Assembly (NCBI RefSeq): GCF_015500095.1
Contig: NZ_CP062983.1
Span: 5,456,001-5,520,000 of the forward strand
Length of the DNA: 64,000 nt
Direction of reading: 5' to 3'
Source of the DNA: Phototrophicus methaneseepsis
GTDB lineage: Bacteria > Chloroflexota > Anaerolineae > Aggregatilineales > Phototrophicaceae
Shown: positions 1-64,000 of the stretch, one piece after another
How the letters are laid out: each line of letters starts with the position of its first letter
How positions within the stretch are numbered: position 1 is the first letter of the stretch
Notes under the pieces: model-generated
Told to the model about the DNA's origin: nothing
The model's database searches: none
The model's input: the letters and a program-made list of their open reading frames with translations, nothing else
Made by a program: the position numbers and the translations under genes

Positions 1-399
1 GTGGAAGAACTGGCTGCACAAATGGAGCTAGAACCACGTAAAGTACAGTGGATGCTCAAGGTATCCTGGCAGCCGCTGAGCCTTGAACGCCCTGTTGGCG
101 ATGATGAAGACAGCGAACTGGGTAACTTCATTGAGAATGATAGTGAGCCCACCCCGGCAGAAGCCACTTACGACGCCATGTTGAAGGAAAAGCTGGAAGA
201 ATTGCTCACCACGCTGACCCCGCGCGAAGCCCGTATCTTGCGGCTGCGCTTTGGCCTGCAAAATGGCCGCAGCTATACGCTGGAAGAAGTCGGCAAGAAA
301 TTCGGGCTGACGCGCGAACGCATTCGCCAGATCGAAGGGCGTGCCTTGCGTCGCCTGCGTCACCCACGCCGGAGCCGTAAACTGCGCGATTATCTCTAG
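1..399 (+). CDS. rpoD: Primary sigma-70 factor, C-terminal part (regions 3.2-4), partial
   Basis: The open frame enters from the left window edge, so the N-terminal core regions are missing. What remains is the end of a housekeeping sigma factor. A region 3.2-like stretch (DSELGNFIEND) at residues 38-48 is followed by region 4 with TLTPREARILRLRFGL and the -35 helix-turn-helix TLEEVGKKFGLTRERIRQIE. The protein ends LRDYL, typical of RpoD/SigA. It directs RNA polymerase to -10/-35 promoters, and several such promoters can be seen in this window. A strong intrinsic terminator follows about 80 bases downstream, so this is the end of its transcript. Primary rather than alternative sigma is inferred from the intact 3.2 motif and the C-terminal ending. 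Confidence 0.93.
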   Translation: MEELAAQMELEPRKVQWMLKVSWQPLSLERPVGDDEDSELGNFIENDSEPTPAEATYDAMLKEKLEELLTTLTPREARILRLRFGLQNGRSYTLEEVGKKFGLTRERIRQIEGRALRRLRHPRRSRKLRDYL

Positions 400-479
400 G
401 GAGACACTTCTAAAGAGCGTTACTTCTAGCACCAAGAGCTCACAAACACATCAAAGCACGGGATTATGATAACGGGACA

Positions 480-510
480 GGGCGCGTACGGGAACGCGCC
501 CTTTTTCTTT
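480..510 (+). terminator. Intrinsic terminator after the sigma factor gene
   Basis: GGGCGCGT (480-487) pairs perfectly with ACGCGCCC (494-501) around a six-base loop and is followed by a T-rich run (TTTTTCTTT). It ends the sigma transcript ahead of a convergent gene. Confidence 0.9.
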
Positions 511-548
511 GTCTCTATATCATTGATTTTTTGTGGCAGCAAAGGCTG

Positions 549-1073
549 TTACGACGATTTTGCAATTGCCTCAATCCAGGGCATGTGCTCATCATAATGG
601 TGCGCGGTATTGCCCAGGATATAGTGATAAACTGGCGGGCCTTCATTGCTCGTGTAAGGCGCAATATAACGCTCATATGGATTTGCCATGTCTGCATCCG
701 TCAGCGTGTGCATCGTCTCAATAACGCGTTCATGGGCATCAATGAGCCGTGCGCGGGCATCTGCCGGGTTTAAGTGCCGGTTTTGCCGTGCGATCTCTGC
801 ATTCATCGCATCTAGATCATGTTCAGCAGCGATCTCTGGTGGTAATCCCATCCTCGACCAGCGATCTTCTCCTTGCAGCAAACCAACGATCCCATCCGCC
901 CAGACGGCCAGATGTGCAACATGATCACGGATTGTCCATCCCGCCGCATCTGTCGGTGTGACCAATTCCTCATCGGAATATTGATCGAGGAAATCGAGAA
1001 AGCGCGTCAGACCTTCGTCCATTTCCTGCTGCAATTGTCGAATCGTCGGTGCTGGTTGATTCTCTTGCATCAA
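549..1073 (-). CDS. DinB-fold protein (paralog A)
   Basis: A 174-residue protein of the DinB/YfiT four-helix-bundle superfamily. Many members bind a metal through three histidines, and some are thiol-dependent transferases. The N-terminal half carries GWTIRDHVAHLAVW, the usual first metal-His motif, and the C-terminal end has HYDEHMPW with the other candidate His residues. AGGAG (complement of 1081-1085) lies 7 bases before a TTG at 1073 and 10 before an ATG at 1070, so either may be the start. The next gene upstream is a clear paralog of the same length. The substrate is unknown; the fold call is firm, the function is not. Confidence 0.85.
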   Translation of the reverse strand: MMQENQPAPTIRQLQQEMDEGLTRFLDFLDQYSDEELVTPTDAAGWTIRDHVAHLAVWADGIVGLLQGEDRWSRMGLPPEIAAEHDLDAMNAEIARQNRHLNPADARARLIDAHERVIETMHTLTDADMANPYERYIAPYTSNEGPPVYHYILGNTAHHYDEHMPWIEAIAKSS

Positions 1074-1129
1074 TCACTCTCTCCTATTTTAGTGCCCGTT
1101 TTTAGCGTGTTCATTTAGCCGTACAGATA

Positions 1130-1654
1130 TTATGCTTGCTGCTGAGCAATTGCGATAATCCACGGTGTATGCTCGTCGTAATGCCAGCCTGTTGCTTCCA
1201 ACACAGAAATATAGATAGGGCGGCCTTCCTGTGCGGTAAAAGGCGCGACGAAGCGACCATCAGGCAAGCCCATATCGTCATCCGCCATGCCTTCCAGGTC
1301 TGCAATCACAAGCTTATGGGTATCTATCAGCCATTCGCGCGCTTCTGAGGGAGCCAGGTGACGATGCTGCACGACCATTTCTGCATTCATCACATCGAAA
1401 TCCCAGGTCGCCACGGCCTCCGGCGAAATACCCATCCGCTCCCAACGATCCTGCCGATTGAGCAGCGCATCAACACCATTTGTCCAGGCTGCCAGATGCG
1501 CCACATGATCGCGGATGTTCCAGCCACCAGCATCGGTTGGCGTGAGCATTTGCGCCTCACTATAGCTATCCAGCAGGGTCAGTAAACGAGCTAAGCTCGC
1601 GTCCATTTCTTCACGAATTTGTTCGATGGTGGGTACTGCATCATTATGGCTCAT
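1130..1654 (-). CDS. DinB-fold protein (paralog B)
   Basis: A 174-residue paralog of the gene just downstream. The shared landmarks are PTI-Q---EMD near the start, LTPTDAGGWNIRDHVAHLAAW, RW-RMG and a C-terminal HYDEHTPWI. The frame stays open 27 codons further upstream, but those codons do not align with paralog A and contain no family motif, so ATG 1654 is preferred. The ribosome site before it is weak (AAGAG). The pair reads in the same direction with a 56-base gap, the mark of a local tandem duplication. A metal-dependent thiol transferase or a structural DinB role are both possible. Confidence 0.84.
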   Translation of the reverse strand: MSHNDAVPTIEQIREEMDASLARLLTLLDSYSEAQMLTPTDAGGWNIRDHVAHLAAWTNGVDALLNRQDRWERMGISPEAVATWDFDVMNAEMVVQHRHLAPSEAREWLIDTHKLVIADLEGMADDDMGLPDGRFVAPFTAQEGRPIYISVLEATGWHYDEHTPWIIAIAQQQA

Positions 1655-1823
1655 TAAATAATCTCTTGAGTAACCTGAGTTAAAAATAACTTGACTCATT
1701 ATCAGCCATCCAGCTTCATAAAAAAAGAGCATCATACGCAGCTAGAACTTCGCATAAAGCTCAAACATAACCGAATTTTTGTGCTAATATTTTGTGAACT
1801 GACAAACATGAGGAGTATGGGTT

Positions 1824-2294
1824 ATGAACAGCCTCGTTGAAGAAGAACTTCCAGGCAACCAAGACCTGCGCGATCAACTGCTGGACATGCTCTCTGACCA
1901 AGATTTGGCTTACAAGCTGCCGGGGAATAATCCAACTTTAGGCGAATTGTGCGAGGAAATGGGTCAAATCCAGCAGGTTTATGCCCATTCTTTTAAGTCG
2001 TTCAAGCATGATTGGGCATACCCTTATGCTAAGCCAGAAGCGCCCCATCGTGTGGCGAGCTTCAAAACATGGTTCAAAGAGCTTGATGAACAACTGGTTG
2101 AGGCGTTAAATGGATTATCAGAAGCAGATATCCACACCCAGCAAATTGACAGAGGGCACGGGTTTACCCCTTCACCTTATGTGCAGTTCCAGATCTATCG
2201 TGAGGCAATCCTGATCTTCTATGCCAAAGCTAGCGTTTACCTGAAAGCGCTGGAAAAGCCTTACTCCGACGAGTGGAAGCGCTGGGTTGGATAG
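1824..2294 (+). CDS. DinB-like protein (third, divergent member)
   Basis: A 156-residue helical protein that appears to belong to the DinB superfamily. A helix with LGELCEEMGQIQQVYAHSF takes the place of the usual metal-binding helix, and the total length is typical. It lacks the DHVAHL and HYDEH signatures of the two preceding genes, so it is a distant relative. AGGAG at 1811-1815 sits 8 bases before ATG 1824. An extended -10-like TGCTAATAT (1782-1790) lies about 34 bases upstream. It is divergent from paralog B across about 170 bases. Function unknown. Confidence 0.7.
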   Translation: MNSLVEEELPGNQDLRDQLLDMLSDQDLAYKLPGNNPTLGELCEEMGQIQQVYAHSFKSFKHDWAYPYAKPEAPHRVASFKTWFKELDEQLVEALNGLSEADIHTQQIDRGHGFTPSPYVQFQIYREAILIFYAKASVYLKALEKPYSDEWKRWVG

Positions 2295-2355
2295 GCGTCA
2301 GCAGGAATAGCTACTGCAAAGCCGCCATTCCTGAAAACTGGCCCATGATTGCTAA

Positions 2356-3546
2356 CTATTCGTCTTCATCCCGGCTGAGGTTGAGCAACCGTAGCAGCTT
2401 ATTAAAGGCGTTCAGGATGTGCGTCCATACCAGAGAAGCCAGGATTTCGCGCACGGCCTTATCATTATCGAGCGAGCGCTCAATATCGAGCGCCTCGTTC
2501 AGCGCAGCAATCGCGGCAGTATGTTCACCAACCGCGCGCTGCGTCAGCGCAAGATGCTGCAAAGCGCGGCTCTCCATAAAAGGATTCATGGCATTATGGC
2601 TGATCTGTGCCGCCCGCCGTTGATAATCAATCGCGATGGCTGGCTCACGCATATACAGGTGCAGCAGTGCAATCTGCATCGCCGCCGCAGCCTCATACAT
2701 CGCGTTATCCGTCTCGTCGCTAATCTGGACCACCGCATCAAAGCACTTACGCGCTTCGGCATAGTCCTCTTGCTGCATATAGGTCTCACCCAGGCCCAAC
2801 AAACACGCCACTTCCAGGTCTACCGCCCCGGATTTACGCCCTATTTCATGCGCCCTACCCAGGTAGTTGAGCGCTTTGGTCGGCTGCTTTTGCGTCAGAT
2901 ACAAGCGGCCAACGGCCTCCAGGACCTGCCCCTGCAAAGCCGCATACTGTTTATCGCTGGCACGGGCCAGTGCATCCGTCAGGGAACGCAGCGCGAGGTC
3001 GATATGATTGGCTGTAGCGAAGTGACGCCCTAACGTCAGCAAGGCACGCACCTGTAAGATCACATCATCTATCTCGGAGGCCGTATCCAGCGCTTCGCGG
3101 GCATAGTTATGGACGTTACGCAGGTTTTGCAGGTTCAGCTCAACAGCAGCAAGGCCATTCAGCGCCGCACCCACGCCGCTCTGATAGCCGATTTCGTTCG
3201 CAACAGTGAGCGCTTCGCGATAATCTTCGCGCGCTTCATAGGGTTGTAGCTGCACCCCATGCTTAATCCATGCTCGTTCCAGCAACCCTTCGCAGACGGC
3301 TTCCAGCACACCGAAACGATAGCCATATTCAATGGCACCATCTGTCAGGATGAGGGCTTCTTTGTACTTCCCCAGTGCGCGGTGCGCCTGTGCCAAGCCA
3401 ACCAGCGACATCGCTTCTGTGGTGCCATCCTGTTCTTCACGGGCCGCTGCCAGCGTTTGCTTACATATATCAATCACGCGCTGAAACTGCCCCAGCGCCA
3501 TAAGGTCTTCAACACCTGCTCGCAGTTGTGCGCCAGGACGATTCAT
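2356..3546 (-). CDS. Tetratricopeptide-repeat protein
   Basis: A 396-residue protein made almost entirely of TPR-like helix pairs. Visible repeats include ALGQFQRVIDICKQTLAAA, ALGKYKEALILTDGAIEYG, TQKQPTKALNYLGRAHEIG, QEDYAEARKCFDAVVQI and AVGEHTAAIAALNEALDIE. No signal peptide or membrane helix is seen, so it is probably cytosolic. The spacing of about 40 residues with alternating Ala/Gly resembles MalT/CHAT-type TPR arrays. The C-terminus is Leu-rich and ends DEDE. No enzymatic domain is attached, so a scaffold or protein-interaction role is inferred. It is transcribed alone, convergent with the third DinB gene. Confidence 0.85.
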   Translation of the reverse strand: MNRPGAQLRAGVEDLMALGQFQRVIDICKQTLAAAREEQDGTTEAMSLVGLAQAHRALGKYKEALILTDGAIEYGYRFGVLEAVCEGLLERAWIKHGVQLQPYEAREDYREALTVANEIGYQSGVGAALNGLAAVELNLQNLRNVHNYAREALDTASEIDDVILQVRALLTLGRHFATANHIDLALRSLTDALARASDKQYAALQGQVLEAVGRLYLTQKQPTKALNYLGRAHEIGRKSGAVDLEVACLLGLGETYMQQEDYAEARKCFDAVVQISDETDNAMYEAAAAMQIALLHLYMREPAIAIDYQRRAAQISHNAMNPFMESRALQHLALTQRAVGEHTAAIAALNEALDIERSLDNDKAVREILASLVWTHILNAFNKLLRLLNLSRDEDE

Positions 3547-3783
3547 AAATCATGCATTCCTTCGTGGCTTGATGAACTTGCTTAAACGTGCTTAAACTGA
3601 ACTTGCTTACTTGTGTTGCTTATTGTGTCCATCTTAAACGACCGCGCCCATCGGCACAATAAGGAGTCACTGAGTATCTCATTTGTATCGGTATATCTGG
3701 GCGACTACATGGGAAAACAAACAGAGCGACCGATTGGCCGCCCTGAATATTCAGATCGTTATTTTTTGCCGCGATAGCGTAAA

Positions 3784-4614
3784 CTAGGATGCCTCAAAAG
3801 AGGTGTATGCGCTATCTGTCGTCGGGGCGTCAAAGATGAAGGTATACAGCTTACCTTCCCAGGTATATGCATTCACCTGATATTCACCCGTCGTCAGGCG
3901 CACAACCGTCACACCGCTTTCCTGCTTGATGATTGCATTTTCATCGCTTGGCACGCCAACAGCGTCGAATTCAGCGCTGCTCACCGTCGTCAGCAGCACG
4001 CCTTCTGGCGAGTAGACGTGAATACCGCCTTCATAATCCGGGAAGACCACCACAGGCCCGGCGTCTTTGCGGTTGATGCGACCATCAGGGATGCCACCTT
4101 CACTGCTGGGCTCGATGATGTAGACATGGCCTTCACCCTTAAAATCAACGGTGAAGCTCGCCGCCGTGCTGGCGCTAACGGAAGTCACCACCAGGGTATA
4201 AATCGTATCCGGCTGCAAATCTTCTTTGATGTAGGCTCCATGGTGGCTGCTGCCTGTCCCGCCACCCAGGCAGTTTGAATCCGGCGAAGAGGGGTTAAAG
4301 CCCTGATATAACACCAGTGCGGAATCACTCGCCCCATTACCAAATGCAGAAACAACAAAAGTATAGCTATCGGCTGGATCTACTTTAAAGGAAATTTGCT
4401 TAAAGTAAGTTGTCGTGCCCGTCAGGCCACCGTGGCAGGTCCCATGATAGAATGCAGGGCGATCAAAGCTGGCATTCGGCGTCAAAGACCCTGACCAACT
4501 ATATATCGTTTGAACCATGGGTTCTGCGAAAATGGACGGAACGGCCATCATGCTGATGGCAAAGACGGTAATCAGCATCATTTTTGAAAGTCGTTGATTC
4601 AGGTGCAGTTTCAT
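3784..4614 (-). CDS. Secreted protein with a PPC-like beta-sandwich
   Basis: A 276-residue exported protein. ATG 4614 is chosen over an upstream frame extension because GAGGAG lies directly before it. Residues 1-30 form a signal peptide: a basic start (MKLHLNQRLSKM), a hydrophobic core and a cleavage region near VPSIFAEP. The mature N-terminal half (FVVSAFGNGASDSALVLYQG, then a long Gly/Ser loop and LQPDTIYTLVVTS) resembles the bacterial pre-peptidase C-terminal beta-sandwich. The last third contains short Asp/Gly-rich strands. Four cysteines are unevenly spaced. No catalytic motif is visible, so an extracellular structural or binding role is inferred. Confidence 0.75.
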   Translation of the reverse strand: MKLHLNQRLSKMMLITVFAISMMAVPSIFAEPMVQTIYSWSGSLTPNASFDRPAFYHGTCHGGLTGTTTYFKQISFKVDPADSYTFVVSAFGNGASDSALVLYQGFNPSSPDSNCLGGGTGSSHHGAYIKEDLQPDTIYTLVVTSVSASTAASFTVDFKGEGHVYIIEPSSEGGIPDGRINRKDAGPVVVFPDYEGGIHVYSPEGVLLTTVSSAEFDAVGVPSDENAIIKQESGVTVVRLTTGEYQVNAYTWEGKLYTFIFDAPTTDSAYTSFEAS

Positions 4615-4917
4615 CGTGCTCCTCGTGAGCAAAGTCAATTGATAGAGTCTATATAGCGGACAGATTGGGATTGTTCACGTGTAGCAGAGGAACCTACTAC
4701 CGTATGCAGTCTATCGAAAGCGCACATTACAAAGAGTTAAGATCACGAATAGCGTAAAAAAATACACACTGTTACGGAATTAGCAGCAACACATTGGCCG
4801 ATAAAGGGGTAGATGGCCTACGGGCTAACCTGTAGGAGATGCCCTGAGATGCCCTACAGGTTCTGAAATAAGTGTGGTAAAGTTTCCGCAATCAACCATT
4901 AAACAACGTGCAGCCAA

Positions 4918-5550
4918 ATGACATTGCAAACCACAGAAAAAAAGAATCTTTCTGATAACGGAACTGATAACGGAAAACCAGCCCCCGCGCTGATCATCTT
5001 TGCGGTTATTCCGCTCGTTGGCATCCTGATTGCGCTGCTGATGATCGCAACGCAAGACCAGAGCCAGGGCATCACAGCGGACGTGCTCAGCAGTGAGCGC
5101 AGCGGCAATACACTGGTAAACCAGCAAGCACCTTATTTCGAACTGTTCGATATGGATGGGAATCCCATCACGTTGGACGACTATGCAGGTAAGACGCTGT
5201 TCCTCAACTTTTGGCAGACGACATGCCCGCCCTGCGTGAGAGAACTACCCGCATTCACCCATTTTGTTGAGGATACGGTGGGGCAGGATGTGGCTGTGCT
5301 GGCCGTCAACTTTGACGAAACGAGCGAGCAAGTCCGTGAATTCCTGGCGCAGTACGATATTGTCGGGCTGCCCGTCGGCATGGACCCCACCAGCGACGTG
5401 CGCCGCACCTATGGTGTACACGACATCCCGACGACCTTTGTCATCGACGGTGAGGGCAAAGTGCGTTTTTGGAAGTTGGGCGAGATGGACATCTTTGAGA
5501 TGGAAGAATACGCCCAGCTTGTTGAAGAAGGCGTCACCGTACCGGGTTAA
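4918..5550 (+). CDS. Membrane-anchored TlpA/ResA-like thioredoxin
   Basis: A 210-residue thiol-disulfide oxidoreductase. Residues 24-44 form one transmembrane helix (ALIIFAVIPLVGILIALLMIA) that places the thioredoxin domain outside the cytoplasm. The domain begins with the AhpC/TlpA signature APYFELFDMDGNPITLDDYAGK and has the redox motif CPPC (C103, C106) after LFLNFWQTT. The cis-Pro is in DIPTTF, and VIDGEGKVRF is the usual beta strand. Likely roles are cytochrome c maturation or reduction of extracytoplasmic disulfides. The ribosome site before ATG 4918 is weak, but no later start keeps the anchor. A second thioredoxin gene lies about 0.8 kb downstream. Confidence 0.9.
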   Translation: MTLQTTEKKNLSDNGTDNGKPAPALIIFAVIPLVGILIALLMIATQDQSQGITADVLSSERSGNTLVNQQAPYFELFDMDGNPITLDDYAGKTLFLNFWQTTCPPCVRELPAFTHFVEDTVGQDVAVLAVNFDETSEQVREFLAQYDIVGLPVGMDPTSDVRRTYGVHDIPTTFVIDGEGKVRFWKLGEMDIFEMEEYAQLVEEGVTVPG

Positions 5551-5582
5551 CGCCCTATACGCCATTGCTCATTACGCCATCA

Positions 5583-5616
5583 ATCGTTGCATCATGATGA
5601 AACATGATGCAACGAT
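5583..5616. terminator. Strong hairpin between convergent genes
   Basis: ATCGTTGCATCATG (5583-5596) pairs perfectly over 14 bases with 5603-5616 around a six-base loop. No long T run follows on either strand, so it is an atypical terminator or an mRNA-stability hairpin between the TlpA-like gene and the convergent membrane gene. Confidence 0.5.
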
Positions 5617-5669
5617 GAGGTTATTGAGTTGTTTATGCCAGCCTGAAGCAAGGCCCTATTTGTACGGCC

Positions 5670-6191
5670 CTATCCTGCACTGTATTCCAGGTCCTGGCAG
5701 CGCAAAAACCGCCGGATCGTGTCGCGCAGGGAGATGACTTCACGCTCTTCATCCATTGGCAGCATCGCCAGGGGTACATGGGTATGGTCACGCAGCAGGA
5801 ATGACAGCCCAAAAACGCGAAGTTTCCTATCTGGGCATACATCCACACAGATCATCGCATAAATAGGCACTTCCCGCTGTATCATGTGGAAGCCATCCGG
5901 GCGATTGACCGTCACCGTCTCGGCATCGCGGTCAAAAACGCACAAAGTCCCCTTCAGATTTCCATAACAGGATTCGGCCCCAATCCGGCCAATAACGAAC
6001 ATCAAGGCCATCCATAAGAGCCAGCTCAGGAAGCTAAAGACATTGAATCTTTGGAAATGGCTCAGCCCGTAGATCGCAATATTGATCAAAATCCACGCAC
6101 AGAGTAATGTAAAAAGCGCCATCGAAACCGCAAAAAACGGGCGACGGCGCTCTATGACTAAACGTGTTTTCGTATGTTCTATAACTTGCAT
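5670..6191 (-). CDS. Two-helix membrane protein with a PH-like cytosolic part
   Basis: A 173-residue protein. Two hydrophobic helices (FFAVSMALFTLLCAWILINIAI, and the region around FSFLSWLLWMALMFVIG) are followed by a soluble tail with FDRDAETVTVNRPDG and REVPIYAMICVDV. That order, two helices then a strand-rich tail, resembles small bacterial membrane proteins with a PH-like (YdbT/YcxB-type) domain. AGGA precedes ATG 6191 by about 8 bases. It lies convergent to the TlpA-like gene and divergent from the two-domain thioredoxin. No catalytic residues are visible. The family call is tentative. Confidence 0.65.
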   Translation of the reverse strand: MQVIEHTKTRLVIERRRPFFAVSMALFTLLCAWILINIAIYGLSHFQRFNVFSFLSWLLWMALMFVIGRIGAESCYGNLKGTLCVFDRDAETVTVNRPDGFHMIQREVPIYAMICVDVCPDRKLRVFGLSFLLRDHTHVPLAMLPMDEEREVISLRDTIRRFLRCQDLEYSAG

Positions 6192-6333
6192 ACCAGCAAT
6201 CCTATCGTTACAACCTCAGTCTATGCTGAATCAATGGCTGCCGTATGTGAAAAATGTCACATGAAGTAAACTCGAACGTACCCACTGCGTCTAGAAGTGA
6301 GTAGATAAATACGTAAACGATCAGGATAAACAA

Positions 6334-7023
6334 ATGGCCGTGTTCGATACGCCCCTTACAACCGATAGCGCACACATCGCAGCCATCCTCAACCAAAAGC
6401 TACCTGTCATGCTGGTGTTACACGAAGATCAGCGTGACAAACCCCTTGAAGATGCCCTGAACAAAGTGGCGCGTAAGCATAAAGGCAACTTGCTCGTCGC
6501 CAAAGTCGATGTGCGGGAAAATGCTGATTTACACGCAAAGCATAACCATATCGCCACACCTGCCATTATTAGCTATGATGCCAATGGTAAAATTCTCGCC
6601 CAGGCGGATTACGTCCGACCTGCGGACGTGCGCCAGCATACCGCGCTGCTCATCAACGGAACGCCCATCGAGGCACCGCAGTCTCAACGGGAGCGCACCT
6701 CATCAGAGCCCATCAACGTCAGCGATAAGACATGGCGAGACGAGGTGCTTAAGAGCAGCGTCCCCGTACTTGTCGATTTTTGGGCGCCATGGTGTGGGCC
6801 GTGCCGCAGCATCGCCCCTTATGTTGAGCAACTCGCCAAAGAATATGCGGGTCGCTTAAAAGTGGTCAAGCTCAACACAGATAACAATCCCGTCATTTCT
6901 AGGCGGCATGGGATACAGGGCATTCCGACCCTGGCTATCTTCGAAAATGGGCAGCAGGTCAACCGTATAAGCGGGGCGAACCCTGCCGGACTCAAGAGGA
7001 TGGTGGAACAGGCCCTGGCATAG
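6334..7023 (+). CDS. Thioredoxin with an extra degenerate N-terminal thioredoxin fold
   Basis: A 229-residue cytosolic protein with two thioredoxin folds in tandem. The C-terminal domain (about 125-229) is a complete thioredoxin, with FWAPWCGPC (C154, C157), the cis-Pro in GIPTL, and a final GANPAGLK helix. The N-terminal domain (about 1-110) keeps the strand order VMLVLHED, LLVAKVDV and the cis-Pro ATPAI, but the CxxC position reads HEDQRD, so it cannot do dithiol chemistry. It may bind substrate or mediate dimerisation. The stop is 10 bases from the stop of the convergent WD40 gene. Two-fold thioredoxins of this kind recall the CnoX/YbbN chaperedoxin idea, but no TPR tail is present. Confidence 0.88.
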   Translation: MAVFDTPLTTDSAHIAAILNQKLPVMLVLHEDQRDKPLEDALNKVARKHKGNLLVAKVDVRENADLHAKHNHIATPAIISYDANGKILAQADYVRPADVRQHTALLINGTPIEAPQSQRERTSSEPINVSDKTWRDEVLKSSVPVLVDFWAPWCGPCRSIAPYVEQLAKEYAGRLKVVKLNTDNNPVISRRHGIQGIPTLAIFENGQQVNRISGANPAGLKRMVEQALA

Positions 7024-7033
7024 TGCCCCAGCG

Positions 7034-8029
7034 TTAAGACAGCACTGTCCAACCGCTGATCGTGCCATCTGCCCAACCCAGGATCAGCAAAGTGCCATCC
7101 GGTGAAAAACAGAGGCAGTTGCTATAGATTTGTGGCTTGATGATCTGGGTGATCTCTCGATGATGGCGCACATCCCATAAGCGGACGGTACCATCTTTGC
7201 TGGTTGTCGCCAGGGTGCGGCCATCCGGTGAATAAGCCAGTGCCGTGATGGCATCGCGATGTCCTTTTAAAATATGGGCCTGGCCCCTATTTGTCAGGTC
7301 CCATAGGCGCACTGTCTGATCATGCGATGCTGTCGCCAATGTACAGCTATCCGGCGAAAAGCAAACTGCATTCAAATAGCTCTGATGGCCGCCAAGGCCA
7401 TAAGGCTCTGTATGTGCCAGTTGATGCAAATCCCCGGCGATAGGCCACAGACGCACCAGACTATCGCGCGAGGCTGTTGCCAACCACTGGTTATCTGGCG
7501 AAAGGGCGACCCCATAAACATGGCTAATGTGGCTCAGTTTGGCGCTGGCCCCTATGCGGCCTGTCGTCGGCAAGGCGCTGATGTCTCGCAGCCGTACGGT
7601 TGTGTCGTGGGCTGCTGTCGCCAATAAGCGGCCATCGGCTGAAAATGCCACGTTATAGACAGCCCCATTATGGTCATTCAAACGGGTGAATTCATACATC
7701 TCGCCATCCAGCATCCACAAGCGCACACTGCCATCATGCCCGCACGATGCTAAAAGTCGATCATCTGGCGAAAAAGCCACGGACCACACCAGCGATTCGT
7801 GACCTTCCAATACCTGTATCGGCGTCAGGGAGGCTTCGCGTGCATCCCATAACACAACGGTATGATCACGCGAGGCGGTGGCGATCATGGTGCCATTATG
7901 TGCGAAGGCCACAGCTTTCAGCCAGCTACGATGGCCCTTACCAATAGCGACTTCTTGTATTCTCTGGGCGTTTGCCGGGGAAATCACTTCAAAATGATCA
8001 ATACAGTCACGGGGTCCGATGAAGGTCAC
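7034..8029 (-). CDS. WD40-repeat beta-propeller protein
   Basis: A 331-residue protein with seven WD40 units, enough for one closed propeller. Examples are GHRSWLKAVAFA..TVVLWD, GHESLVWSVAFS..SVRLW, DHNGAVYNVAFS..TVRLRD, GHQSYLNAVCFS..TVRLWD and GHRDAITALAYS..TVRLWD; the fourth (SHISHVYGVALS) and the last are degenerate. No signal peptide or membrane helix is seen, so it should be a cytosolic scaffold. The start is GTG 8029 with GGAG 9 bases upstream. It stands alone, without the kinase or effector domain that often accompanies bacterial WD40 arrays. Partner unknown. Confidence 0.9.
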   Translation of the reverse strand: MTFIGPRDCIDHFEVISPANAQRIQEVAIGKGHRSWLKAVAFAHNGTMIATASRDHTVVLWDAREASLTPIQVLEGHESLVWSVAFSPDDRLLASCGHDGSVRLWMLDGEMYEFTRLNDHNGAVYNVAFSADGRLLATAAHDTTVRLRDISALPTTGRIGASAKLSHISHVYGVALSPDNQWLATASRDSLVRLWPIAGDLHQLAHTEPYGLGGHQSYLNAVCFSPDSCTLATASHDQTVRLWDLTNRGQAHILKGHRDAITALAYSPDGRTLATTSKDGTVRLWDVRHHREITQIIKPQIYSNCLCFSPDGTLLILGWADGTISGWTVLS

Positions 8030-8202
8030 GCAAGAATACTCCAGGTTATCTCGCTTGCAGAGATAGCAAGTATGTCGCGTGGGGGCATAACCCGTCCATT
8101 AATTTGCAGGTTCTTAAATGAACCATAACCTTCTTTAAAACGAATCCGTCCCGGAATACACACCCGTCTATTAATTTATGTTACGAGGCTCTATCAGAAC
8201 AC

Positions 8203-8232
8203 AAAAAGGCCAACCTTGAGGCTGGCCTTTTT
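8203..8232 (-). terminator. Terminator of the serA transcript
   Basis: AAAAAGGCCA (8203-8212) pairs with TGGCCTTTTT (8223-8232). Read on the minus strand it lies about 30 bases after the serA stop and ends in TTTTT. The symmetric A/T arms could work in both directions. Confidence 0.9.
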
Positions 8233-8263
8233 AGGCAGTTCTAGGTCGTTCACTGAGGATGAA

Positions 8264-9226
8264 TCAGGTCAAGACAGCGCTGTTGACGACATTCTGAGGG
8301 CTATCGTGCAGCAGCGTATTGATGATGAGCTGCGCCGCTTCTACGGCCACAGTCACCTGGGCATCGCTGGTGCTGGCGGCCAGGTGCGGTGTATGAATCA
8401 CGCTTTCCATGCCGATCAGCGGGTTATCTTCTGTAGGCGGCTCCGGTTCATAGACATCCAGGGCAGCCCCGGCTACCTTGCCAGATTCAATCGCCGCAGC
8501 CAGGTCCGCATCGTTGATGAGAGCACCACGAGAGGCATTGATAATACGCACGCCGTCCTTCATCTTGGCAAAGGCTTCTGTGTTGAGCATACCGCGCGTT
8601 TCATCTGTGATGAGAGCATGTAAGCTGATGAAATCGGCCTGCGCATAGAGCGCATCCAACTGCACCAATTCAACGCCCAATTCGGTGCCAGCGCTCGGCT
8701 CAATATAAGGGTCATAGGCGATGACGGTCATATCAAAGGCCTGTGCACGACGAGCAATCGCCTTGCCGATGCGCCCGAAGCCAATCAGGCCCAACACCTT
8801 ATCTTTTAGCTCCACGCCAACGAAGGATTTACGATCCCAACGTCCGGCGCGCAGGGAGGCGTCCCCCTGGGGAATGTAACGCGCCAATGCGATCATCAGG
8901 CCGAACGTGTGCTCAGCGGTAGAAATGGTATTACCACCGGGCGTATTCATCACAATGACGCCGTGAGAGGTCGCAGCATCCAGGTCGACATTGTCGACGC
9001 CGACGCCCGCGCGTGCAACAGCCTTCAGGTTAGGGGCAGCAGCCAGGACTTCCGGCGTGATTTTAACGCCGCTGCGGATGATCATAGCATGGGCTTCGCC
9101 AGCCTGTGCAGCCAATTCCTCCTGGGAGAGCTTGCCTGTGTAGACGACGTTCAGCCCTTCGGTGCCTTCCAGCAGGTCAACCGCTTTTTGATCGACATTA
9201 TCAGGAATGAGTACGGTATAGATCAT
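8264..9226 (-). CDS. serA: D-3-phosphoglycerate dehydrogenase, short form
   Basis: A 320-residue D-2-hydroxyacid dehydrogenase. It oxidises 3-phosphoglycerate to 3-phosphohydroxypyruvate, the first step of serine synthesis. The NAD-binding motif is GLIGFGRIGKAIARR. Catalytic residues are visible as the Arg in INASRGALI, the Glu in DVYEPEPP and the His in HTPHLAAST. ARAGVGVDNVD is typical of SerA rather than of lactate or glycerate dehydrogenases. The protein stops after the catalytic core, so the ASB and ACT regulatory domains of long SerA are absent and serine feedback through ACT is not expected. It follows an aminotransferase gene in the same direction, which supports the pathway call. Confidence 0.9.
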   Translation of the reverse strand: MIYTVLIPDNVDQKAVDLLEGTEGLNVVYTGKLSQEELAAQAGEAHAMIIRSGVKITPEVLAAAPNLKAVARAGVGVDNVDLDAATSHGVIVMNTPGGNTISTAEHTFGLMIALARYIPQGDASLRAGRWDRKSFVGVELKDKVLGLIGFGRIGKAIARRAQAFDMTVIAYDPYIEPSAGTELGVELVQLDALYAQADFISLHALITDETRGMLNTEAFAKMKDGVRIINASRGALINDADLAAAIESGKVAGAALDVYEPEPPTEDNPLIGMESVIHTPHLAASTSDAQVTVAVEAAQLIINTLLHDSPQNVVNSAVLT

Positions 9227-9293
9227 GTGTTTACCTCGTATATGGATGATGAATGTGAGGTTGTTGAATTCAGCACATCACGAAGTGCATCTG

Positions 9294-9326
9294 CACGTAG
9301 GGGCACATTGGCTGTGCCCTTACGTG
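9294..9326 (-). repeat. Intercistronic stem-loop between the aminotransferase gene and serA
   Basis: CACGTAGGGGCACA (9294-9307) and TGTGCCCTTACGTG (9313-9326) form a 14-bp stem with one G-T pair and a five-base loop. No T run follows on the minus strand, so it is not a standard terminator. It resembles dispersed REP-like palindromes and could tune the ratio of the two products. Confidence 0.6.
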
Positions 9327-9339
9327 AAAAATGCGCTGG

Positions 9340-10431
9340 TTATTTACCGATGAAGGCATCCAACCCGTCGAAGACTTCTTCCAGGGTAGCAATCTGCATA
9401 TCGCCCATGTGTGCGATGCGGAACGTCGGGCCTTTGATCTTGCCGTAGCCCTTATCCATCGCAAAACCACGTCCGGCCATGAATTTGGACATCTCGTTGA
9501 CGTCGATGCCCTTTTCGCGGTTATCGACTGTGGTCACGGTGTTGGAACGGTAGGGTTCATCAGCGTAGAGGCCAAACCCACGCGAGGTTGCCCATTCATG
9601 CGTCATTTCTTTCATGGCGATGTGGCGTGCCCAGCGATTTTCAATGCCTTCTGCCAGGATGTCATCCATCTGTTGATCAGCGGCGAACATCAGGCTGACG
9701 GGCGGTGTGCTGGGGGTATTGTTCTTCTGGGCGGATTTATCAATTTCCAGGAAGTCGAAGTAATAGCCACGATACTCGATCTGCTCAGCACGTGCCAGGA
9801 CGCGGTCACTCACAGCAGCGAAGGCAATGCCAGGGGGCAGCGCGAAGGCTTTCTGGCTGCTGGTCAACACGAGGTCCAGGCCCCATTCATCTGTGCACAA
9901 TTCTGTACCCAAAAAGCCGCTGACGCTATCCACAAGGACGAGCGTATCCGGGGCTTCTGCATGGACGACGGCGGCCAGGTCCTTGACCGGGTTGGTAACG
10001 CCGGTGCTGGTTTCATTGTGTACCATGCAGACGGCATCATAGGGGCCATTTTGCAGCGCTTCTTTTAACATCTCAGGGGTATGTGCTTCGCCCCACTCGA
10101 CATCCAGCGTATCGACCTGCTTGCCGTTCGCTTCGCTGATGCTGGCCCAGCGGTCGCTGAATGCGCCGCCGCGCAGATGCAGCACTTTCTGATCATCACG
10201 AATGCAGTTACGCGATGCGCCTTCCCAGAAGCCAGTGCCAGAGCAACCAACCATGAAAACACGGCTTTCCGTAAAGAAAGCCTGCTGCAACTTACTATGC
10301 AGACGGCCGTACAACGCAGCAAATTCAGACGAACGGTGCCCGATCATCCATTGAGACTGAGCTTCAAGGATTTCTCGGCGGACTTCCACCGGGCCGGGTA
10401 TGACGAGGTACTTATGATCGGATTGGGTCAT
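9340..10431 (-). CDS. Class V PLP aminotransferase, likely phosphoserine transaminase role
   Basis: A 363-residue enzyme of the alanine-glyoxylate/serine-pyruvate aminotransferase branch of fold-type I. The start LVIPGPVEVRREILEAQSQ matches the family GP-P-V motif. HNETSTGVTNPV, VDSVSGFLG and the PLP-lysine motif TSSQKAFALPPG are present, and the C-terminal FRIAHMGD is canonical. The gene is directly upstream of serA (113-base gap, same strand), so the inferred job is 3-phosphohydroxypyruvate to phosphoserine. The sequence family itself does not settle serine-glyoxylate versus phosphoserine use. GGAAGG lies about 9 bases before ATG 10431. Confidence 0.85.
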   Translation of the reverse strand: MTQSDHKYLVIPGPVEVRREILEAQSQWMIGHRSSEFAALYGRLHSKLQQAFFTESRVFMVGCSGTGFWEGASRNCIRDDQKVLHLRGGAFSDRWASISEANGKQVDTLDVEWGEAHTPEMLKEALQNGPYDAVCMVHNETSTGVTNPVKDLAAVVHAEAPDTLVLVDSVSGFLGTELCTDEWGLDLVLTSSQKAFALPPGIAFAAVSDRVLARAEQIEYRGYYFDFLEIDKSAQKNNTPSTPPVSLMFAADQQMDDILAEGIENRWARHIAMKEMTHEWATSRGFGLYADEPYRSNTVTTVDNREKGIDVNEMSKFMAGRGFAMDKGYGKIKGPTFRIAHMGDMQIATLEEVFDGLDAFIGK

Positions 10432-10756
10432 CGGTTGTTACCTTCCCTTCTTGGGTGGGTTTCATCGCCATTATGGCGAAATAAGCGTGCAGGAAACATG
10501 CAGCGCGACACCAACGCGTCTCTGCGTGATGTCTCATAATTATCGTGCGTACAAAACGCCAGCGATTGTAGTGGAGCCTGCAAGGCTTGCACAGGGGAGT
10601 GTTGCACAAAGCTGATGTGACGCGCTGCACAAATAGGCCTTATAGACGCCCTACTCACAGACACTTATAGGCCAATGTGTCACGTTATGACCTTTTAAAA
10701 GTCATCATCACCCATTATGATGTATCCATCTGTTGGAACAACCAGAAGAGAACCTT
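10432..10756. other. Divergent intergenic region
   Basis: No gene is supported here. It holds the leaders of the divergent aminotransferase and GNAT genes. A 15-base palindrome TCGCCATTATGGCGA (about 10473-10487) lies some 40 bases before the aminotransferase start. A -10-like TATGAT (10716-10721) precedes the GNAT gene. Short reading frames on the minus strand lack ribosome sites and family resemblance. Confidence 0.4.
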
Positions 10757-11287
10757 ATGATGTACGAGACTGAACGCCTGTATGCTCGTCATCTGCGGCC
10801 AGAGGACCTTGACGACCTGGCAGCACTCTGCGCGGACCCCATCGCCATGCAGTACATGGATGATGGCGAAACGCTCCCACGGGATATGTGTGCAAAGTGG
10901 ATTGACATCTGTCAGGAGAAGTACGCCAAGCGTGGCTATGGCACCTCCGCCATCATCGAAAAAGGCAGCGATGCTTTCGTCGGCTTTTGTGGCGTGGTAC
11001 GCCCGCCGGAGAATGACTTTGACGAAATCATCTATGCCCTGGCACAGCCCTATTGGGGCAAAGGCTACGCGACGGAAATCGCCAGGGGAATGTTGGATTA
11101 CGTCTTCAGCATTTCACAATTAGATAAGATTTATGCCACGATCTACAGCGAGAACACGGCTTCACTCAAGGTCATGGATAAATTGAACATGCACTTTGAA
11201 AAAGACGAGTTGCAGGATGATGGGCATATCACCAAATACTATGTTATCGAACGCCCATCCGACGAAAGAGGCCCAAGCATAAAATAG
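10757..11287 (+). CDS. GNAT-family N-acetyltransferase (RimJ/RimL type)
   Basis: A 176-residue acetyltransferase. It opens with YETERLYARHLRPEDLDDLAAL, the typical RimJ/RimL N-terminus. It continues with GFCGVV and YALAQPYWGKGYATEIARGML, which holds the acetyl-CoA pyrophosphate loop (Q/R-x-x-G-x-G/A pattern), then IYATIYSENTASLKVMDKL, the usual Asn/Ser substrate helix. ATG 10757 is preferred because AGAAGAG sits 6 bases before it; the frame opens a little earlier at a TTG without such a site. Likely substrates are a protein N-terminus or a small amine; the sequence does not say which. A terminator hairpin and a tRNA on the other strand follow. Confidence 0.9.
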   Translation: MMYETERLYARHLRPEDLDDLAALCADPIAMQYMDDGETLPRDMCAKWIDICQEKYAKRGYGTSAIIEKGSDAFVGFCGVVRPPENDFDEIIYALAQPYWGKGYATEIARGMLDYVFSISQLDKIYATIYSENTASLKVMDKLNMHFEKDELQDDGHITKYYVIERPSDERGPSIK

Positions 11288-11303
11288 AATAACCTGAGGA
11301 AAC

Positions 11304-11328
11304 AAAAAACCCGCCTGTACGGCGGGTT
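11304..11328 (-). terminator. Terminator of the tRNA-Phe transcript
   Basis: AACCCGCC (11308-11315) pairs with GGCGGGTT (11321-11328). On the minus strand the hairpin is followed by six T residues, a few bases after the mature tRNA 3' end. Confidence 0.88.
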
Positions 11329-11332
11329 CTTG

Positions 11333-11405
11333 TGCTGAGACCCAGACTTGAACTGGGGACCCTCGCATTTTCAGTGCGATGCTCTACCAACTGAGCTATC
11401 TCAGC
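11333..11405 (-). tRNA. tRNA-Phe (GAA)
   Basis: A 73-base cloverleaf reads on the minus strand. The acceptor GCTGAGA/TCTCAGC pairs over 7 bp, the D arm is GCTC/GAGC, and the anticodon stem is TCGCA/TGCGA around CTGAAAA with anticodon GAA. The T arm is CCCAG/CTGGG with loop TTCAAGT, and the discriminator is A. CCA is not encoded. A consensus promoter lies just upstream and an intrinsic terminator just downstream, so it is an independent transcript. Confidence 0.98.
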
Positions 11406-11416
11406 AAGGTAGGGCG

Positions 11417-11446
11417 ATTGTATATGTCAGAGGGGCCTTGTGTCAA
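11417..11446 (-). promoter_or_regulatory. Sigma-70 promoter of tRNA-Phe
   Basis: On the minus strand TTGACA (complement of 11441-11446) is followed after 18 bases by TACAAT (complement of 11417-11422). The expected start point is only a few bases before the tRNA 5' end at 11405. Confidence 0.8.
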
Positions 11447-11489
11447 GTGTGACGTGCCGAATTGTGACAAACCAAACACGGTCAATACG

Positions 11490-12101
11490 ATGAATAACGA
11501 TCCTGCCAACCAACAGAAAAAAGTACGTCAGCAATGGGACGAAGCCGCAGCTAACTTTGACAATGAACCCGATCATGGGCTGCAAGATGCCCATGTACAA
11601 GCCGCTTGGCATGACTTACTAATGAGGCTAATGCCAATGCCCCCGGCACACATACTCGACATCGGCTGTGGGACGGGGTCGTTGGCGCTGCTCCTGTCGC
11701 AGATGGGACATGACGTGATAGGCAGCGACTTTTCGGTGCAGATGTTGACTTATGCGCGCTATAAGCTCACCTCTGCCGGTTATTCCCTCAACTGGCTGCA
11801 AATGGACGCCGCTCATCCAGCACTGGGAAAAACTCAGTTCGATGTTGTGCTTTGTCGGCATGTGTTATGGGCTTTGCCCCAACCACAATACGTCTTACAG
11901 CGTTGGCAAAGTTTATTACGACCTGGTGGCCGTATGGTGCTGATAGAGGGCTACTGGCACACAAAGGCAGGACTCCATGCCAGTGACCTTCTGGCTATGC
12001 TACCAGATGGCATGGAATCCACGACTTATTTTCTCAGTGACAATGCAGCATTATGGGACAATACGGTCAGTGATGAGCGCTATGCTATTGTCGCCATCTA
12101 A
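11490..12101 (+). CDS. SAM-dependent class I methyltransferase
   Basis: A 203-residue methyltransferase of the ubiquinone/menaquinone-biosynthesis-like (Methyltransf_11/25) type. Motif I is HILDIGCGTGSLALLL, the acidic SAM-ribose position is in VIGSDFSVQML, FDVVLCRHVLWAL is motif IV, and LLRPGGRMVLIEGYW is the post-IV strand. The frame is open back through the tRNA promoter. ATG 11490 is chosen because family proteins start with a helix like VRQQWDEAAANFDN, although no clear ribosome site precedes it. The stop TAA ends one base before the stop of the convergent next gene. Substrate unknown. Confidence 0.87.
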   Translation: MNNDPANQQKKVRQQWDEAAANFDNEPDHGLQDAHVQAAWHDLLMRLMPMPPAHILDIGCGTGSLALLLSQMGHDVIGSDFSVQMLTYARYKLTSAGYSLNWLQMDAAHPALGKTQFDVVLCRHVLWALPQPQYVLQRWQSLLRPGGRMVLIEGYWHTKAGLHASDLLAMLPDGMESTTYFLSDNAALWDNTVSDERYAIVAI

Positions 12102-12812
12102 TTACCACAGCCCAGGAGCAAGCCGGAAGCGAACATCTTCCGCATAGGCTTTATAGCCCGGTAACTCTGCTTGTAGGGTGCGGTCTTCCATAGCGGTGCG
12201 GATCATCATCACAACAGCACCGATGAGCGCCGGAATCAACGCCACGTAAGAGTTCAACACCAGCGGCATCCCCAGGAAGAAGCTGATCATCACACCGACA
12301 TAACCCGGATGGCGCACATAGGCATAAGGCCCACTGCGGATAACGTGATGCTCGCGATCATCCTGTAAACGCACAGTTGGCTCGAAGTTGCGGTTAACAA
12401 CCATGCTCCACGTCGTCAATACAAAGCCCACGATCATGAGCAGGCACCCATCCCAGGCCAAAAACGTCGGGAAGTTGGTAGTCCAACCATAGCGGTAATC
12501 CAACCCGGCGACGACGATCAGCGCAATCCAACTCATGCCATAAATACCCAGCAACACCATATCCCACGACTTTGTGCCCTCGCCGCGCTTACCGCGCGCG
12601 TTGAGCAACTCCGGGTTCCAGGCTGCCAGGGCGATTGTCATCCCCAGCCACACCAGGACATGCAGAATATTGAAGACCCAACCCCAAACCCAATCCGTTG
12701 TCCCTGCCAGGGCAAACAATACGGCCCCTAGAATGACAGGTGAAAGGATTTGCTTGGCGATCGTGTTATATCCCCAGATGTTAATCCTGGGCTGTCTGGT
12801 CATTGTAGACAT
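12102..12812 (-). CDS. Isoprenylcysteine carboxyl methyltransferase-like membrane protein
   Basis: A 236-residue polytopic membrane protein with about six helices. The C-terminal part has the ICMT/PEMT-type SAM-binding signature: RSGPYAYVRHPGYVGVMI followed by a hydrophobic helix and ED-TLQAELPGYKAYAEDVRFRL. Bacterial members methylate lipids or unknown small substrates; no prenylated protein target is implied. GAGGAG lies 6 bases before ATG 12812, which rules out the longer frame. Its stop abuts the stop of the methyltransferase gene on the other strand with no intergenic base. Confidence 0.87.
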   Translation of the reverse strand: MSTMTRQPRINIWGYNTIAKQILSPVILGAVLFALAGTTDWVWGWVFNILHVLVWLGMTIALAAWNPELLNARGKRGEGTKSWDMVLLGIYGMSWIALIVVAGLDYRYGWTTNFPTFLAWDGCLLMIVGFVLTTWSMVVNRNFEPTVRLQDDREHHVIRSGPYAYVRHPGYVGVMISFFLGMPLVLNSYVALIPALIGAVVMMIRTAMEDRTLQAELPGYKAYAEDVRFRLAPGLW

Positions 12813-12918
12813 GGACAACTCCTCACTCAGGTACGGAAATCGTAGCATGTATCTCTCATTTATGAATGAGAAACACTTAAATGTGCCCTCAGTTAAGGGG
12901 AATGGCGATTCTTATCGC

Positions 12919-13965
12919 TTATGAGGGTTCGATAGCCGGGTTGGCCGCCAATATCGCTTCAGCAATAGCCCACGTCTCAGGGAGCAGATGCCGAGTTTCT
13001 TCGTGATGCTGCTGTAACGCCGCTGTATCATCCGCACCGAGATCGCGCAGCAAATGATGGTAGCCGGGCAGGAACTGCGCCTCTATCTGGGGGGCATCCT
13101 GCGCCAGGACCAACTGGCAGCGGGAATATGTCACTGCAATCCAGAACATGGCCTCTCGGTGCAACCCAGCTTCGATAAGCTCGTGACTGCCATCAATCGC
13201 CAGAGGGCGCGCCAATAGGCTCAGATCCGAGGCGAAGAAGAAAGGCGACTTGATCACCGCGCAGGTGGCATCAAAAACAGCCGCCAGTGCCACCAGATGC
13301 TGCTCAGCTTGGGACCGACTCAGCGATACACAGCCCAATGGGCTTAGTAAGCGTTGATGAAAATCCAGGTACCCATAAGCATCCAGCAGATCCCGCACAG
13401 CCACATAGCGCTTACGCACCGTGGGGTTCACCAAGCCAGCAACAAGGAGTATATGCGGGAGTTTGCCCGTCCCAAAAAGCCAACCCATGACCTGTTCCGG
13501 CAAGCTTTTGGATACATGCGAAACCTGAAGGTCGCGTTCCAGCTTAAGACGCGCATCTTCGCAGCGTTGGTACACCCAATGACGTTTGGCGAAGTTCTGC
13601 CCCACAATATCCTGAAGCTTCGTGAGCAGCCCTGTAGGATCCATGATGATGCTAGGAAAGCGAAAACTCGTGGCAAGCTGATAGTTGCTTAATATGGCTT
13701 CTGGCGATTGGAGCGCTTCTGTGGATAAATCCGATACTTCAAGAATGATACCCTGATAGATAAATTTACCGGGCTTGGTCTGGGGCTGATGATCGCTGAA
13801 GATCACCATCATATCGACGTCGGAGGTCGCGGGCAGAATAGCCTCATCGGGGAGTGCATGAATGGACCCATGGAAGAATGCGCCAGCGAATCCAGGTAAT
13901 TGCGCGGCCTCTTGGGTGACCCATTGATGAGCGATCTCTCTAGCATGTCTGGCAGTATGGCTCAC
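12919..13965 (-). CDS. Nucleotidyltransferase-domain protein
   Basis: A 348-residue protein with an N-terminal Pol-beta-type nucleotidyltransferase fold. GAFFHGSIH is the G-S motif and ATSDVDMMVIF is the D-x-D metal motif. A third carboxylate is likely in QGIILEVSDLS. The rest (about 110-348) is helical, without a recognised domain, and resembles the accessory helical domains of aminoglycoside-type nucleotidyltransferases. It could adenylylate a small molecule or an RNA; a toxin-antitoxin MNT role is less likely because no HEPN partner is adjacent. It is transcribed alone. Confidence 0.75.
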   Translation of the reverse strand: MSHTARHAREIAHQWVTQEAAQLPGFAGAFFHGSIHALPDEAILPATSDVDMMVIFSDHQPQTKPGKFIYQGIILEVSDLSTEALQSPEAILSNYQLATSFRFPSIIMDPTGLLTKLQDIVGQNFAKRHWVYQRCEDARLKLERDLQVSHVSKSLPEQVMGWLFGTGKLPHILLVAGLVNPTVRKRYVAVRDLLDAYGYLDFHQRLLSPLGCVSLSRSQAEQHLVALAAVFDATCAVIKSPFFFASDLSLLARPLAIDGSHELIEAGLHREAMFWIAVTYSRCQLVLAQDAPQIEAQFLPGYHHLLRDLGADDTAALQQHHEETRHLLPETWAIAEAILAANPAIEPS

Positions 13966-14005
13966 GTTGCTTCCTTATCATGATCAGTTGGTATGTGTGG
14001 GCTTT

Positions 14006-14259
14006 CTATGAGGGTTGGCGCGCAGGTGCGCCAGAGAGTAGCCACAGGAGGCGATCATAAGACGGCAAAGAAACAACGAGGGTGATGATGCCAGGTCCCA
14101 GAGCTATACGGACTGGCTTGGTGAAGTCAGCAAGTCGATTGCACCGCCAAAAGTCGCCCCTTCAATCAGCAAACGGAGCCAACCGAAGGCCTGTACATGC
14201 GGAATTTCAGGGTCATCTGGCACGCGCAAAACGCCCCAGATGACCACCGCCAGCACGAT
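14006..14259 (-). pseudogene. Remnant of a DUF2568/YrdB-like membrane protein gene
   Basis: Read on the minus strand from 14259, one frame gives IVLAVVIWGVLRVPDDPEI, then a stretch ending LLIEGATFGGAIDLL. This matches the second half of small YrdB/DUF2568 membrane proteins (A-W-G-F-AP-P pattern, LLLE--FG-A). Near 14121-14140 the resemblance moves to another frame (LADFTKPVRIALGPGIITLVV) and runs to a stop at 14006-14008. An in-frame TAA precedes 14259 and the first ~45 residues are missing. So it is both truncated and frameshifted. It fills the otherwise empty 337-base gap between two genes. The family assignment is by eye. Confidence 0.5.
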
Positions 14260-14302
14260 TTATAAAATAGCTTCGTGCTGTATCCAATTCCAGGTCTGGT
14301 TG

Positions 14303-15499
14303 TTAATCGGTAATCAACGTATCTTGAGCAGTCTCCGCCAGTATCTTCACCGCTTTATCCACAACCGCAGGCGAGACCATGGTGAAGTTTAAGCGCATGG
14401 TGTTCAGGCCCTGGCTGTAATCATAGTAGAAGTAGCGCCCAGGGACGAAGGCCACACCACGTGCCACACATTCCTGATAGAGCACGTCCGTATCCAGCCC
14501 TTCTGGGCCAGCCAACCACAGGAACATGCCACCTTCCGGGTGTGACCATGTGAAGCCCTCCGGCATGTAATTTGCCAGAGCGTTCAGCATAGATTCCAAG
14601 CGTGGACGATAGAGCGCAATGATATTGGGCAAGTGGTCAGTCAGATAGCCACCACGCAGATAAAGCGCGGCAATCGCCTGCCCCAATGTCTGGGTATGCA
14701 GGTCAGAGCCTTGCTTGGCGATAGCAAGCCAGCGCGCCAGCGGTGCCGGGGCCACACAGAAGCCAAGCCGCAGCCCTGGCGACAAAATCTTAGAGAACGT
14801 GCTGCTGTAAATCACATGGTCCGGCGCAAATTGCTGGATAGGCGGCAACGCTTCGCCGCTGTAGCGCAGGGCGCTATAGGGGTCATCCTCCACCAACAGC
14901 ACATCATACTGTTGCAGCAGTTCCGCCACGCGTTTACGACGTTCCAGCGACAGCGTGCGCCCGGTCGGATTCTGGAAGGTCGGCACCAGATAGATAAACT
15001 TGATCGTCTGTGTCTTGAGCGTTTCTTCCAGCGCTTCCGGGATCATGCCATTTTCATCAGTTGCGATGGAGACATACGTCGGCTGATAGGCATTAAAGGC
15101 GCTGATTGCCCCCAGATAAGAAGGCGCTTCGATGGCGATGGTATCGCCTGGGGTAATCAGAACTTTACTGATGAGATCCAGCGTACTCTGTGAGCCAGAA
15201 AAAATATTGAGTGTATCCAGGTTCACGTTGACCACACCACGCGTCGGCATGTAATCCATCAGCGCCATACGCAGCGGCGTAAAGCCTTCTGTCTGGTCGT
15301 ATTGCAGGGCTGCCGGGCCAAATTCGTCGAGGACTTCATTTGTCAGATCACGAATTATATCAATGGGGAAGCTCTCAGGAGCGGGGATGCCACCTGCCAA
15401 CGAGATCATACCGGGTTGGCCGACGACCTTCAAAATTTCTCTTGTCACATTGGCGTGCATAAATTGCGTTCTGGCACTGAGTTTATCTTCGATGCGCAT
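14303..15499 (-). CDS. PLP-dependent aminotransferase, class I/II (LysN/MocR-core type)
   Basis: A 398-residue fold-type I aminotransferase close to 2-aminoadipate transaminases and the enzyme half of MocR regulators, but with no DNA-binding domain. Signatures are ISLAGGIPAPESFP, LQYDQTEGFTPLR, the SGSQSTLDLI glycine loop, NPTGRTLS, VEDDPYSALRY and the PLP lysine in SSTFSKILSPGLRLGF. The C-terminal MRLNFTM carries the substrate Arg. These enzymes use 2-aminoadipate, branched-chain or aromatic amino acids; the sequence does not choose among them. ATG 15499 begins MRIEDKLSARTQFMHAN as in relatives. The gene stands alone. Confidence 0.9.
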   Translation of the reverse strand: MRIEDKLSARTQFMHANVTREILKVVGQPGMISLAGGIPAPESFPIDIIRDLTNEVLDEFGPAALQYDQTEGFTPLRMALMDYMPTRGVVNVNLDTLNIFSGSQSTLDLISKVLITPGDTIAIEAPSYLGAISAFNAYQPTYVSIATDENGMIPEALEETLKTQTIKFIYLVPTFQNPTGRTLSLERRKRVAELLQQYDVLLVEDDPYSALRYSGEALPPIQQFAPDHVIYSSTFSKILSPGLRLGFCVAPAPLARWLAIAKQGSDLHTQTLGQAIAALYLRGGYLTDHLPNIIALYRPRLESMLNALANYMPEGFTWSHPEGGMFLWLAGPEGLDTDVLYQECVARGVAFVPGRYFYYDYSQGLNTMRLNFTMVSPAVVDKAVKILAETAQDTLITD

Positions 15500-15645
15500 G
15501 ATCGTCTCACTAACTGGATCTAATTTAACTGGATACTAGCCGCATTTTAGCCGATTGTGCCAACGAGAAGCTACAGAGCCATAGACCAATGCAGCAAAGG
15601 ATTGATACCAAGCTTAGCACAGCATACGAGAATGGACTATAAACT

Positions 15646-15664
15646 GCCGCTGCTGTACAGCGGC
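15646..15664 (-). terminator. Possible terminator hairpin after the Nudix-APH gene
   Basis: GCCGCTG (15646-15652) pairs with CAGCGGC (15658-15664) around a five-base loop. It lies downstream of the minus-strand gene that ends at 15736. The following T run is short (AGTTTA), so the call is weak. Confidence 0.35.
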
Positions 15665-15735
15665 TTCGCTCAAAGTCAATGGTTCACGATCAAGCAACGG
15701 TTACTATACTGATTATTGGGTTGCCTACTGCCTGC

Positions 15736-17115
15736 TTACTGCTCCGCGGCCTGATAGCGATCAAATTCTATGAGTACCTTACGGATCATCAAAGGCAGCA
15801 TCGCCGCCATTTCCCAGCGCATATCCGGCGCAATATTGGGGAGTACGTAAGTATGATAGGTCAGGGCATAATGCAGCGGGCCAATCACCCGACAGATGCG
15901 GTACATATTGCGCAAGCGGCCTGGGGTTTCGTAGCGCGTCCATTGGCTGAGATATGCATCGCGCAAACGCTGGCGCAGATTCGGCACACCGGGCAACATA
16001 TCCTCAATATCATCCAGGAAAAAAGGTAGATCGAAGAAAGGGTGCGTCACGGCACTATCGGACCAATCAAAGAAGATCGGCTCTTGGTCATCCGGGCGGA
16101 TAGCCAGATTACCCGGCCAAAAATCGCCATGTAGCAACGTAATCGGCACATTATAGTCCATCAATTCATAGCACATGCTGCGCAGCAAGCGCACATTACG
16201 CCGGAATTGGTCCTGCTCCTCCTCGGTGAGATCTGAGGGCAGTTCTGTTGCAAGCTGTTCAACCTGCGAAGCCAGTAAATCCACATGACGATCAGGGACG
16301 CCCATATTCATGAGCGCACGCGCGCTCTTTTCAAGGTCCATCTGTAACTTCGCATATCGTTTGAGGGCGCGCTCCCAAACGGTGATGTCCTTGACGCTAC
16401 TCAATAATTCGCCCTCGTGCCCGGCCATGAGCATCCAATGTTTATCGCTGCTGACGGCCAATACACGCGGGATATGTGGCGGATAGCGCAGTGAGAAAAT
16501 GCGCGTTAGACGGGCTTCTGAATTAAAGACGCTGGGCACCGCCTTCAGATAAAGGTAGCCTTTATCTGTTTTGATGCGCAACACGCTTGACCGGGACCAG
16601 GCCCGTACTTGCTCTACACGGCCCATGGAATGCATATCCATACGATCCGCAAAATCGCGCAGGACAGAACGCGCTTCCGCATACCATCCCGGTTGCGTCC
16701 AGGGGGCGCGGCGCTCGTCAGGCTGCTGGCGTATCTCGCGCCATTTGGCGATGAAAGCCCGCTGAACTTCAGGGATTGCATTCTGGGAGAGCTGCGAGAC
16801 ATCGACCCACTGCACATCATCGCGCAGCGGCGTCAATGGCGAGAGGATGTCCATCACATAATATCGATAGACTTCTTCGCCGTTATCTGCATATTCATCG
16901 CCCAGGCAGCGCAGCACAGCCCCATCGACGCCGTACTGTCCTGCCATGGTCCGGTTGATATGATCGACCACACCAAAATGATGCTCTTCTGGGGAAAATG
17001 AAGGCAAGCTGTAAGTATCCCCACTTTGCACCAGCAAGATGCGTTCGTCATCAGGATGTGGCACCACACAGTAATAAGTAAATATCAGGTGGGGATGATG
17101 ATACGTTATCGACAT
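15736..17115 (-). CDS. Nudix-like domain fused to an aminoglycoside-phosphotransferase-fold kinase
   Basis: A 459-residue two-domain protein. Residues 1-125 look like a Nudix-fold domain (FTYYCVVPHPDDERILLVQSGDTYSLPSF, then a helix and YRYYVMDI), but the metal-binding box G-x5-E-x7-RE-x2-EE is not intact, so hydrolysis is doubtful. Residues about 150-459 are an APH/choline-kinase fold, with the nucleotide lysine in GYLYLKAVP, the catalytic loop LLHGDFWPGNLAI and the metal Asp in FFDWSDSAV. The substrate is unknown; small-molecule phosphorylation with a sensing Nudix-like domain is an inference. No resistance gene context is present. Confidence 0.82.
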   Translation of the reverse strand: MSITYHHPHLIFTYYCVVPHPDDERILLVQSGDTYSLPSFSPEEHHFGVVDHINRTMAGQYGVDGAVLRCLGDEYADNGEEVYRYYVMDILSPLTPLRDDVQWVDVSQLSQNAIPEVQRAFIAKWREIRQQPDERRAPWTQPGWYAEARSVLRDFADRMDMHSMGRVEQVRAWSRSSVLRIKTDKGYLYLKAVPSVFNSEARLTRIFSLRYPPHIPRVLAVSSDKHWMLMAGHEGELLSSVKDITVWERALKRYAKLQMDLEKSARALMNMGVPDRHVDLLASQVEQLATELPSDLTEEEQDQFRRNVRLLRSMCYELMDYNVPITLLHGDFWPGNLAIRPDDQEPIFFDWSDSAVTHPFFDLPFFLDDIEDMLPGVPNLRQRLRDAYLSQWTRYETPGRLRNMYRICRVIGPLHYALTYHTYVLPNIAPDMRWEMAAMLPLMIRKVLIEFDRYQAAEQ

Positions 17116-17310
17116 GGCGAGACCACTCAGACAATGGGTTCAGACAATTGGTGCGACATAATGTTTGTTAATTTTAACTTTAAGATGTATACATGGCAAA
17201 CATCGAGCAGGTTCAGATCGATATTGTAACAAGTTTGAAAACTCTCATCTGCCTACAAGACAGGCAAGGTAGGATAAGAGCAAGGCTATATCACTAAAGG
17301 AAAAGATTGA

Positions 17311-18237
17311 ATGACCCAAATTGGTATCATGATCGAAGGCCAGAATGGCCTGAATTGGCAGAACTGGCAGCAAATTTTACGCACAGCTGAAGACAGCGGT
17401 TATCAATGTGTTTTCCGCAGTGACCACTTCACCAATCCAAACGGCCCCCATATGGACGCGCTGGAATTGTGGACATCGCTTACATATGCTGCCAGCCATA
17501 CAGAACGCATCGAATTTGGCCCTCTGGTGACGCCTGTCACCTTCCGCCATCCTTCTATGAACGTGAAATACGCCAGCGCCATCAGCGATTTAAGCGGTGG
17601 CCGTCTCATCCTGGGGATGGGCATCGGCTGGCAGATCCGCGAGCATGAAAGCTACGGTATTGACTTCCCAGACGTCAACGAGCGCTATGAACGGCTGGAA
17701 GATGCGCTGAATATGACGAAACTGCTCTTCGAGAGTGAAGAGCCCATCGACTATGAAGGCAAACATTATCACCTGAAGGAAGCTATGCTGCTGCCGCGCC
17801 CAATACAAGGCGGCCCGCCGATTCTCATCGGTGGTAATGGCCCCAAGCGTACCCTGCCGATGGCGGCTAAATATGCCGATGAATGGAACGCCGTGTTCAT
17901 CGACCCGGAGACATATAAAGACCGCACAGAACGCCTAAACGACTTGCTGGAAAAAGAAGGCCGCCAGCCCGGTGACGTCAAGCGGTCGCTGATGACACGC
18001 GTCTTCTATGGCAAGGATGATGCGGCACTGCAGGCGCTCATCAAGAACACGGGTAAAACCGCAGAAGAAATAGCCGCCAGCGGCTTGATTGTCGGTACAG
18101 CCGACGCTGTTGTGGACCAGATCGGCAAATGGGCTGAACTGGGCATTGAGCGCTTCATGCTGCAATGGATGGAAATTGACGATATGGCGAGCCTGGAAGA
18201 TATGGCCGCTAAAGTGCTGCCAACCTACCATAAATAA
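17311..18237 (+). CDS. LLM-class flavin/F420-dependent oxidoreductase
   Basis: A 308-residue luciferase-like monooxygenase-fold enzyme of the F420-dependent subfamily. It has the N-terminal barrel strand IGIMIEGQNGLNWQNW and CVFRSDHF with the typical S-D-H. RIEFGPLVTPVTFRHP and LSGGRLILGMGIGWQIREHESYGIDFP carry the non-prolyl cis-peptide region and the cofactor phosphate loop. PILIGGNGPKRTLPMAAKYADEWN is the later signature. AAAGGA lies before ATG 17311. An intrinsic terminator about 40 bases after the stop shows a single-gene transcript. Cofactor (F420 or FMN) and substrate are not resolved. Confidence 0.9.
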   Translation: MTQIGIMIEGQNGLNWQNWQQILRTAEDSGYQCVFRSDHFTNPNGPHMDALELWTSLTYAASHTERIEFGPLVTPVTFRHPSMNVKYASAISDLSGGRLILGMGIGWQIREHESYGIDFPDVNERYERLEDALNMTKLLFESEEPIDYEGKHYHLKEAMLLPRPIQGGPPILIGGNGPKRTLPMAAKYADEWNAVFIDPETYKDRTERLNDLLEKEGRQPGDVKRSLMTRVFYGKDDAALQALIKNTGKTAEEIAASGLIVGTADAVVDQIGKWAELGIERFMLQWMEIDDMASLEDMAAKVLPTYHK

Positions 18238-18275
18238 AGCAATCCCGCCAAAACGACGTCATACCGCATTCCCTG

Positions 18276-18303
18276 GCCCTTCTCCTACGGAGAGGGGCTT
18301 TTT
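18276..18303 (+). terminator. Terminator of the LLM oxidoreductase gene
   Basis: GCCCTTCTCC (18276-18285) pairs with GGAGAGGGGC (18289-18298), with one T-G pair and a three-base loop, followed by TTTTTC. Confidence 0.85.
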
Positions 18304-18339
18304 CAATGGGTGCTCAGTGCAGCATGGAACAATCTCCCC

Positions 18340-18345
18340 TATAAT
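18340..18345 (+). promoter_or_regulatory. Likely -10 element of the small membrane operon
   Basis: A perfect TATAAT lies 44 bases before the first ATG (18390), after the preceding terminator. No good -35 is seen at 17 bases, so this is a partial promoter call. Confidence 0.4.
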
Positions 18346-18389
18346 GACGTCATATCCTTCAATGATGTAGACGCATATTAGGTACATGT

Positions 18390-18605
18390 ATGGTCAATAA
18401 GCCCAAGCGGCCCCAATCCCCCAAGCGCCTGATCTGGGTTGTGATTTTCGTCGCCTTATGCCTGGGCGCGGTGATGGTGGCTGTGATGGTGACATCACCC
18501 CGAGAGCTGACGCCACAACAAGCCGACGCCACACAGACACAACTCGCTCATACCGCTCTGAACGCGCTCGACAGCCTGTTTGCTGAACCGGAGGCCACCC
18601 CATGA
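18390..18605 (+). CDS. Small single-helix membrane protein, operon gene 1
   Basis: A 71-residue protein with a basic N-terminus (KPKRPQSPKR), one transmembrane helix (LIWVVIFVALCLGAVMVAVMV) and a short acidic Ala-rich tail. The positive-inside rule puts the tail outside. Its stop overlaps the ATG of the next gene by four bases (ATGA, 18602-18605), which indicates translational coupling. AGG lies upstream of ATG 18390. No known family was recognised. It is the first of three adjacent genes that all encode a basic head and one helix. Confidence 0.75.
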   Translation: MVNKPKRPQSPKRLIWVVIFVALCLGAVMVAVMVTSPRELTPQQADATQTQLAHTALNALDSLFAEPEATP

Positions 18606-19234
18606 TGGATAAGCAGAAAAACGAAAAAACGAAAAATGAAAAGCGGAAGGGGCAACCTATACGCCCCTTAGCCATGGGCCTCTTCATCCTGGGCACGCTG
18701 TTGATATTGGTCATCAGCGTGGTGGGTGTCGTCTTAAGAGAGCCTGAGCCTATCCCCAATGTCGTCAACGCAGAGGCTGTACAGGAAGCTATACAAGAGG
18801 AAAGCGGTGCCAGCGCGCCGCCCAACTGCAATTTTATGTGGCACAATCAAGCTGATGAAGACCTCAGCGCAGCGCTGACCGCAGCACTGGATGATGCTGG
18901 CATAGATTACCAAGCGGCCATTGTGGAAGCCTATGGCGAGCAGGAAATCTGCCAGTCAGAAGATGGTAGTTATTATGATGGCAACTTCAACATCATGGAT
19001 TGGTCGCCAAAGGTAACAGTAACAGCGCCAGAGAGCGACGCCGCACGCGGCCAGCAAATCCTGGATATGCTGCCCATCGTAGAGGCTGCCCTTGGGGAAA
19101 ATCGCATCGGCTATGTGAATGTGGTCTTTATGGTAGATGGTGAAGAAAGCCTGTGGCGCGTATCTCATACGGATTTAGAGGCAGCCATCGCTGAAGGCAC
19201 ATCGCCAGAAGCCATCTATGCCCTGAGCCAATAA
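18602..19234 (+). CDS. Membrane-anchored extracytoplasmic protein, operon gene 2
   Basis: A 210-residue protein. A strongly basic head (KQKNEKTKNEKRKGQ) and one helix (AMGLFILGTLLILVISVVGVV, about 24-44) anchor a mainly acidic soluble domain. Two cysteines (NCNF and EICQ) could form a disulfide outside the cell. The domain alternates helix and strand (LSAALTAALDDAGIDYQAAIVEA, then VNVVFMVDGEESLWRVS, LEAAIAEG). No known family was recognised. Start and stop overlap or nearly touch those of the neighbouring small genes, so the three products probably act together. Confidence 0.78.
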   Translation: MMDKQKNEKTKNEKRKGQPIRPLAMGLFILGTLLILVISVVGVVLREPEPIPNVVNAEAVQEAIQEESGASAPPNCNFMWHNQADEDLSAALTAALDDAGIDYQAAIVEAYGEQEICQSEDGSYYDGNFNIMDWSPKVTVTAPESDAARGQQILDMLPIVEAALGENRIGYVNVVFMVDGEESLWRVSHTDLEAAIAEGTSPEAIYALSQ

Positions 19235-19244
19235 GGGATAAGAC

Positions 19245-19403
19245 GTGGCATACGACGACCTACCGACCCATAAGCCCAAGCGAGAGAAGCCCAAACGTAA
19301 AGGCAAACGAACCCCAGGCCGCGCGCTCTTGGTGTTCATCCTGATTGATGCAATGACGGCGCTGGGCGTGGTGATCTATCTGCTGGCGACACGCGGCGGT
19401 TGA
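19245..19403 (+). CDS. Very small basic single-helix membrane protein, operon gene 3
   Basis: A 52-residue frame starting with GTG 19245, 10 bases after the stop of gene 2, with AAGGGAT about 6 bases before it. The first half is very basic (HKPKREKPKRKGKR), and the second half is one helix (ALLVFILIDAMTALGVVIYLLA). The order, basic head then a single helix, repeats that of the two preceding genes, which is the main reason to believe it is coding. A perfect terminator follows. No known family was recognised. Confidence 0.65.
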   Translation: MAYDDLPTHKPKREKPKRKGKRTPGRALLVFILIDAMTALGVVIYLLATRGG

Positions 19404-19470
19404 ACTCTTGATGCGGCCTCGCAACCTGGCTCTTTTATGAATGGGAGTTTATGGGAAGATAGCGCTATTA

Positions 19471-19500
19471 AAAAACGCCGGGATGTATCCCGGCGTTTTT
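19471..19500. terminator. Bidirectional terminator between the membrane operon and sucD
   Basis: AAAAACGCCGGGA (19471-19483) and TCCCGGCGTTTTT (19488-19500) form a perfect 13-bp stem with a four-base loop and T runs on both strands. Confidence 0.95.
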
Positions 19501-19518
19501 GCTTAGCTGTCACGATAT

Positions 19519-20397
19519 TTATTGCCCCAGCGCCAACGCGACCAGCCCACCGATTTCAGTCGGGTTCTGGGCGACACTGGCCCCGGCGTCTGTCAGAGCT
19601 TTCATCTTAGCTTCGGCAGTGCCTTTGCCCTTGGTGATGATCGCACCTGCATGGCCCATCTTCTTACCTGGCGGGGCCGTCACGCCAGCGATGTAAGCGA
19701 TAACGGGCTTGGTGACGTGCTCAGCGATATATTCAGCGGCTTCTTCTTCCGCCGTACCGCCGATCTCACCAATCATGACGATCGCTTTGGTTTCATCATC
19801 TTCTTCAAAGGCTTTCAGCACATCAATGAAGCTGGTCCCTGGCACCGGGTCGCCACCGATACCGACGCAGGTCGTCTGGCCGATACCCTGGGCAGTCAGT
19901 TCATAGAGTGCCTGATACGCCAGCGTCCCGCTGCGGCTCACGACGCCAACGGGGCCCTCTTTGGCAACTTCAGTCGGCGTGAAGCCCACATTGGCCTTGC
20001 CGGGGCTGAGGATGCCCGCGCAGTTGGGGCCAACGAGGCGTGTATCAGGATATTTGTCTTTCAGGGTGTTATACAGGCGGGCCTGATCCTGGGCGGGGAT
20101 GTGTTCCGTCACGGTGATAACCAGCGGAATCCCGGCAGCAGCAGCTTCCAGCGTGGCATCTGCGGCAAAGCGCGCCGGGACAATCACGAAGGAGACATTG
20201 GCACCTGCTTTTTCAACAGCTTCTTCCACAGAGGCAAAAACCGGTATGCCATCGACATCGGTCCCCGCTTTGCGCGGGTTGACGCCAGCGACGACGTTGG
20301 TGCCATAGTCACGGTTACGCAGGCCGTAAAACTCGCCCTGGCTGCCTGTCAGCCCCTGTACAACGACTTTTGAGTTGTTATCGAGCCAGATCGCCAT
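19519..20397 (-). CDS. sucD: Succinyl-CoA ligase, alpha subunit
   Basis: A 292-residue subunit. With the beta subunit it interconverts succinyl-CoA and succinate with nucleotide phosphorylation in the TCA cycle. The CoA-binding Rossmann domain has VVQGLTGSQGEFYGLRNRDYGTNVV, then TEHIPAQD and GPNCAGILSPG. The phospho-histidine loop is at the end of the protein (GKKMGHAGAIITKGKGTAEAK), with the active His in MGHAGA. Its ATG directly follows the TAA of sucC with no gap, and AGGAGG inside the end of sucC serves as its ribosome site, so expression is coupled. Confidence 0.97.
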   Translation of the reverse strand: MAIWLDNNSKVVVQGLTGSQGEFYGLRNRDYGTNVVAGVNPRKAGTDVDGIPVFASVEEAVEKAGANVSFVIVPARFAADATLEAAAAGIPLVITVTEHIPAQDQARLYNTLKDKYPDTRLVGPNCAGILSPGKANVGFTPTEVAKEGPVGVVSRSGTLAYQALYELTAQGIGQTTCVGIGGDPVPGTSFIDVLKAFEEDDETKAIVMIGEIGGTAEEEAAEYIAEHVTKPVIAYIAGVTAPPGKKMGHAGAIITKGKGTAEAKMKALTDAGASVAQNPTEIGGLVALALGQ

Positions 20398-21534
20398 TTA
20401 GTTACCTCCTGCGATTTCCACGGCTTTCTTGGCCGCACTGAGCATGTCTGGTTGTTTGATGAGCTTATCAGATTGGTGAGCGTCCAGGATGGCATGGCCT
20501 TCTTTCGCGTTGGTGCCATCTAAACGCACGACCAGCGGCGCATCCAGGTTCACACGCTGCATGGCTGTGACGATCCCATTAGCGACATCATCACAACGTG
20601 TAATCCCGCCGAAGATATTGATGAAAATCACTTTGACGTTGGGGTCATTATTGATGGTCGTCAGAGCATCCACCATACGATCGGCATTGGCACCACCGCC
20701 AATATCGAGGAAATTGGCCGGTGCGCCCCCAACCTGGTTGACGATATCCACCGTGCTCATCGCGAGGCCTGCACCATTAGCGATAATACCCACGCTGCCA
20801 TCCAGGCCCACATACTGCAAGCCCTTCTCCGCGGCTTCGCGTTCGCGTTCATCGCGCGGCTCCAGGCCAACGAAGTCTTTCCACTCTTCATGGCGATAGG
20901 CGGCGGCATCATCGAGGCTCACTTTAGCGTCCAACGCGTGAACGCTGCCATCGGGCCGCAGAATGAGCGGGTTAATCTCCGCTAGGCTGGCATCGCCTTC
21001 GACATAGCATGTATAGAGTTTTTGCAGGATATCCACAGCACCTTCGACAGCTTCCTCGTCCAGGCCAGCTTCTGCGACCCAGGCGCGGGTCACTTCTTCC
21101 GTCAGCCCTTCGACAGGATCAATCCAGATTTTAGCGATTTTATCTTCCGGGACGGATTCAATTTCAACACCGCCCTCAGCGCTGAGCATACCCAGATGTT
21201 CTTTTTTGCCACGGTCTAACGTAAAAGAGGCATAATATTCTTCTTTAATATCAGATGCTTTTTCCACCCAGACGCGATACACCGTATGGCCTTTAATATC
21301 CATGCCGAGGATATTGCCTGCGTGTTCACGGACTTCTTCGGCGTTATTTGCCAACTTAATACCGCCTGCTTTACCACGTCCGCCAACTTGTACCTGTGCC
21401 TTAATCACGACAGGGTAGCCGATGCGCTCCGCAATGGCGACCGCTTCATCCACGGTATCAGCCACATCCCCCGGAGACACCGGAATGCCATAATGAGCAA
21501 AGTACTGTTTGCCCTGGTACTCAAATAAATCCAC
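20398..21534 (-). CDS. sucC: Succinyl-CoA ligase, beta subunit
   Basis: A 378-residue ATP-grasp subunit. MDLFEYQGKQYFAHYGIPVS is the conserved start, VIKAQVQVGGRGKAGGIKLA is the nucleotide-binding lobe, and SLAEINPLIL and the C-terminal domain with VIFINIFGGITRCDDVA and VVRLDGTNAKEG are typical of SucC. It grasps ATP or GTP and feeds the phospho-histidine loop of SucD. Start is GTG 21534 with AAGGAG 8 bases upstream. It forms a two-gene operon with sucD (zero-base junction) that ends at the bidirectional terminator. Confidence 0.97.
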   Translation of the reverse strand: MDLFEYQGKQYFAHYGIPVSPGDVADTVDEAVAIAERIGYPVVIKAQVQVGGRGKAGGIKLANNAEEVREHAGNILGMDIKGHTVYRVWVEKASDIKEEYYASFTLDRGKKEHLGMLSAEGGVEIESVPEDKIAKIWIDPVEGLTEEVTRAWVAEAGLDEEAVEGAVDILQKLYTCYVEGDASLAEINPLILRPDGSVHALDAKVSLDDAAAYRHEEWKDFVGLEPRDEREREAAEKGLQYVGLDGSVGIIANGAGLAMSTVDIVNQVGGAPANFLDIGGGANADRMVDALTTINNDPNVKVIFINIFGGITRCDDVANGIVTAMQRVNLDAPLVVRLDGTNAKEGHAILDAHQSDKLIKQPDMLSAAKKAVEIAGGN

Positions 21535-21824
21535 TTGAACGACTCCTTAATTGGTCAAGAATCGGATGTGTTGGGTTACAAGGGGTTATCTTACCGTCTA
21601 ATAGACGAAATCTGTAGTCAAAGGTAGAGATTGGTCTGCGGATTTTATACCTGACAAAGCTGAGATCTAGATTACCTTAATCTACATATTATGAATAGGT
21701 ATTATATTATGAGGTCAAAGGGCAAGATGTTAGACGACTGTTCAGCATATATGTCCTTCAGGTACGTTCTGGCCAGCTATTACCAACCTAATGCATCTAC
21801 TTGAGCATCTGATGAGGATTTTGC

Positions 21825-22205
21825 ATGTATCACCTCGAATGGAAAATTCCAGAGATTGTCCTACACATAAAATATTGGGACATCCTCAGCCTGAGTGACT
21901 TGATGGCTGCTATGACCATTCTCAAAGAAGACTATCTCGACCATAGTGCGGAACCGATTCACCTGATTCTTGATCTATCCGAACTCAAAGTGTTCCCCAA
22001 GCGCATGCCCGACCTCCATAAGGCGATGGGCATCATTGCAGGCCATAGCAACATGGGATGGGTCATCATTGTGGGCTTCCTCAACCCTGTACTGAACTTC
22101 ATCGCCTCTTTGCTGACGCAGATTTACAATGTCCACCTCACGTCAGAGCCAGATATGGAGCGTGCCCTGGCAACACTCCGCCGCATTGATACCCGCCTCT
22201 TATAA
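21825..22205 (+). CDS. STAS-like (SpoIIAA-fold) small protein, paralog 1
   Basis: A 126-residue cytosolic protein. Strand-helix order (LEWKIPEIVLHIKYW, LSLSDLMAAM, PIHLILDLSELKVFPKR, then a helix and MGWVIIVGFLNPVLNF) resembles single STAS/SpoIIAA-like domains, though the classical phosphorylatable Ser motif D-S-G is not obvious (DLSELK at that position). It aligns with the gene at 23603 in its second half: G-W-I-VGF-NPV--F--S-L-Q--N, then a C-terminal LRRID. GAGGA lies before the ATG at 21825. It sits upstream of a terpene synthase gene after an AT-rich gap. Role unknown. Confidence 0.72.
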   Translation: MYHLEWKIPEIVLHIKYWDILSLSDLMAAMTILKEDYLDHSAEPIHLILDLSELKVFPKRMPDLHKAMGIIAGHSNMGWVIIVGFLNPVLNFIASLLTQIYNVHLTSEPDMERALATLRRIDTRLL

Positions 22206-22580
22206 TCTATCCTCAGCTGGAAAACAGCCTTTGAGACTATCTTAGCATCCAATCCGGCATATTAATAAATAATATACAATTTTAAAATTGCGTCTATTAA
22301 GCAATTATATAGTGGAGATATTTAATATTTTCACTAATATAAGAATTTATTTCTTTCGAAAAACATAACAAAGCAGTTATAAAGAACAAAGCCTTAATAA
22401 ATAATTTCTGTAACTATTCCCTTAAGCGACTAAAATCGTTATAATCAGCTTGTTAAGAAAATTTATTTCAATAAAATTCCTACTTAAGTTAATATTTTCT
22501 GCGTTTTAATACGCTAAATTTGCTCCAGAGGATGCAAGAACCACTCAACAGCCCACATACAAGCCAGGAGGAATGCATAA
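22206..22580. other. AT-rich intergenic region before the terpene synthase
   Basis: These 375 bases are much richer in A/T than the flanking genes and contain no supported reading frame. They include long runs such as TTAATAAATAATATACAATT and a TATAAT near the downstream gene. The likely content is regulatory: a promoter and perhaps binding sites. The composition change may also mark inserted DNA. Confidence 0.45.
22417..22445 (+). promoter_or_regulatory. Candidate promoter of the terpene synthase gene
   Basis: TATAAT (22440-22445) lies 17 bases after a weak -35 TTCCCT (22417-22422). The distance to ATG 22581 implies a leader of roughly 125 bases. The -10 is perfect, the -35 poor. Confidence 0.4.
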
Positions 22581-23570
22581 ATGGATGCAAAGACTACCCG
22601 GTTGATGAGCTTATCGGATGTTTGCAAAATTGGCCCTAAGGCTGTCAATCCACATGCGGATGAAGCTCAGGCACGGTCCAAACAAATTTGTGAACAAGCT
22701 GGTATCTATATTCCCTCATTTGAAAACTACACGACCATGAGCGGCTATCTCTACCCGGAAGCCAGCATGGAACGATTGGTCGTGTTGATCACAGTGACCA
22801 ATATGCTTTACTATGCTGATGAGGTCTATGAACGCCACGCTCGCCAGGACCCGGACCCTGCAGAAGATGCACGGCTGAGGGCACTCTTCGAGCAGACAAT
22901 TGAGGGCATCATAACCGGTGAAGTACCTCACGAAGATGAACCACTCTATCGTGGGGCTCTTGCAATCCATAAAGCGATGACGCCGCTCACACATATCTCC
23001 TGGGTAAAAAAGCTGATCCCAGCCCTGGTTGAGCATCTTAATTCGACGACCTATAAACTTGAGGATATACTACAAAAAGAGGGTGGTGATCCTCTTGAAC
23101 GATACATTGCATTACGAGAACTTGATGGCGGGATGCGCCCGACAATCCGTATGATTGAGTTTGCAAATGACTTTTATCTCACGGATGAGCTCAGATCACA
23201 TCCATTCATTCAGAGCATAGAAGCACCAACGGTGAGTGTCGGTGGCCTGCTTAACGACATTTTCTCTTATGAGAAAGAAGTGCTGGCTTACGACTCGCGA
23301 TTTAACCTCGTGGCTGTCTTCGAAGACTACTATGATCTTCCGTTTGAACACGCAGTGCATAAAGCTGTTGAGGTCGTTAACAACCATATTGCGGCATTCC
23401 TAGCTTTGGAGCAGTCTATCCCGGTATGGGAGGACCCCAAAACCAATGAAATCGTTCGTCGATATGTGAAAGGCCTGAGAGATCAGATTAAAGCAGCGTG
23501 GTACTGGCAATTATCAACTGATCGATATCGTTCCAAGACATCACCATTCCCGGAATTACGTATGACCTAA
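22581..23570 (+). CDS. Class I terpene synthase (terpene cyclase)
   Basis: A 329-residue protein, the normal length for a bacterial terpene cyclase. All class I landmarks can be placed. There is an acid-rich first motif at residues 80-84 (DEVYE, a variant of DDxx(D/E)), and a candidate diphosphate-sensor Arg169 lies 46 residues before the metal triad, the usual distance. The NSE triad is N215, S219 and E223 in NDIFSYEKE, and a C-terminal Arg-Tyr pair is at 315-316. It would cyclise a linear prenyl diphosphate (C10-C20); the product cannot be read from sequence. AGGAGG precedes ATG 22581. It is flanked by two paralogous STAS-like genes in the same direction. Confidence 0.9.
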   Translation: MDAKTTRLMSLSDVCKIGPKAVNPHADEAQARSKQICEQAGIYIPSFENYTTMSGYLYPEASMERLVVLITVTNMLYYADEVYERHARQDPDPAEDARLRALFEQTIEGIITGEVPHEDEPLYRGALAIHKAMTPLTHISWVKKLIPALVEHLNSTTYKLEDILQKEGGDPLERYIALRELDGGMRPTIRMIEFANDFYLTDELRSHPFIQSIEAPTVSVGGLLNDIFSYEKEVLAYDSRFNLVAVFEDYYDLPFEHAVHKAVEVVNNHIAAFLALEQSIPVWEDPKTNEIVRRYVKGLRDQIKAAWYWQLSTDRYRSKTSPFPELRMT

Positions 23571-23602
23571 GGTGTCAACCACGTGACGGGGTTAAAAATC
23601 GT

Positions 23603-24013
23603 ATGGCTGCTGAACGGACAGGTTATTTTAAATCTTCCTGGTTACAGGAAAAACGAATTGCCTATATCGAGCTTATTGGCAAATTTGACGAACAACTCGT
23701 GATTGATGTCAATGAGCATATGCGATCGCTGATCGACGAAGGCATGCGCCCTGTGCATCTGGTATTGGATGCAACGGGCCTGACGGGCTATCCCGTCAAT
23801 GTGCGCGTCCTCAAGCAAAGCTCGGAGGCTTCTGCAAGTCATCCAGACGTGGGATGGCTTATTTTGATTGGCTTCACGAATCCGGTCATTAAGTTCTTCT
23901 CGTCTGTGCTGGCACAGTTGTTCAACCTCAACTTTAAACAGGCGGAATCCACAGAAGAGGCTGTTTCTATCCTGCGTCGGGTGGATATCACCATCGAAAC
24001 ACCGGCAGAATAA
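23603..24013 (+). CDS. STAS-like (SpoIIAA-fold) small protein, paralog 2
   Basis: A 136-residue protein, 32 bases after the terpene synthase stop and in the same direction, so probably co-transcribed with it. It has the layout SWLQEKRIAYIELIGKFD, a helix, then PVHLVLDATGLTGYPV, VGWLILIGFTNPVIKFFSS and a final AVSILRRVD. The gene at 21825 shares the same blocks, with strongest similarity in the VGW-I-IGF-NPV segment. A single STAS-like domain with no partner domain suggests a protein-binding or regulatory role. GGGG precedes ATG 23603 weakly. A terminator follows 83 bases after the stop. Confidence 0.75.
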   Translation: MAAERTGYFKSSWLQEKRIAYIELIGKFDEQLVIDVNEHMRSLIDEGMRPVHLVLDATGLTGYPVNVRVLKQSSEASASHPDVGWLILIGFTNPVIKFFSSVLAQLFNLNFKQAESTEEAVSILRRVDITIETPAE

Positions 24014-24096
24014 CTCTTTTCATAAACCAGCACGTAGCTACCATCTCAGCCTGAAGCTCAGCCGTGCTGGTGTTATACCATTTCTCGGCTTAGAGG

Positions 24097-24124
24097 GCCT
24101 GCTAGCCATAGCAGGCGATTTTTT
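24097..24124 (+). terminator. Terminator of the terpene synthase/STAS-like unit
   Basis: GCCTGCTA (24097-24104) pairs perfectly with TAGCAGGC (24109-24116), loop GCCA, followed by GATTTTTT. Confidence 0.9.
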
Positions 24125-24238
24125 GCCGTTTGACTTGCTACGATTTTGTCGCTAAAAATCCACTGTCTGTATACAAACGCGGTAGGCAACCGTGATAGGC
24201 CCTATGCATCATCCCTGTGTGATTGTATTAAACAGCAC

Positions 24239-24267
24239 TTCTCACATAATTGCAGGTGGCCTATAAT
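24239..24267 (+). promoter_or_regulatory. Promoter of the chelatase gene
   Basis: TTCTCA (24239-24244), a 17-base spacer and a perfect TATAAT (24262-24267) lie about 80 bases before ATG 24349. Confidence 0.55.
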
Positions 24268-24348
24268 GGACCTTTGCTTCACCGCAAAACTCATCACAAT
24301 AAGTCTATGAACCTAGAGCAGAACTAGTCACATAGAGAGGTGCCCCTT

Positions 24349-25479
24349 ATGAGCAAACGGCCAGCCGTGTATCCCTTCACCGCCATCGTCGGACAAGATC
24401 TGATGCGGCTCGCATTGGTCCTCAACGCCATTGATATGCGTATTGGTGGTGTCCTCATCCGCGGTGAACGCGGCACCGGTAAGTCGACCGCGGCCCGTGC
24501 GCTGGCGGCCCTGCTACCGGAAATCGAAGTCGTGGTCGATTCACCCTTTAACGACGATCCCGCTCGCCCAGACACATGGTCTGATATCACCACAGAGCGC
24601 TATGCAAATGCGGAAGAAATCCCGTATGAGTTCGCGAAAGCGCCTTTCGTCGACCTGCCTGTGAGCGCGACAGAAGACCGCGTTGTGGGTACGCTTGACA
24701 TTGAAAAAGCCATCCAAAAAGGTGAGAAGCAGTTCGAGCCAGGGATTCTGGCCTCAGCAAATCGTGGCATCCTGTATGTTGATGAAGTTAACCTGCTGGA
24801 TGATCACATTGTGGACTTGCTGCTGGACAGTGCCGCGATGGGTGTCAACGTGGTTGAACGCGAAGGTATCAGTTTCAGCCATCCGGCTCGGTTCATCCTC
24901 GTCGGCACAATGAACCCGGAAGAAGGCGACCTGCGCCCGCAGCTGCTGGACCGCTTCGCCCTCTCGGTTGATGTGCGCGGCATCCACAATGCCCAGGAAC
25001 GTATCGAAATCCTGGAGCGGCATATCGCTTATGAAGACAATATGCAGGCCTTCCATGCGCATTGGCAGCCCGCAGAGCAGAGCCTTTCTGAGCGTATTGC
25101 TGCCGCCCGCCAACTCGTCGACAGCGTCAAACATACGTCAAACGACCTGCGCTTAATCGCCAGCATGATGGCTGAGATGCAGATTGACGGCCACCGTGCG
25201 GATCTTGTGATCCTCAAGACGGCCCGTGCCCATGCTGCCTACGAAGGCCGCAATCACATCACGGACCGCGATATTGCCCTGGCGATTAAACTGGCAATCC
25301 CGCACCGTCTGAAGCGTGGGCCTTTCGCAGATGCAACGGCTGAACTTGATCAGGTAGAAGATCGCCTGCAAGAGAAGCGCGAAGAAATAGGCGAAGACGA
25401 AGAAAACGAGAGCACCGAACCGGGCGAAAACACAGGCGAAAACGAAAGCGCCAACAGTAAAAAAAAAGTGAGCAAGTAG
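24349..25479 (+). CDS. Magnesium/cobalt chelatase AAA+ subunit (ChlI/BchI-like), unshifted product
   Basis: A 376-residue product. ATG 24349 is chosen because AGAGAGG lies 8 bases upstream; a GTG three codons earlier lacks such spacing. The AAA+ core has FTAIVGQDLMRLALVLNA, Walker A GERGTGKST, Walker B ILYVDEVNLLDD, GTMNPEEGDLRPQLLDRF (sensor and Arg-finger region) and a C-terminal helical lid. An acidic tail (EDEENESTEPGENTGENE) leads to nine A residues and then a stop. Chelatase I subunits hydrolyse ATP to drive Mg or Co insertion into a tetrapyrrole. In the -1 frame the A9 tract opens directly into a VWA domain, so a fused 696-residue protein is also possible. No chlH or cobN is in the window. 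Confidence 0.93.
   Translation: MSKRPAVYPFTAIVGQDLMRLALVLNAIDMRIGGVLIRGERGTGKSTAARALAALLPEIEVVVDSPFNDDPARPDTWSDITTERYANAEEIPYEFAKAPFVDLPVSATEDRVVGTLDIEKAIQKGEKQFEPGILASANRGILYVDEVNLLDDHIVDLLLDSAAMGVNVVEREGISFSHPARFILVGTMNPEEGDLRPQLLDRFALSVDVRGIHNAQERIEILERHIAYEDNMQAFHAHWQPAEQSLSERIAAARQLVDSVKHTSNDLRLIASMMAEMQIDGHRADLVILKTARAHAAYEGRNHITDRDIALAIKLAIPHRLKRGPFADATAELDQVEDRLQEKREEIGEDEENESTEPGENTGENESANSKKKVSK
25459..25467 (+). other. A9 slippery tract, candidate -1 frameshift site
   Basis: Nine A residues (three AAA codons in the ChlI frame) sit 9 bases before the ChlI stop TAG. Slipping back by one base moves translation into a frame that is open from the tract itself, is closed just before it by TAA 25458-25460, and reads on to the VWA domain. 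A 6-bp hairpin CTGGCG/CGCCAG (25486-25491 with 25504-25509) begins 18 bases downstream. Programmed frameshifting in chlD-type chelatase genes is known; here it is an inference, and a sequencing or assembly indel in the homopolymer remains possible. Confidence 0.65.
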
Positions 25480-26438
25480 ACGAGACTGGCGCAGAGCAAC
25501 AATCGCCAGATGTCAGCGAACAACCCGCCGCCCCACAAAACCCCTTCCCCAGTGCAGATTCAAACTGGTGGGAAGGCGGCCAAAAAGTGCAGGCGGCGGC
25601 GGAGTTCGAAACCCGCAAGCTCAATACCCAGCTCGACAAGATGACGCGGCGGCAATCTGGCCGACGTTCCACAACGCGTACCGATCGCAAACGCGGGCGC
25701 TACATCCGGGCAGTGCCAGCCGGCAACAACACCAGCGACATCGCCTTTGATGCCACCCTGCGCGCTGCTGCCCCCTACCAACTGGGCCGGGCGGAACAAA
25801 AAGCCGAGACAGGCATGGCTTATGCCCTGCGTAAGAGTGACCTCCAGCGCAAAATCCGCGTGAAAAAGGCTAGCAACCTGGTGCTGTTCACAGTCGACGC
25901 CAGTTGGAGTATGGCCGTTAGCGAGCGTATGCAGGCCACAAAAGGCGCGATTATGTCGCTGCTGACGGATGCCTATCAACGCCGTGACCGCGTGGGGCTG
26001 ATTGTCTTCCAAAAAGACCGGGCCTCATTGGTGCTGCCACCTACCAACAGCGTCACACTGGCTAAAGAAGCCCTGGTTGATATTCCCGTTGGTGGTAAAA
26101 CGCCGCTCTCAGCGGGGCTGCTGCTGGCTTATGAGACGGTCCGCAAAGAGAAGCTCAACATGCCAGACATCATGCCTATGATCATCCTGCTGACGGATGG
26201 CGCGGGTAATGTGAGCCTGAGCGAGAACACGTCGCCCCAGGAAGAAGCCCACATGATTGCACGCCTCATCAAAGAAGCCGACATCCGCACCGTCACCGTG
26301 AATATGGAGCATGTCGCCTTCGATCAAGGGTTGGCCCAACGCCTCGCGGATCAACTCGGTGGCCCATGTTACGCCCTCTCCCAAATCCGCGCCGATAACC
26401 TGCTAGAAACCGTGCGTATGGAGATGGATAAAGTCTAG
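25467..26438 (+). CDS. Chelatase VWA subunit/domain (ChlD-like), read in the -1 frame
   Basis: A 323-residue segment in the -1 frame relative to ChlI. It begins with a Pro/Gln/Glu-rich linker (SEQVDETGAEQQ, PAAPQNPFPSADSNWWEGG) like the acidic-proline linker of ChlD proteins. It continues with a basic segment and a von Willebrand factor A domain: LVLFTVDASWSMAVSERM with the MIDAS DxSxS, a T-containing loop in GGKTPLSAGLLL and IILLTDGAGNVSLS. No start codon with a ribosome site lies in the first part; a GTG at 25587 would remove the linker. This suggests it is made as an extension of ChlI rather than alone. It would couple the ATPase ring to the metal-inserting subunit. Confidence 0.88.
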   Translation, partial: SEQVDETGAEQQSPDVSEQPAAPQNPFPSADSNWWEGGQKVQAAAEFETRKLNTQLDKMTRRQSGRRSTTRTDRKRGRYIRAVPAGNNTSDIAFDATLRAAAPYQLGRAEQKAETGMAYALRKSDLQRKIRVKKASNLVLFTVDASWSMAVSERMQATKGAIMSLLTDAYQRRDRVGLIVFQKDRASLVLPPTNSVTLAKEALVDIPVGGKTPLSAGLLLAYETVRKEKLNMPDIMPMIILLTDGAGNVSLSENTSPQEEAHMIARLIKEADIRTVTVNMEHVAFDQGLAQRLADQLGGPCYALSQIRADNLLETVRMEMDKV

Positions 26439-26468
26439 CCGAGGGGCGCAGGGAACAGCTTCAATATC

Positions 26469-26504
26469 AAAACAGCGTAGGGATTGCCTTACGCTGTTTT
26501 TATT
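26469..26504 (+). terminator. Terminator of the chelatase transcript
   Basis: AAAACAGCGTAGGG (26469-26482) pairs with CCTTACGCTGTTTT (26487-26500), one G-T pair, loop ATTG, then TATTT. Its position after the VWA frame shows that both parts share one transcript. Confidence 0.85.
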
Positions 26505-26530
26505 TCATGAAACTCGCCAAACGATCTGTC

Positions 26531-27103
26531 TTAGTTGCGCTGCCACAACCCCATATACAAGCTGACGAAGAACAGCAGATAGCTCAAGATCAGCCAGACG
26601 ATAATGACGATAACAGCCAGTATCAACAGATTCATGTAAACGGAGACGCTCGTCGTCACTGTCGTCATCACCGTATCCAACTGAGATGTGATCGTCGTTA
26701 AGTTCGTGCCGATGCGGTCGATAAAAGATAGATCGACCAAGGGGGGTAAGCTAATAGGGGGCAAGCCGCTCCAACCACATCCGCTGGCACCATTCCAGAA
26801 GCAGGATTTATTCACCTCTGCAATCACCGCATTGAGCGTATTGCGAAAGAAGCTGATGATCGCATTAACGGCATTGCGCGTATCGTTGACGGCATCGACA
26901 AGCGGTTCAAAATTCTCGCCCAGGTCGCTTACTTCACGTTGAACAGCATCAGCCGCCGTCGTGATGGATTGATTGGCTGTCTCAAAGACAGGCGCAACAT
27001 CCGATTGAATCTGCCAGAAACAGAAGATGACGAGGCCCAGGGCCACCAGCGGCATCAAAAAATAGGCGATGAGTAAAAAACGCAGGGGTAATCGTAGAAG
27101 CAT
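26531..27103 (-). CDS. Membrane protein with two helices around an extracytoplasmic loop
   Basis: A 190-residue protein. One helix near the N-terminus (FLLIAYFLMPLVALGLVIFCFW) and one near the C-terminus (LLILAVIVIIVWLILSYLLFFV) flank a loop of about 120 residues. The loop is rich in Asn, Thr, Val and Asp and periodically helical (AVNDTRNAVNAIISFFRNTLNAVIAEV), so it is probably a coiled-coil or helical hairpin outside the membrane. Two cysteines lie close together (SCFWNGASGCGW). GAGGGA is 5 bases before ATG 27103. No family was recognised. It converges on the chelatase gene. Confidence 0.72.
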   Translation of the reverse strand: MLLRLPLRFLLIAYFLMPLVALGLVIFCFWQIQSDVAPVFETANQSITTAADAVQREVSDLGENFEPLVDAVNDTRNAVNAIISFFRNTLNAVIAEVNKSCFWNGASGCGWSGLPPISLPPLVDLSFIDRIGTNLTTITSQLDTVMTTVTTSVSVYMNLLILAVIVIIVWLILSYLLFFVSLYMGLWQRN

Positions 27104-27210
27104 CTCATTCCCTCAGTATCTCTATAGGTCGCCAGAGAGCAGCGACATGCTTCTACTATAGCGCGATGTCTGTTTTTAGCCGCTTATGCAGCGTTATGAG
27201 GGCGTGGCGC

Positions 27211-27897
27211 TTACCGCTGGAAGAGATCCAGCATATAATCCGTAGACAACCCCTGAGACTCCATATAGTTCTTGAGGTTGCGGCGGGCATCATAGATGAG
27301 CTTATAGAGTGCATTCCGGTTGGTATCGAGCTGCTCCGCGACGATATCCATCGGCACGCCGCGCAACGCGACCGCAACCAGGGCACGATATTGGCGATCT
27401 GTCAGCGCTTCTTTCATCGCCGCGTCAATACGAGCGATGACATCATCGCGCTCAGCGGCTGTTTCGGGGTTGGGTGGGGCTTCGCCCACGATGCTGGCCT
27501 CTGCTGAGAGGAAATCGCCATCAGCGGTCAGGTCATCCAGGCTGAAATCTTTATAGCGAGCGCGGCGCAGTTCGCTAATTGCCAGCCGCACAGCGATCTT
27601 ATTGGCCCACGTCGTAAAACGGCTCTCACCTCTAAAGTTATCGAGGTTATCCATGACGCGTAACACCGCATCCTGAGCCAGGTCCTCCGCCATGGTGACG
27701 AGTTCCTTCTGTGCCAGGTCGCGCAGGTCGCTGCGTTCCTGGCTGAGATAATAATAGATGCTGCGTTTGACACGTTCCCGCAAGTCATCAATCGCAGCGG
27801 GCTGCTGGCCCTGTGTGCTCCGGAGGTCGGCCAACCATTCTTCGTTGGTGCGGTCTAGTTGTGTCGTCATAGCACTCGTCATATCTTCAGAGATCAT
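27211..27897 (-). CDS. ECF-type RNA polymerase sigma factor
   Basis: A 228-residue sigma factor with region 2 and region 4 only. Region 2 reads AEDLAQDAVLRVMDNLDNFRGESRFTTWANKIAVRLAISELRR, including the -10-recognising FTTWA segment. Region 4 reads LTDRQYRALVAVALRGVPMDIVAEQL, then RNALYKLIYDARRNLK. About 60 extra N-terminal residues precede region 2. ATG 27897 is preferred over a longer frame that has no ribosome site; ATG 27882 is also possible. No anti-sigma gene is adjacent, and the neighbour downstream is an unrelated membrane protein, so how activity is controlled is unclear. Confidence 0.87.
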   Translation of the reverse strand: MISEDMTSAMTTQLDRTNEEWLADLRSTQGQQPAAIDDLRERVKRSIYYYLSQERSDLRDLAQKELVTMAEDLAQDAVLRVMDNLDNFRGESRFTTWANKIAVRLAISELRRARYKDFSLDDLTADGDFLSAEASIVGEAPPNPETAAERDDVIARIDAAMKEALTDRQYRALVAVALRGVPMDIVAEQLDTNRNALYKLIYDARRNLKNYMESQGLSTDYMLDLFQR

Positions 27898-28080
27898 CAC
27901 ACTACCGCCATTGTACCCGATGGGCCCAAGTTCCACACAGGTTATTCTCAAGATGTTTGTAAAACTGTACACAGATACGCCACATGCAAAAGGTCCACAG
28001 CCGTGTTCCAATGAGAAACGAGCTGTGAACCCTTACAAATTGCTGATGACGTGACGCCCCTCAGGCGTGCGATTCAGGCA

Positions 28081-28989
28081 TTAAGCTGTTGTGAGCAGGA
28101 CGCCATTATGTGCTGGATCATAGACCAGGAAGCCGCTCTCTGTTTCTTCCCCGGTAAGGCCGTTCTCTGCGATGCGTGCCCTGACGCGGGCAAGTTCGGC
28201 CTCATCTGGTACGATGACGCTGAAGGTTCGCAAGCCTGTCGCGTCTTCCGGCGGCTGCGGCGCACCAATCCCCTGCCAGACGTTCGTACCAATGTGATGA
28301 TGGTAATCCCCCGCGGCGAAGAAAATGGCGCTATCCGTAAACTGACGCGGCGCATTTTCAAAATCCATTGGCAGGCCAAAGCCCAATACATCACGGTAAA
28401 AATGCATTGTCGATGGCAAATCCGCGACGTGCAAATGTACATGGCCGACAGCCGTCGCTGCATCAAGCCCCTGCCATTCGTCATCACGGTCTGTCAGCGC
28501 GCTAAAGACATCATCTGGGTGCAGACCACCGTTGGCAGAGAGCATCTCCGTGAAGGTTTTAGGCCATTGGTCTTTAGGACGATCCCAGGCCAATTCAATG
28601 CCGTTCCCCTCAACATCCGGTAGATAAATGGCATGGTGCGTTCCGTGGTCGCTCATCCCTTGGATGCGCGTACGCGTCTCTGCGATGCGGCGCAACAAAT
28701 GTGCCAGGTCCCAGCGCGTAGGCACCAGGAAAGCAGTGTGATATAAGCCTGTGGTGCCACGATAGCGGCGCGCATCTTCTCGCTGGGTCAGGCGCAGCAA
28801 ATCTTCCTGACCAGCCCCTAACCCGGCGGAATCGCCTTCGCGCCAATGCACCTGGAAGCCCAGCACATCGCGGTAAAAGCTGATCTGGCGGACAAGGTCT
28901 GCAACGGTATAGTGAACGTGCCCCATACGCGTGGCAGGGTGAATCGCCTGTTCAGTTATTTCAGATGGTTTCATATCGAATACGGTCAT
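28081..28989 (-). CDS. Two-domain VOC ring-cleaving dioxygenase (CatE-like)
   Basis: A 302-residue protein made of two vicinal-oxygen-chelate domains. Both start with the same signature (GHVHYTVADL and GHVHLHVADL), then FYRDVLGF. Metal ligands of the Fe/Mn site are the His in GHVH, the His in LYHTAFL or DYHHHIGTN and a Glu in GNGIELAWD. This layout is that of CatE/YfiE catechol-2,3-dioxygenase-type enzymes that remove catechols or quinone-related compounds. It is the last gene of a marR-doxX-VOC operon (42-base gap to doxX), the same gene pair as Bacillus catDE. The physiological substrate is an inference. Confidence 0.88.
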   Translation of the reverse strand: MTVFDMKPSEITEQAIHPATRMGHVHYTVADLVRQISFYRDVLGFQVHWREGDSAGLGAGQEDLLRLTQREDARRYRGTTGLYHTAFLVPTRWDLAHLLRRIAETRTRIQGMSDHGTHHAIYLPDVEGNGIELAWDRPKDQWPKTFTEMLSANGGLHPDDVFSALTDRDDEWQGLDAATAVGHVHLHVADLPSTMHFYRDVLGFGLPMDFENAPRQFTDSAIFFAAGDYHHHIGTNVWQGIGAPQPPEDATGLRTFSVIVPDEAELARVRARIAENGLTGEETESGFLVYDPAHNGVLLTTA

Positions 28990-29031
28990 ATGTTTGCTTT
29001 CTGTTCAGTATACGGGCACTTGCCCCGAACC

Positions 29032-29406
29032 TCAAAGTGAGAGTAAGGTAGCATGGCCGATGAAGACAATGGCAGCCAGGATCCCTAAAACCACACTGGG
29101 CACCATCTGAGGCAGTTCACCCCGGCGTATATGGGTGATCGCGGCGCCAATCATTGTGAGCACCAGGCCAGCCGCCGCAATCGGGGTCAGCCAGGGCAGG
29201 ATGTTCAGCAGCACCGGCAAAATCAGACCAATCGCACCCAGTAATTCCAGCAGACCAATCAAACGGACCTGATTCTGGGAGAAGTCCTCGACCCACCCCA
29301 TATTCGTCTGGAGCTTCACTTTAGGCTGTGTCAACTTCATAATCCCTGCCCCAGCAAATGCCACCGCGGTGAGGATCTGCACGATCGATAGGAGAGTTGT
29401 ATCCAT
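29032..29406 (-). CDS. DoxX-family membrane protein (CatD-like)
   Basis: A 124-residue protein with four transmembrane helices. The first has ILTAVAFAGAGIMKLTQPKVKL, with the lysine-containing turn typical of DoxX, followed by GLLELLGAIGLILPVLL and a C-terminal VPSVVLGILAAIVFI. DoxX/CatD proteins are thought to take part in thiol or quinone redox protection. A 14-base palindrome-like site at 29461-29474 lies 55 bases upstream and matches one before marR. The following gene is a CatE-like dioxygenase. GGATCC precedes ATG 29406. Confidence 0.88.
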   Translation of the reverse strand: MDTTLLSIVQILTAVAFAGAGIMKLTQPKVKLQTNMGWVEDFSQNQVRLIGLLELLGAIGLILPVLLNILPWLTPIAAAGLVLTMIGAAITHIRRGELPQMVPSVVLGILAAIVFIGHATLLSL

Positions 29407-29460
29407 TTTGGGATCCTTTCTTGAGACTTTTCGCTTATATGTATGGTTAGCACCCTGATT

Positions 29461-29474
29461 ATTAGCTAGCTAAT
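29461..29474. promoter_or_regulatory. Operator-like site before doxX
   Basis: ATTAGCTAGCTAAT is a perfect 14-base palindrome between marR and doxX. A near copy (ATTAGCTTGCTAAAT) occurs before marR at 29948-29962. Paired sites of this type fit a MarR dimer that represses its own operon. Confidence 0.65.
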
Positions 29475-29492
29475 TAGTACGGCAAAAAAAAG

Positions 29493-29924
29493 CTAGCAGT
29501 TTGTGTCCATGTTATCGACCATCTGCCAGATGATGCGGCGAAACGTATCACGATCTGCCTGGCTAATGCCCGCGAAAAGTGTATCTTCCAGGCTGGCTAG
29601 TTGCTTGCCAATCGCGATTTCGATCTCGCGCCCCTCATCGGTAACATAGACGCGCACCAGGCGGTTATCCTCTTCATCCCGCCGCCGCACAACGAGATTT
29701 GCTTCTTCCATGCGCTTGAGCATATTCGTAATTGTTGCACCCTGTACGGAAAGTGCGTCGGCAATTTCAGACTGGGTCATCCCATCGCGATGGGCGATTT
29801 CGCACAGCAAAAGACCCTGGCCGCGATACATGCCAGCCTGAACCATAAATGTATCAACTGCACTCCTGTACATCTGGCAAAACTGCGCCAGAAGCTGTGC
29901 ATCGTTAACTTTAGGGCGATCCAT
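29493..29924 (-). CDS. MarR-family transcriptional regulator
   Basis: A 143-residue winged-helix regulator. A helical N-terminus (LLAQFCQMYRSAVDTFMVQAG) forms the dimer interface. Next come GLLLCEIAHRDGMTQSEIADALSVQGATITNMLKRMEEANLVVRRRDEEDNRLVRVYVTDEG, which is the DNA-binding helix-turn-helix and wing with the invariant D-x-R. Its length is like that of MhqR. It heads an operon with a DoxX protein and a ring-cleaving dioxygenase, so it probably senses an electrophile or quinone-like compound. It is probably autoregulated, because an operator-like site lies 24 bases before its start. Confidence 0.92.
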   Translation of the reverse strand: MDRPKVNDAQLLAQFCQMYRSAVDTFMVQAGMYRGQGLLLCEIAHRDGMTQSEIADALSVQGATITNMLKRMEEANLVVRRRDEEDNRLVRVYVTDEGREIEIAIGKQLASLEDTLFAGISQADRDTFRRIIWQMVDNMDTNC

Positions 29925-29947
29925 GGATAATCATTTCATGGCTAATC

Positions 29948-29962
29948 ATTAGCTTGCTAAAT
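29948..29962. promoter_or_regulatory. Operator-like site before marR
   Basis: ATTAGCTTGCTAAAT lies 24 bases before ATG 29924 and matches the palindrome before doxX at 12 of 14 positions. The neighbouring GGCTAAT extends the dyad. Confidence 0.6.
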
Positions 29963-30030
29963 AATATCCCCAAACAAAAGGGTTGTCAAGCTGGACCAGA
30001 GAAAACGTTCTGGTCCAATCCAAAGGAAGC

Positions 30031-30537
30031 CTAGCGCTGTACTTCCGATATATTGAATGTAATCCGTACAACGAGATGGCCCAAACGGATGTCGTCCCCA
30101 TCTCTGAGGATACGTGGCTGCTTGGCAACCAGGCGTTGACCATTGAGATAGGTACCGTTCGAGCTGTTATTGTCCACGATATGCAGAGCACCATCACGGC
30201 GCACAATCGTCGCATGATGACGAGAAACGCCCTTATTAATCGCATCGCTCGCAGCGAGATCAACCGCCGGGCTCTGGCCGGAATCAGGATCCTGACGGCC
30301 AATCGCTAATTCGGTAATTTCATCTGCATTGAATTCAAACATTTGCTGTGTTTCAAGCACTTCCAACACAAGGATCATCGTACCATTAAAACGAGCGGAA
30401 CCCCATTTGGGGATACCTTCCTCAAAATCAGTGTCTCCCAAACTGCGTGTGGTTGCTTCTACCAACGGCATCCCACATCGCACGCAGGCGACTGCATTTT
30501 CTGGGTTTTCGGTGCCACAATTCGGACACTTTATCAC
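30031..30537 (-). CDS. Zinc-ribbon FHA-domain protein
   Basis: A 168-residue protein. GTG 30537 is chosen because GGGAGG lies 6 bases before it and the product then starts directly at the zinc ribbon (IKCPNCGTENPENAVACVRCG, two CxxC pairs). The C-terminal two thirds are a FHA domain: LAIGRQD with the phosphothreonine-contacting Gly-Arg, KGVSRHHATIVRRDG with Ser-Arg-His, and VDNNSSNGTYLNG with Asn-Gly. It binds phosphothreonine peptides and so implies a Ser/Thr kinase elsewhere. It is a single-gene unit facing away from ftsH. Confidence 0.92.
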   Translation of the reverse strand: MIKCPNCGTENPENAVACVRCGMPLVEATTRSLGDTDFEEGIPKWGSARFNGTMILVLEVLETQQMFEFNADEITELAIGRQDPDSGQSPAVDLAASDAINKGVSRHHATIVRRDGALHIVDNNSSNGTYLNGQRLVAKQPRILRDGDDIRLGHLVVRITFNISEVQR

Positions 30538-31077
30538 CTTTGACCTCCCAGTTGGGTCTACTATTGTAAGATCAACATTTTGATCAGTGAACACAATCAG
30601 GCTGTTTTTAGATTTACCTGAGTCATCTATATTGATGCTACCCTGATCTGACCATAAAAAGACTTGAGGTTAATTATGGATGTTAGACAAGTCAGACATA
30701 TCACAGGGCTAATTGTTATACATATAGTTATAAACCTTCTGTGCTCAGAATGCTAGAGTTTCAGTAAAGTTTAATACGCTGCGATAGCCCTGTTTAGATG
30801 AATACTCATGCTATAATGCCTGAGAAACTCGCCATTATGGCAGCACAAATGGCACCAAAGTTAATACCATTATACCCTTAAAAAGTTGCTTAAAAGGCCT
30901 TTTCGATTTTTACGAAGTGGCAATGCCTGAATCAGGCACACGATTCATGACTACCAGACTGCTCTCTGCATAGCGCGTCTGAAAAAGTGTAATCCTAAAG
31001 AGCGCCGTAAAGAGAACAATCGTTGCTTTATCGTCCTAACTATCGTTCTAACTGTAGTGAAGTATGGAGAAAATCCT
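30538..31077. other. Long divergent intergenic region before ftsH
   Basis: These 540 bases hold no supported gene. They contain an extended -10 (TGCTATAAT, 30809-30817) in the ftsH direction and leave a long ftsH leader of about 250 bases. Inverted arms GGCCTTTT/AAAAGGCC are seen around 30893-30904. A 26-codon frame at 30676 was not accepted as a gene. Confidence 0.4.
30809..30817 (+). promoter_or_regulatory. Extended -10 promoter element, ftsH direction
   Basis: TGCTATAAT is a full extended -10 hexamer; the -35 at 17 bases is poor, which is usual for extended -10 promoters. The leader to GTG 31078 would be long. Confidence 0.45.
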
Positions 31078-33027
31078 GTGAAAGATCGTCCTCCTAACGA
31101 CCCACGTCGTCACCCCAATAATGGGAATAATGGTGACGACAATGGGAACAACAATAAGTCACCGATCAACAACCCGAACGCGCGCAGCTTCTGGATGTTG
31201 ATTATCGTCTTCGCCGTCGTACTGGTGGTGCTGATGATGAGCACTCAGTCGATGGGTGGCGGTCAGGCTGTTTCCTTCCGGGCGCTGCGCCAGGAAGCGG
31301 AAAATGACCAGATTGCTGAAATTCTCGTGCGGGGTGATAACGAAGTCGTCGTCTCGTATGCAGATGGCCGTCGCATCAGCTATACGAAGAGCTTTAATGA
31401 CGATGTGTTGGACCTGCTGGGCTATGACAACGTCATAGAAGCCCCCTTCGTCTATTCTTCGGAAGCAGCGGATAACTCCGGCGCTGTCCTGCTCAATTTG
31501 CTGTTTATCCTTGTGCCGAGCGCCATCATTTTGTTCTTCTTCTGGCGTATGATGCGCAACGTCCGCAGCGGGCAAGACCAGGCTATGAGCTTTGGCCGCA
31601 GCAAGGCGCGCGTCTCGCGCGATATGGAGCGCCCACAGGTCACATTTGATGATGTCGCCGGGGCAGAAGAAGCGAAAGAAGAACTCAAAGAAGTTGTCGA
31701 GTTCTTGAAAGAGCCGGAAAAATTCATCCGATTGGGTGCGCGCGTGCCGAAAGGCGTGCTGATGGTTGGCCCTCCAGGTACGGGTAAGACGCTGATGGCG
31801 CGTGCCGTCGCTGGCGAAGCAGGTGCCCCGTTCTTCAGCATTAGCGGCTCAGAATTCGTTGAGATGTTCGTGGGTGTCGGCGCAAGCCGTGTACGCGATC
31901 TCTTCGAACGGGCCAAGTCGGAAGCCCCTGCCATCATCTTCATTGATGAAATTGACGCTGTGGGCCGTCAGCGTGGTGCTGGCCTGGGCGGCGGGCACGA
32001 TGAACGTGAACAGACGCTCAACCAGATTCTCGTCGAGATGGATGGCTTTGAGAATGACACCAACGTCATCATCATCGCTGCCACCAACCGCCCGGACATC
32101 CTGGACCCAGCGCTGCTGCGTCCTGGCCGCTTCGACCGTAAGGTCGTCATGGATAACCCGGATGTGAAGGGCCGCGAGGATATCCTCAAGGTGCATACAC
32201 GTGGCAAGCCATTGGCACCAGATGTAGATATTGAAGCGCTGTCACGTATTACAGCGGGCTTCAGCGGTGCAGACCTGGAAAACCTCGTCAACGAAGCAGC
32301 CATCCTGGCAGCACGCCGCAATAAGAAATCCATCGCCATGAGCGAAATGCAGGAAAGTATGGAACGCGTGGTGATGGGGCCGGAACGCCGCAGCCGCGTG
32401 ATTACGCCAGAAGAAAAAGAGCGTATCGCTTACCACGAAGCCGGCCATGCAATCCTGTTCCATGTGCTGGAACACTCTTCCCCGGTGCACAAGATCACCA
32501 TCGTCTCTCGTGGGCAGGCTGGCGGTTATGTGATGCCACTGCCAACAGGCGATAAGATGCTCAAATCCAAAGAAGAATTTGAGGACGATATCGTCGCTGC
32601 AATGGGTGGCCGTGCCGCAGAAGAGATCATCTACAACAACTACACCACCGGCGCACAAGGCGACCTGCGTCAGGCGACACGGATGGCCCGCGCAATGGTG
32701 ACGCAGTTCGGCATGAGCGAGCGCCTTGGCCCGCGTGCTTATGGCAGTAACAATGGTCCTATCTTCCTGGGCCGAGAAATGGGCGAAACCCGCGACTACA
32801 GCGAACAGTACGCTCAGGCCATCGACGATGAAGTAAAGGGCATTCTGCAATCGGCATACCAGCGTGCTAAGAACCTGCTGCTGGAATACCACGAACAGAT
32901 GCAAACCCTGGTGCGTGTGCTGATTGAGCGCGAGACGCTCACCAGCTCGGAATTTGTGGAAATTATCGAAGGCGACACCGCGACCGCATCATCGCCCTTC
33001 GATATGCCGCTCCCCGGCGAAGACTAA
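31078..33027 (+). CDS. ftsH: ATP-dependent zinc metalloprotease FtsH
   Basis: A 649-residue membrane protease. GTG 31078 has GGAG 8 bases upstream and is preferred over an earlier in-frame GTG. An Asn/Pro-rich cytosolic head is followed by two transmembrane helices ([17 protein letters not shown] and [20 protein letters not shown]) around a periplasmic domain. The AAA+ module has Walker [10 protein letters not shown], Walker [16 protein letters not shown] and the [21 protein letters not shown]. The protease has the zinc motif AYHEAGHAI and a third ligand region further on. It degrades misfolded and regulatory membrane proteins. A terminator follows. Confidence 0.98.
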
Positions 33028-33051
33028 GCCACAACATATCGTTACACAAAG

Positions 33052-33087
33052 ACAGCCGCCCTCACCTGAGAGCGGCTGTTTTATTTA
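33052..33087 (+). terminator. Terminator of ftsH
   Basis: ACAGCCGC (33052-33059) pairs with GCGGCTGT (33072-33079), with an inner CTC/GAG, followed by TTTATTT. It overlaps the last codons of the convergent gene. Confidence 0.85.
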
Positions 33088-33666
33088 ACTCACAATCCAA
33101 CATGTCGTCAGACTATAGATTGTGGCGTCATCTGGAAAAGTCAGCTCTGGAAAAGCATCTCTCGCAAACTCAGTATTCTTATAAACTCGAACTGACTGAC
33201 AGGCGTTTATAATTTCATCAAACCAGCCATGTGTGAGTGCGGCAGCAAAATTATAGAGATTATGCATTTCAGACATATAGGTATGACTCATCGTACCATA
33301 GTATGTTTCATAATCGATAACTTCTGTGCCTTCTAAGTTTAGAGGAATAGGCGACAGAGTTATCCCGTTTTGTATATACCATTGACGCAGTTCCTCTGGT
33401 GTCGCTTGATTTGTATAGATGGTAGTCTTGTATACATACCATCCCTCATCGTATGTGGAGCTCACAAATTCGCTATCTGGTGCAATCGGTAGGTCAATAG
33501 AAGACGCCCATTCACCACCAAACTGAGCAAAAAGCCACATGCTCCCGTAACAAAAAACAGGGATTCCAACAATCAGTATCAGCAATGATACACATCCACG
33601 CCGGAAGTAATTAGGGCGCTGTGCCCTCTTTTTCTTATCACGATTTGCGTTAATCGTCATGTGCAT
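33085..33666 (-). CDS. Membrane-anchored hypothetical protein
   Basis: A 193-residue protein. A basic head (NANRDKKKRAQRPNYFRRG) and one helix (VSLLILIVGIPVFCYGSMWLF) anchor a soluble domain of about 140 residues outside the cytoplasm. The domain starts with DLPIAPDSEFVSSTYDEGWYVYKTTIYTN and TPEELRQWYIQNGITL, a pattern seen in small secreted proteins that contain an alpha/beta repeat, but no family was recognised. ATG 33660 two codons later is an alternative start. Lower GC than neighbours is suggested by many A/T-ending codons. Its tail overlaps the ftsH terminator. Confidence 0.7.
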   Translation of the reverse strand: MHMTINANRDKKKRAQRPNYFRRGCVSLLILIVGIPVFCYGSMWLFAQFGGEWASSIDLPIAPDSEFVSSTYDEGWYVYKTTIYTNQATPEELRQWYIQNGITLSPIPLNLEGTEVIDYETYYGTMSHTYMSEMHNLYNFAAALTHGWFDEIINACQSVRVYKNTEFARDAFPELTFPDDATIYSLTTCWIVS

Positions 33667-33682
33667 ATCTCATTGTCATGAT

Positions 33683-34333
33683 TCAAGCTTTGGGCTTCCT
33701 GGCGAAGATGTAGCCGCGCCGGGTTTGGACTTCGACATCATCGCGATATGGGTCTCGCTCGATAGCTTCTTCGATGACAAAACCGGCATGTTCCATGTGC
33801 TGGCGCATGATGGGCGTCTGGAAGAAGTAAAAATCCATATCGACGGCTGACCCCATGAATGCATCAAAGTGGCGCGTTTCGTCACCGATATGGTACGTCG
33901 CCAGCAAAATGCCACCTGGTACCAAAACGCGATGCAGCTCTGTAAGGGCCTGTGGTAGTTGTGGCAGCGGGATATGAATCAGCGAGTAAAACGCAGCAAT
34001 GCCATGATAAGCGTCATCAGGCACGCTTTTCAGCGCCAGCATATCCCCCTGCTGAAAAGGAACATCCGGGTTGAGGCGCTGTGCCTGTACGACCATCCCA
34101 AGGCTAACATCAATGCCACAGGCGTGCTCGCCCTGGTGCATGATGTAAGCGGCGATCTGCCCCGGCCCACAGCCCATATCACAGATGAGGCCACCTGAGG
34201 GCGCTTTTTCAACCAGCCAATCGAGCATTTTACGGTCAAAAGGCTTGTGCGTTAGCTCGTTGTACAGTCGCTGAGCGTATTCTTCAGCGATAGCATCGTA
34301 ACTGCGCTGCAACCCGGATGATTGAGGTGCCAT
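33683..34333 (-). CDS. SAM-dependent class I methyltransferase
   Basis: A 216-residue methyltransferase. ATG 34333 has AAAGGG 7 bases upstream; a start two codons earlier would lie too close to it. An N-terminal helix YDAIAEEYAQRLYNEL, motif I GLICDMGCGPGQIAAYI, the ribose-binding ACGIDVSLGMV, motif IV GIAAFYSLIHIPL and LVPGGILLATYH fit the Methyltransf_25/11 type. VLVPGG and HRVL match the UbiE-like branch. Substrate unknown. It is transcribed just upstream of the hypothetical membrane protein on the same strand, with a 16-base gap, so the two may form an operon. Confidence 0.88.
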   Translation of the reverse strand: MAPQSSGLQRSYDAIAEEYAQRLYNELTHKPFDRKMLDWLVEKAPSGGLICDMGCGPGQIAAYIMHQGEHACGIDVSLGMVVQAQRLNPDVPFQQGDMLALKSVPDDAYHGIAAFYSLIHIPLPQLPQALTELHRVLVPGGILLATYHIGDETRHFDAFMGSAVDMDFYFFQTPIMRQHMEHAGFVIEEAIERDPYRDDVEVQTRRGYIFARKPKA

Positions 34334-34476
34334 GCACATACCCTTTCTTTCACTACGTGATAGCTTTTCGCAATCGTTTTTCAGTCTGGCGCAAAGACAT
34401 ATCTGGCTATGATCTATGACACTATCGTTCCATGGTCGCCAGATTTATGCTAAAAGAAAATCTTTTGGAGGTCGTC

Positions 34477-34848
34477 ATGATGAACAATAACACAAATCAT
34501 AGCGATTTCATTTATAAAAATAGCTTATTGGAATCCACCTTACAATTGCTGGAGTTCGCGTCACTGTTGGGGCTGTTATTCTGTGGGCTGGTGCTCGCCC
34601 ATGGGACGATGGGTATTCAGGTACAGCAAATTGTCGTTTATGCGCTCTGGTTCTTTGTGAGCATGGTCAGTGTGCATCTGATGCAGCGTGGCGACGCTCG
34701 TGGGGCTTATCTGCTGGGGCTGGCAACGCTGTTGGTGACGATCTTCGACATTGGCCTGGGCTATGCATCCCTGGGCGGTGCGATACTCGGCATTATGGTC
34801 GCCGGGCTGGTCATCGCTTACCTGCGATACATCCGCAACGCCTATTAA
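34477..34848 (+). CDS. Small polytopic membrane protein
   Basis: A 123-residue protein. GGAGG 5 bases before ATG 34477 rules out the longer frame. After a polar, Asn-rich head it has four hydrophobic segments (about 24-45, 50-68, 74-92 and 96-116), with GGAILGIMVAGLVIAYL as the last. A single short charged loop (MQRGDARG) separates the second and third. No conserved motif or family was recognised. A strong hairpin terminator follows 31 bases after the stop and separates it from the convergent ATPase gene. Confidence 0.7.
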   Translation: MMNNNTNHSDFIYKNSLLESTLQLLEFASLLGLLFCGLVLAHGTMGIQVQQIVVYALWFFVSMVSVHLMQRGDARGAYLLGLATLLVTIFDIGLGYASLGGAILGIMVAGLVIAYLRYIRNAY

Positions 34849-34879
34849 ATCCATATAGCTCACAAAGCATATATAGAAA

Positions 34880-34914
34880 ACAGGCGCATCATCTGATGCG
34901 CCTGTCTATTTTCA
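34880..34914. terminator. Bidirectional terminator between a membrane gene and the TadA ATPase gene
   Basis: ACAGGCGCATCA (34880-34891) pairs perfectly with TGATGCGCCTGT (34894-34905). T-rich tails are present on both strands (TATTTTC, and TTTTC on the minus strand). Confidence 0.85.
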
Positions 34915-34933
34915 TTGTCTATCAGCAGTTCGA

Positions 34934-36598
34934 TCAGCGTTGAAATTTATTGCGGCCCGCGCCGAAGATCGTCTTGGGCAGTCTGAAGCCATATTGTTCC
35001 AGGCGATGCAAAAAACCTGGCGGGAAGCCGGTCGGGTTCAGTTCACCACCCCCCTCATGGCTGTAGCCCGTAGACGTCTGGTTTGGCGTCTCATAGACAA
35101 ACAAGTCCATCAATGTCACCTGTTCGCCTTCCATACCGAGCAGTTCCGTCACCTGCACGACTTTGCGGCTGCCATCTTTCAGGCGGGCCTGCTGTACAAA
35201 CAGGTCGATTGCGGCGGCAATCTGAGCACGAATCACATACAGAGGCAAATCCATGCCTGCCATCAAACATAGTGTTTCCAGGCGGGCGACGGCATCGCGG
35301 GGGCTGTTGGAGTGCACTGTCGTCAGCGATCCGTCATGGCCGGTGTTCATAGCCTGCAACATGTCGAGCGCTTCACCACTACGGACCTCACCAACCACGA
35401 TGCGATCCGGGCGCATACGCAGGGTGCCCTTCACCAGGTCGCGGATTTCCAGCTTGCCGACATCTTCCGTACCGGGTAAAGCCGGGGCTGTCTCCAGGCG
35501 GACCACGTGACGCTGGGCCAGTTGCAATTCTGCGGAATCTTCTACCGTCACGATGCGCTCATCTTCAGGGATGTAAGAACTCAGCACATTGAGCAGGGTC
35601 GTCTTACCGGAGCCTGTACCGCCAGAAACGACGATATTCAGGCGAGAGACCACACAAGCGCGGAAGAATTCAGCAACATCTTTTGTGAGCGAGCCGAAAC
35701 GCACGAGGTCATCCACAGTCAGGCGTTTTTCAGGGAATTTACGAATCGTAATGGTCGTACCCAACAAAGCAGAAGGCTCTGTGACGAGATGCACGCGGGA
35801 GCCATCTGGGAGGCGCGCGTCAACCATCGGTGACTTACGATCCAGGCTGCGCATCAATGGGCGTACAATGCGCTGTGCAGTCCAGCGAATATGGTCTTCA
35901 TCATCGAAGACAAGTTCCGTCTCGATCAACTTACCTTTATATTCCGCAAAGACCACTTCCGGGCCATTGACCATGATTTCCGAGCACTCTTTGTTATCAA
36001 CCAGCGGCTGAATCGCGCCGAAGCCGAGCAGGTCATCCAACAGGCCCATCAACAAGGTTTGATAATCTTCTTGATCCAGGAAGACGTTAAGCTTTTGCAG
36101 CACTGTCTGAAGGCGGTCTTCAATGATCGCGATCTTGCTCTGATCGTAGCGATCCCACTTATCCGCTTCTTCAGGACTAGCCAGCAACTTAGAACGCAGT
36201 TGACGGCGCAGCTTAGCGACTTGTTCCGGGACCCGTCGCTTGGCGGGGACGTGATAACCTGTATCCAAAATCCATGAGCCATCATCCAGCACTTTATCGA
36301 CAGTGACTTTTGTGATGCCAGAGCCAATCGTGAAGCCTGCATGATCCACATCTACAGGGGCAGGTGCTGCTTTAGGCGGGCGCGTCTCTGTGACCTGGGG
36401 TTCCTCAGCGACGAGAGTCTCCTCATCAGGCGCGTCACCGCTAAAAATGGCATCAAACTCATCATCACGCATCTGGGTCTCAGGCTGCGATTGCCGGCGC
36501 TGGGGCTGCGATACACTTGTATTCCGACCAGAACGCTTGGATAGTAGCGACATAATGCCTGCCTTCGTTTCACTCATATCCTGCGTTTCGTCTGGCAT
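34934..36598 (-). CDS. Type IV pilus/Tad-type secretion ATPase (TadA/CpaF family)
   Basis: A 554-residue secretion ATPase of the VirB11/GspE superfamily, CpaF/TadA branch. A variable polar head of about 80 residues is followed by the TadA N-domain. The ATPase core has Walker [18 protein letters not shown], an Asp box region [54 protein letters not shown] (Walker B-like and His box) and an AARLDLF-like tail. It powers assembly of Flp-type pili or secretion of a related filament. GGAG precedes ATG 36598. No tadB, tadC or pilin gene is adjacent, so it works with partners encoded elsewhere. Confidence 0.93.
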
Positions 36599-36978
36599 TT
36601 GCTGCTCCTATACGCTTTTGACGCATCTGTAACCAGTATAAGAGTAGTCCTGCCAACGACGCAGTTATTGGATTAGGTTGTATTTAGTGTAAGGGAAGAA
36701 TTATGTATAAAGAATAAAGTTATCACTCAAATAGTTAAGAAAATATAGTCTTTTGGTATATATGCTGACAAAACCCCAACAATCTTATTTAAGCATAATA
36801 ACAATCCGCAAGAATGCAACACATTTAGGCAGCATCTGGATAAGCAGAATTCAGTTAGGCTAGCGATATAAGGAAGCGATATAAGAGAGAAGACGCGAGG
36901 AAGGCAATACATCCGGGACCGAGGTTCGTATCGGTCCCTGTGATTGCAAAAATGTGTTGCTTAAGTGGCGAGGCGCGC
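36599..36978. other. Intergenic region between efp and the TadA ATPase gene
   Basis: No gene is supported in these 380 bases. The left part is the leader of the ATPase gene. The middle is A/T-rich with weak, unconserved frames. A hairpin after efp lies at the right end. Confidence 0.4.
36915..36938 (-). terminator. Hairpin after efp
   Basis: GGGACCGA (36915-36922) pairs with TCGGTCCC (36931-36938) around an eight-base loop, 41 bases after the efp stop on the minus strand. No T run follows, so it may act as an mRNA end hairpin rather than a standard terminator. Confidence 0.45.
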
Positions 36979-37542
36979 TTAGCTATTCACGCGGGTGATG
37001 TAGCTACCCTCTTCTAGGTTCACTTTGACGGTGTCGCCTGCATTGATGAACATGGGTGCCTGAATTTCCAGGCCAGTTTCCAGGGTGATGCGCTTGGTCG
37101 GGTTATTCGCACGATCCCCAGCAACAGCCAGTTCGACCTCGGTCACTTCATATTCCATCGTCTTGGGCATTTCATAATCGATGACTTCGCCCTGGTAGCT
37201 GTTGAGCTTAATTTCCATATTTTCTTTGAGGAACATAATGTCGTCGCCGAAGATATCCCGGCGGAGCTGCGGCTGTTCGTAGGTCTCCATATCCATGAAG
37301 GTCAGGAATTCGCCATCATCGAACAGATATTGCACAGGGCGGCCTTCAACGCGAATATCTTCAACGCGTGTGCCACCATTAAAGGTCATCTGAGTGGTGG
37401 AGCCGCTACGCAGGTTGCGCACAGTCACACGAATGGTCGCGCCACTACGAGCGGTTTTGTTGTGGGAATAATCCATCACGCGATACAACTCACCATCTTG
37501 CGTAAACGTGGTGCCTTTACGAAGCTGATTGACATCAATCAT
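36979..37542 (-). CDS. efp: Translation elongation factor P
   Basis: A 187-residue EF-P, the usual length, with a KOW-like N-terminal domain and two OB domains. It rescues ribosomes stalled at polyproline. The start DVNQLRKGTTFTQDGELYRVMDYSHNK and the C-terminal ITLETGLEIQAPMFINAGDTVKVN, GSYITRV are canonical. The tip loop that meets the P-site tRNA reads HNKTARSGA, so residue 32 is Arg where many EF-Ps have a modified Lys. This is an Arg-type tip; no EarP-type modification gene is in the window. It is a single-gene unit. Confidence 0.96.
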   Translation of the reverse strand: MIDVNQLRKGTTFTQDGELYRVMDYSHNKTARSGATIRVTVRNLRSGSTTQMTFNGGTRVEDIRVEGRPVQYLFDDGEFLTFMDMETYEQPQLRRDIFGDDIMFLKENMEIKLNSYQGEVIDYEMPKTMEYEVTEVELAVAGDRANNPTKRITLETGLEIQAPMFINAGDTVKVNLEEGSYITRVNS

Positions 37543-37649
37543 CGGGGGTTACAACCTCTGTTATCTTTCAGAATTTGAGCTTTAGAAGTATACAGTACGC
37601 TTGCCGTAGTCTTCAAGCGTGGGGAATTCGCACGATTCGCGGCATAATT

Positions 37650-37676
37650 AACCACAAAGACATAAAGGTCACGAAG
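37650..37676 (+). repeat. Copy of a CACAAAGACA/AGGCACGAAG-type dispersed element
   Basis: ACCACAAAGACATAAAGGTC followed by ACGAAG resembles a purine-rich, 3-base-periodic motif that recurs between genes in many bacterial genomes. A second, variant copy lies at 54357-54382 in this window. It sits 45 bases before the start of the DUF84 gene. Confidence 0.35.
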
Positions 37677-37721
37677 TGCCGTCTTAAGAAGCCAGCGATA
37701 GGCCATGAGGGAGTCAAGATC

Positions 37722-38267
37722 ATTAACGCATCTACCACGAAGATCATCGTCGCAAGCACCAACCCTGTCAAAATTGACTGTACCCGCCAGGGCTTTGCTG
37801 AAATGTTCCCTCAGAGCAAACTCACGATCAGCGGTGTAAGTGTGCCATCTGGCGTAGCCGACCAGCCCATGTCCCGCGCCGAAACAATCCAGGGAGCGAC
37901 GAACCGCGCTCGGCATGCGGCCCAGGCACACCCCGGCGCTGATTACTATGTAGGCATTGAAGGCGGCGTGGAAGCCGTTGATGATCTATTGGAAGTGTTC
38001 GCGTGGGTTGTCGTGCTGCATGGGGAGATGATTGGCAAGGCCCAAACTGGCATCTTCTATTTGCCGCAGGAAGTTGCCGACCTGGTGCGCCAGGGCGTGG
38101 AACTGGGCGAAGCGGATGACCGCGTGTTTGGCCGCGAGAACAGCAAACAGGGCAATGGTGCAGTGGGCCTCCTGACAGATGATGCGATCACACGCACAAG
38201 TTATTATGTCCCGGCGGTAATCCTGGCTCTAATTCCCTTTAAAAAGCCGGATCTGACATGGGGCTAA
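37722..38267 (+). CDS. DUF84/YjjX-type inosine-xanthosine triphosphatase, non-canonical start
   Basis: A product of about 181 residues. The family start K-I-VASTNPVKI (here TTKIIVASTNPVKID) lies just after position 37740. Other signatures are SGVADQPMSRAETIQGATNRA, YYVGIEGGVE and GREN-K---GAVGLLT. It removes non-canonical purine triphosphates (ITP, XTP). The frame is open far upstream, but no ATG, GTG or TTG lies at a fitting place; GAGGGAG (37707-37713) stands 8 bases before an ATT at 37722, the best start by spacing, with an ATC one codon earlier as the alternative. This is an unusual initiation codon, or a start-region sequence error. Confidence 0.82.
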   Translation: MNASTTKIIVASTNPVKIDCTRQGFAEMFPQSKLTISGVSVPSGVADQPMSRAETIQGATNRARHAAQAHPGADYYVGIEGGVEAVDDLLEVFAWVVVLHGEMIGKAQTGIFYLPQEVADLVRQGVELGEADDRVFGRENSKQGNGAVGLLTDDAITRTSYYVPAVILALIPFKKPDLTWG

Positions 38268-38308
38268 TGCTTCATTCGACCTGAGCAGGAGAAGTCAACA
38301 ACCTATTT

Positions 38309-39547
38309 TTACGCTGGCAGCGAGCAAGCCAGACGGAAGCCAATGCTAATATTATTCATGCGATTAAGCACGCCATTCCAATCGCGATAGGTCGTTATGG
38401 CCGTGTTGCGGAAATAATTCCAGTGGCTGCCGCGGATGCTCCGCACGGATTCCGAGCGTAAATCTTCGTGCTGCAAATCCACAACGGCATGATAGAATTG
38501 TGTGAGCGTCCACTCCCATGTATTCCCGCTCATATCCATGACGCCATAAGGCGAGACGCCAAGTGGATACTGCATCACAGAAGTAACACGCCCAACGCCG
38601 CCTTCCTGCGTATTGCAACGGCTTCTATCGAACTCATCCCCCCAGGGATAGGCTCGGCCATCCGTACCACGGGCCGCTTTCTCCCATTCGTATTCCGTAG
38701 GCAAGCGGACCAGCCAATTCTCCACCGCATCAAGATCATCGCTGCCACCTAACTTCCAGGTAAGCCAGCGACAAAACGCAATCGATTCGTACCACGTCAC
38801 ATGCTCACGTGCATAGTCGGGTTCATTCCAGCGGGGAGCGCGTAATTTATCCCGTTTTGCCAGCCCCTCCCACCAACGATCCGATTGAATGCCGTCTTCA
38901 TCATCGACAAAAACCTGGAATTGGCTGCACGTCACCGGATATTTGGAGATTTTAAAGCCGGGCAGGGTGAGCATCTCCCGCGCTGTGCCGTAAATGAAAG
39001 CCCCGGCAGGCACATCGCACCATTGGAATGGCTCGCCAATAATCGCCGTGACAGCTTGGGCCTGTTCACCGAATGCCCGATCCCGTATCGGACTCTCAAG
39101 AGAAGCAGGGGGCTGTTCATCCTGATTCTGATTTAGCGGCTCGTCCAATTCTGCACTGATTGCCGCGACAAGCTCATCAAGCGAAAGCCCAGAACCAGCG
39201 TAATCAATATAGTGTTCCATCGTCAGGGCAATCGGGGGTGTGGTCGGTTGGGCCATCACAGGGATGATGATCTTGCGGGCCGTGTATTTAGCATAGGCGA
39301 TCTCATTGAGCACATAGCTCTCCGGTAGCCCTTCTTTATGGCGGTTGAGGTCCGGTGAATACAACACCACCATCGCATCGCACGCATCAATTTCCTGCTG
39401 GATTTGTAGTTCCCAGCTCTGGCCTGCGCGTAATGAGCGATCAACCCAGGCAGAAACGCCATCCATCTGATTAAGCGCATCAGCGAGAGCGAGGGCCAAC
39501 TCACGGGTATCTTTTTTAGCATAACTGATGAATATCTTCGTCGTCAT
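38309..39547 (-). CDS. TIR domain fused to a formylglycine-generating-enzyme-like (C-lectin fold) domain
   Basis: A 412-residue protein. Residues 1-130 are a TIR domain (KIFISYAKKDTRELALALADAL, AWVDRSLRAGQSWELQIQQEIDACDAMVVLYSP, YVLNEIAYAKYTARKIIIPVM). Residues about 170-412 are an FGE-sulfatase/C-type-lectin-like fold, with FKISKYPVTCSQFQVFV, HVTWYESIAFCRWLTWKLG, VRLPTEYEWEKAARG, YPWGDEF, GNTWEWT and a C-terminal IRGSHWNYFRN, then IGFRLACS. The catalytic Cys pair of true FGEs is not evident, so binding rather than oxidation is likely. The TIR may be an NAD-cleaving or signalling unit triggered through the lectin-like fold. It is a single gene with no defence neighbours. A close match in layout is the target protein of diversity-generating retroelements, but no reverse transcriptase is seen. 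Confidence 0.85.
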   Translation of the reverse strand: MTTKIFISYAKKDTRELALALADALNQMDGVSAWVDRSLRAGQSWELQIQQEIDACDAMVVLYSPDLNRHKEGLPESYVLNEIAYAKYTARKIIIPVMAQPTTPPIALTMEHYIDYAGSGLSLDELVAAISAELDEPLNQNQDEQPPASLESPIRDRAFGEQAQAVTAIIGEPFQWCDVPAGAFIYGTAREMLTLPGFKISKYPVTCSQFQVFVDDEDGIQSDRWWEGLAKRDKLRAPRWNEPDYAREHVTWYESIAFCRWLTWKLGGSDDLDAVENWLVRLPTEYEWEKAARGTDGRAYPWGDEFDRSRCNTQEGGVGRVTSVMQYPLGVSPYGVMDMSGNTWEWTLTQFYHAVVDLQHEDLRSESVRSIRGSHWNYFRNTAITTYRDWNGVLNRMNNISIGFRLACSLPA

Positions 39548-39689
39548 AGGGCGCTTAAAGATGCGATGATTATGCCGTTATTATGTCGTCAAAGTGAGGT
39601 CGTGGCAACTATAGCAGGCTCTTGATTAGAAAAATTTAAATTCAAAAAACTCAACTGTTTTCTCAGCGAAATTGTGCTAAATTATGGTT

Positions 39690-39738
39690 ATGCGGCGGTC
39701 GCTGTCGAAAACCTCATGGCAGCCCGCGACAGCCGCAT
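39690..39738 (-). repeat. Inverted repeat after surE
   Basis: ATGCGGCGGTCGC (39690-39702) pairs with GCGACAGCCGCAT (39726-39738) with one mismatch and a 23-base loop. It lies just after the surE stop on the minus strand, without a T run, so it could end or protect the transcript. Confidence 0.5.
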
Positions 39739-39753
39739 ATCCCACACGATGCG

Positions 39754-40503
39754 TTAAATCTCGATATTCCAGTTTGCCAGATCGGCCATGAAGTGATGTG
39801 CCGTCATATCGAGATGAATGGGCGTAATGCTGACGTAGCCATTCGCCAGTGCCCGCAGATCGGACCCTAGCTCTTCCAGGTTGCCAGTTGGGGGTGACCC
39901 CACCATCCGCACCACATCGCCATCCTGCTCGATCTCATCGTGATAAATACGGAGGCCCTGGCGCGTCAGACGTAGACCTTTGATTTCGCCAGGGGGCACA
40001 TTCACATTCAAAATAGTCAGTGGGGGTAAGCCACGGTCAATGACCTGCTGCACGATAATCGCCGCAATCCGCGCCGCCTCTTCATACTCGGACACATCCG
40101 TAGCAGCGCCGTTCCCCAATGAAACCGCGATAGCAGGCACGCCATTAATCGTGGATTCCAGGGCAGCCGTGACAGTGCCGCTGTACGTCACATCCTGGCT
40201 GAGGTTTTCGCCCCGGTTAATGCCGGAGACAACCACACGCGGCGGCCAATTACGCAGTCCCTTAGACGCAATGGCGATGCAATCCGCCGGTGAACTGTTC
40301 ACAACCAGGGCCGGGATGTCGTCATCCAGCATCTTCTCGGAGATGCTAATATCCACATTCAGCGTCTTTTTATGACCACTACCACTCTGGTTAAATGCCG
40401 GGGCCGCGACTTCTACCTCCCCGAATTGGCGCATCGCCCGCGCCAGGGCAAGGATACCAGGCGCGTCAACACCGTCGTCGTTCGTCACAAGTATTCGAGA
40501 CAT
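39754..40503 (-). CDS. surE: 5'/3'-nucleotidase SurE
   Basis: A 249-residue survival-protein phosphatase. RILVTNDDGVDAPGI has the metal-binding D-D pair, NQSGSGHKKTLNVDIS holds the conserved Ser, VNSSPADCIAIA and VVSGINRGENLSQDVTYSGTVTAALES are the remaining family blocks, and LNVNVPPGEI ends the core. It removes phosphate from nucleoside 5'- or 3'-monophosphates, and members often act on polyphosphate. GAGAG precedes ATG 40503 by about 4 bases. It is a single-gene unit, divergent from the ParB-like gene across a long gap. Confidence 0.95.
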   Translation of the reverse strand: MSRILVTNDDGVDAPGILALARAMRQFGEVEVAAPAFNQSGSGHKKTLNVDISISEKMLDDDIPALVVNSSPADCIAIASKGLRNWPPRVVVSGINRGENLSQDVTYSGTVTAALESTINGVPAIAVSLGNGAATDVSEYEEAARIAAIIVQQVIDRGLPPLTILNVNVPPGEIKGLRLTRQGLRIYHDEIEQDGDVVRMVGSPPTGNLEELGSDLRALANGYVSITPIHLDMTAHHFMADLANWNIEI

Positions 40504-40892
40504 GCTCTCTCCGCGTTGTTCATTTTGACGGTAAAGTAGGGTAATAATTTGTGATGTTATAGGGCATCACGTCAGATTCATCCATTTTATAACTGACTTT
40601 AACACAGTGATAGCTAGGATTAGACCGATTTTTTGGTATGATGAAGAGGACCGATCGCATATGTTTATATTAAGGTAACATCTGATCAACTAGATGCACC
40701 GACATCGCTCACATGATACCAAAAGTGCATTCTTACCTGGGGATTTAACATCGCACTACGAAAATGGCGATGCCCGTTTAATCATTTGGACTAAATTGAG
40801 GAAACAGAACGTCGAGCCATATTCCCATCGAGCCATACACATCGCACACCTTCATCGACTATCAAAGAAGGGGATAGGAAACGAGGTTGCCT
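40504..40892. other. Long intergenic region between surE and the ParB-like gene
   Basis: These 389 bases include a -10-like TATGAT (40637-40642), a hairpin with arms GTGATG/CATCAC (about 40551-40570) and a long leader for the ParB-like gene. A 68-codon frame from 40694 is not convincing. No other feature is seen. Confidence 0.4.
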
Positions 40893-42014
40893 ATGGCTGA
40901 AGATCAGAGCTTTCGGTCAAACTATATGGAAGGCATTAACAAGTTCCAGGGATTACGGTCCCGTGCCTTCTGGCAAGATATGCTAGCACTCTTTCGCGGT
41001 AAATCCGCGGAGTTACTCAGTTTTGAAGAAATCCGCCAACGCTTGCGCCTGCGCGAAGAAAGTTATCGCGGGCTGCAAGATATTCCGGTGGATAAAATCG
41101 TCGGCAGCGTGGGCCGCTATAACGACTTTAGTCGCACATTCTTGCCCAAGAGCAACGATATGCGCGAGCGTTGGAGCCGTGTCTACGCCACAATGAACAG
41201 CATGCAGGGCGTCCCCCCGATTGAAGTGTTTAAGGTGGGTGATGCTTATTTCGTGCGTGATGGTAATCATCGCGTTTCTGTAGCGCGCCAGATTGGCAGC
41301 AAAACCATACAGGCCCATGTGACGGAGCTACCCAGCGCCTTCCATCTGGAGCCGGGTATGACGATGGCCGATGTAGAGCAAGCCGCCAACTATATCGCCT
41401 TCCTTGAAGAAACAGGCCTGCCCCAGACGCGACCGAACCATATCAACATGCAGCTTTCGGAGCCATCGCGCTACCCAGAGATGCTGGGCCATATTTACTT
41501 ACATGCCCAGGTCCTAGAGCGTACACGTGGCGAACCCGTCAGCATGGAAGAAGCCGCAGCGAATTGGTATGACAACGTCTTCCGGCCAGCGATTACGCTG
41601 ATCCGTAAGTACAATGTCCTGACGGAATCCGGCGAGGAGAATAAACGCACAGAGGGCGATCTTTACCTATGGATGGTGGACCATCTGCGGGACGTCCGTC
41701 GCCAATATGGCGCCGAAGCAGAAACGCGGAAGTTCAGCCATGCGTTGATCGACTATCTCACGGAGAAGAAGCTGGCTATCCCGCGTGATTTGCTGGATGA
41801 GAATGACAACTCCGTCATTCTATCGCGGGCACAGGTCATGGCGGCGATCCAACAGGCGACGACGAACAGCGACGCCCAATCCGACCATGAGGATGATGAA
41901 GCCGCAGATAGAACAGCAGGGCCGATAAACGAGCCACAAGACGAGGGCGACTATGAGCACGCATCTGAAGCGACATCAGAGGATGATTACTCAGATGACA
42001 TCGCTGCACAGTAG
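40893..42014 (+). CDS. ParB/sulfiredoxin-fold protein with a DUF4032-like region
   Basis: A 373-residue protein. Residues about 60-135 have a ParB/Srx-type signature: VDKIVGSVGRYNDF, VEVFKV-like strand, then YFVRDGNHRVSVARQIGSKTIQAHV with the G-N-H-R-V-S motif. The following helical part (about 150-320) resembles DUF4032. The C-terminal 50 residues are acidic and low in complexity (EDDEAADRT, EATSEDDYSDD). GAGG 6 bases before ATG 40893 supports this start over a TTG two codons earlier. The Srx-like fold could bind nucleotide or act as a nuclease; DNA partition is unlikely because no parA is present. Confidence 0.78.
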   Translation: MAEDQSFRSNYMEGINKFQGLRSRAFWQDMLALFRGKSAELLSFEEIRQRLRLREESYRGLQDIPVDKIVGSVGRYNDFSRTFLPKSNDMRERWSRVYATMNSMQGVPPIEVFKVGDAYFVRDGNHRVSVARQIGSKTIQAHVTELPSAFHLEPGMTMADVEQAANYIAFLEETGLPQTRPNHINMQLSEPSRYPEMLGHIYLHAQVLERTRGEPVSMEEAAANWYDNVFRPAITLIRKYNVLTESGEENKRTEGDLYLWMVDHLRDVRRQYGAEAETRKFSHALIDYLTEKKLAIPRDLLDENDNSVILSRAQVMAAIQQATTNSDAQSDHEDDEAADRTAGPINEPQDEGDYEHASEATSEDDYSDDIAAQ

Positions 42015-42059
42015 ACGAACGCCCGACTACACAGCCAGCAACTCAAGCCAAACACAGTG

Positions 42060-42097
42060 AATCGGCCAGGATCATATACCTGGCCGATTTGCTTTTT
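42060..42097 (+). terminator. Terminator of the ParB-like gene
   Basis: AATCGGCCAGG (42060-42070) pairs perfectly with CCTGGCCGATT (42079-42089), loop ATCATATA, then TTGCTTTTT. Confidence 0.9.
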
Positions 42098-42173
42098 ACC
42101 CATTCCTGAAGGCACTAACACGAGAGCGCTCATCGACAGAACCTTGCTGCCAATCTCGCCAGCAATCGCTATC

Positions 42174-42201
42174 AAAAAAGCCACCCTGTAGGGCGGCTTT
42201 T
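42174..42201 (-). terminator. Terminator of the PAP2-like gene
   Basis: AAAAGCC (42176-42182) pairs with GGCTTTT (42195-42201), with an inner CCC/GGG. On the minus strand it is followed by TTTTTT, about 35 bases after the stop. Confidence 0.88.
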
Positions 42202-42234
42202 GAGTATCGTTTGAAAAGCGCGCTATTGGCACGC

Positions 42235-42861
42235 TCACAACATCAGCAGGATGACCGTTGGCACCAACCCACCCATCAGCGTACCAGCCAGCACCTGTGC
42301 CGGCGTGTGACGCTTCAACTCCAGACGAGCTGCAGCAACCAGGGCAATCACAGGTATCAGCATCAAACCAAGCCCGGATGAAAATAGCGTGCTAACGGCA
42401 ACGGTTGCGGCGGTGATGCTCATCATGTGCATGCTAATCTGCCAGAAGAGCGTAATCGACAGCATCAATACCGTCTGAACCAGAGCAATAAACGTCAGCA
42501 GGACAAAAACAGGCGGGGCCGTTAACTGAATCGCAAGAGACAATGCCAGGAAAGCACATCCAACCGTAATCAGCATCGGGATGAAGCGTTCTTTACGCTG
42601 CTTCATGTGGATATCACCGATTTTGCCACGCCAAACCATGAACCCAACATATACAATAGGCAGCAAACAGATCAGGAGGCCAAACTCCGCCGCCCAGAAC
42701 AACCCTTCCGCCAAGCTGTCTGTATAACGCATGCCCACCATCAGCCCAACAATCGCCCAGACAACAGGCGGACTGATCACATCGGAAACCACACGCGCCC
42801 AGGAAACGGATTTTGGTCTAAGAAAGGCTGTTCGCCGTTTAATATCGGAAAGACTTGCCAT
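42235..42861 (-). CDS. PAP2-like phosphatase-family membrane protein
   Basis: A product of about 208 residues with five to six hydrophobic segments. The last third matches the end of PAP2 membrane phosphatases: FWQISMHMMSITAATVAVSTLF (the S-x-H position), then AARLELKRHTPAQVLAGTLMGG, with Arg and the second active His in KRHT. The N-terminal PAP2 motif K-x6-RP is not clear, so activity is uncertain. ATG 42861 is taken as the start; a GTG at 42891 would add ten residues and neither has a strong ribosome site. A lipid or prenyl diphosphate substrate is possible. A terminator follows. Confidence 0.7.
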   Translation of the reverse strand: MASLSDIKRRTAFLRPKSVSWARVVSDVISPPVVWAIVGLMVGMRYTDSLAEGLFWAAEFGLLICLLPIVYVGFMVWRGKIGDIHMKQRKERFIPMLITVGCAFLALSLAIQLTAPPVFVLLTFIALVQTVLMLSITLFWQISMHMMSITAATVAVSTLFSSGLGLMLIPVIALVAAARLELKRHTPAQVLAGTLMGGLVPTVILLML

Positions 42862-43162
42862 GCAGCTCACTTTTCTGCTGGTATTATCCACCTTATCTGG
42901 AGATAAGGCGTCGATCTAACTTATATGACGCTGAAAATATATTATGGTTCAAATCTCAGGTGCGGTACCTTAAGTTGCAACATCTTCAGATGCAATGTAT
43001 CAAGGTCGCCTACAACATAAACAAACAGTGTGATGAGTATATCATGAATCGGTTAAGACTCCGTTAGGTCTGGATAGATTCGCAAAAATAGAGACGAATT
43101 GATAGTTACAACATGCATTACAACACGCGGTATGATAGGCGTTATTGTAGAAGGATAAACAC

Positions 43163-43765
43163 ATGAATGATGAACAAACCGCTCAGCTTAGCAGCAAATG
43201 GACAATCCCGACCTATGCGCAAAAAATGCTCTGGGTAGAAAGCCAATCCGGCAGTACCCAGGCAGAAGGGGAAAATGGGCTGTTCACGTTGGATGTACCA
43301 GAGCGCGTGGTTACATTGCGATGGGGTGGTGAAGAAGGCCCGCTCCTGACGCAACTTGCCTGGCAGCCCGATAATCTCGACTGGGATGGCAGCGTGCGCA
43401 TCGGTGGGATGGTGGATGCCATCCACATGGCAGCATGGCCCGGCCTCGATATGGCAATCGCCATAGTGCATATCGGCGGCCAACCCTTGCTACCCAAGAC
43501 CGTGCCCTTCCAACCAGCGACAGCCCGCCAGCGCATGCCTTATCCTGAGCCAGATTGGTTCGATGGGTTTGATGAAGAAACAGAATTTGGCTATACAACA
43601 TGGCTCGTCAGCGAAGAAAGCTCGCTCTATATGCTGCTGCACGACGCCATGAGCAGCAAGTTACCCGTTCACGTCTATGGTCAACTGGCCGATGAAGACC
43701 AGGGCTGGCACCCGTACATCGCCCTGCCGATTTTGTTACAGGCGGTGACGGTCTTCTCGCCATAG
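43163..43765 (+). CDS. Hypothetical protein
   Basis: A 200-residue soluble protein. AGAAGGAT lies a few bases before ATG 43163. The middle is rich in strands (GLFTLDVPERVVTLRWGGEEGPLLTQLAW, AIVHIGGQPL) with tryptophans in WPGLD and PDWFDGF. The C-terminal part (TTWLVSEESSLYMLLHDAM, PVHVYGQL, ALPILLQAVTVFS) is mixed helix and strand. No signal peptide, membrane helix or known motif was recognised. It is a single-gene unit. Confidence 0.6.
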   Translation: MNDEQTAQLSSKWTIPTYAQKMLWVESQSGSTQAEGENGLFTLDVPERVVTLRWGGEEGPLLTQLAWQPDNLDWDGSVRIGGMVDAIHMAAWPGLDMAIAIVHIGGQPLLPKTVPFQPATARQRMPYPEPDWFDGFDEETEFGYTTWLVSEESSLYMLLHDAMSSKLPVHVYGQLADEDQGWHPYIALPILLQAVTVFSP

Positions 43766-43812
43766 GCAACCAGAAAGCGCCCTCAGAAACACAAGTCAGA
43801 ATGCGGCAACGT

Positions 43813-43838
43813 AAAAGGCACAGCCTTAAGCTGTGCCC
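43813..43838 (-). terminator. Terminator of the OsmC gene
   Basis: GGCACAGC (43817-43824) pairs with GCTGTGCC (43830-43837), loop CTTAA. On the minus strand TTTTAC follows, about 40 bases after the OsmC stop. Confidence 0.75.
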
Positions 43839-43879
43839 TGAATGCTCTAGAAAAAGGATCCAGAAAAAGGAAAGATCGG

Positions 43880-44302
43880 CTAGCTGACCAGCTTGGCGCT
43901 GACAGTCATCGGGACGGCAGAGAGCGCACGACTGATAATGCAGCTATCTTTCGTATCTTCAGCAAATTTCTGGAAGGTGGCCTCATCAATACCCGGCACC
44001 TTCGCCTCTGTCACCAGTTCAATGCCCGTAATCGTCGGGCCATTATCGCTCTGGCGCAACTGAACTTTGGCTTCAGTATCGACATATTCCGCCGGGGTTC
44101 CATTACGTTCCAGGGCGGCGTTCAGGGCCATACTAAAACAGCCAGAATGCGCTGCCGCGATAAGTTCTTCAGGATTCGTCCCCGTGCCTTCTTCGAACCG
44201 CGTACTGAAGCTGTATTGATGATCGCCAAGGCTGGTCGAGAGCGTGCCCTTACCTTCCTTGAGCGTGCCTTCCCATTTTGCAGATGCAGACCGTACTGCC
44301 AT
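43880..44302 (-). CDS. OsmC-family organic hydroperoxide reductase
   Basis: A 140-residue thiol peroxidase. ATG 44302 is preceded by AGGAGG, which rules out the longer frame. SASAKWEGTLKEGKGTL is the usual start, and the two redox cysteines are C55 in AAHSGCFSMAL and C121 in DSCIISRAL. GTNPEELIAAAH is the OsmC signature. It reduces organic hydroperoxides with a dithiol donor. A single-gene unit with its own terminator; a stress regulator is not adjacent. Confidence 0.95.
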   Translation of the reverse strand: MAVRSASAKWEGTLKEGKGTLSTSLGDHQYSFSTRFEEGTGTNPEELIAAAHSGCFSMALNAALERNGTPAEYVDTEAKVQLRQSDNGPTITGIELVTEAKVPGIDEATFQKFAEDTKDSCIISRALSAVPMTVSAKLVS

Positions 44303-44419
44303 TTGTGTTCCTCCTGAAAGCATATTTCTACTGCGCTTACTATACCTTGCTGACGAAGCGTAGAGCGGAATTTTCACCAGACCTTAAGCGCAATACTCAT
44401 CCCTTGCTTAATAATAAGC

Positions 44420-45583
44420 TTAATTACAGGCAGATTCTCCTGTGAACGCAGCAGGTGACCAGATCGCAGGCGTATTGCCGAGCGTCAGCTCATCGAGGCG
44501 TTCCGTCTGGCGCGTCTCCAAATCCACAATGAGCAGTTCATAGGCGCTGCGCATTGCCAGATAGCGCCCGTCTGGGCTGAAGCGCGGATAGTCCGCATAG
44601 TTCATCGCAAGTTCTTCCAGATACAGCGTCGCATCATTGTCTGCACTGCCGATCAGCGGCACCCGCCACAGCCGATTGGGCGTCGTCTCGCGGAAGTCGC
44701 GCAAGGCCCCGATCATAGCCGAACTATCCGGCAACCACGTTAGATCCAGCACCAGATGCCATTGATAGCTGAGCTGTGTCGGGATGCTGTTGGGCGATGT
44801 GCCGATCATCCACAGGGTGTCATTATTGCCACTGGGCGAGAAAACAAACCCCACCAGATCACCATCTGGCGACCAGCGCGGCATACTGACGCTGCCCGTC
44901 GGGAAAGACGTCAGCGGATATTTGGTTTCACCATCCGCGCTAACCACCCAGGCATCCGCTTCATTGAGGGTCGTCAGCGTGGGCGGCGTCTGGCCAGGGA
45001 GCGGCTCCGTCGTGGGAACTGCCGTTGCAAACACCGTTGCCCCGGCAATACGGTCCTCATAGCTGACGTATAGCAGCCATGTGCCATCCGGCGACCAAAT
45101 CGGCGTGTATTCGCTCCCGGTCACACTATAGAACGTGGGGGTACCACCCGCCTGCGGCACCCAGGCAATGTGGGTCGTACGCTCATCGCCATCATAGCGA
45201 ATCATCGTGAAGGCAATCGGCCCCTGGGGCGACCAATCCGGCTCCCAGACGCCCCACGTGCCAGGGGCATCCTCTTCATAAGTGACCATCTGCTGCATAT
45301 CACTGCCATCGAGCTTGGCACTATAAAGCTGTGCCAACCCGGTCCCCTGCGCCATAGTGAACAAAATCCGGCAGCCATCCGGCGAAAAATCCCACACATG
45401 ATGATCTGCGTTGCCAAAATTCAACTCGCGGTAAGTCGCGCGGGCCATGTCATAGAGCAGAATCCGATCCTGCTCGACGGTATTCATCGCCAGCAATGGC
45501 CCTTCTAAAGGCAAATCAGCCTGGGCATGCGCAAGGCTCAGCGGGATGAGCAGGCAAAATAAGATGAGAAGCGTCTTCTTCAT
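44420..45583 (-). CDS. Secreted TolB-like beta-propeller protein
   Basis: A 387-residue exported protein. MKKTLLILFCLLIPLSLAHAQ (1-21) is a classical signal peptide, which fixes ATG 45583. The rest is a series of PD40 units: WDFSPDGCRILFTMAQG, EPDWSPQGPIAFTMIRYDG, TPIWSPDGTWLLYVSYED, MPRWSPDGDLVGFVFS, YPRFSPDGRYLAMRS. It resembles the WD40-like propeller of TolB without the N-terminal TolB domain. No catalytic residues are seen; it probably binds a ligand or protein outside the membrane. A related propeller follows at 60 kb. Confidence 0.87.
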   Translation of the reverse strand: MKKTLLILFCLLIPLSLAHAQADLPLEGPLLAMNTVEQDRILLYDMARATYRELNFGNADHHVWDFSPDGCRILFTMAQGTGLAQLYSAKLDGSDMQQMVTYEEDAPGTWGVWEPDWSPQGPIAFTMIRYDGDERTTHIAWVPQAGGTPTFYSVTGSEYTPIWSPDGTWLLYVSYEDRIAGATVFATAVPTTEPLPGQTPPTLTTLNEADAWVVSADGETKYPLTSFPTGSVSMPRWSPDGDLVGFVFSPSGNNDTLWMIGTSPNSIPTQLSYQWHLVLDLTWLPDSSAMIGALRDFRETTPNRLWRVPLIGSADNDATLYLEELAMNYADYPRFSPDGRYLAMRSAYELLIVDLETRQTERLDELTLGNTPAIWSPAAFTGESACN

Positions 45584-45843
45584 AACCGACAATCCATGTG
45601 TCATCGCAAATAGACGTGATCGCAAACCAGGTAGTCCTACCCGGCAAGCTCTTTTGATTATAGCGAGCATTGCCCATTTGCGCGGTGTGACGCCGCATGA
45701 AATACTGCCGTAATAGACATCGCCCCCAAAGCAGCATACAATCTGAGCTATGGCAAACAACACTCAGAGTGCGCTCGTCCGCTGTCGCAGCGGCGGTTAA
45801 GCGTCAACCCACCCTCTAACTTCATATCCGCAACACCTTAGCT

Positions 45844-45874
45844 GCCCCCGGAATGACCGGGCGGGGCGTTTTTG
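45844..45874 (+). terminator. Isolated terminator/attenuator hairpin before an MFS gene
   Basis: GCCCC...CCGG (45844 on) pairs with CCGG and GGGGC up to 45867, with a small bulge and loop AATGA, then GTTTTTG. No plus-strand gene lies upstream that it would terminate. It stands 64 bases before ATG 45938 of the MFS gene, so it is a candidate leader attenuator. Confidence 0.55.
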
Positions 45875-45937
45875 CGTTCCTGGGTGCCATCGCCAAACCC
45901 CTATCAACCAACAACTTCATATCTCAAGGAGCACCTT

Positions 45938-47167
45938 ATGCTGTCAAAAGCGTTCCCGCGCCGCATGACCGTCTTCGTGTTGGTCATGCTCCTCGTCGAA
46001 TTTCTGGATGAATTCACGTTTGGCGTCACAGAGACGGCCTGGCCGTTCATCCGCAATGAGCTGGACCTGAATTATGCACAGATCGGTTTGCTGATCGGTA
46101 TACCCCTCTTTTTGGCGAACTTCATTGAGCCTATTTTCGGCTTGCTGGCGGATACACCTCGGCGGCGGCTGGTGATGGTCGGCGGTGGCATCATGTACGG
46201 CGTGGCGCTGTTATGGGTCGCATCCAGCCAATCTTACGCCATGATGATGCTGGCATTGATCCTGTTGATGCCTGCATCTGGTGCTTTCATTGGCACAGCC
46301 CAGGCCAGCCTGATGGACCATGAGCCAGACCGTCACGACCAGAATATGGCCCGCTGGACCTTCGCCGGGTCTGTTGGCATGGTGATAGGCCCGCTGGCGC
46401 TGGGTGCTTTCTTGCTCATCGGCTCCGGCTGGCGGCCTCTGCTGGTGCTCATTGGCGGGCTGATGATGCTGGCGGCCTTCATCGTCTGGCGGCTGCCCGC
46501 AAACGCCGCCCTCAGAAGCCATGCCAGTGACGCAGACGACGCAGGCGAGCCAGAGTATGGCTTGATGGATAACGCTCGTCTCGCATTGGGCGCGCTCAAA
46601 CGTCCGGCGATCTGGCGATGGCTCATCCTGCTGCAATTCAGTGATTTGATGCTCGATGTGCTCTTTAGCTATCTGGCGCTGTACTTCGTCGATGTCGTCG
46701 GCGTAGGCGAAGCCCAGGCCGGGTTGGCCGTTGCGGTCTGGTCCAGCGTTGGCTTGCTGGGCGATTTCTTGCTCATCCCCCTATTGGAGCGCATTCAGGG
46801 GCTGGCCTATCTGCGCATCAGCGTCGTCGCAGAGCTCATCCTATACCCCGCCTTTCTGCTTGTCGATGATATCACGTTGAAGCTGGTCATCCTGGGTATC
46901 ATTGGCCTCTTTAATGCTGGCTGGTACGCCATCCTCTCCGGTAAGCTGTACTCGGCATTGCCCGGTCAGAGCGGCATCGCCCTGACATTGGGCAACGTCG
47001 GGGGCCTGTTCGGCAGCCTGATCCCGGCGCTGGTGGGGATTGTGGCGTCGCACTATGGCTTGCAGGCGGCTATGTGGGTGATGCTCGCTGGCCCGGTTGT
47101 GCTATTCATTGGCTTACCCTGGCGCACAGATAAGCCCATAAAGCTAGAAGAAAGCGCCGCAAAATGA
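45938..47167 (+). CDS. MFS transporter
   Basis: A 409-residue protein with about 12 transmembrane helices in two halves and a charged central loop (SHASDADDAGEPEYG). The first-loop MFS motif G-x-LAD---RR is visible as GLLADTPRRRLVM. ALYFVDVVGVGEAQAGLAVAVW and GWYAILSGKLYSALPGQ belong to the second half. AAGGAG precedes ATG 45938. Substrate cannot be read; drug or metabolite export is typical. The preceding hairpin suggests regulation at the leader level. It is followed by a GH13 gene after 94 bases in the same direction. Confidence 0.92.
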   Translation: MLSKAFPRRMTVFVLVMLLVEFLDEFTFGVTETAWPFIRNELDLNYAQIGLLIGIPLFLANFIEPIFGLLADTPRRRLVMVGGGIMYGVALLWVASSQSYAMMMLALILLMPASGAFIGTAQASLMDHEPDRHDQNMARWTFAGSVGMVIGPLALGAFLLIGSGWRPLLVLIGGLMMLAAFIVWRLPANAALRSHASDADDAGEPEYGLMDNARLALGALKRPAIWRWLILLQFSDLMLDVLFSYLALYFVDVVGVGEAQAGLAVAVWSSVGLLGDFLLIPLLERIQGLAYLRISVVAELILYPAFLLVDDITLKLVILGIIGLFNAGWYAILSGKLYSALPGQSGIALTLGNVGGLFGSLIPALVGIVASHYGLQAAMWVMLAGPVVLFIGLPWRTDKPIKLEESAAK

Positions 47168-47261
47168 GCGAATCAAGAAGAAAGAAAACGATCGCAGGCC
47201 ACTCCGGTAAAATGAGGTTACAGCGTATATAGCCTACACATGAACGAGAGGGAGCGCACCG

Positions 47262-48572
47262 ATGCCTGACCTGAGCGTGTACCAACCATCACCCTATGTG
47301 AAGATCAAACACCCGGAATGGACGAAGAACGCGACGATCTACCAAATCAATACGCGCCAGTTCACGCCAGAGGGGACATTCAAAGCTGCGGAGGCCCATC
47401 TACCCCGCTTAAAAGCCCTAGGGGCTGATATTCTGTGGCTGATGCCCGTGCACGAAATTGGCGAGAAAAACCGTAAAGGCACATTAGGCAGCCCCTATTC
47501 CGTGAAAGATTACTACAGCGTAAATGCCGAGTTTGGCACCCTGGAAGACCTGAAGCATTTCATCAAGGCGGCCCATGAACAGGGCCTGTATGTCATTCTG
47601 GATTGGGTCGCAAACCATACCGCGTGGGATAACAATCTCGTAGAAGAACACCCGGATTGGTACGTGCGTGGCTGGCACGGGGACTTCAGCCCGACGCCCT
47701 GGTGGGATTGGCAGGACATCATCGACCTGAATTATGACCTGCCAGAAGTCCGGCAGTATATGACGGAAGCCATGAAATACTGGGTCGCTGAGGTCGATGT
47801 CGATGGGTATCGCTGTGATGTGGCCGGGTTTGTGCCGACGGACTTCTGGAACCAGGTGCGCAAAGAACTGGATGCGATCAAGCCCGTGTTTATGCTAGCT
47901 GAATGGGAATCGCGCGATTTGCACGCCCAGGCCTTCGATATGACCTATGCCTGGAGCTGGAACGAAGCCGTTCACCACATCGCCATGGGCAAGGCGGATG
48001 TCAACAGTCTGTATGTGTATTATTCCTGGAATGAGAAGGCTTACCCGCAGGATATTATGCGCATGACCTTCGTCAGCAACCACGATCATAACGCCTGGGA
48101 AGGCACACAGTACGAGCGCTTCGGCGACTGCCTGGAAGCCGCAATTGTGCTCTCTGTGGTCAGTGAAGGTATGCCCTTGCTCTACAATGGCGACGAAGCG
48201 GGCAATCCCAGGCGACTAGCGTTTTTCGAAAAAGACCCCATCGAATGGCGAGAAGACAAAATTGGCGATCTATATGCCGACCTGTTCAAGCTCAAAAAGG
48301 CAAATACCGCCTTATGGAATGCGGCCTGGGGTGCGCGTATGGTCCAGGTTGCCAATAGTGCGCCGCTCAAAGTCCTGAGCTTCGTACGGCAGAATGAGCA
48401 AGACAAAGTCTTCGCCGTGTTCAACTTTTCAGATCAGGAAGAAGTCGTCACGCTGCTCGGCAGGCTCTACTATGGCAGCTATACGGAGTACTTCACCGAT
48501 GAACCTGTCGAATTGGGCGAAGCCGCCAAGCTGACACTGCCGCCCTGGGGATATAAAGTATTCGTGAAATAA
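47262..48572 (+). CDS. GH13-family alpha-glucan hydrolase/transferase
   Basis: A 436-residue alpha-amylase-superfamily enzyme with no signal peptide, so probably cytosolic. The four conserved regions are DWVANHT (region I), DGYRCDVAG with nucleophile D186 (II), AEWES with acid/base E214 (III) and SNHDHN with H284 and D285 (IV). The TIM barrel is followed by a short C-terminal beta domain (KVFAVFNFSDQEEVVTLLG). The size and region III fit a maltogenic amylase or alpha-glucosidase-like enzyme acting on short oligosaccharides. GAGGGAG precedes ATG 47262. A terminator follows. Confidence 0.93.
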   Translation: MPDLSVYQPSPYVKIKHPEWTKNATIYQINTRQFTPEGTFKAAEAHLPRLKALGADILWLMPVHEIGEKNRKGTLGSPYSVKDYYSVNAEFGTLEDLKHFIKAAHEQGLYVILDWVANHTAWDNNLVEEHPDWYVRGWHGDFSPTPWWDWQDIIDLNYDLPEVRQYMTEAMKYWVAEVDVDGYRCDVAGFVPTDFWNQVRKELDAIKPVFMLAEWESRDLHAQAFDMTYAWSWNEAVHHIAMGKADVNSLYVYYSWNEKAYPQDIMRMTFVSNHDHNAWEGTQYERFGDCLEAAIVLSVVSEGMPLLYNGDEAGNPRRLAFFEKDPIEWREDKIGDLYADLFKLKKANTALWNAAWGARMVQVANSAPLKVLSFVRQNEQDKVFAVFNFSDQEEVVTLLGRLYYGSYTEYFTDEPVELGEAAKLTLPPWGYKVFVK

Positions 48573-48615
48573 AGTATCCGTGAAATGATACGGACCACAA
48601 AACCACCTGGATGAT

Positions 48616-48644
48616 AGAAAGATCGGAATTACCGATCTTTCTTT
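48616..48644 (+). terminator. Terminator of the GH13 gene
   Basis: AGAAAGATCGG (48616-48626) pairs perfectly with CCGATCTTTCT (48632-48642), loop AATTA, then TTG. The symmetric arms with A and T runs could also end the minus-strand APH gene. Confidence 0.8.
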
Positions 48645-48698
48645 GCATACTTTCTATGCACACTTTGTGGTTTTGTGGTGCTGTTTTTAGCTTAAGAG

Positions 48699-49478
48699 CT
48701 AGAAGAACTCATCCAGCAGGGTATAAAAGTGCAGCTTAGCCGCATCGGGTTTGATGCCATACGCATCGAACAGAAGCGGCACATAAGGCTTGCCCCAATT
48801 CATGGCGAGGCTGCGCGCTGTCAGCGCCAGGTCTGTATAACGGTCGCTGATACCTGCCCGGCCCAGGTCCACAAAGCCACTGACTTGCATCGTCGCCGGA
48901 TCAATCAGCATATTCGGCAGGCAAAAATCCCCATGCGTCAGCACAAGGTCTTCGCCGGCGGGGCGGTTGCGCAGTAGTTCATCGTAGAGTGCTGAGGCAC
49001 TGCGTCCCTGCCACTGCGGCTCAAAATCATCCATATCAATGAGCTGCTTCACCATCCGCTGACGTGCTTCTGCGATCTGGACCTCGCGGCGCTGGTCAAA
49101 AGGACAATCTTGTATGGGCACAGCATGAAACTGCCTGAGCCCGGCGGCCAAAGCTTTAACCACGTGGGAAATACGATCCTGAAAAGCAGCATCACAGGCA
49201 ATCTTGCCGGGAACGGCATGCATCAGCAGGTAAGCACCCTGCTCATTTATCGCAAAATCGATCACCTCAGGCACTGGCAAATAAGCCCCTAACCATCGCA
49301 TACGTGCGGCTTCGGATTCAAGCTGTGCTGCCTGCTCTGGCATCGCCGTCTTGAGGTAACACGTTGTCTGGCCCTTGGTCAGGAGGTAAACAGCATTGCC
49401 TGAGAGGCCCATTTCGTCCTTTTCCCAGGTAAAACCAGTCACTTGTAGGGCAATCGGTGGGGGCAACAACATGTCCAT
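48699..49478 (-). CDS. APH(3')-like aminoglycoside phosphotransferase
   Basis: A 259-residue kinase of the APH fold, close in layout to aminoglycoside 3'-phosphotransferases. The nucleotide lysine is in TTCYLKTAM, the catalytic loop is [12 protein letters not shown], and the metal site follows as [24 protein letters not shown], nearly the APH(3') signature G-x-DCGR-G-x-DRY-D. The C-terminus (FYTLLDEFF) matches the usual YxLLDEF ending. It lies among housekeeping genes with no mobile element, so it looks like a resident homologue; whether it phosphorylates aminoglycosides or another sugar is open. Confidence 0.88.
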
Positions 49479-49615
49479 GAGCTAATTCTCAAGTTTCTTT
49501 ACTGGAACTGTAATATTTTTGCGGTATCGTTGGCGCATTCGTTACGGGACGGTATATGTCGTCCACATGCTGTTTACACCAACCTACACGACAATTTTAT
49601 CATGAAGTGCCACCT

Positions 49616-50695
49616 ATGCGACGTTTCCTACTTTCATTATTCACACTTTGTATCTTAGCTATTGGTGCGCCTATCCTGGCACAAGATGCCTCTACAGCCT
49701 CAGAAGCAGAGCCAATCCCGGCATCCATGCGGCTGAATGGCCTGACCATGATTCATCAAGATACCAACCGATGTTCAGCAGCGGCATTCACGATGCAGCT
49801 CAGCTACTTCAACGAGTTTGATGGGACCTACACCACCATTATCCAACGGCTGAACCCCTATGGCGGTGATGTCAGCGTACGTATTGAAGAGATGGCCGTC
49901 GTCGCCGAAGAATTTGGCCTGAACGCAGTCGTCCGGCGCGGGGGCACGCTGGATATACTCAAGCGGTTGGTTGCTGGTGGCTTCCCGGTCTTGATCGAGA
50001 ATGTGTATTACGATGGCGCGAATGGCTGGCAAGATTGGATGAGCCATAACCGCGTGCTCGTCGGCTACAACGACAACCTGCAAGAAATGTACTTCTTCGA
50101 TCCCCTATTGGGTAATGGCTCAGATGGGGGTGGCAGACCCATGACCTATGCCGAAGTTGATCAACGCTGGCGGCCCTTCAACCGAGATTACCTCGTCGTC
50201 TATAAGCCAGAAGACGAAGCCGCTGTCGAAGCCATCCTTGGGCAGCAATGGGACCCCCAATATAACGCGATCTGGACGCTGGCACAGGCAGAAGGCGAAT
50301 TAGAAGGCCCCACGCCGGATTCTTTCGCCATCTTCAATAAAGCCTGGGCCTTACTCCAATTAGAAGAGTACGAAGAGGCCGCCGCTGCATATGACGAAGC
50401 GTTGGAGCTTGGCTTACCCTGGCGTATGCTCTGGTATGAATTTGGCCCCTTCGACGCGTATCTGGCACAGGGACGTTATGATGATGTCATCAACCTCGTC
50501 TATCAGACGCTGCAAGGGACGGATGGCGTCGAGGAGATGTATTATTACATCGCGCAGGCTTATGCTGGCAAAGGTGAGGTCGACCGCGCGATTGCGAACT
50601 TAGAAGCTGCTCTCTACCGCAATCGCTTTTATACAGAAGCCAGCGACCTCATGGCGGAACTCGTCGCCCAGCGCAATGGTGATACCGGCGCATAA
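49616..50695 (+). CDS. Secreted C39-like cysteine peptidase with TPR tail
   Basis: A 359-residue exported protein. MRRFLLSLFTLCILAIGAPILAQ is a signal peptide, which fixes ATG 49616. Residues about 40-200 are a peptidase C39-type (papain-fold) domain, with a possible oxyanion Gln48, catalytic Cys53 in NRCSAAAFTMQLSYF, His144 in WMSHNRVLVGY and Asp162 in YFFDPLLG. The C-terminal half holds TPR-like helices (AWALLQLEEYEEAAAAYDEALELG, and AGKGEVDRAIANLEAALYR). Typical C39 peptidases cut double-Gly leaders inside ABC exporters; this secreted form without an ABC domain must have another role. A terminator follows. Confidence 0.85.
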   Translation: MRRFLLSLFTLCILAIGAPILAQDASTASEAEPIPASMRLNGLTMIHQDTNRCSAAAFTMQLSYFNEFDGTYTTIIQRLNPYGGDVSVRIEEMAVVAEEFGLNAVVRRGGTLDILKRLVAGGFPVLIENVYYDGANGWQDWMSHNRVLVGYNDNLQEMYFFDPLLGNGSDGGGRPMTYAEVDQRWRPFNRDYLVVYKPEDEAAVEAILGQQWDPQYNAIWTLAQAEGELEGPTPDSFAIFNKAWALLQLEEYEEAAAAYDEALELGLPWRMLWYEFGPFDAYLAQGRYDDVINLVYQTLQGTDGVEEMYYYIAQAYAGKGEVDRAIANLEAALYRNRFYTEASDLMAELVAQRNGDTGA

Positions 50696-50758
50696 TCCCG
50701 TTTGCGCGGCATCCCGTCCGCCTATCCGGTCATCGCAAAAAATCGAAGATCGTTGTAT

Positions 50759-50791
50759 AAACCCTGAGGGTACATCTTCAGGGTTTTTATT
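50759..50791 (+). terminator. Terminator of the C39-TPR gene
   Basis: AAACCCTGA (50759-50767) pairs with TCAGGGTTT (50778-50786) around a ten-base loop, followed by TTTATTT. Confidence 0.85.
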
Positions 50792-50847
50792 TGATGTGCC
50801 TTTTCAAAGCTTAACGCTTTCAACAGCCTAACGCATGGAGAACACGC

Positions 50848-51234
50848 ATGAAAACAGTCATTCGCACAGAAAAAGCGCCCGGTTCCGCTGGCCCTTACAG
50901 TCAAGCGATCATCGCTAATGGATTTATCTTCACAGCCGGGCAGGTCGCGCTGGACCCGGCAACCAATACCCTGGTCGAGGGCGGCATCCAGGAACAAACG
51001 CGCCAGGTCCTCAACAACATCAAGACAGTTCTGGAAGCCGCAGGCAGCGACCTGGAACATGTTGTGAAGGCGACTGTCTTCCTGGCAGATATTGGCGACT
51101 TCCAGGCGATGAACGAAGTGTATACCACCTTCTTCCCGGTCGATCCTCCGGCGCGTTCCGCTTTCCAGGTAGGCCACCTGCCCCTGGATGCCATGATTGA
51201 AATCGAAACCATCGCGCTGCCCAAAGAGGACTAA
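50848..51234 (+). CDS. ridA: RidA enamine/imine deaminase
   Basis: A 128-residue RidA (YjgF/YER057c/UK114). APGSAGPYSQAIIANGFIFTAGQVALDP is the conserved start with the Tyr and Ser of the pocket. FPVDPPARSAFQVGHLPLDAMIEIE contains the catalytic Arg in the P-A-R-S motif and the final Glu. It hydrolyses reactive 2-aminoacrylate and other enamines released by PLP enzymes, of which this window has two aminotransferases. GGAG 7 bases before ATG 50848. Single-gene unit. Confidence 0.96.
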   Translation: MKTVIRTEKAPGSAGPYSQAIIANGFIFTAGQVALDPATNTLVEGGIQEQTRQVLNNIKTVLEAAGSDLEHVVKATVFLADIGDFQAMNEVYTTFFPVDPPARSAFQVGHLPLDAMIEIETIALPKED

Positions 51235-51343
51235 AGCCCAGAAGGCGATATGATTATAAAGTCATAAATGAAATAATCGTTAAGGTAAGGTTAACGCAAA
51301 CCATGCTAAAATAGCATTGTTAATAAATCTTACCGGAGTTACG

Positions 51344-51763
51344 ATGCCTATTTCTGTTAGCTGGCATGAAAAAGAAACCAACGTCATCCTCTACCAATTC
51401 TCACAGACATGGACCTGGTCGGAGTTGTATCGTGCTGCGAAAAGAGCCATGGCAATGCCACCTAATGGATATGGTATGACGTATTCTTTGCTAGACTGGA
51501 CGCAAACAGAAGGGTTCCCTGCCGGGCCAGGTTTGATGCATATGTCGTCTGTGATGTCGATACAGCCCTCACACCGTGCCTTAACGATTATGGCTTCCGC
51601 CCACCCACAGGTCCGCCTGATGGTCAATATGGTGCACAAAACATACCCGCAACGGGTTGAAAGCTTCCTAGTAGCGCAGACGCTGGATGAAGCCATCACA
51701 CAGATACGCAATCATAAATGCCGCTATGAAGGCATCCGCCTGATTCAGCCACGCACGGGTTAA
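51344..51763 (+). CDS. STAS-like small protein, third member in this window
   Basis: A 139-residue protein. CGGAG 5 bases before ATG 51344 favours this start. SVSWHEKETNVILYQFSQTWTWSELYRAAKRA, then a strand (TYSLLDWTQTEGFPAGP), a helix and LTIMASAHPQVRLMVNMV, TYPQRVESFLVAQTLDEAI follow the same strand-helix order as the STAS-like genes at 21825 and 23603, though identity is low. An extended -10-like TGCTAAAAT (51304-51312) lies directly upstream. No partner domain is attached. A terminator follows. Confidence 0.65.
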   Translation: MPISVSWHEKETNVILYQFSQTWTWSELYRAAKRAMAMPPNGYGMTYSLLDWTQTEGFPAGPGLMHMSSVMSIQPSHRALTIMASAHPQVRLMVNMVHKTYPQRVESFLVAQTLDEAITQIRNHKCRYEGIRLIQPRTG

Positions 51764-51767
51764 ACAC

Positions 51768-51806
51768 AGCCCAATGGCCTTACTAGTGAGGTCGTTGGGC
51801 TTTTTA
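51768..51806 (+). terminator. Terminator of the third STAS-like gene
   Basis: AGCCCAA (51768-51774) pairs with TTGGGCT (51795-51801), extended inward by GGCCT/AGGTC with wobbles, then TTTTT. Confidence 0.85.
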
Positions 51807-51976
51807 ATAGCCTATACACTCTATTCAGCGCACCCAACCTGCCAATAAATCCCTCATCATAGATAAACCACATAGGTAAACCACATCATAGATGTAAAAC
51901 GTTCGTTAAACGTCAGGACGCGCAGCCCTTTTTTGTCGTATACTGGCCTTATCAGCAGCATAGTGGAGATAGATCT

Positions 51977-52315
51977 ATGGTGACCCTCAAGCGCATCGTA
52001 CCACGTTCTGCGTTCCGAGTCGGCTTTGGCATTGGCGCAGTGCTGATGTTCATCCAGATAGCCGTCTACACCCTGTTTATGCTCGTCATCGTAAATATAC
52101 CGCCGCATGCCTTTGGCATCGACTTCATCGTACGGACGGTTATGAATATATTCATCTCTGGGCTGAGTATGGGCGTTACGGCCTGGATCGCCGTCATTAT
52201 TTATAACTGGGTTGCCAAGCGTCGCGGTGGCTTACAATTCGAACTCGATTACAGCGACTTCGAAACCAAGCGCAAGAATGACGAATTCCCTGATGATGGT
52301 ACGACGACTGTTTAA
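51977..52315 (+). CDS. Small membrane protein
   Basis: A 112-residue protein with two transmembrane helices (GFGIGAVLMFIQIAVYTLFMLVIV and FISGLSMGVTAWIAVIIYNWV) and a charged, acidic C-terminal tail (ELDYSDFETKRKNDEFPDD) in the cytoplasm. GGAG lies 8 bases before ATG 51977. No family was recognised. A terminator follows. Confidence 0.68.
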   Translation: MVTLKRIVPRSAFRVGFGIGAVLMFIQIAVYTLFMLVIVNIPPHAFGIDFIVRTVMNIFISGLSMGVTAWIAVIIYNWVAKRRGGLQFELDYSDFETKRKNDEFPDDGTTTV

Positions 52316-52348
52316 CTGAAGACTGGCTTACAGTCAGCATCACTTGCC

Positions 52349-52380
52349 AAAGTCCTACCTACTGTTGGGCAGGACTTTTA
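52349..52380 (+). terminator. Terminator of the small membrane gene
   Basis: AAAGTCCT (52349-52356) pairs with AGGACTTT (52371-52378), with partial inner CC/GG pairing, then TTA. Confidence 0.7.
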
Positions 52381-52508
52381 CTGCTGCCTGCGTGCTCGCT
52401 TGAACCAAACCAGCGCGTAAATGCCCTGCTTCTAACCCGCAACTAAACACACCGTCCCCATTCTGCTAAAATAAAGCAGATCTGTATCATCAATAATGGT
52501 TATCCCAC

Positions 52509-54335
52509 ATGCCATCTAAGTTTGATTTTGACCCGCACGCCCATCGTGAGCAAGTTATCGCTATCCTGCGCGAAGTACTCAGTGCCCCTGATCGGCTGGC
52601 ACACGGTGACTTCGAGCGTATTTTGCGGGAGTATCCCATGCCAGCGGGCGAAGGCATGTACAGCCGTCCGCAGCTCATCCAGAGCTATCGCACCTTCGCT
52701 GGGGAAGACGGCCTGCCCGAATACAGTGATGAACAGCTTTTCAAGCTGCGTCGTAAGCCGATGCGGACGATCAGCGGGGTGACGCCCGTCACCGTGCTAA
52801 CCAAGCCGTTCCCCTGCCCTGGGGAGTGCATCTTCTGCCCGAACGATGTGCGTATGCCCAAAAGCTACCTCAGCGACGAGCCAGGCGCCCAGCGTGCTGA
52901 ACAAAACAGCTTCGACCCCTATTTGCAGACTTATACGCGGGTGTTGACCTATTTCAACATGGGCCACCCGACGGATAAAATCGAGGTCATCATCCTGGGC
53001 GGAACATGGTCCTTCTACCCGGAGACATTCCAGATATGGTTTGTGAAGCGTATCTTCGACGCGCTGCACGACTTTGGCAAAGGGATTGATCGCCGCCAGG
53101 AAGTGTGGGATGCGTTGGAAGCAGGGTCCCAGTTCTACCCAGAGCATAATACCAGCAATGTACAGATCGTCGGCGCACAGCAGACCTATAACAAGGTCGT
53201 GCAGCAGGTCTATGCCAACGAGATGCACCGTTCCCGCGAGCTGGTGAAGGATATCGCCACAGGGGCCATCGAGCGCAGCCCGATTGATGAATACGCGACC
53301 TGGGATGAACTAGAAGCGGCCCATACAGAGAACGAAACGGCTGATTGCCGTGTGGTCGGGCTGGTTGTGGAAACGCGACCGGACCACATCAGCGCGGAAG
53401 AAGTGCTGCGGATTCGCCGCCTGGGCTGTACAAAGGTTCAGATTGGCTTCCAGAGCTTGAATGACGACGTCCTGCGCAAAAACCGACGCGGCCACACCGT
53501 AGAGGCGACACGTCGTGCCGTTAAGTTGCTGCGACAAGCCGGCTTCAAGATTCATGCCCACTGGATGCCGAATCTCTATGGCAGCGACCCGGAAGCAGAC
53601 ATCGAAGATTATCGCAAGATGTTTGGCGATCCGGACTTTCGCCCGGATGAGCTTAAGGTTTATCCATGCAGCCTGATCGAGAGCGCTGAGCTGATGCAAT
53701 ATTATCAGCGGGGCGATTGGCAGCCTTATACCCATGAGGAACTGCTGCATACGCTCGTCGAGTGCTTTAAGATGACGCCAGAATACTGCCGCCTGACGCG
53801 CGTCATCCGCGATATTCCCAGCACGGATATTGTCGATGGCAACCAGCTTACCAACTTCCGCCAGATTGTGGACCAGACCTTAGCCAAGCAGGGCGAGCGC
53901 TCCATGGACATCCGTGCGCGGGAGGTACGTCATAAGACGATCGCGCCGGATGCGCTGCACCTGGACGAAGTCTGGTATGGTTCCAGCAGCAGTGAGGAAG
54001 TCTTCCTGCAATTCATCACAGAGGACCGCGAGATTGCGGGCTTCTTGCGGTTGTGCCTGCCCTTCGCGGATGAGGCCCCACTGCACCCGGAACTGGCTGA
54101 TGCGGCGATTATCCGTGAGGTGCATGTGTACGGGCAGTCATTGGGCATTGGCGAGAGTGAGACGGGCCGCGCGCAGCATGCGGGCCTGGGGACAGCGCTG
54201 ATCGAACGGGCGGTCGAATTGGCGACGGAACGCGGTTATGGCAGGCTGGCGGTCATCAGCGCGATTGGCACCCGCGGCTACTATCGCAAGCGCGGCTTTG
54301 AAGATGGCGTCCTGTATCAGGTTCGGGCATTGTAA
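52509..54335 (+). CDS. elp3: Elp3-type tRNA U34 carboxymethyltransferase (radical SAM + acetyltransferase)
   Basis: A 608-residue single-polypeptide Elp3. The radical SAM cluster is FPCPGECIFCP (C103, C107, C110). IEVIILGGTWSFYP, VVGLVVETRPDHI and KVQIGFQSLNDDVL are barrel strands. The C-terminal lysine-acetyltransferase-like domain (about 460-608) ends with AGLGTALIERAVELATERGYGRLAVISAIGTRGYYRKRGF, the acetyl-CoA loop and catalytic region. It adds a carboxymethyl group to uridine 34 of tRNA. Bacterial homologues without the other Elongator subunits are known, among them the structurally studied one of Dehalococcoides, also a Chloroflexota member. An extended -10-like TGCTAAAAT (52464-52472) precedes it by about 37 bases. 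Confidence 0.96.
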   Translation: MPSKFDFDPHAHREQVIAILREVLSAPDRLAHGDFERILREYPMPAGEGMYSRPQLIQSYRTFAGEDGLPEYSDEQLFKLRRKPMRTISGVTPVTVLTKPFPCPGECIFCPNDVRMPKSYLSDEPGAQRAEQNSFDPYLQTYTRVLTYFNMGHPTDKIEVIILGGTWSFYPETFQIWFVKRIFDALHDFGKGIDRRQEVWDALEAGSQFYPEHNTSNVQIVGAQQTYNKVVQQVYANEMHRSRELVKDIATGAIERSPIDEYATWDELEAAHTENETADCRVVGLVVETRPDHISAEEVLRIRRLGCTKVQIGFQSLNDDVLRKNRRGHTVEATRRAVKLLRQAGFKIHAHWMPNLYGSDPEADIEDYRKMFGDPDFRPDELKVYPCSLIESAELMQYYQRGDWQPYTHEELLHTLVECFKMTPEYCRLTRVIRDIPSTDIVDGNQLTNFRQIVDQTLAKQGERSMDIRAREVRHKTIAPDALHLDEVWYGSSSSEEVFLQFITEDREIAGFLRLCLPFADEAPLHPELADAAIIREVHVYGQSLGIGESETGRAQHAGLGTALIERAVELATERGYGRLAVISAIGTRGYYRKRGFEDGVLYQVRAL

Positions 54336-54356
54336 AAGCACGCACTGCCCCAGTTT

Positions 54357-54382
54357 TAACACAGAGACGCAGAGGCACAGAG
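54357..54382 (+). repeat. Second copy of the purine-rich dispersed element
   Basis: TAACACAGAGACGCAGAGGC followed by ACAGAG lies directly after elp3 and before its terminator. It is a variant of the element at 37650-37676. Confidence 0.4.
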
Positions 54383-54391
54383 ATTTCGAAG

Positions 54392-54416
54392 AGGCACGAC
54401 CTATCGTGCCTTTTTT
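54392..54416 (+). terminator. Terminator of elp3
   Basis: AGGCACGA (54392-54399) pairs with TCGTGCCT (54404-54411), loop CCTA, followed by TTTTTAA. Confidence 0.88.
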
Positions 54417-54543
54417 AATTCCCGGTGGCACATGGTAAGCCTGTTATGTGATTCCCTGGAAAACGTGACTACGTTATGCTGTGCACCGCCTCAGTTTGTA
54501 ATATGATTAATAGACGATTTACGAACCTGTATGAGGCTCTCCT

Positions 54544-55785
54544 ATGCCGCCACAAAATGACGAAGAACGCGCCGAACTCGACCGCTTGATTACACAGATG
54601 CGGGAAGGCAAGCGGGATTTTGAGAACGAGAAGAACGATGAAGTTGTTCAGGCTATCACACTCTTACGTGAGCGAGGTTGGTTTACTGACGGGGCACAAT
54701 ACAGAGCTGAGCTGAGAAGAGCTGAGAAGAGATGGACTGATCTAATTGGGGCTGATCTGAGATGGACTGATCTGAGGGGAGCTAATCTAGGTAACGCTGA
54801 TCTGAGTGGAACTAATCTGAGTGACGCTCATCTGATAAGGGCTCATCTGAGTGGCGCTCATCTGAGTAGCGCTGATCTGAGATGGGCTGATCTGAGTGAG
54901 GCTGATCTGCAGGAAGCTGACCTGAGTGAGGCTGATCTGAGGATGGCTGATCTGAGTGGCGCTGATCTGAATGGGGCTCATCTGAGTGGCGCTCATCTGA
55001 GTGGCGCTGATTTGAGTGGTGCTCATCTGAATGGCGCTCATCTCCAGGGCGCAACCATTGGTGGAACAATACTTACAGATATGGATTTATCGGGTTGTAT
55101 CGGTTTGGAAAAGATGAATCATCTTCGCCCAAGTTATATAGATTACACAACCTTTTATAAATCAGGCCCTCTATCGGAAGCCTTTCTTAAAGGTTGCGGT
55201 GTGCCCGAAAATCTCATAACTTTTTTGCCATCCCTTGTATCGAAAGGTATCGAGTTGTTTTCTACGTTTATCAGCTACAGCTACGACAGCCGTAATCCGA
55301 ATGATCCTGGAAATATATTTGCGCAAAAAGTTCATGATTGGTTACAAAAACAAGGTGTTCGCTGCTGGTTAGACAAGCACCAAGTTAACGCAGGTGACTT
55401 TGTGCTGGAAAGCATCGACGAGGGTATAAAAGTCTGGGATAAACTCGTTTTCTGTTGTAACGAGCGCGCTATGAATAGTGAGTGGGTGCGTAAGGAACTG
55501 CGTCGAGCCATTGAAAAAGAAAACGAAACAGAAAAAAAACTAGGGAAGCGGCTTCCCATCATTATCCCACTAAACATGGATGATTATCTATTCAGTGAGG
55601 CTTGTAAAAAACACCCCTATCGATTGGAGCTTGTAGAGCGCAACGCAGTTGACTTTGTTGATTGGGAAGTTGACGAAGATAAATTCCAACATGGTATGGA
55701 ACTCGTCTTACGTGCTTTACGCTTAGATGGCGGCAAGCCCCCCGCACCAGAACCTAAAATTTTCCCGCTAGATGATGACAATTGA
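54544..55785 (+). CDS. Pentapeptide-repeat protein fused to a TIR domain
   Basis: A 413-residue protein with three parts. Residues 1-55 are helical. Residues about 60-185 are some 22 pentapeptide repeats of the A(D/N/H)Lxx type (ADLRW, ANLGN, ADLSG, AHLSG), which fold into a square beta-helix. Residues about 235-395 are a TIR domain: STFISYSYDS, DWLQKQGVRCWLDKHQVNAGDF, and SEWVRKEL with the Trp-x3-Glu motif whose Glu is catalytic in TIR NADases. GAGG precedes ATG 54544. This is a single-gene unit. Likely roles are cell death or signalling through NAD cleavage, with the repeat part as sensor; no partner defence gene is adjacent. Confidence 0.9.
   Translation: MPPQNDEERAELDRLITQMREGKRDFENEKNDEVVQAITLLRERGWFTDGAQYRAELRRAEKRWTDLIGADLRWTDLRGANLGNADLSGTNLSDAHLIRAHLSGAHLSSADLRWADLSEADLQEADLSEADLRMADLSGADLNGAHLSGAHLSGADLSGAHLNGAHLQGATIGGTILTDMDLSGCIGLEKMNHLRPSYIDYTTFYKSGPLSEAFLKGCGVPENLITFLPSLVSKGIELFSTFISYSYDSRNPNDPGNIFAQKVHDWLQKQGVRCWLDKHQVNAGDFVLESIDEGIKVWDKLVFCCNERAMNSEWVRKELRRAIEKENETEKKLGKRLPIIIPLNMDDYLFSEACKKHPYRLELVERNAVDFVDWEVDEDKFQHGMELVLRALRLDGGKPPAPEPKIFPLDDDN
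54721..55068 (+). repeat. DNA-level tandem repeat inside the pentapeptide-repeat gene
   Basis: A 15-base unit close to GCTGATCTGAGTGGC (also with GCTCATCTGAG) recurs some 20 times. The units differ little at DNA level, so the array is recent or kept uniform and could change length by recombination. Confidence 0.8.
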
Positions 55786-55881
55786 AGCCAATCCCAATCA
55801 AACACCCAATCATTAGGGGGATGACGGCTGTCTCTGTCTGGTAGACTAATGAGGAGTCGAACACAGAAAGGGAAAACTTTC

Positions 55882-56073
55882 GTGGAGAAGAAAAAGAATT
55901 CAGAGACGAAGATGAACCCCGCTGGTATTGCGATTGGTATCGCAGTTGGTTCTGGGATTGGCGTTGCGCTGGGTAATATGTCACTCGGTCTAGGTGTCGG
56001 TGTGGCTATCGGTGTGGCAATGGCCGTCTCTATGGGCCAGCAGGAAGAAAAAGCCAAGAACGACGACGTATAG
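55882..56073 (+). CDS. Small glycine-zipper membrane protein
   Basis: A product of about 63 residues. A basic head (EKKKNSETK) is followed by a Gly-rich hydrophobic stretch with GxxxG spacing (GIAIGIAVGSGIGVALG, GLGVGVAIGVAMAVSMG) and a charged tail (QQEEKAKNDDV). It resembles glycine-zipper proteins and the membrane-spanning part of some bacteriocin-like peptides. GTG 55882 has AAGGGA about 9 bases upstream; ATG 55849 and ATG 55912 are alternatives. It lies between the TIR gene and rho. Function unknown. Confidence 0.65.
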   Translation: MEKKKNSETKMNPAGIAIGIAVGSGIGVALGNMSLGLGVGVAIGVAMAVSMGQQEEKAKNDDV

Positions 56074-56100
56074 GCGTTCTTGTGCATGCTACAGAAAAAT

Positions 56101-56135
56101 AAAAAAGGCACGCCCCTTGGGGACGTGCCTTTTGC
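56101..56135. terminator. Bidirectional terminator between the glycine-zipper gene and rho
   Basis: AAAAGGCACG (56103-56112) pairs with CGTGCCTTTT (56124-56133), with inner CCCC/GGGG. T runs occur on both strands. Confidence 0.93.
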
Positions 56136-56156
56136 TTTCTGCGATGCGATGGCGAT

Positions 56157-57449
56157 TTAGTAGAAGGATTTTTCGCCGTTGCCGTTGGTCGCGCCAGGCA
56201 GATTATTGAGGAAGTCCTCATTGGTCTGGTACATACGGAAGCTGTTAAGCAATTGTTCCGTTGCGCCAACTTCGCCGGAATCCGCATTATCTGCGAGGTG
56301 GTTCCACATACGGCGCATGGTATACACGCGCTGGAGCACATCCGGGCCGAGCAGCAGTTCTTCGCGGCGGGTCGAGCTCTGGCCGATGTCGTAAGCCGGG
56401 AAGATACGGCGTTCTTGCAGGCGGCGGCTGAGGTGGAGTTCCATGTTGCCGGTACCTTTAAATTCTTCGTAGATCATGTCGTCCATCTTGCTGCCGGTAT
56501 TGACAAGGCAGGTGGCGACGATGGTCAGGCTGCCGCCCTCTTCCACATTACGCGCTGCACCAAAGATGCGCTTCGGCGGATGAATAGCTGATGGATCAAG
56601 ACCACCGGAGAGCGTGCGGCCACTGGTCGGCACGACGAGGTTATAAGCGCGTGCCAGACGGGTAATACTATCCAGCAGCAGCACCACATCCTTCTTCAGC
56701 TCGACGAGACGCTTGGCGCGTTCCAGGGCCATTTCGGCCACGCGCACATGATGCGTCACCGGATCATCGAATGTGGAAGCGATTACTTCTGCATCCACGC
56801 TGCGATCCATGTCCGTCACTTCTTCAGGCCGCTCACCGATGAGTGCAATCATCAGATGCACCTGCGGGTAATTATGGCTGATCGCGTTGGCGATGTCTTT
56901 CAGGACTGTCGTCTTACCCGCCTTTGGCGGCGATACGATCAGACCACGCTGGCCGAAGCCGACGGGAGCAACCAGATTGAGTAAGCGGGTGGAGAGGATA
57001 TTGGGGCGGGTTTCCAGGTTAAAGCCACGTTCCGGGAAGATCGGCGTCAGCGATTCAAAATAGGGGCGTCGCTTGACATCTTCCGGGTTGAAGCCGTTAA
57101 CGGCATTCACACGCAGCAGGCCGTAGTACTTCTCGCTGTCTTTAGGAGAGCGAACCTGCCCGATGACCATATCGCCAGTGCGCAGGTTAAAGCGCTTAAT
57201 CTGCGATTGGCTGACGTAGATGTCATTGACACCTGGCAGATAATTTTCGCTGCGTAAGAAGCCAATGCCATCATCGACCACTTCTAGCACGCCGCCGCGC
57301 AATTGGTGGCCCTGACGTTCAGCTTCGACACGCATCAGGCCGACGATCAAATCGTCCTTTTTTAAGCGGCTAAAACGCGGAACTTCATGCTCGCGCGCCA
57401 AAGCTCGCAATTCTTGCAGAGTTTTGCCTTCGAGTTGGGCTATGTCCAT
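56157..57449 (-). CDS. rho: Transcription termination factor Rho
   Basis: A 430-residue Rho. The N-terminal Rho-N helix ([19 protein letters not shown]) leads to the RNA-binding OB domain ([42 protein letters not shown]). The ATPase has Walker [16 protein letters not shown], Walker [17 protein letters not shown] and the secondary RNA-binding Q and R loops in the region with [12 protein letters not shown] and [20 protein letters not shown]. Length and order are standard. It releases RNA polymerase on unstructured transcripts, next to many intrinsic terminators in this genome. A good promoter lies 230 bases upstream, leaving a long leader suitable for autoregulation. Confidence 0.98.
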
Positions 57450-57784
57450 ATATATTGTTTCTCCGGTATTTGCGCTGATAGGCGCGCATCCATGCCGCAG
57501 ATCATCGGGCAGGATACTAAAATGATTGTTATAGGCCGGTGGATATCCGGTTCATAAGCAGTTTCAGCGTGGGTAGGCGGTCCCTGAGACACAGGGATGC
57601 CATATCAGGTGATATTTTTGTCAATGTACGCTGTAGGGTAATTGGATGAAAGGCAAAAAAGCCTGACTTTTGTCAAGATCATAGCATAGTTTGTTTGCCG
57701 GGTCAAACCCCTTTGTACGATAATAATTAAGGTTAAATGACTTTATTTGAAAATCGTATCCTCCGTTAGATTCACCTATCGATT
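57450..57784. other. rho leader region
   Basis: No gene is supported in these 335 bases. On the minus strand they hold the rho promoter (57678-57706) and a leader of about 220 bases. GGCAAAAAAGCC near 57654-57664 forms only a short hairpin. Rho leaders are known sites of autoregulation by premature termination. Confidence 0.5.
57678..57706 (-). promoter_or_regulatory. Sigma-70 promoter of rho
   Basis: On the minus strand TTGACC (complement of 57701-57706), a 17-base spacer ending TGC, and TATGAT (complement of 57678-57683) form a near-consensus extended -10 promoter. Confidence 0.7.
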
Positions 57785-59740
57785 TTAGCGTAATTCCAGG
57801 TGCTTACTGGCGAGCTGGCCCCAGAGCATCATCGGGAAGTTGGACCACGCGTTGAAGTAAGTCACGCGGGCATCTGCACGGCTCGCAAGCAGATCATAGC
57901 TCAGGGCACGCAGATAAATCATGGCTGGCGTGGCCGGAATACTGGGATTGTTGCTGGCGAGCGTATCCAGGATATTGAGTACATCTGCCGGGTCATCATC
58001 AACGAGCAGGGCATCATAGGCCGCATCGGGCACTTCTAAGGTGGTGACACCGGGTTGCAGCGGTTCGAACCCTGCCGGCGCTGGGACAAGTTCCGCAGAA
58101 TAGGTCTGGCTGCGTGCATCTGGCGAAAAGCCCCACCAGCTCGTCCCTTCAATAGCAAACTGCACAACCAGCCGATTCGGTCGGCCCAATTCTGCAACGG
58201 GGACCGCTTCTACAACAGGCAGGCTCACGGCGTTGAGCTGTGCCGTCAGGTCTTCCTGAGTAGTCAGGTTCACGCGGGTGAAGTAGAACGCCAGCACGGC
58301 ATCTGTATCACAGGCAGGCGCTTCGCTGGCGACAACCAGCGCTTCGCAAATATCGAGGGCGGTGTTGCTAGGAACAGCAATCGCATCCAGCAGCGCACGG
58401 CTCTGGCGTGCAATCCAGCTCCCCGTCTCGCCGATAGGCTCCACAGATTGCGCAATGGAAATCGCTTCGTCTAACTGCCCATTGAGCGTGTAAGCCATCG
58501 CCAACGTCATTAACGCGCGATTGGCACCGGGCACATTGACGCCATATTGTTCTAGTGCCGCATTCAGCAGATTAATCGCATCGACAGGCTCATTGGCGAG
58601 GATCGGTTCTGCCGCCAGCAGCGCACACCCCAAGCTGTCCTGGTTGGTCATGCTGGCGTTCATTTCTGTAGAAGGACGATAGAAGTTATTGCTATACATC
58701 CACGTCACGGGGATTTCTGATAAACACGGCCAATCAGGCGATTCGCTCACCGTGTCGACTTGAATCACAGAGAGTTCTGGCTCGCGGATTTCCGGGTTAT
58801 CAACAGGCCAATCCACAATCTGACCTGCGCGAATTTGCTGCCCTGGCGCGACAAGATCCATCACGACGCCATTGCGCACGCCGACAATATAGAGACGCAT
58901 GCCGGGGCCGCTATCTTCCACCTCGATGACCACTTCATCCAAGCCATCACGGTTGACATCCGAAGCACGTTGTAACATCACAGACTGGCTATCACCGAAA
59001 GGCACAGCAGGCAGTTCATAATCAATTGGAACAACCTGGAAAGCCCCGCTTTCTGTGCGCGTCGCCAGGACAATTTCATCATAAAGTGTGGTCGGTTCAT
59101 CCCCGCCGCTATATGCACGAACCTGCATCACGGCGTCTTCGCCATTGCGCCCATCCAAATTAGCGGTCAGTGCGCTGATGGTGAAGCTACCTACTGTAAA
59201 ATCAGCAACCTGACCGTTACTGTTCAGCGCATCCTCGACATAGCGATGCACCAGGGGACGCATATCAACGGTGCCAATAGGTGCATTAAGCATGGCTTGC
59301 AACAATTCTTCAAGATCAGCGGGATTGCTGGGCGCATTAGGAAAGCGATCCACCAATTCATACATCGTGAGCTGCACAGCGCGCTGCGTGTCGACATCGT
59401 CTGCATCTAATGCCGCGATCTGCTCCAATGCCAGATCAATGAGATCAGATTCCAGCCACAAGCGAAGGGCATAATTTTCCAAGGGGGCTTGCGGCGATTG
59501 AGGGATAACCGCTGTCGGCATAGGCGTATTCGGTGCAATCACCTGACGATCTGCCGGGGCGGTATTGGTCGCAAAGAGCGAAGGTGGCGAAGTCGGGACG
59601 GCGGTCGCAGGTTGGGGTGTGTTAGTCGCGAAGGGGGCCTGGGCCGCGAGCGGCTCCGGCAGCATAAAGAAGATGACAGCCAGCCCCATGCATAGCCCTG
59701 CTAACAGCGTTATGCGCCATAAGCCGATCCGGTTTGCCAT
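57785..59740 (-). CDS. Large secreted protein with FG-GAP-like and TPR-like parts
   Basis: A 651-residue exported protein. Residues 8-34 form the signal/anchor helix (WRITLLAGLCMGLAVIFFMLPEPLAAQA). A Thr/Pro-rich linker of about 45 residues (TNTPQPATAVPTSPPS, NTPMPTAVIP) follows. The middle contains a calcium-type loop DVNRDGLDEVVIEVED and DGRNGEDAVMQV, as in FG-GAP/VCBS integrin-like repeats. The last 280 residues are helical with TPR-like features (AINLLNAALEQYGVN, LAMAYTLNGQLDEAISIAQSV). Four cysteines could form disulfides. Function unknown; it resembles cell-surface repeat proteins common in Chloroflexota. Confidence 0.82.
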   Translation of the reverse strand: MANRIGLWRITLLAGLCMGLAVIFFMLPEPLAAQAPFATNTPQPATAVPTSPPSLFATNTAPADRQVIAPNTPMPTAVIPQSPQAPLENYALRLWLESDLIDLALEQIAALDADDVDTQRAVQLTMYELVDRFPNAPSNPADLEELLQAMLNAPIGTVDMRPLVHRYVEDALNSNGQVADFTVGSFTISALTANLDGRNGEDAVMQVRAYSGGDEPTTLYDEIVLATRTESGAFQVVPIDYELPAVPFGDSQSVMLQRASDVNRDGLDEVVIEVEDSGPGMRLYIVGVRNGVVMDLVAPGQQIRAGQIVDWPVDNPEIREPELSVIQVDTVSESPDWPCLSEIPVTWMYSNNFYRPSTEMNASMTNQDSLGCALLAAEPILANEPVDAINLLNAALEQYGVNVPGANRALMTLAMAYTLNGQLDEAISIAQSVEPIGETGSWIARQSRALLDAIAVPSNTALDICEALVVASEAPACDTDAVLAFYFTRVNLTTQEDLTAQLNAVSLPVVEAVPVAELGRPNRLVVQFAIEGTSWWGFSPDARSQTYSAELVPAPAGFEPLQPGVTTLEVPDAAYDALLVDDDPADVLNILDTLASNNPSIPATPAMIYLRALSYDLLASRADARVTYFNAWSNFPMMLWGQLASKHLELR

Positions 59741-60077
59741 TTTGTGTCCCTTCCACGCAAAAATGAATTGTCACGCTCAGGGCAATGGCCCTGCCACCCC
59801 TGCGGCATGCCCATCATGCAGCACCTGAGCGCCAAATAATCTATATCCCTTATTCATTCGATTTTACCCACTTTGGCAGGGATTGCTAGGCGAGCGCACA
59901 CGACACTCTATTTTGTGATCTGGCAGGTTTTAAGCTATCTGAGTGATTGCTTACGAAATGTGCATCAACGTAGGCAAGGTGCTAAGGGGATGCTATACTG
60001 CCAGCGGATTTTTAGCCTGTGACCACGTGCCCGCTAAAACCACCATCTGATGATTGATATTTGCCGGAAGACACTTT
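59741..60077. other. Divergent intergenic region between two secreted-protein genes
   Basis: No gene is supported here. It holds the leaders of both genes, including a promoter for the plus-strand gene at 59971-59999. No repeat or hairpin of note is seen. Confidence 0.4.
59971..59999 (+). promoter_or_regulatory. Promoter of the FxLYD-propeller gene
   Basis: TAGGCA (59971-59976), a 17-base spacer and the extended -10 TGCTATACT (59991-59999) lie 79 bases before ATG 60078. Confidence 0.55.
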
Positions 60078-61466
60078 ATGCCTTACCGCATGACCTACTG
60101 CCTTCTCCTGTTTGCGATCTTCTCAACTGCATTGACATCCTCTTTTACGACGACGCTGGCCCAGGATGACGACCTGACCGTCGAAAATATAGAGCTCATT
60201 ACACGGGTTGATGCCTTCGGCACAGAAAGCGCCGTGCTCACAGGGATGCTGCACAACGAGAGTGACGATGCCTATGAAAACATCGTCATCTATGCCGATG
60301 TGCTCGATGATGAGGCGGTCATTGGGGAGGCCTTTGGTTATCTGACGAACCAGTGTGGCGCAGCTTATACAGATTTAGCGCTCCAACCGGGTGCCGCCCG
60401 CTACTTCGAGGTCACAATCGATCTATTTGAAGACGGCGACCCGACAGACTATGAATTCTTCATTGAAGGCGACGCCTCAGAGCCGGAAACATCAGGAGAT
60501 GATCTCGCTCTGACGGGTATCACCCAGGTCACAGATCAGGAGGTGGTGCTCGTTGAATGGGAAGACGAAACGAGCCTGCGCTATGGCGTCGGCTGTGATG
60601 AGCAGGTCTTCACAACTTATGATTGGTATCGCTACGACATCAACGCAGACGAGATAGCGCCCTTAGAAGAAAGCCCAAACGAGCAGTACATTACAGAGGC
60701 GATGCTGCGGCAGACGGGCATTAACCAGGTCACGCAAAGCCGGGAAGAAGACCCTCAACTCTTCTTCCGCTCACACCTGACGTTCCCAACGCAGTCACAG
60801 CGTATCATCTACCAGACGGACCTGCATAACATCATCACATCAGAGCGTGACGGCTCCTTTAAGCGCGTGGTAAACAGCAATTTGTATCAATATAGCTTAC
60901 AGGGCTTTGTATGGTCGCCATTGGGGAACTTCGCGGCGTATTACTTCGGCGCATATGGGGACCCGGTGCATTACTTCACGGCATCTATTGAAGGCGGCGC
61001 AATCAGCGGTCCTCTGCAAAATCAGGACCCATCCATCACCGTTCCAGGCCTGACGGATGACGGTCAGCGCGTCATCATCACGGGGACGTACCCCAATGCA
61101 CAGGGCGAAGACGTCACGGGTTACTACTTCCGCTCAACGATCAATGGCAGCCTGGAATTCATGTTCGAAGCTGAGGAAGATGAAATCCCTGGCAACAATT
61201 ACCCGGCCCCGACTTATTATCGCCAGGATGCCGATACACGCTTCATTTACATCGTGCGGCCCCTGGATGGGCAGACGGTGCTGCAATGCTTTTACCGAGA
61301 AGAAGATGACCTCTCGACCCTGACCGAACTCCCCTTGCAGCTAGCGATTGATGAACGCGCATGGAGCATTTTATCGCCGGAGGCCACAACGCTGGCATTG
61401 GCCGCGAATGGGCGTCATGCGGGGCTGTGGCTCATCGACCTGACAGCATTTGAGCAGTGCCAATAA
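60078..61466 (+). CDS. Secreted protein with FxLYD-like and propeller-like domains
   Basis: A 462-residue exported protein. The N-terminal 28 residues (MPYRMTYCLLLFAIFSTALTS onwards) form a signal peptide, which with GGAAG fixes ATG 60078. Residues about 35-115 resemble the FxLYD immunoglobulin-like domain (AVLTGMLHNESDDAYENIVIYADVLDDEAVIGEA, then LQPGAARYFEVTI). The C-terminal two thirds are strand-rich with propeller-like units (QGFVWSPLGNFAAYYFG, LTDDGQRVIITG, WSILSPEATTLALAANG). The protein is very acidic. It is probably cell-surface exposed; no enzymatic motif is seen. Confidence 0.82.
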   Translation: MPYRMTYCLLLFAIFSTALTSSFTTTLAQDDDLTVENIELITRVDAFGTESAVLTGMLHNESDDAYENIVIYADVLDDEAVIGEAFGYLTNQCGAAYTDLALQPGAARYFEVTIDLFEDGDPTDYEFFIEGDASEPETSGDDLALTGITQVTDQEVVLVEWEDETSLRYGVGCDEQVFTTYDWYRYDINADEIAPLEESPNEQYITEAMLRQTGINQVTQSREEDPQLFFRSHLTFPTQSQRIIYQTDLHNIITSERDGSFKRVVNSNLYQYSLQGFVWSPLGNFAAYYFGAYGDPVHYFTASIEGGAISGPLQNQDPSITVPGLTDDGQRVIITGTYPNAQGEDVTGYYFRSTINGSLEFMFEAEEDEIPGNNYPAPTYYRQDADTRFIYIVRPLDGQTVLQCFYREEDDLSTLTELPLQLAIDERAWSILSPEATTLALAANGRHAGLWLIDLTAFEQCQ

Positions 61467-61475
61467 GGCCCCTAC

Positions 61476-61505
61476 ATGCCTAATTAGCAAATGCCTAATT
61501 AGCAA
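61476..61505 (+). repeat. Tandem 15-base duplication
   Basis: ATGCCTAATTAGCAA occurs twice without a gap (61476-61490, 61491-61505). It covers the end of the receiver-domain gene on the minus strand; the stop TAA is inside the second copy. Confidence 0.9.
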
Positions 61506-61873
61506 ATCAGCAAATAATTGGTAATGACCGATCGCAAGCGTTCCAGGGGGAAGGGTTTTTGCAGGCAGTCATTCGCCCCAGCGTTGAGCGCTAAGTCCAC
61601 ATATTCCGGCGAACCTGCTGTCATGGCTATAATAGGCACATGCTGGAAGTCAGGGTGCTGCTTCAGCTTTGCAATGGCCTCCCAGCCACGCATACCCTTT
61701 TCTGGCAGGAGCAGGTCCATAACGACCAGATCAGGTTGGAGTTGGAGAGCATATTGAACGCCTTCTGCGCCATCGTTAGCCGTGGAAACTTCAATATCCA
61801 GCGAGCGCATGGCAACACGTAATAAATTCAAAGTCTGCTGATCGTCGTCAACTATGAGTACGCGCTTCGACAT
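61499..61873 (-). CDS. Single-domain response regulator (CheY-like receiver)
   Basis: A 124-residue receiver domain only. Phosphorylation residues are D9-D11 (VDDD), phospho-acceptor D53 in LVVMDLLLPEKG, T85 in IIAMTAGS and K106 in LQKPFPLE. PELVVMD-type spacing and the C-terminal helix are complete, so it is a functional receiver without an output domain. Such proteins pass phosphate between kinases or bind partners. No histidine kinase is adjacent. A 15-base tandem duplication touches its stop codon. Confidence 0.94.
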   Translation of the reverse strand: MSKRVLIVDDDQQTLNLLRVAMRSLDIEVSTANDGAEGVQYALQLQPDLVVMDLLLPEKGMRGWEAIAKLKQHPDFQHVPIIAMTAGSPEYVDLALNAGANDCLQKPFPLERLRSVITNYLLIC

Positions 61874-62170
61874 CTCTCGTCCTGACGCAATAAAGCCAAA
61901 AGTACTGTCTGCAAGTTATTCAGATTAGATCATGGAAATCTTCAGGTTATGTTCAGATGCCATTCAGGTATGATGAAAGAGACCCATAACAGAGAGCCCA
62001 TATCTGTTCACTGAACCATCTAACCATAGTGAAATCGTTCTGTCACCCTACCAAAACGGATTCATACTAAATTGTTTTGTTTGACCCGTCTTGCATGCAC
62101 TGACTGATACGAAATCGACGCCATTGTACCAACAAGTTCGGAAAACGCTAATTCGTCAGGATAAAACCCT

Positions 62171-63322
62171 GTGACCCAGATGATACAGCCCCATTGGCAA
62201 CCCGATGCAGAAACCGGTTTTTTAATTTCGCCAGCGCCCCTGGCCGACTTGCGCGCATCCAGCCTATACGGTACGAAGGCACTCCCCAGTGCCATTGCGG
62301 ATGCCCTGGAAAACGCTGCCCAGACATTGCCAGCATGGATAACAGCGGGAACCGCGCGCACAGAATTGGAACAGCTCCCAACATGGGAGCCGCAGTATGA
62401 TTGGGCGCCGGAAGATGGCCTCACGTTGGAACGATTGTTTGGGCTGTATGGCTACTGTGCCAGTGCCTATGTCTATGGTCACGAAACCCCCTCAAAACAT
62501 CTGCCCGCATCCATTGCTGTGCCATGGGTTATCATCGCGGAAGCTGTTGGGCGGCCACCTATGCTCAGTTATACGGCGCAGGTGCTCAATAACTGGCGAC
62601 TGATTGACGCCAGGGGCGGCATGCTACCGGATAACCTGGACGTGCACTTCAGGTTGACGAATTTGGATGATGAGCGCTGGTTCTTCGTCGTCCATGCCGC
62701 CATCGAAGCCCATGGCGGGGCCTTACTGAGCGCCCTACAGCAAGCCGCAGAAGGGGCACTCCAGGAAGAAGAGCGTATGATGCTGCTGGCTTTCCGCCAG
62801 ATGCAGCGCGCTCTTGTCGATATTACGACCCTGTTCCACCGCATGCCAGAGCACTGCGAACCGGGCATCTATTATGAGCAGCTCAGGCCGTATTTGTTCA
62901 GCTTTACGGATGTGGTTTATGAAGGAGTGCCTAAGTTAAGCGGCCCCCAGAGCTATCGCGGGGGTTCCGGCGCACAAAGCAGCATTATTCCAGCGGCACT
63001 AGCAGGGCTTGGCATCCTGCATGAGGACAATTCGCTGACCTCACATCTAAACACCATGCGCGATTATATGCCTGTGCCACACCAGCAGTTCATCCAGACC
63101 ATGGCGCAATCTCGTGTGAGAGCGATGGCCGCAGAAAGCCTTGCCCTGCGGGATGAATACAATAATACGCTGCGACGTCTTATGACGTTCCGACGAGCAC
63201 ATCTTTACTATGCCAGGACGTATATCTTCGCCCGGTCGACCAACCCTATTGGCACCGGCGGCACGGACTTCATGCAATTTTTATCCCAGTTGATTGACGA
63301 AACCGAGCAGCATCTCCTGTAA
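62171..63322 (+). CDS. Indoleamine-2,3-dioxygenase-family heme enzyme
   Basis: A 383-residue member of the IDO family. YRGGSGAQSSIIPAALAGLGI is the conserved substrate-side block, MRDYMPVPHQQFIQTM the next, and RRAHLYYARTYIFARSTNPIGTGGTDFMQFL the C-terminal block with proximal heme ligand His344 and the Gly/Thr loop. IDO enzymes open the indole ring of tryptophan to N-formylkynurenine. GTG 62171 has AGGAT 8 bases upstream; ATG 62180 is an alternative. No kynureninase or other tryptophan-degradation gene is adjacent, so the pathway role is an inference. Confidence 0.93.
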   Translation: MTQMIQPHWQPDAETGFLISPAPLADLRASSLYGTKALPSAIADALENAAQTLPAWITAGTARTELEQLPTWEPQYDWAPEDGLTLERLFGLYGYCASAYVYGHETPSKHLPASIAVPWVIIAEAVGRPPMLSYTAQVLNNWRLIDARGGMLPDNLDVHFRLTNLDDERWFFVVHAAIEAHGGALLSALQQAAEGALQEEERMMLLAFRQMQRALVDITTLFHRMPEHCEPGIYYEQLRPYLFSFTDVVYEGVPKLSGPQSYRGGSGAQSSIIPAALAGLGILHEDNSLTSHLNTMRDYMPVPHQQFIQTMAQSRVRAMAAESLALRDEYNNTLRRLMTFRRAHLYYARTYIFARSTNPIGTGGTDFMQFLSQLIDETEQHLL

Positions 63323-63345
63323 ACCATATTCAGGTTGCAACAGGC

Positions 63346-64000
63346 TTATACAGAACGGCGACGCGGGGGAACATAGTCGATATGTTCCTCTCCGCCCACA
63401 TCAAGGCCGAAGGACAGCCACAAAGCATCTTCCGGGCATAGATTGATGCAGGTCTGGCATAGCGTGCATTCCGTTGAAAGGACGCGCTGCCCATTTTTGA
63501 TATATTTGGGGATGTCGATATTCATAGGGCACATTTCCACACAGACGTTGCACGTCTCGCAGCCTGCATCCGGGTTACCAGCAACCTTGAGCAGTGAAAA
63601 GCGAGAGGTCGTCTTCATCATGACGGAGATCGGGCAGAGGTATTTACAAAAGGCGCGGTTATCTTTGAGAAGCAACCCCAGGCCAATGCCGAGCACATCA
63701 TAAAGCAGCAGCCCACCTATGAACCACAACAGCCCCGTCTCGCCCAATGCCCCATTGTATTGAAAGACTAACCACAAGACGCTCACCACAATAAAGCTGG
63801 TGATGAAATGAATGTAGCGTACCCAACCCCAACGCCTGGGCAAACGATAGCGCGAATGCTTGTAAGGCATCAGGTCAAAGATCATCGCGAACCAGCACGC
63901 CCACCCACACCAGATGCGCCCGAACACGAGCGGCCCCAAGACCTTCGCCAGGGCATAGTGCAGCAAAATATAAGGGGCGAAGCCCGCTAACAAAGCCCAG
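63346..64000 (-). CDS. Membrane polyferredoxin (NapH/CcoG-like 4Fe-4S protein), partial
   Basis: The 5' end lies beyond the right window edge; about 218 C-terminal residues are visible. Three hydrophobic helices flank GRIWCGWACWF and FCKYLCPISVM, the Cys pairs of the NapH/NosR/CcoG class. Two ferredoxin clusters follow, CETCNVCVEMCP and CTLCQTCINLCP, each able to bind one 4Fe-4S centre. It would pass electrons between the quinone pool and a soluble partner. Its stop is 23 bases from the stop of the convergent IDO gene. The partner oxidoreductase is not in this window. Confidence 0.9.
   Translation of the reverse strand, partial: WALLAGFAPYILLHYALAKVLGPLVFGRIWCGWACWFAMIFDLMPYKHSRYRLPRRWGWVRYIHFITSFIVVSVLWLVFQYNGALGETGLLWFIGGLLLYDVLGIGLGLLLKDNRAFCKYLCPISVMMKTTSRFSLLKVAGNPDAGCETCNVCVEMCPMNIDIPKYIKNGQRVLSTECTLCQTCINLCPEDALWLSFGLDVGGEEHIDYVPPRRRSV

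Follow-up and report, generated by a model that had tools for sequence, protein, structure and literature searches.

A stretch of 64,000 nucleotides from the Phototrophicus methaneseepsis genome (a single contig of 5,631,885 bases), hereafter referred to as the window, carries a ChlI-like AAA+ frame and a ChlD-like VWA frame that meet at a run of nine A residues. The arrangement raises the question of whether the locus is a damaged gene, two separate genes or one gene with two products and, in the last case, which machine slips on the run. A programmed -1 frameshift giving a 376-residue ATPase and a 696-residue fusion had been proposed earlier from the letters of the DNA (the sequence-only reading), and a base-by-base check confirmed the coordinates, both product lengths, the tract and both frames. 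The A9 is preceded by T, followed by G and read AAA AAA AAA in the AAA+ frame, which extends from ATG 24349 to TAG 25477-25479, so that its stop starts 9 bases past the tract. The VWA part lies in the -1 frame, which is closed by TAA 25458-25460 and then stays open from 25461 to TAG 26436-26438 through a linker into an intact VWA domain, in agreement with the earlier description. The +1 frame is shut directly after the tract by TGA 25469-25471. A -1 shift on the A9 gives a stop-free fusion of 696 aa with the predicted junction peptide NSKKKSEQVDETGAEQQ..., and the predicted C-terminus of the 376-residue product is ...SKKKVSK. The features of the locus, in window coordinates, are:

24349..25479, + strand: ChlI-like AAA+ ORF in the 0 frame, 376 aa, ATG preceded by AGAGAGG; matches TIGR02442, TIGR02030, AAA_lid_2 and Mg_chelatase
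24463-24489, + strand: Walker A, residues conserved in the 13-row alignment
24772-24786, + strand: Walker B, residues conserved in the 13-row alignment
24952-24954, + strand: conserved Arg of the AAA+ part (13-row alignment)
25458..25460, + strand: TAA ending the -1 (VWA) frame directly ahead of the tract
25459..25467, + strand: A9 slip tract, containing A_AAA_AAA; identical tract in 35/35 recovered family loci
25461..26438, + strand: VWA (ChlD-like C-terminal) part in the -1 frame, beginning with an acidic linker; matches VWA_2 and TIGR02442
25469..25471, + strand: TGA ending the +1 frame directly past the tract
25477..25479, + strand: 0-frame stop TAG, 9 bases past the tract; in the family its place is fixed and its identity variable
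25479..25514, + strand: possible downstream stem-loop with an outer 4-bp and an inner 6-bp stem, which the family does not conserve
25896-25910 (DASWS), 26100 (Thr) and 26196 (Asp), + strand: MIDAS, within the VWA part
26469..26500, + strand: terminator-like stem with T tail 3' of the gene, by consensus match only

Both halves fit a single NCBIfam model, TIGR02442 (putative cobaltochelatase), side by side, the AAA+ part covering model positions 1-355 (E 3e-148) and the VWA part positions 355-640 (E 4.6e-77). Scored separately, they reach 495.1 and 259.9 bits, with the family cut-off at 779.45. The AAA+ part also matches TIGR02030 (E 2.2e-123) and lies above the cut-off for AAA_lid_2 and Mg_chelatase; the VWA part matches VWA_2 (E 1.7e-11) and its MIDAS metal-binding motif is complete. 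Since the 13 aligned rows show no change at the key residues of Walker A, Walker B and MIDAS, the AAA+/VWA motor should, as judged from its sequence, be functional. A single terminator had been proposed to end both products, and a stem with a T tail is indeed present at 26469-26500. However, terminator-like sites are no more frequent in the scanned stretch than expected by chance (3 seen, 2.9 expected), and the assignment stays provisional.

The main rival named at the outset was a homopolymer read error. The worry was reasonable, since the genome of strain ZRK33 was assembled with Canu from Nanopore R9.4 reads according to the available portion of its genome paper, in whose text the words 'polish' and 'Pilon' are absent (PMC8941918). 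A pseudogene created by a one-base indel belongs to the same line of explanation. Both were confronted with homologues, collected by a profile search of 61 genomes of the order (the organism's own included) and 150 of the class, after which the loci were fetched and their frames assigned by tblastn. The compared set comprises 191 loci from 188 genomes, after exclusion of L064, whose contig lacks the VWA part, and L027, which duplicates the window locus. Three of the 61 order genomes (G025, G034 and G055) and 11 of 141 new class genomes gave no locus, although two of the latter (G120 and G125) show intact full-length matches. The window's family was represented by 37 searched genomes, of which two drafts, 63-68% complete, yielded nothing. 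In all 35 recovered family loci the run is exactly A9, in the same phase, and the 0-frame stop follows exactly nine bases on. The flanks vary and so does the identity of the stop (TAG in 21, TAA in 8 and TGA in 6 of the 35), while its place is fixed. The alignment of homologues that had been suggested as a check thus came out in favour of a conserved tract. The same A9 and stop recur in 34 other family genes, from other genomes, with both halves intact and their motifs conserved, and this excludes a read error unless all of these loci share it; error or pseudogene formation is the least probable of the explanations weighed here.

No other A or T run in the window reaches nine. Genome-wide, exact runs number 42 for A8/T8 and two for A9/T9, together with one run of ten. 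Of the other two long runs, the second A9/T9 falls between two ORFs (L323) and no ORF of 60 aa or longer covers the run of ten (L325), so that the present gene has the only run of this length found within a gene. Under-calling by Nanopore could partly account for the scarcity. Elsewhere in the window, an A8 at 55532-55539 lies in the + strand ORF 54544-55785, named by eye as a pentapeptide-repeat/TIR-like protein, and is read GAA AAA AAA with an in-frame A_AAA_AAA.

Among the matches listed, every genome matched and most hold the gene itself, as a rule divided into two halves in different frames. For the 61 order genomes, again among the matches listed, the gene is -1 split in 53, +1 split in 2, in frame in 3 and not recovered in 3, and 18 order genomes beyond the family combine a -1 split with an A8 or A9. 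Class-wide, the 191 loci divide into 151 with a -1 split, 6 with a +1 split and 34 in-frame genes. The -1 split loci carry runs of A7 (24 loci), A8 (15), A9 (109) or A10 (3). The A7 and A8 runs always end at a codon end, and the A9 runs end 0, 1 or 2 bases past it in 58, 21 and 30 loci, respectively. The linker of 53-74 codons stays open in the -1 frame in 151/151 loci, as against 0/151 and 6/151 for the two remaining frames. A +1 stop lies within 30 nt in 102/109 A9, 14/24 A7 and 13/15 A8 split loci. A protein tree (FastTree, 187 of 191 rows) requires at least 16 changes in run length and 22 in split state, and 13 changes in run phase within the -1 split genes. A further 80 named loci (Leptolinea, Caldilineaceae, Roseilinea, Thermoflexus and others) include 48 with a -1 split at 7 to 10 consecutive As; several of the 80 share contigs with the main set and count as extra names, not as independent cases. 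The remaining named loci come mostly from other phyla than Chloroflexota; in many of them the gene is in frame or the VWA part belongs to a separate gene. Two products are not required everywhere, since some orthologues, such as L009, L083, L084 and L090, are full-length in-frame genes without an A run; these four lineages seem to have given up two-product expression.

The VWA part could alternatively be a separate protein started within the overlap, by internal initiation or coupling, and the window VWA frame does offer GTG 25587 and ATG 25641. However, a start with a Shine-Dalgarno-like 4-mer is present in 1/35 family genes and 14/151 overall, and 8/35 and 24/151, respectively, have no start codon at all between the tract and the VWA domain, even though the frame is open up to the tract in every one of the 151 genes. 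An internal start also fits poorly with the existence of intact fusions among the orthologues. Lacking conservation, it was rejected and is considered very unlikely, if not quite as improbable as a sequencing or mutational artefact.

Recoding of chlD at A-runs has reportedly been treated by Antonov (2020, Mol Biol Evol). Published accounts from 2013, 2016 and 2022, consulted in part, include examples from Chloroflexi (PMC3711429, PMC5009743, PMC9227772), with Herpetosiphon named in the first and Brevefilum, Anaerolinea, Ornatilinea, Longilinea and Levilinea in the last. In the published genes, designated fs-chlD, a ChlI-like part occupies the 0 frame and the VWA part the -1 frame, with an A-run at the overlap and two inferred products. 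The window gene has the same layout, with overlapping AAA+ and VWA frames and an A-rich slip site conserved in its orthologues, and the deep conservation of the split and the run places it among genes of this kind. Very probably, then, it is a recoded ChlD-type gene that provides a short motor and a longer, fused form. Expression that stays in frame would end at TAG 25477 and give the 376-residue ChlI-like AAA+ ATPase, and a shift to -1 at the A9 would give the 696-residue fusion with the VWA part. That both proteins exist, in some ratio, is suggested by the conservation of the tract, its phase, the domains and both frames. The portions of the fs-chlD accounts consulted here do not name the window gene or its order, and they hold no statement on A9 at all phases, on mirror versions or on a trade between run length and hairpin. 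The run-length, phase and mirror-design patterns described below are not claimed as unpublished.

As to which machine slips, two mechanisms were weighed, namely slippage of RNA polymerase on the A9, which would leave some of the mRNAs with one A too many, and a -1 slip of the ribosome on A_AAA_AAA. A purely ribosomal shift, with RNA polymerase uninvolved, is the published reading of fs-chlD as far as the consulted text of the three accounts goes (PMC3711429, PMC5009743, PMC9227772), and it agrees with the presence of an in-frame A_AAA_AAA in 151/151 -1 split loci and with the restriction of A7 and A8 to positions where the heptamer is in frame. Nevertheless, every A9 contains an in-frame A_AAA_AAA at any phase, and the count of 151 does not therefore in itself favour the ribosome for the A9 genes. 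The varying phase of the A9 runs, at which the number nine stays, speaks against a purely ribosomal shift and leans towards the polymerase, and so does the absence of A8 at end phase 1 (0/21), where the heptamer would fit. The scarcity of A9/T9 beside 42 A8/T8 runs in the genome leans the same way. A run of about nine As is moreover conserved in length among the homologues, in 35/35 family loci and 109/151 class-wide, with A7, A8 and A10 in other lineages; according to the part of PMC1088944 consulted, slippage is very likely the role of a nine-A run whose length is kept among homologues. Reporter frameshifting in magnesium-chelatase fs-genes, as given in the available text of PMC3711429, was 63% with 11 As, 40% with 9 As and 10% with 7 As, tying efficiency to run length in three cassettes that derive from other genes than the window's. 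Polymerase slippage in chlD was not named in any of the titles or abstract openings found by a literature search.

RNA structure was the second line of evidence. The sequence-only reading had placed a 6-bp stem 18 bases downstream, and such a stem is present (25486-25491 with 25504-25509), extended by an outer 4-bp stem (25479-25482 with 25511-25514). Over bases 25479-25515 the locus folds with a z of -2.55, which weakens to -1.71 in a 60-nt segment starting at 25473 and to -0.52 in a 100-nt one. Within the family, the stem is recognisable by eye in only 3 of the 35 genes (the window gene, L036 and L035), and no Shine-Dalgarno-like 4-mer was found upstream of the run, at offsets -16 to -3, in the 35 loci. 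Both the missing upstream element and the weak 3' structure of A9 genes count against a purely ribosomal shift and in favour of the polymerase. Across 149 of the 151 -1 split loci, structure peaks in the 60 nt starting 5 nt past the run, with a mean z of -1.18 (se 0.12), as compared with -0.44 to +0.21 for 60-nt windows away from it (offsets -240 to -80 and 40 to 360). The specificity of this downstream peak, which is a point for the ribosome, is weakened by a mean z of -0.92 in the 60-nt window ending with the tract (offset -60). Divided by run length, the A7 genes show pronounced hairpins 3' of the run (mean z -2.62, 71% of 24 below -2), the A8 genes are intermediate (-1.69) and the A9 genes reach -0.96, -0.94 and -0.50 in the three phases (58, 21 and 30 loci). 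The relation between structure and run length is clear by locus and also by family (5 with A7 against 25 with A9, p 0.007), but it is not significant on tree-independent pairs, of which 4 were supported (b same way 1.3, opposite 0.0, no difference 2.7). The A7 versions with strong 3' hairpins fit ribosomal frameshifting, and the A9 versions lean to polymerase slippage.

In-frame genes carry the mirror image of the split design. Among those with a run of at least seven, 23/25 have a -1 stop no more than 26 nt from the run, and a slip there could thus yield a short protein. The in-frame A7 genes keep only this stop near the run (7/7 within 26 nt, with no +1 stop within 30 nt in any of the seven), which suits the ribosome. 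Conversely, 14/18 in-frame A9/A10 genes have a +1 stop within 9 nt, as against 0/7 of the in-frame A7 genes, and this again leans to the polymerase; the near +1 stops may also be relics of a split ancestor, and a +1 stop within 30 nt is frequent in the A7 and A8 split loci too. In their layout the mirror versions resemble the two published dnaX designs, that of E. coli (ribosome) and that of Thermus (RNA polymerase), as presented in the consulted parts of PMC5009743 and PMC1088944. In family f46, two genes (L107 and L157) have an A10 with the VWA part in +1, and a relative (L079) has an A9 in frame. A VWA part in +1 is out of reach of a -1 ribosomal slip in L107 and L157, whereas loss of one A from the mRNA could produce the fusion, and these two genes stand outside an explanation by -1 ribosomal slipping.

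In genus g42, one gene (L089) has an A10 in frame and two others (L113 and L117) an A9 split, and the same holds in genus g35 for L010 as opposed to L011 and L019. Such differences within a genus could stem from slippage during replication, from a faulty assembly or from a design that is still switching. They are also what would be expected of phase variation, with the A run as a hypermutable DNA switch. Against this, all 35 family loci have exactly A9, 23/25 in-frame run genes keep the short product within reach, and a cytosolic ATPase is, by inference, not of the surface type usual for phase variation. Such a switch is accordingly regarded as highly improbable, even a shade more so than an internal start.

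In combination, these observations retain the part of the original proposal that concerns dual products through a shift at the A9, with tract, phase, stop and -1 linker all deeply conserved, and make its ribosomal step one of two candidate mechanisms. RNA polymerase slippage on the A9, judged from the sequence comparisons, has about an even chance of being at least a main contributor. A -1 ribosomal slip on A_AAA_AAA is almost as likely, and both may act; that the shift is ribosomal throughout, with no part for the polymerase, is likewise put at somewhat below even. The broadest reading, which falls a little short of even odds as well, is that of one gene in one class: a two-product motor that would have moved between ribosomal (A7 plus hairpin) and polymerase (A9, any phase) mechanisms, and between mirror designs in which a slip gives the long or the short protein, in organisms that lost or never had the large chelatase subunit, the window gene being of the polymerase type.

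Upstream of its slip site, E. coli dnaX uses a Shine-Dalgarno-like element, together with a hairpin. Like the window gene, it has an A-rich heptamer (A_AAA_AAG, ribosomal -1) and short and long forms, but the window's family has neither the upstream element nor a conserved hairpin. The closer likeness in tract is to dnaX of Thermus thermophilus, which, in the source consulted in part (PMC1088944), shares the A9, the nearby stops in other frames and the two lengths of a ring ATPase subunit. The two differ in that the long form is in frame in Thermus and the short form in the window gene, and in that slippage is known for the former and a candidate mechanism for the latter. A sister case in dnaX of the window's own order was rejected, as no A run of at least seven was found in 28 loci (one of them a 176-aa fragment).

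The sequence-only reading had also taken the locus for a chelatase-type ChlI/ChlD gene. The domains and the fs-chlD layout uphold this description, but a chelatase role is doubtful given that no large subunit was found. Six-frame searches of the whole genome gave no match to CobN/ChlH/BchH (PF02514), so that neither CobN, the large subunit of CobNST, nor ChlH/BchH, that of Mg chelatase, was found in the organism's own genome. PF02514 matches occur in 3/61 genomes of the order set and in 18/150 class genomes, 17 of them above the cut-off. Among genomes with a -1 split gene, 16/151 have PF02514 above the cut-off and 135/151 are without it. The motor probably does not serve a Mg- or Co-chelatase here. 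By analogy, it may insert metal into, or remodel, another protein: in NorQ/NorD and other MoxR AAA+/VWA pairs, described in the available text of PMC9976466, an AAA+ ATPase works with a VWA protein, which suggests metal insertion into a partner, though these are different families and two separate proteins where the window has one gene. In the consulted part of Kuznetsov 2022 (PMC9227772), the function in 'stage 1' species, Chloroflexi included, is called unknown.

The neighbourhood, compared over ~17-19 kb stretches from 14 relatives, showed only the gene's own two parts to recur widely; the next largest group gathers ORFs that come from 7/15 regions and differ in position, one of which looks ABC-transporter-like by eye. 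Two small + strand ORFs (window 21825-22205 and 23603-24013), alike by eye, flank a terpene-synthase-like ORF, also named by eye (22581-23570), immediately 5' of the gene. A second ChlI-like AAA+ gene of 388 aa lies at 5465-6631 (-) of L324 (G000:C1 3650997-3652010). It has similar-scoring matches in many of the 61 order genomes, among the matches listed, and inspection by eye of the ORFs of 180 aa or longer within 12 kb showed no VWA neighbour. The organism is in culture, and the available text of PMC8941918 reports that RNA-seq was obtained and that the strain has a type II photosynthetic reaction centre and uses bacteriochlorophyll. The six-frame searches of the whole genome found no Photo_RC (PF00124) either, and the phototrophy claim for the strain deserves a second look.

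For the class as a whole, these results set a recoding system already in print against a broad comparative background, with a slip tract in most of the class copies compared. The two-product design is widely kept among relatives despite the absence of the enzyme's usual partner, which raises the question, posed also in the consulted part of PMC9227772, of what role a ChlI/ChlD motor plays in bacteria without ChlH or CobN. It likewise raises the question of whether orthologous genes swap slipping by the ribosome for slipping by RNA polymerase.
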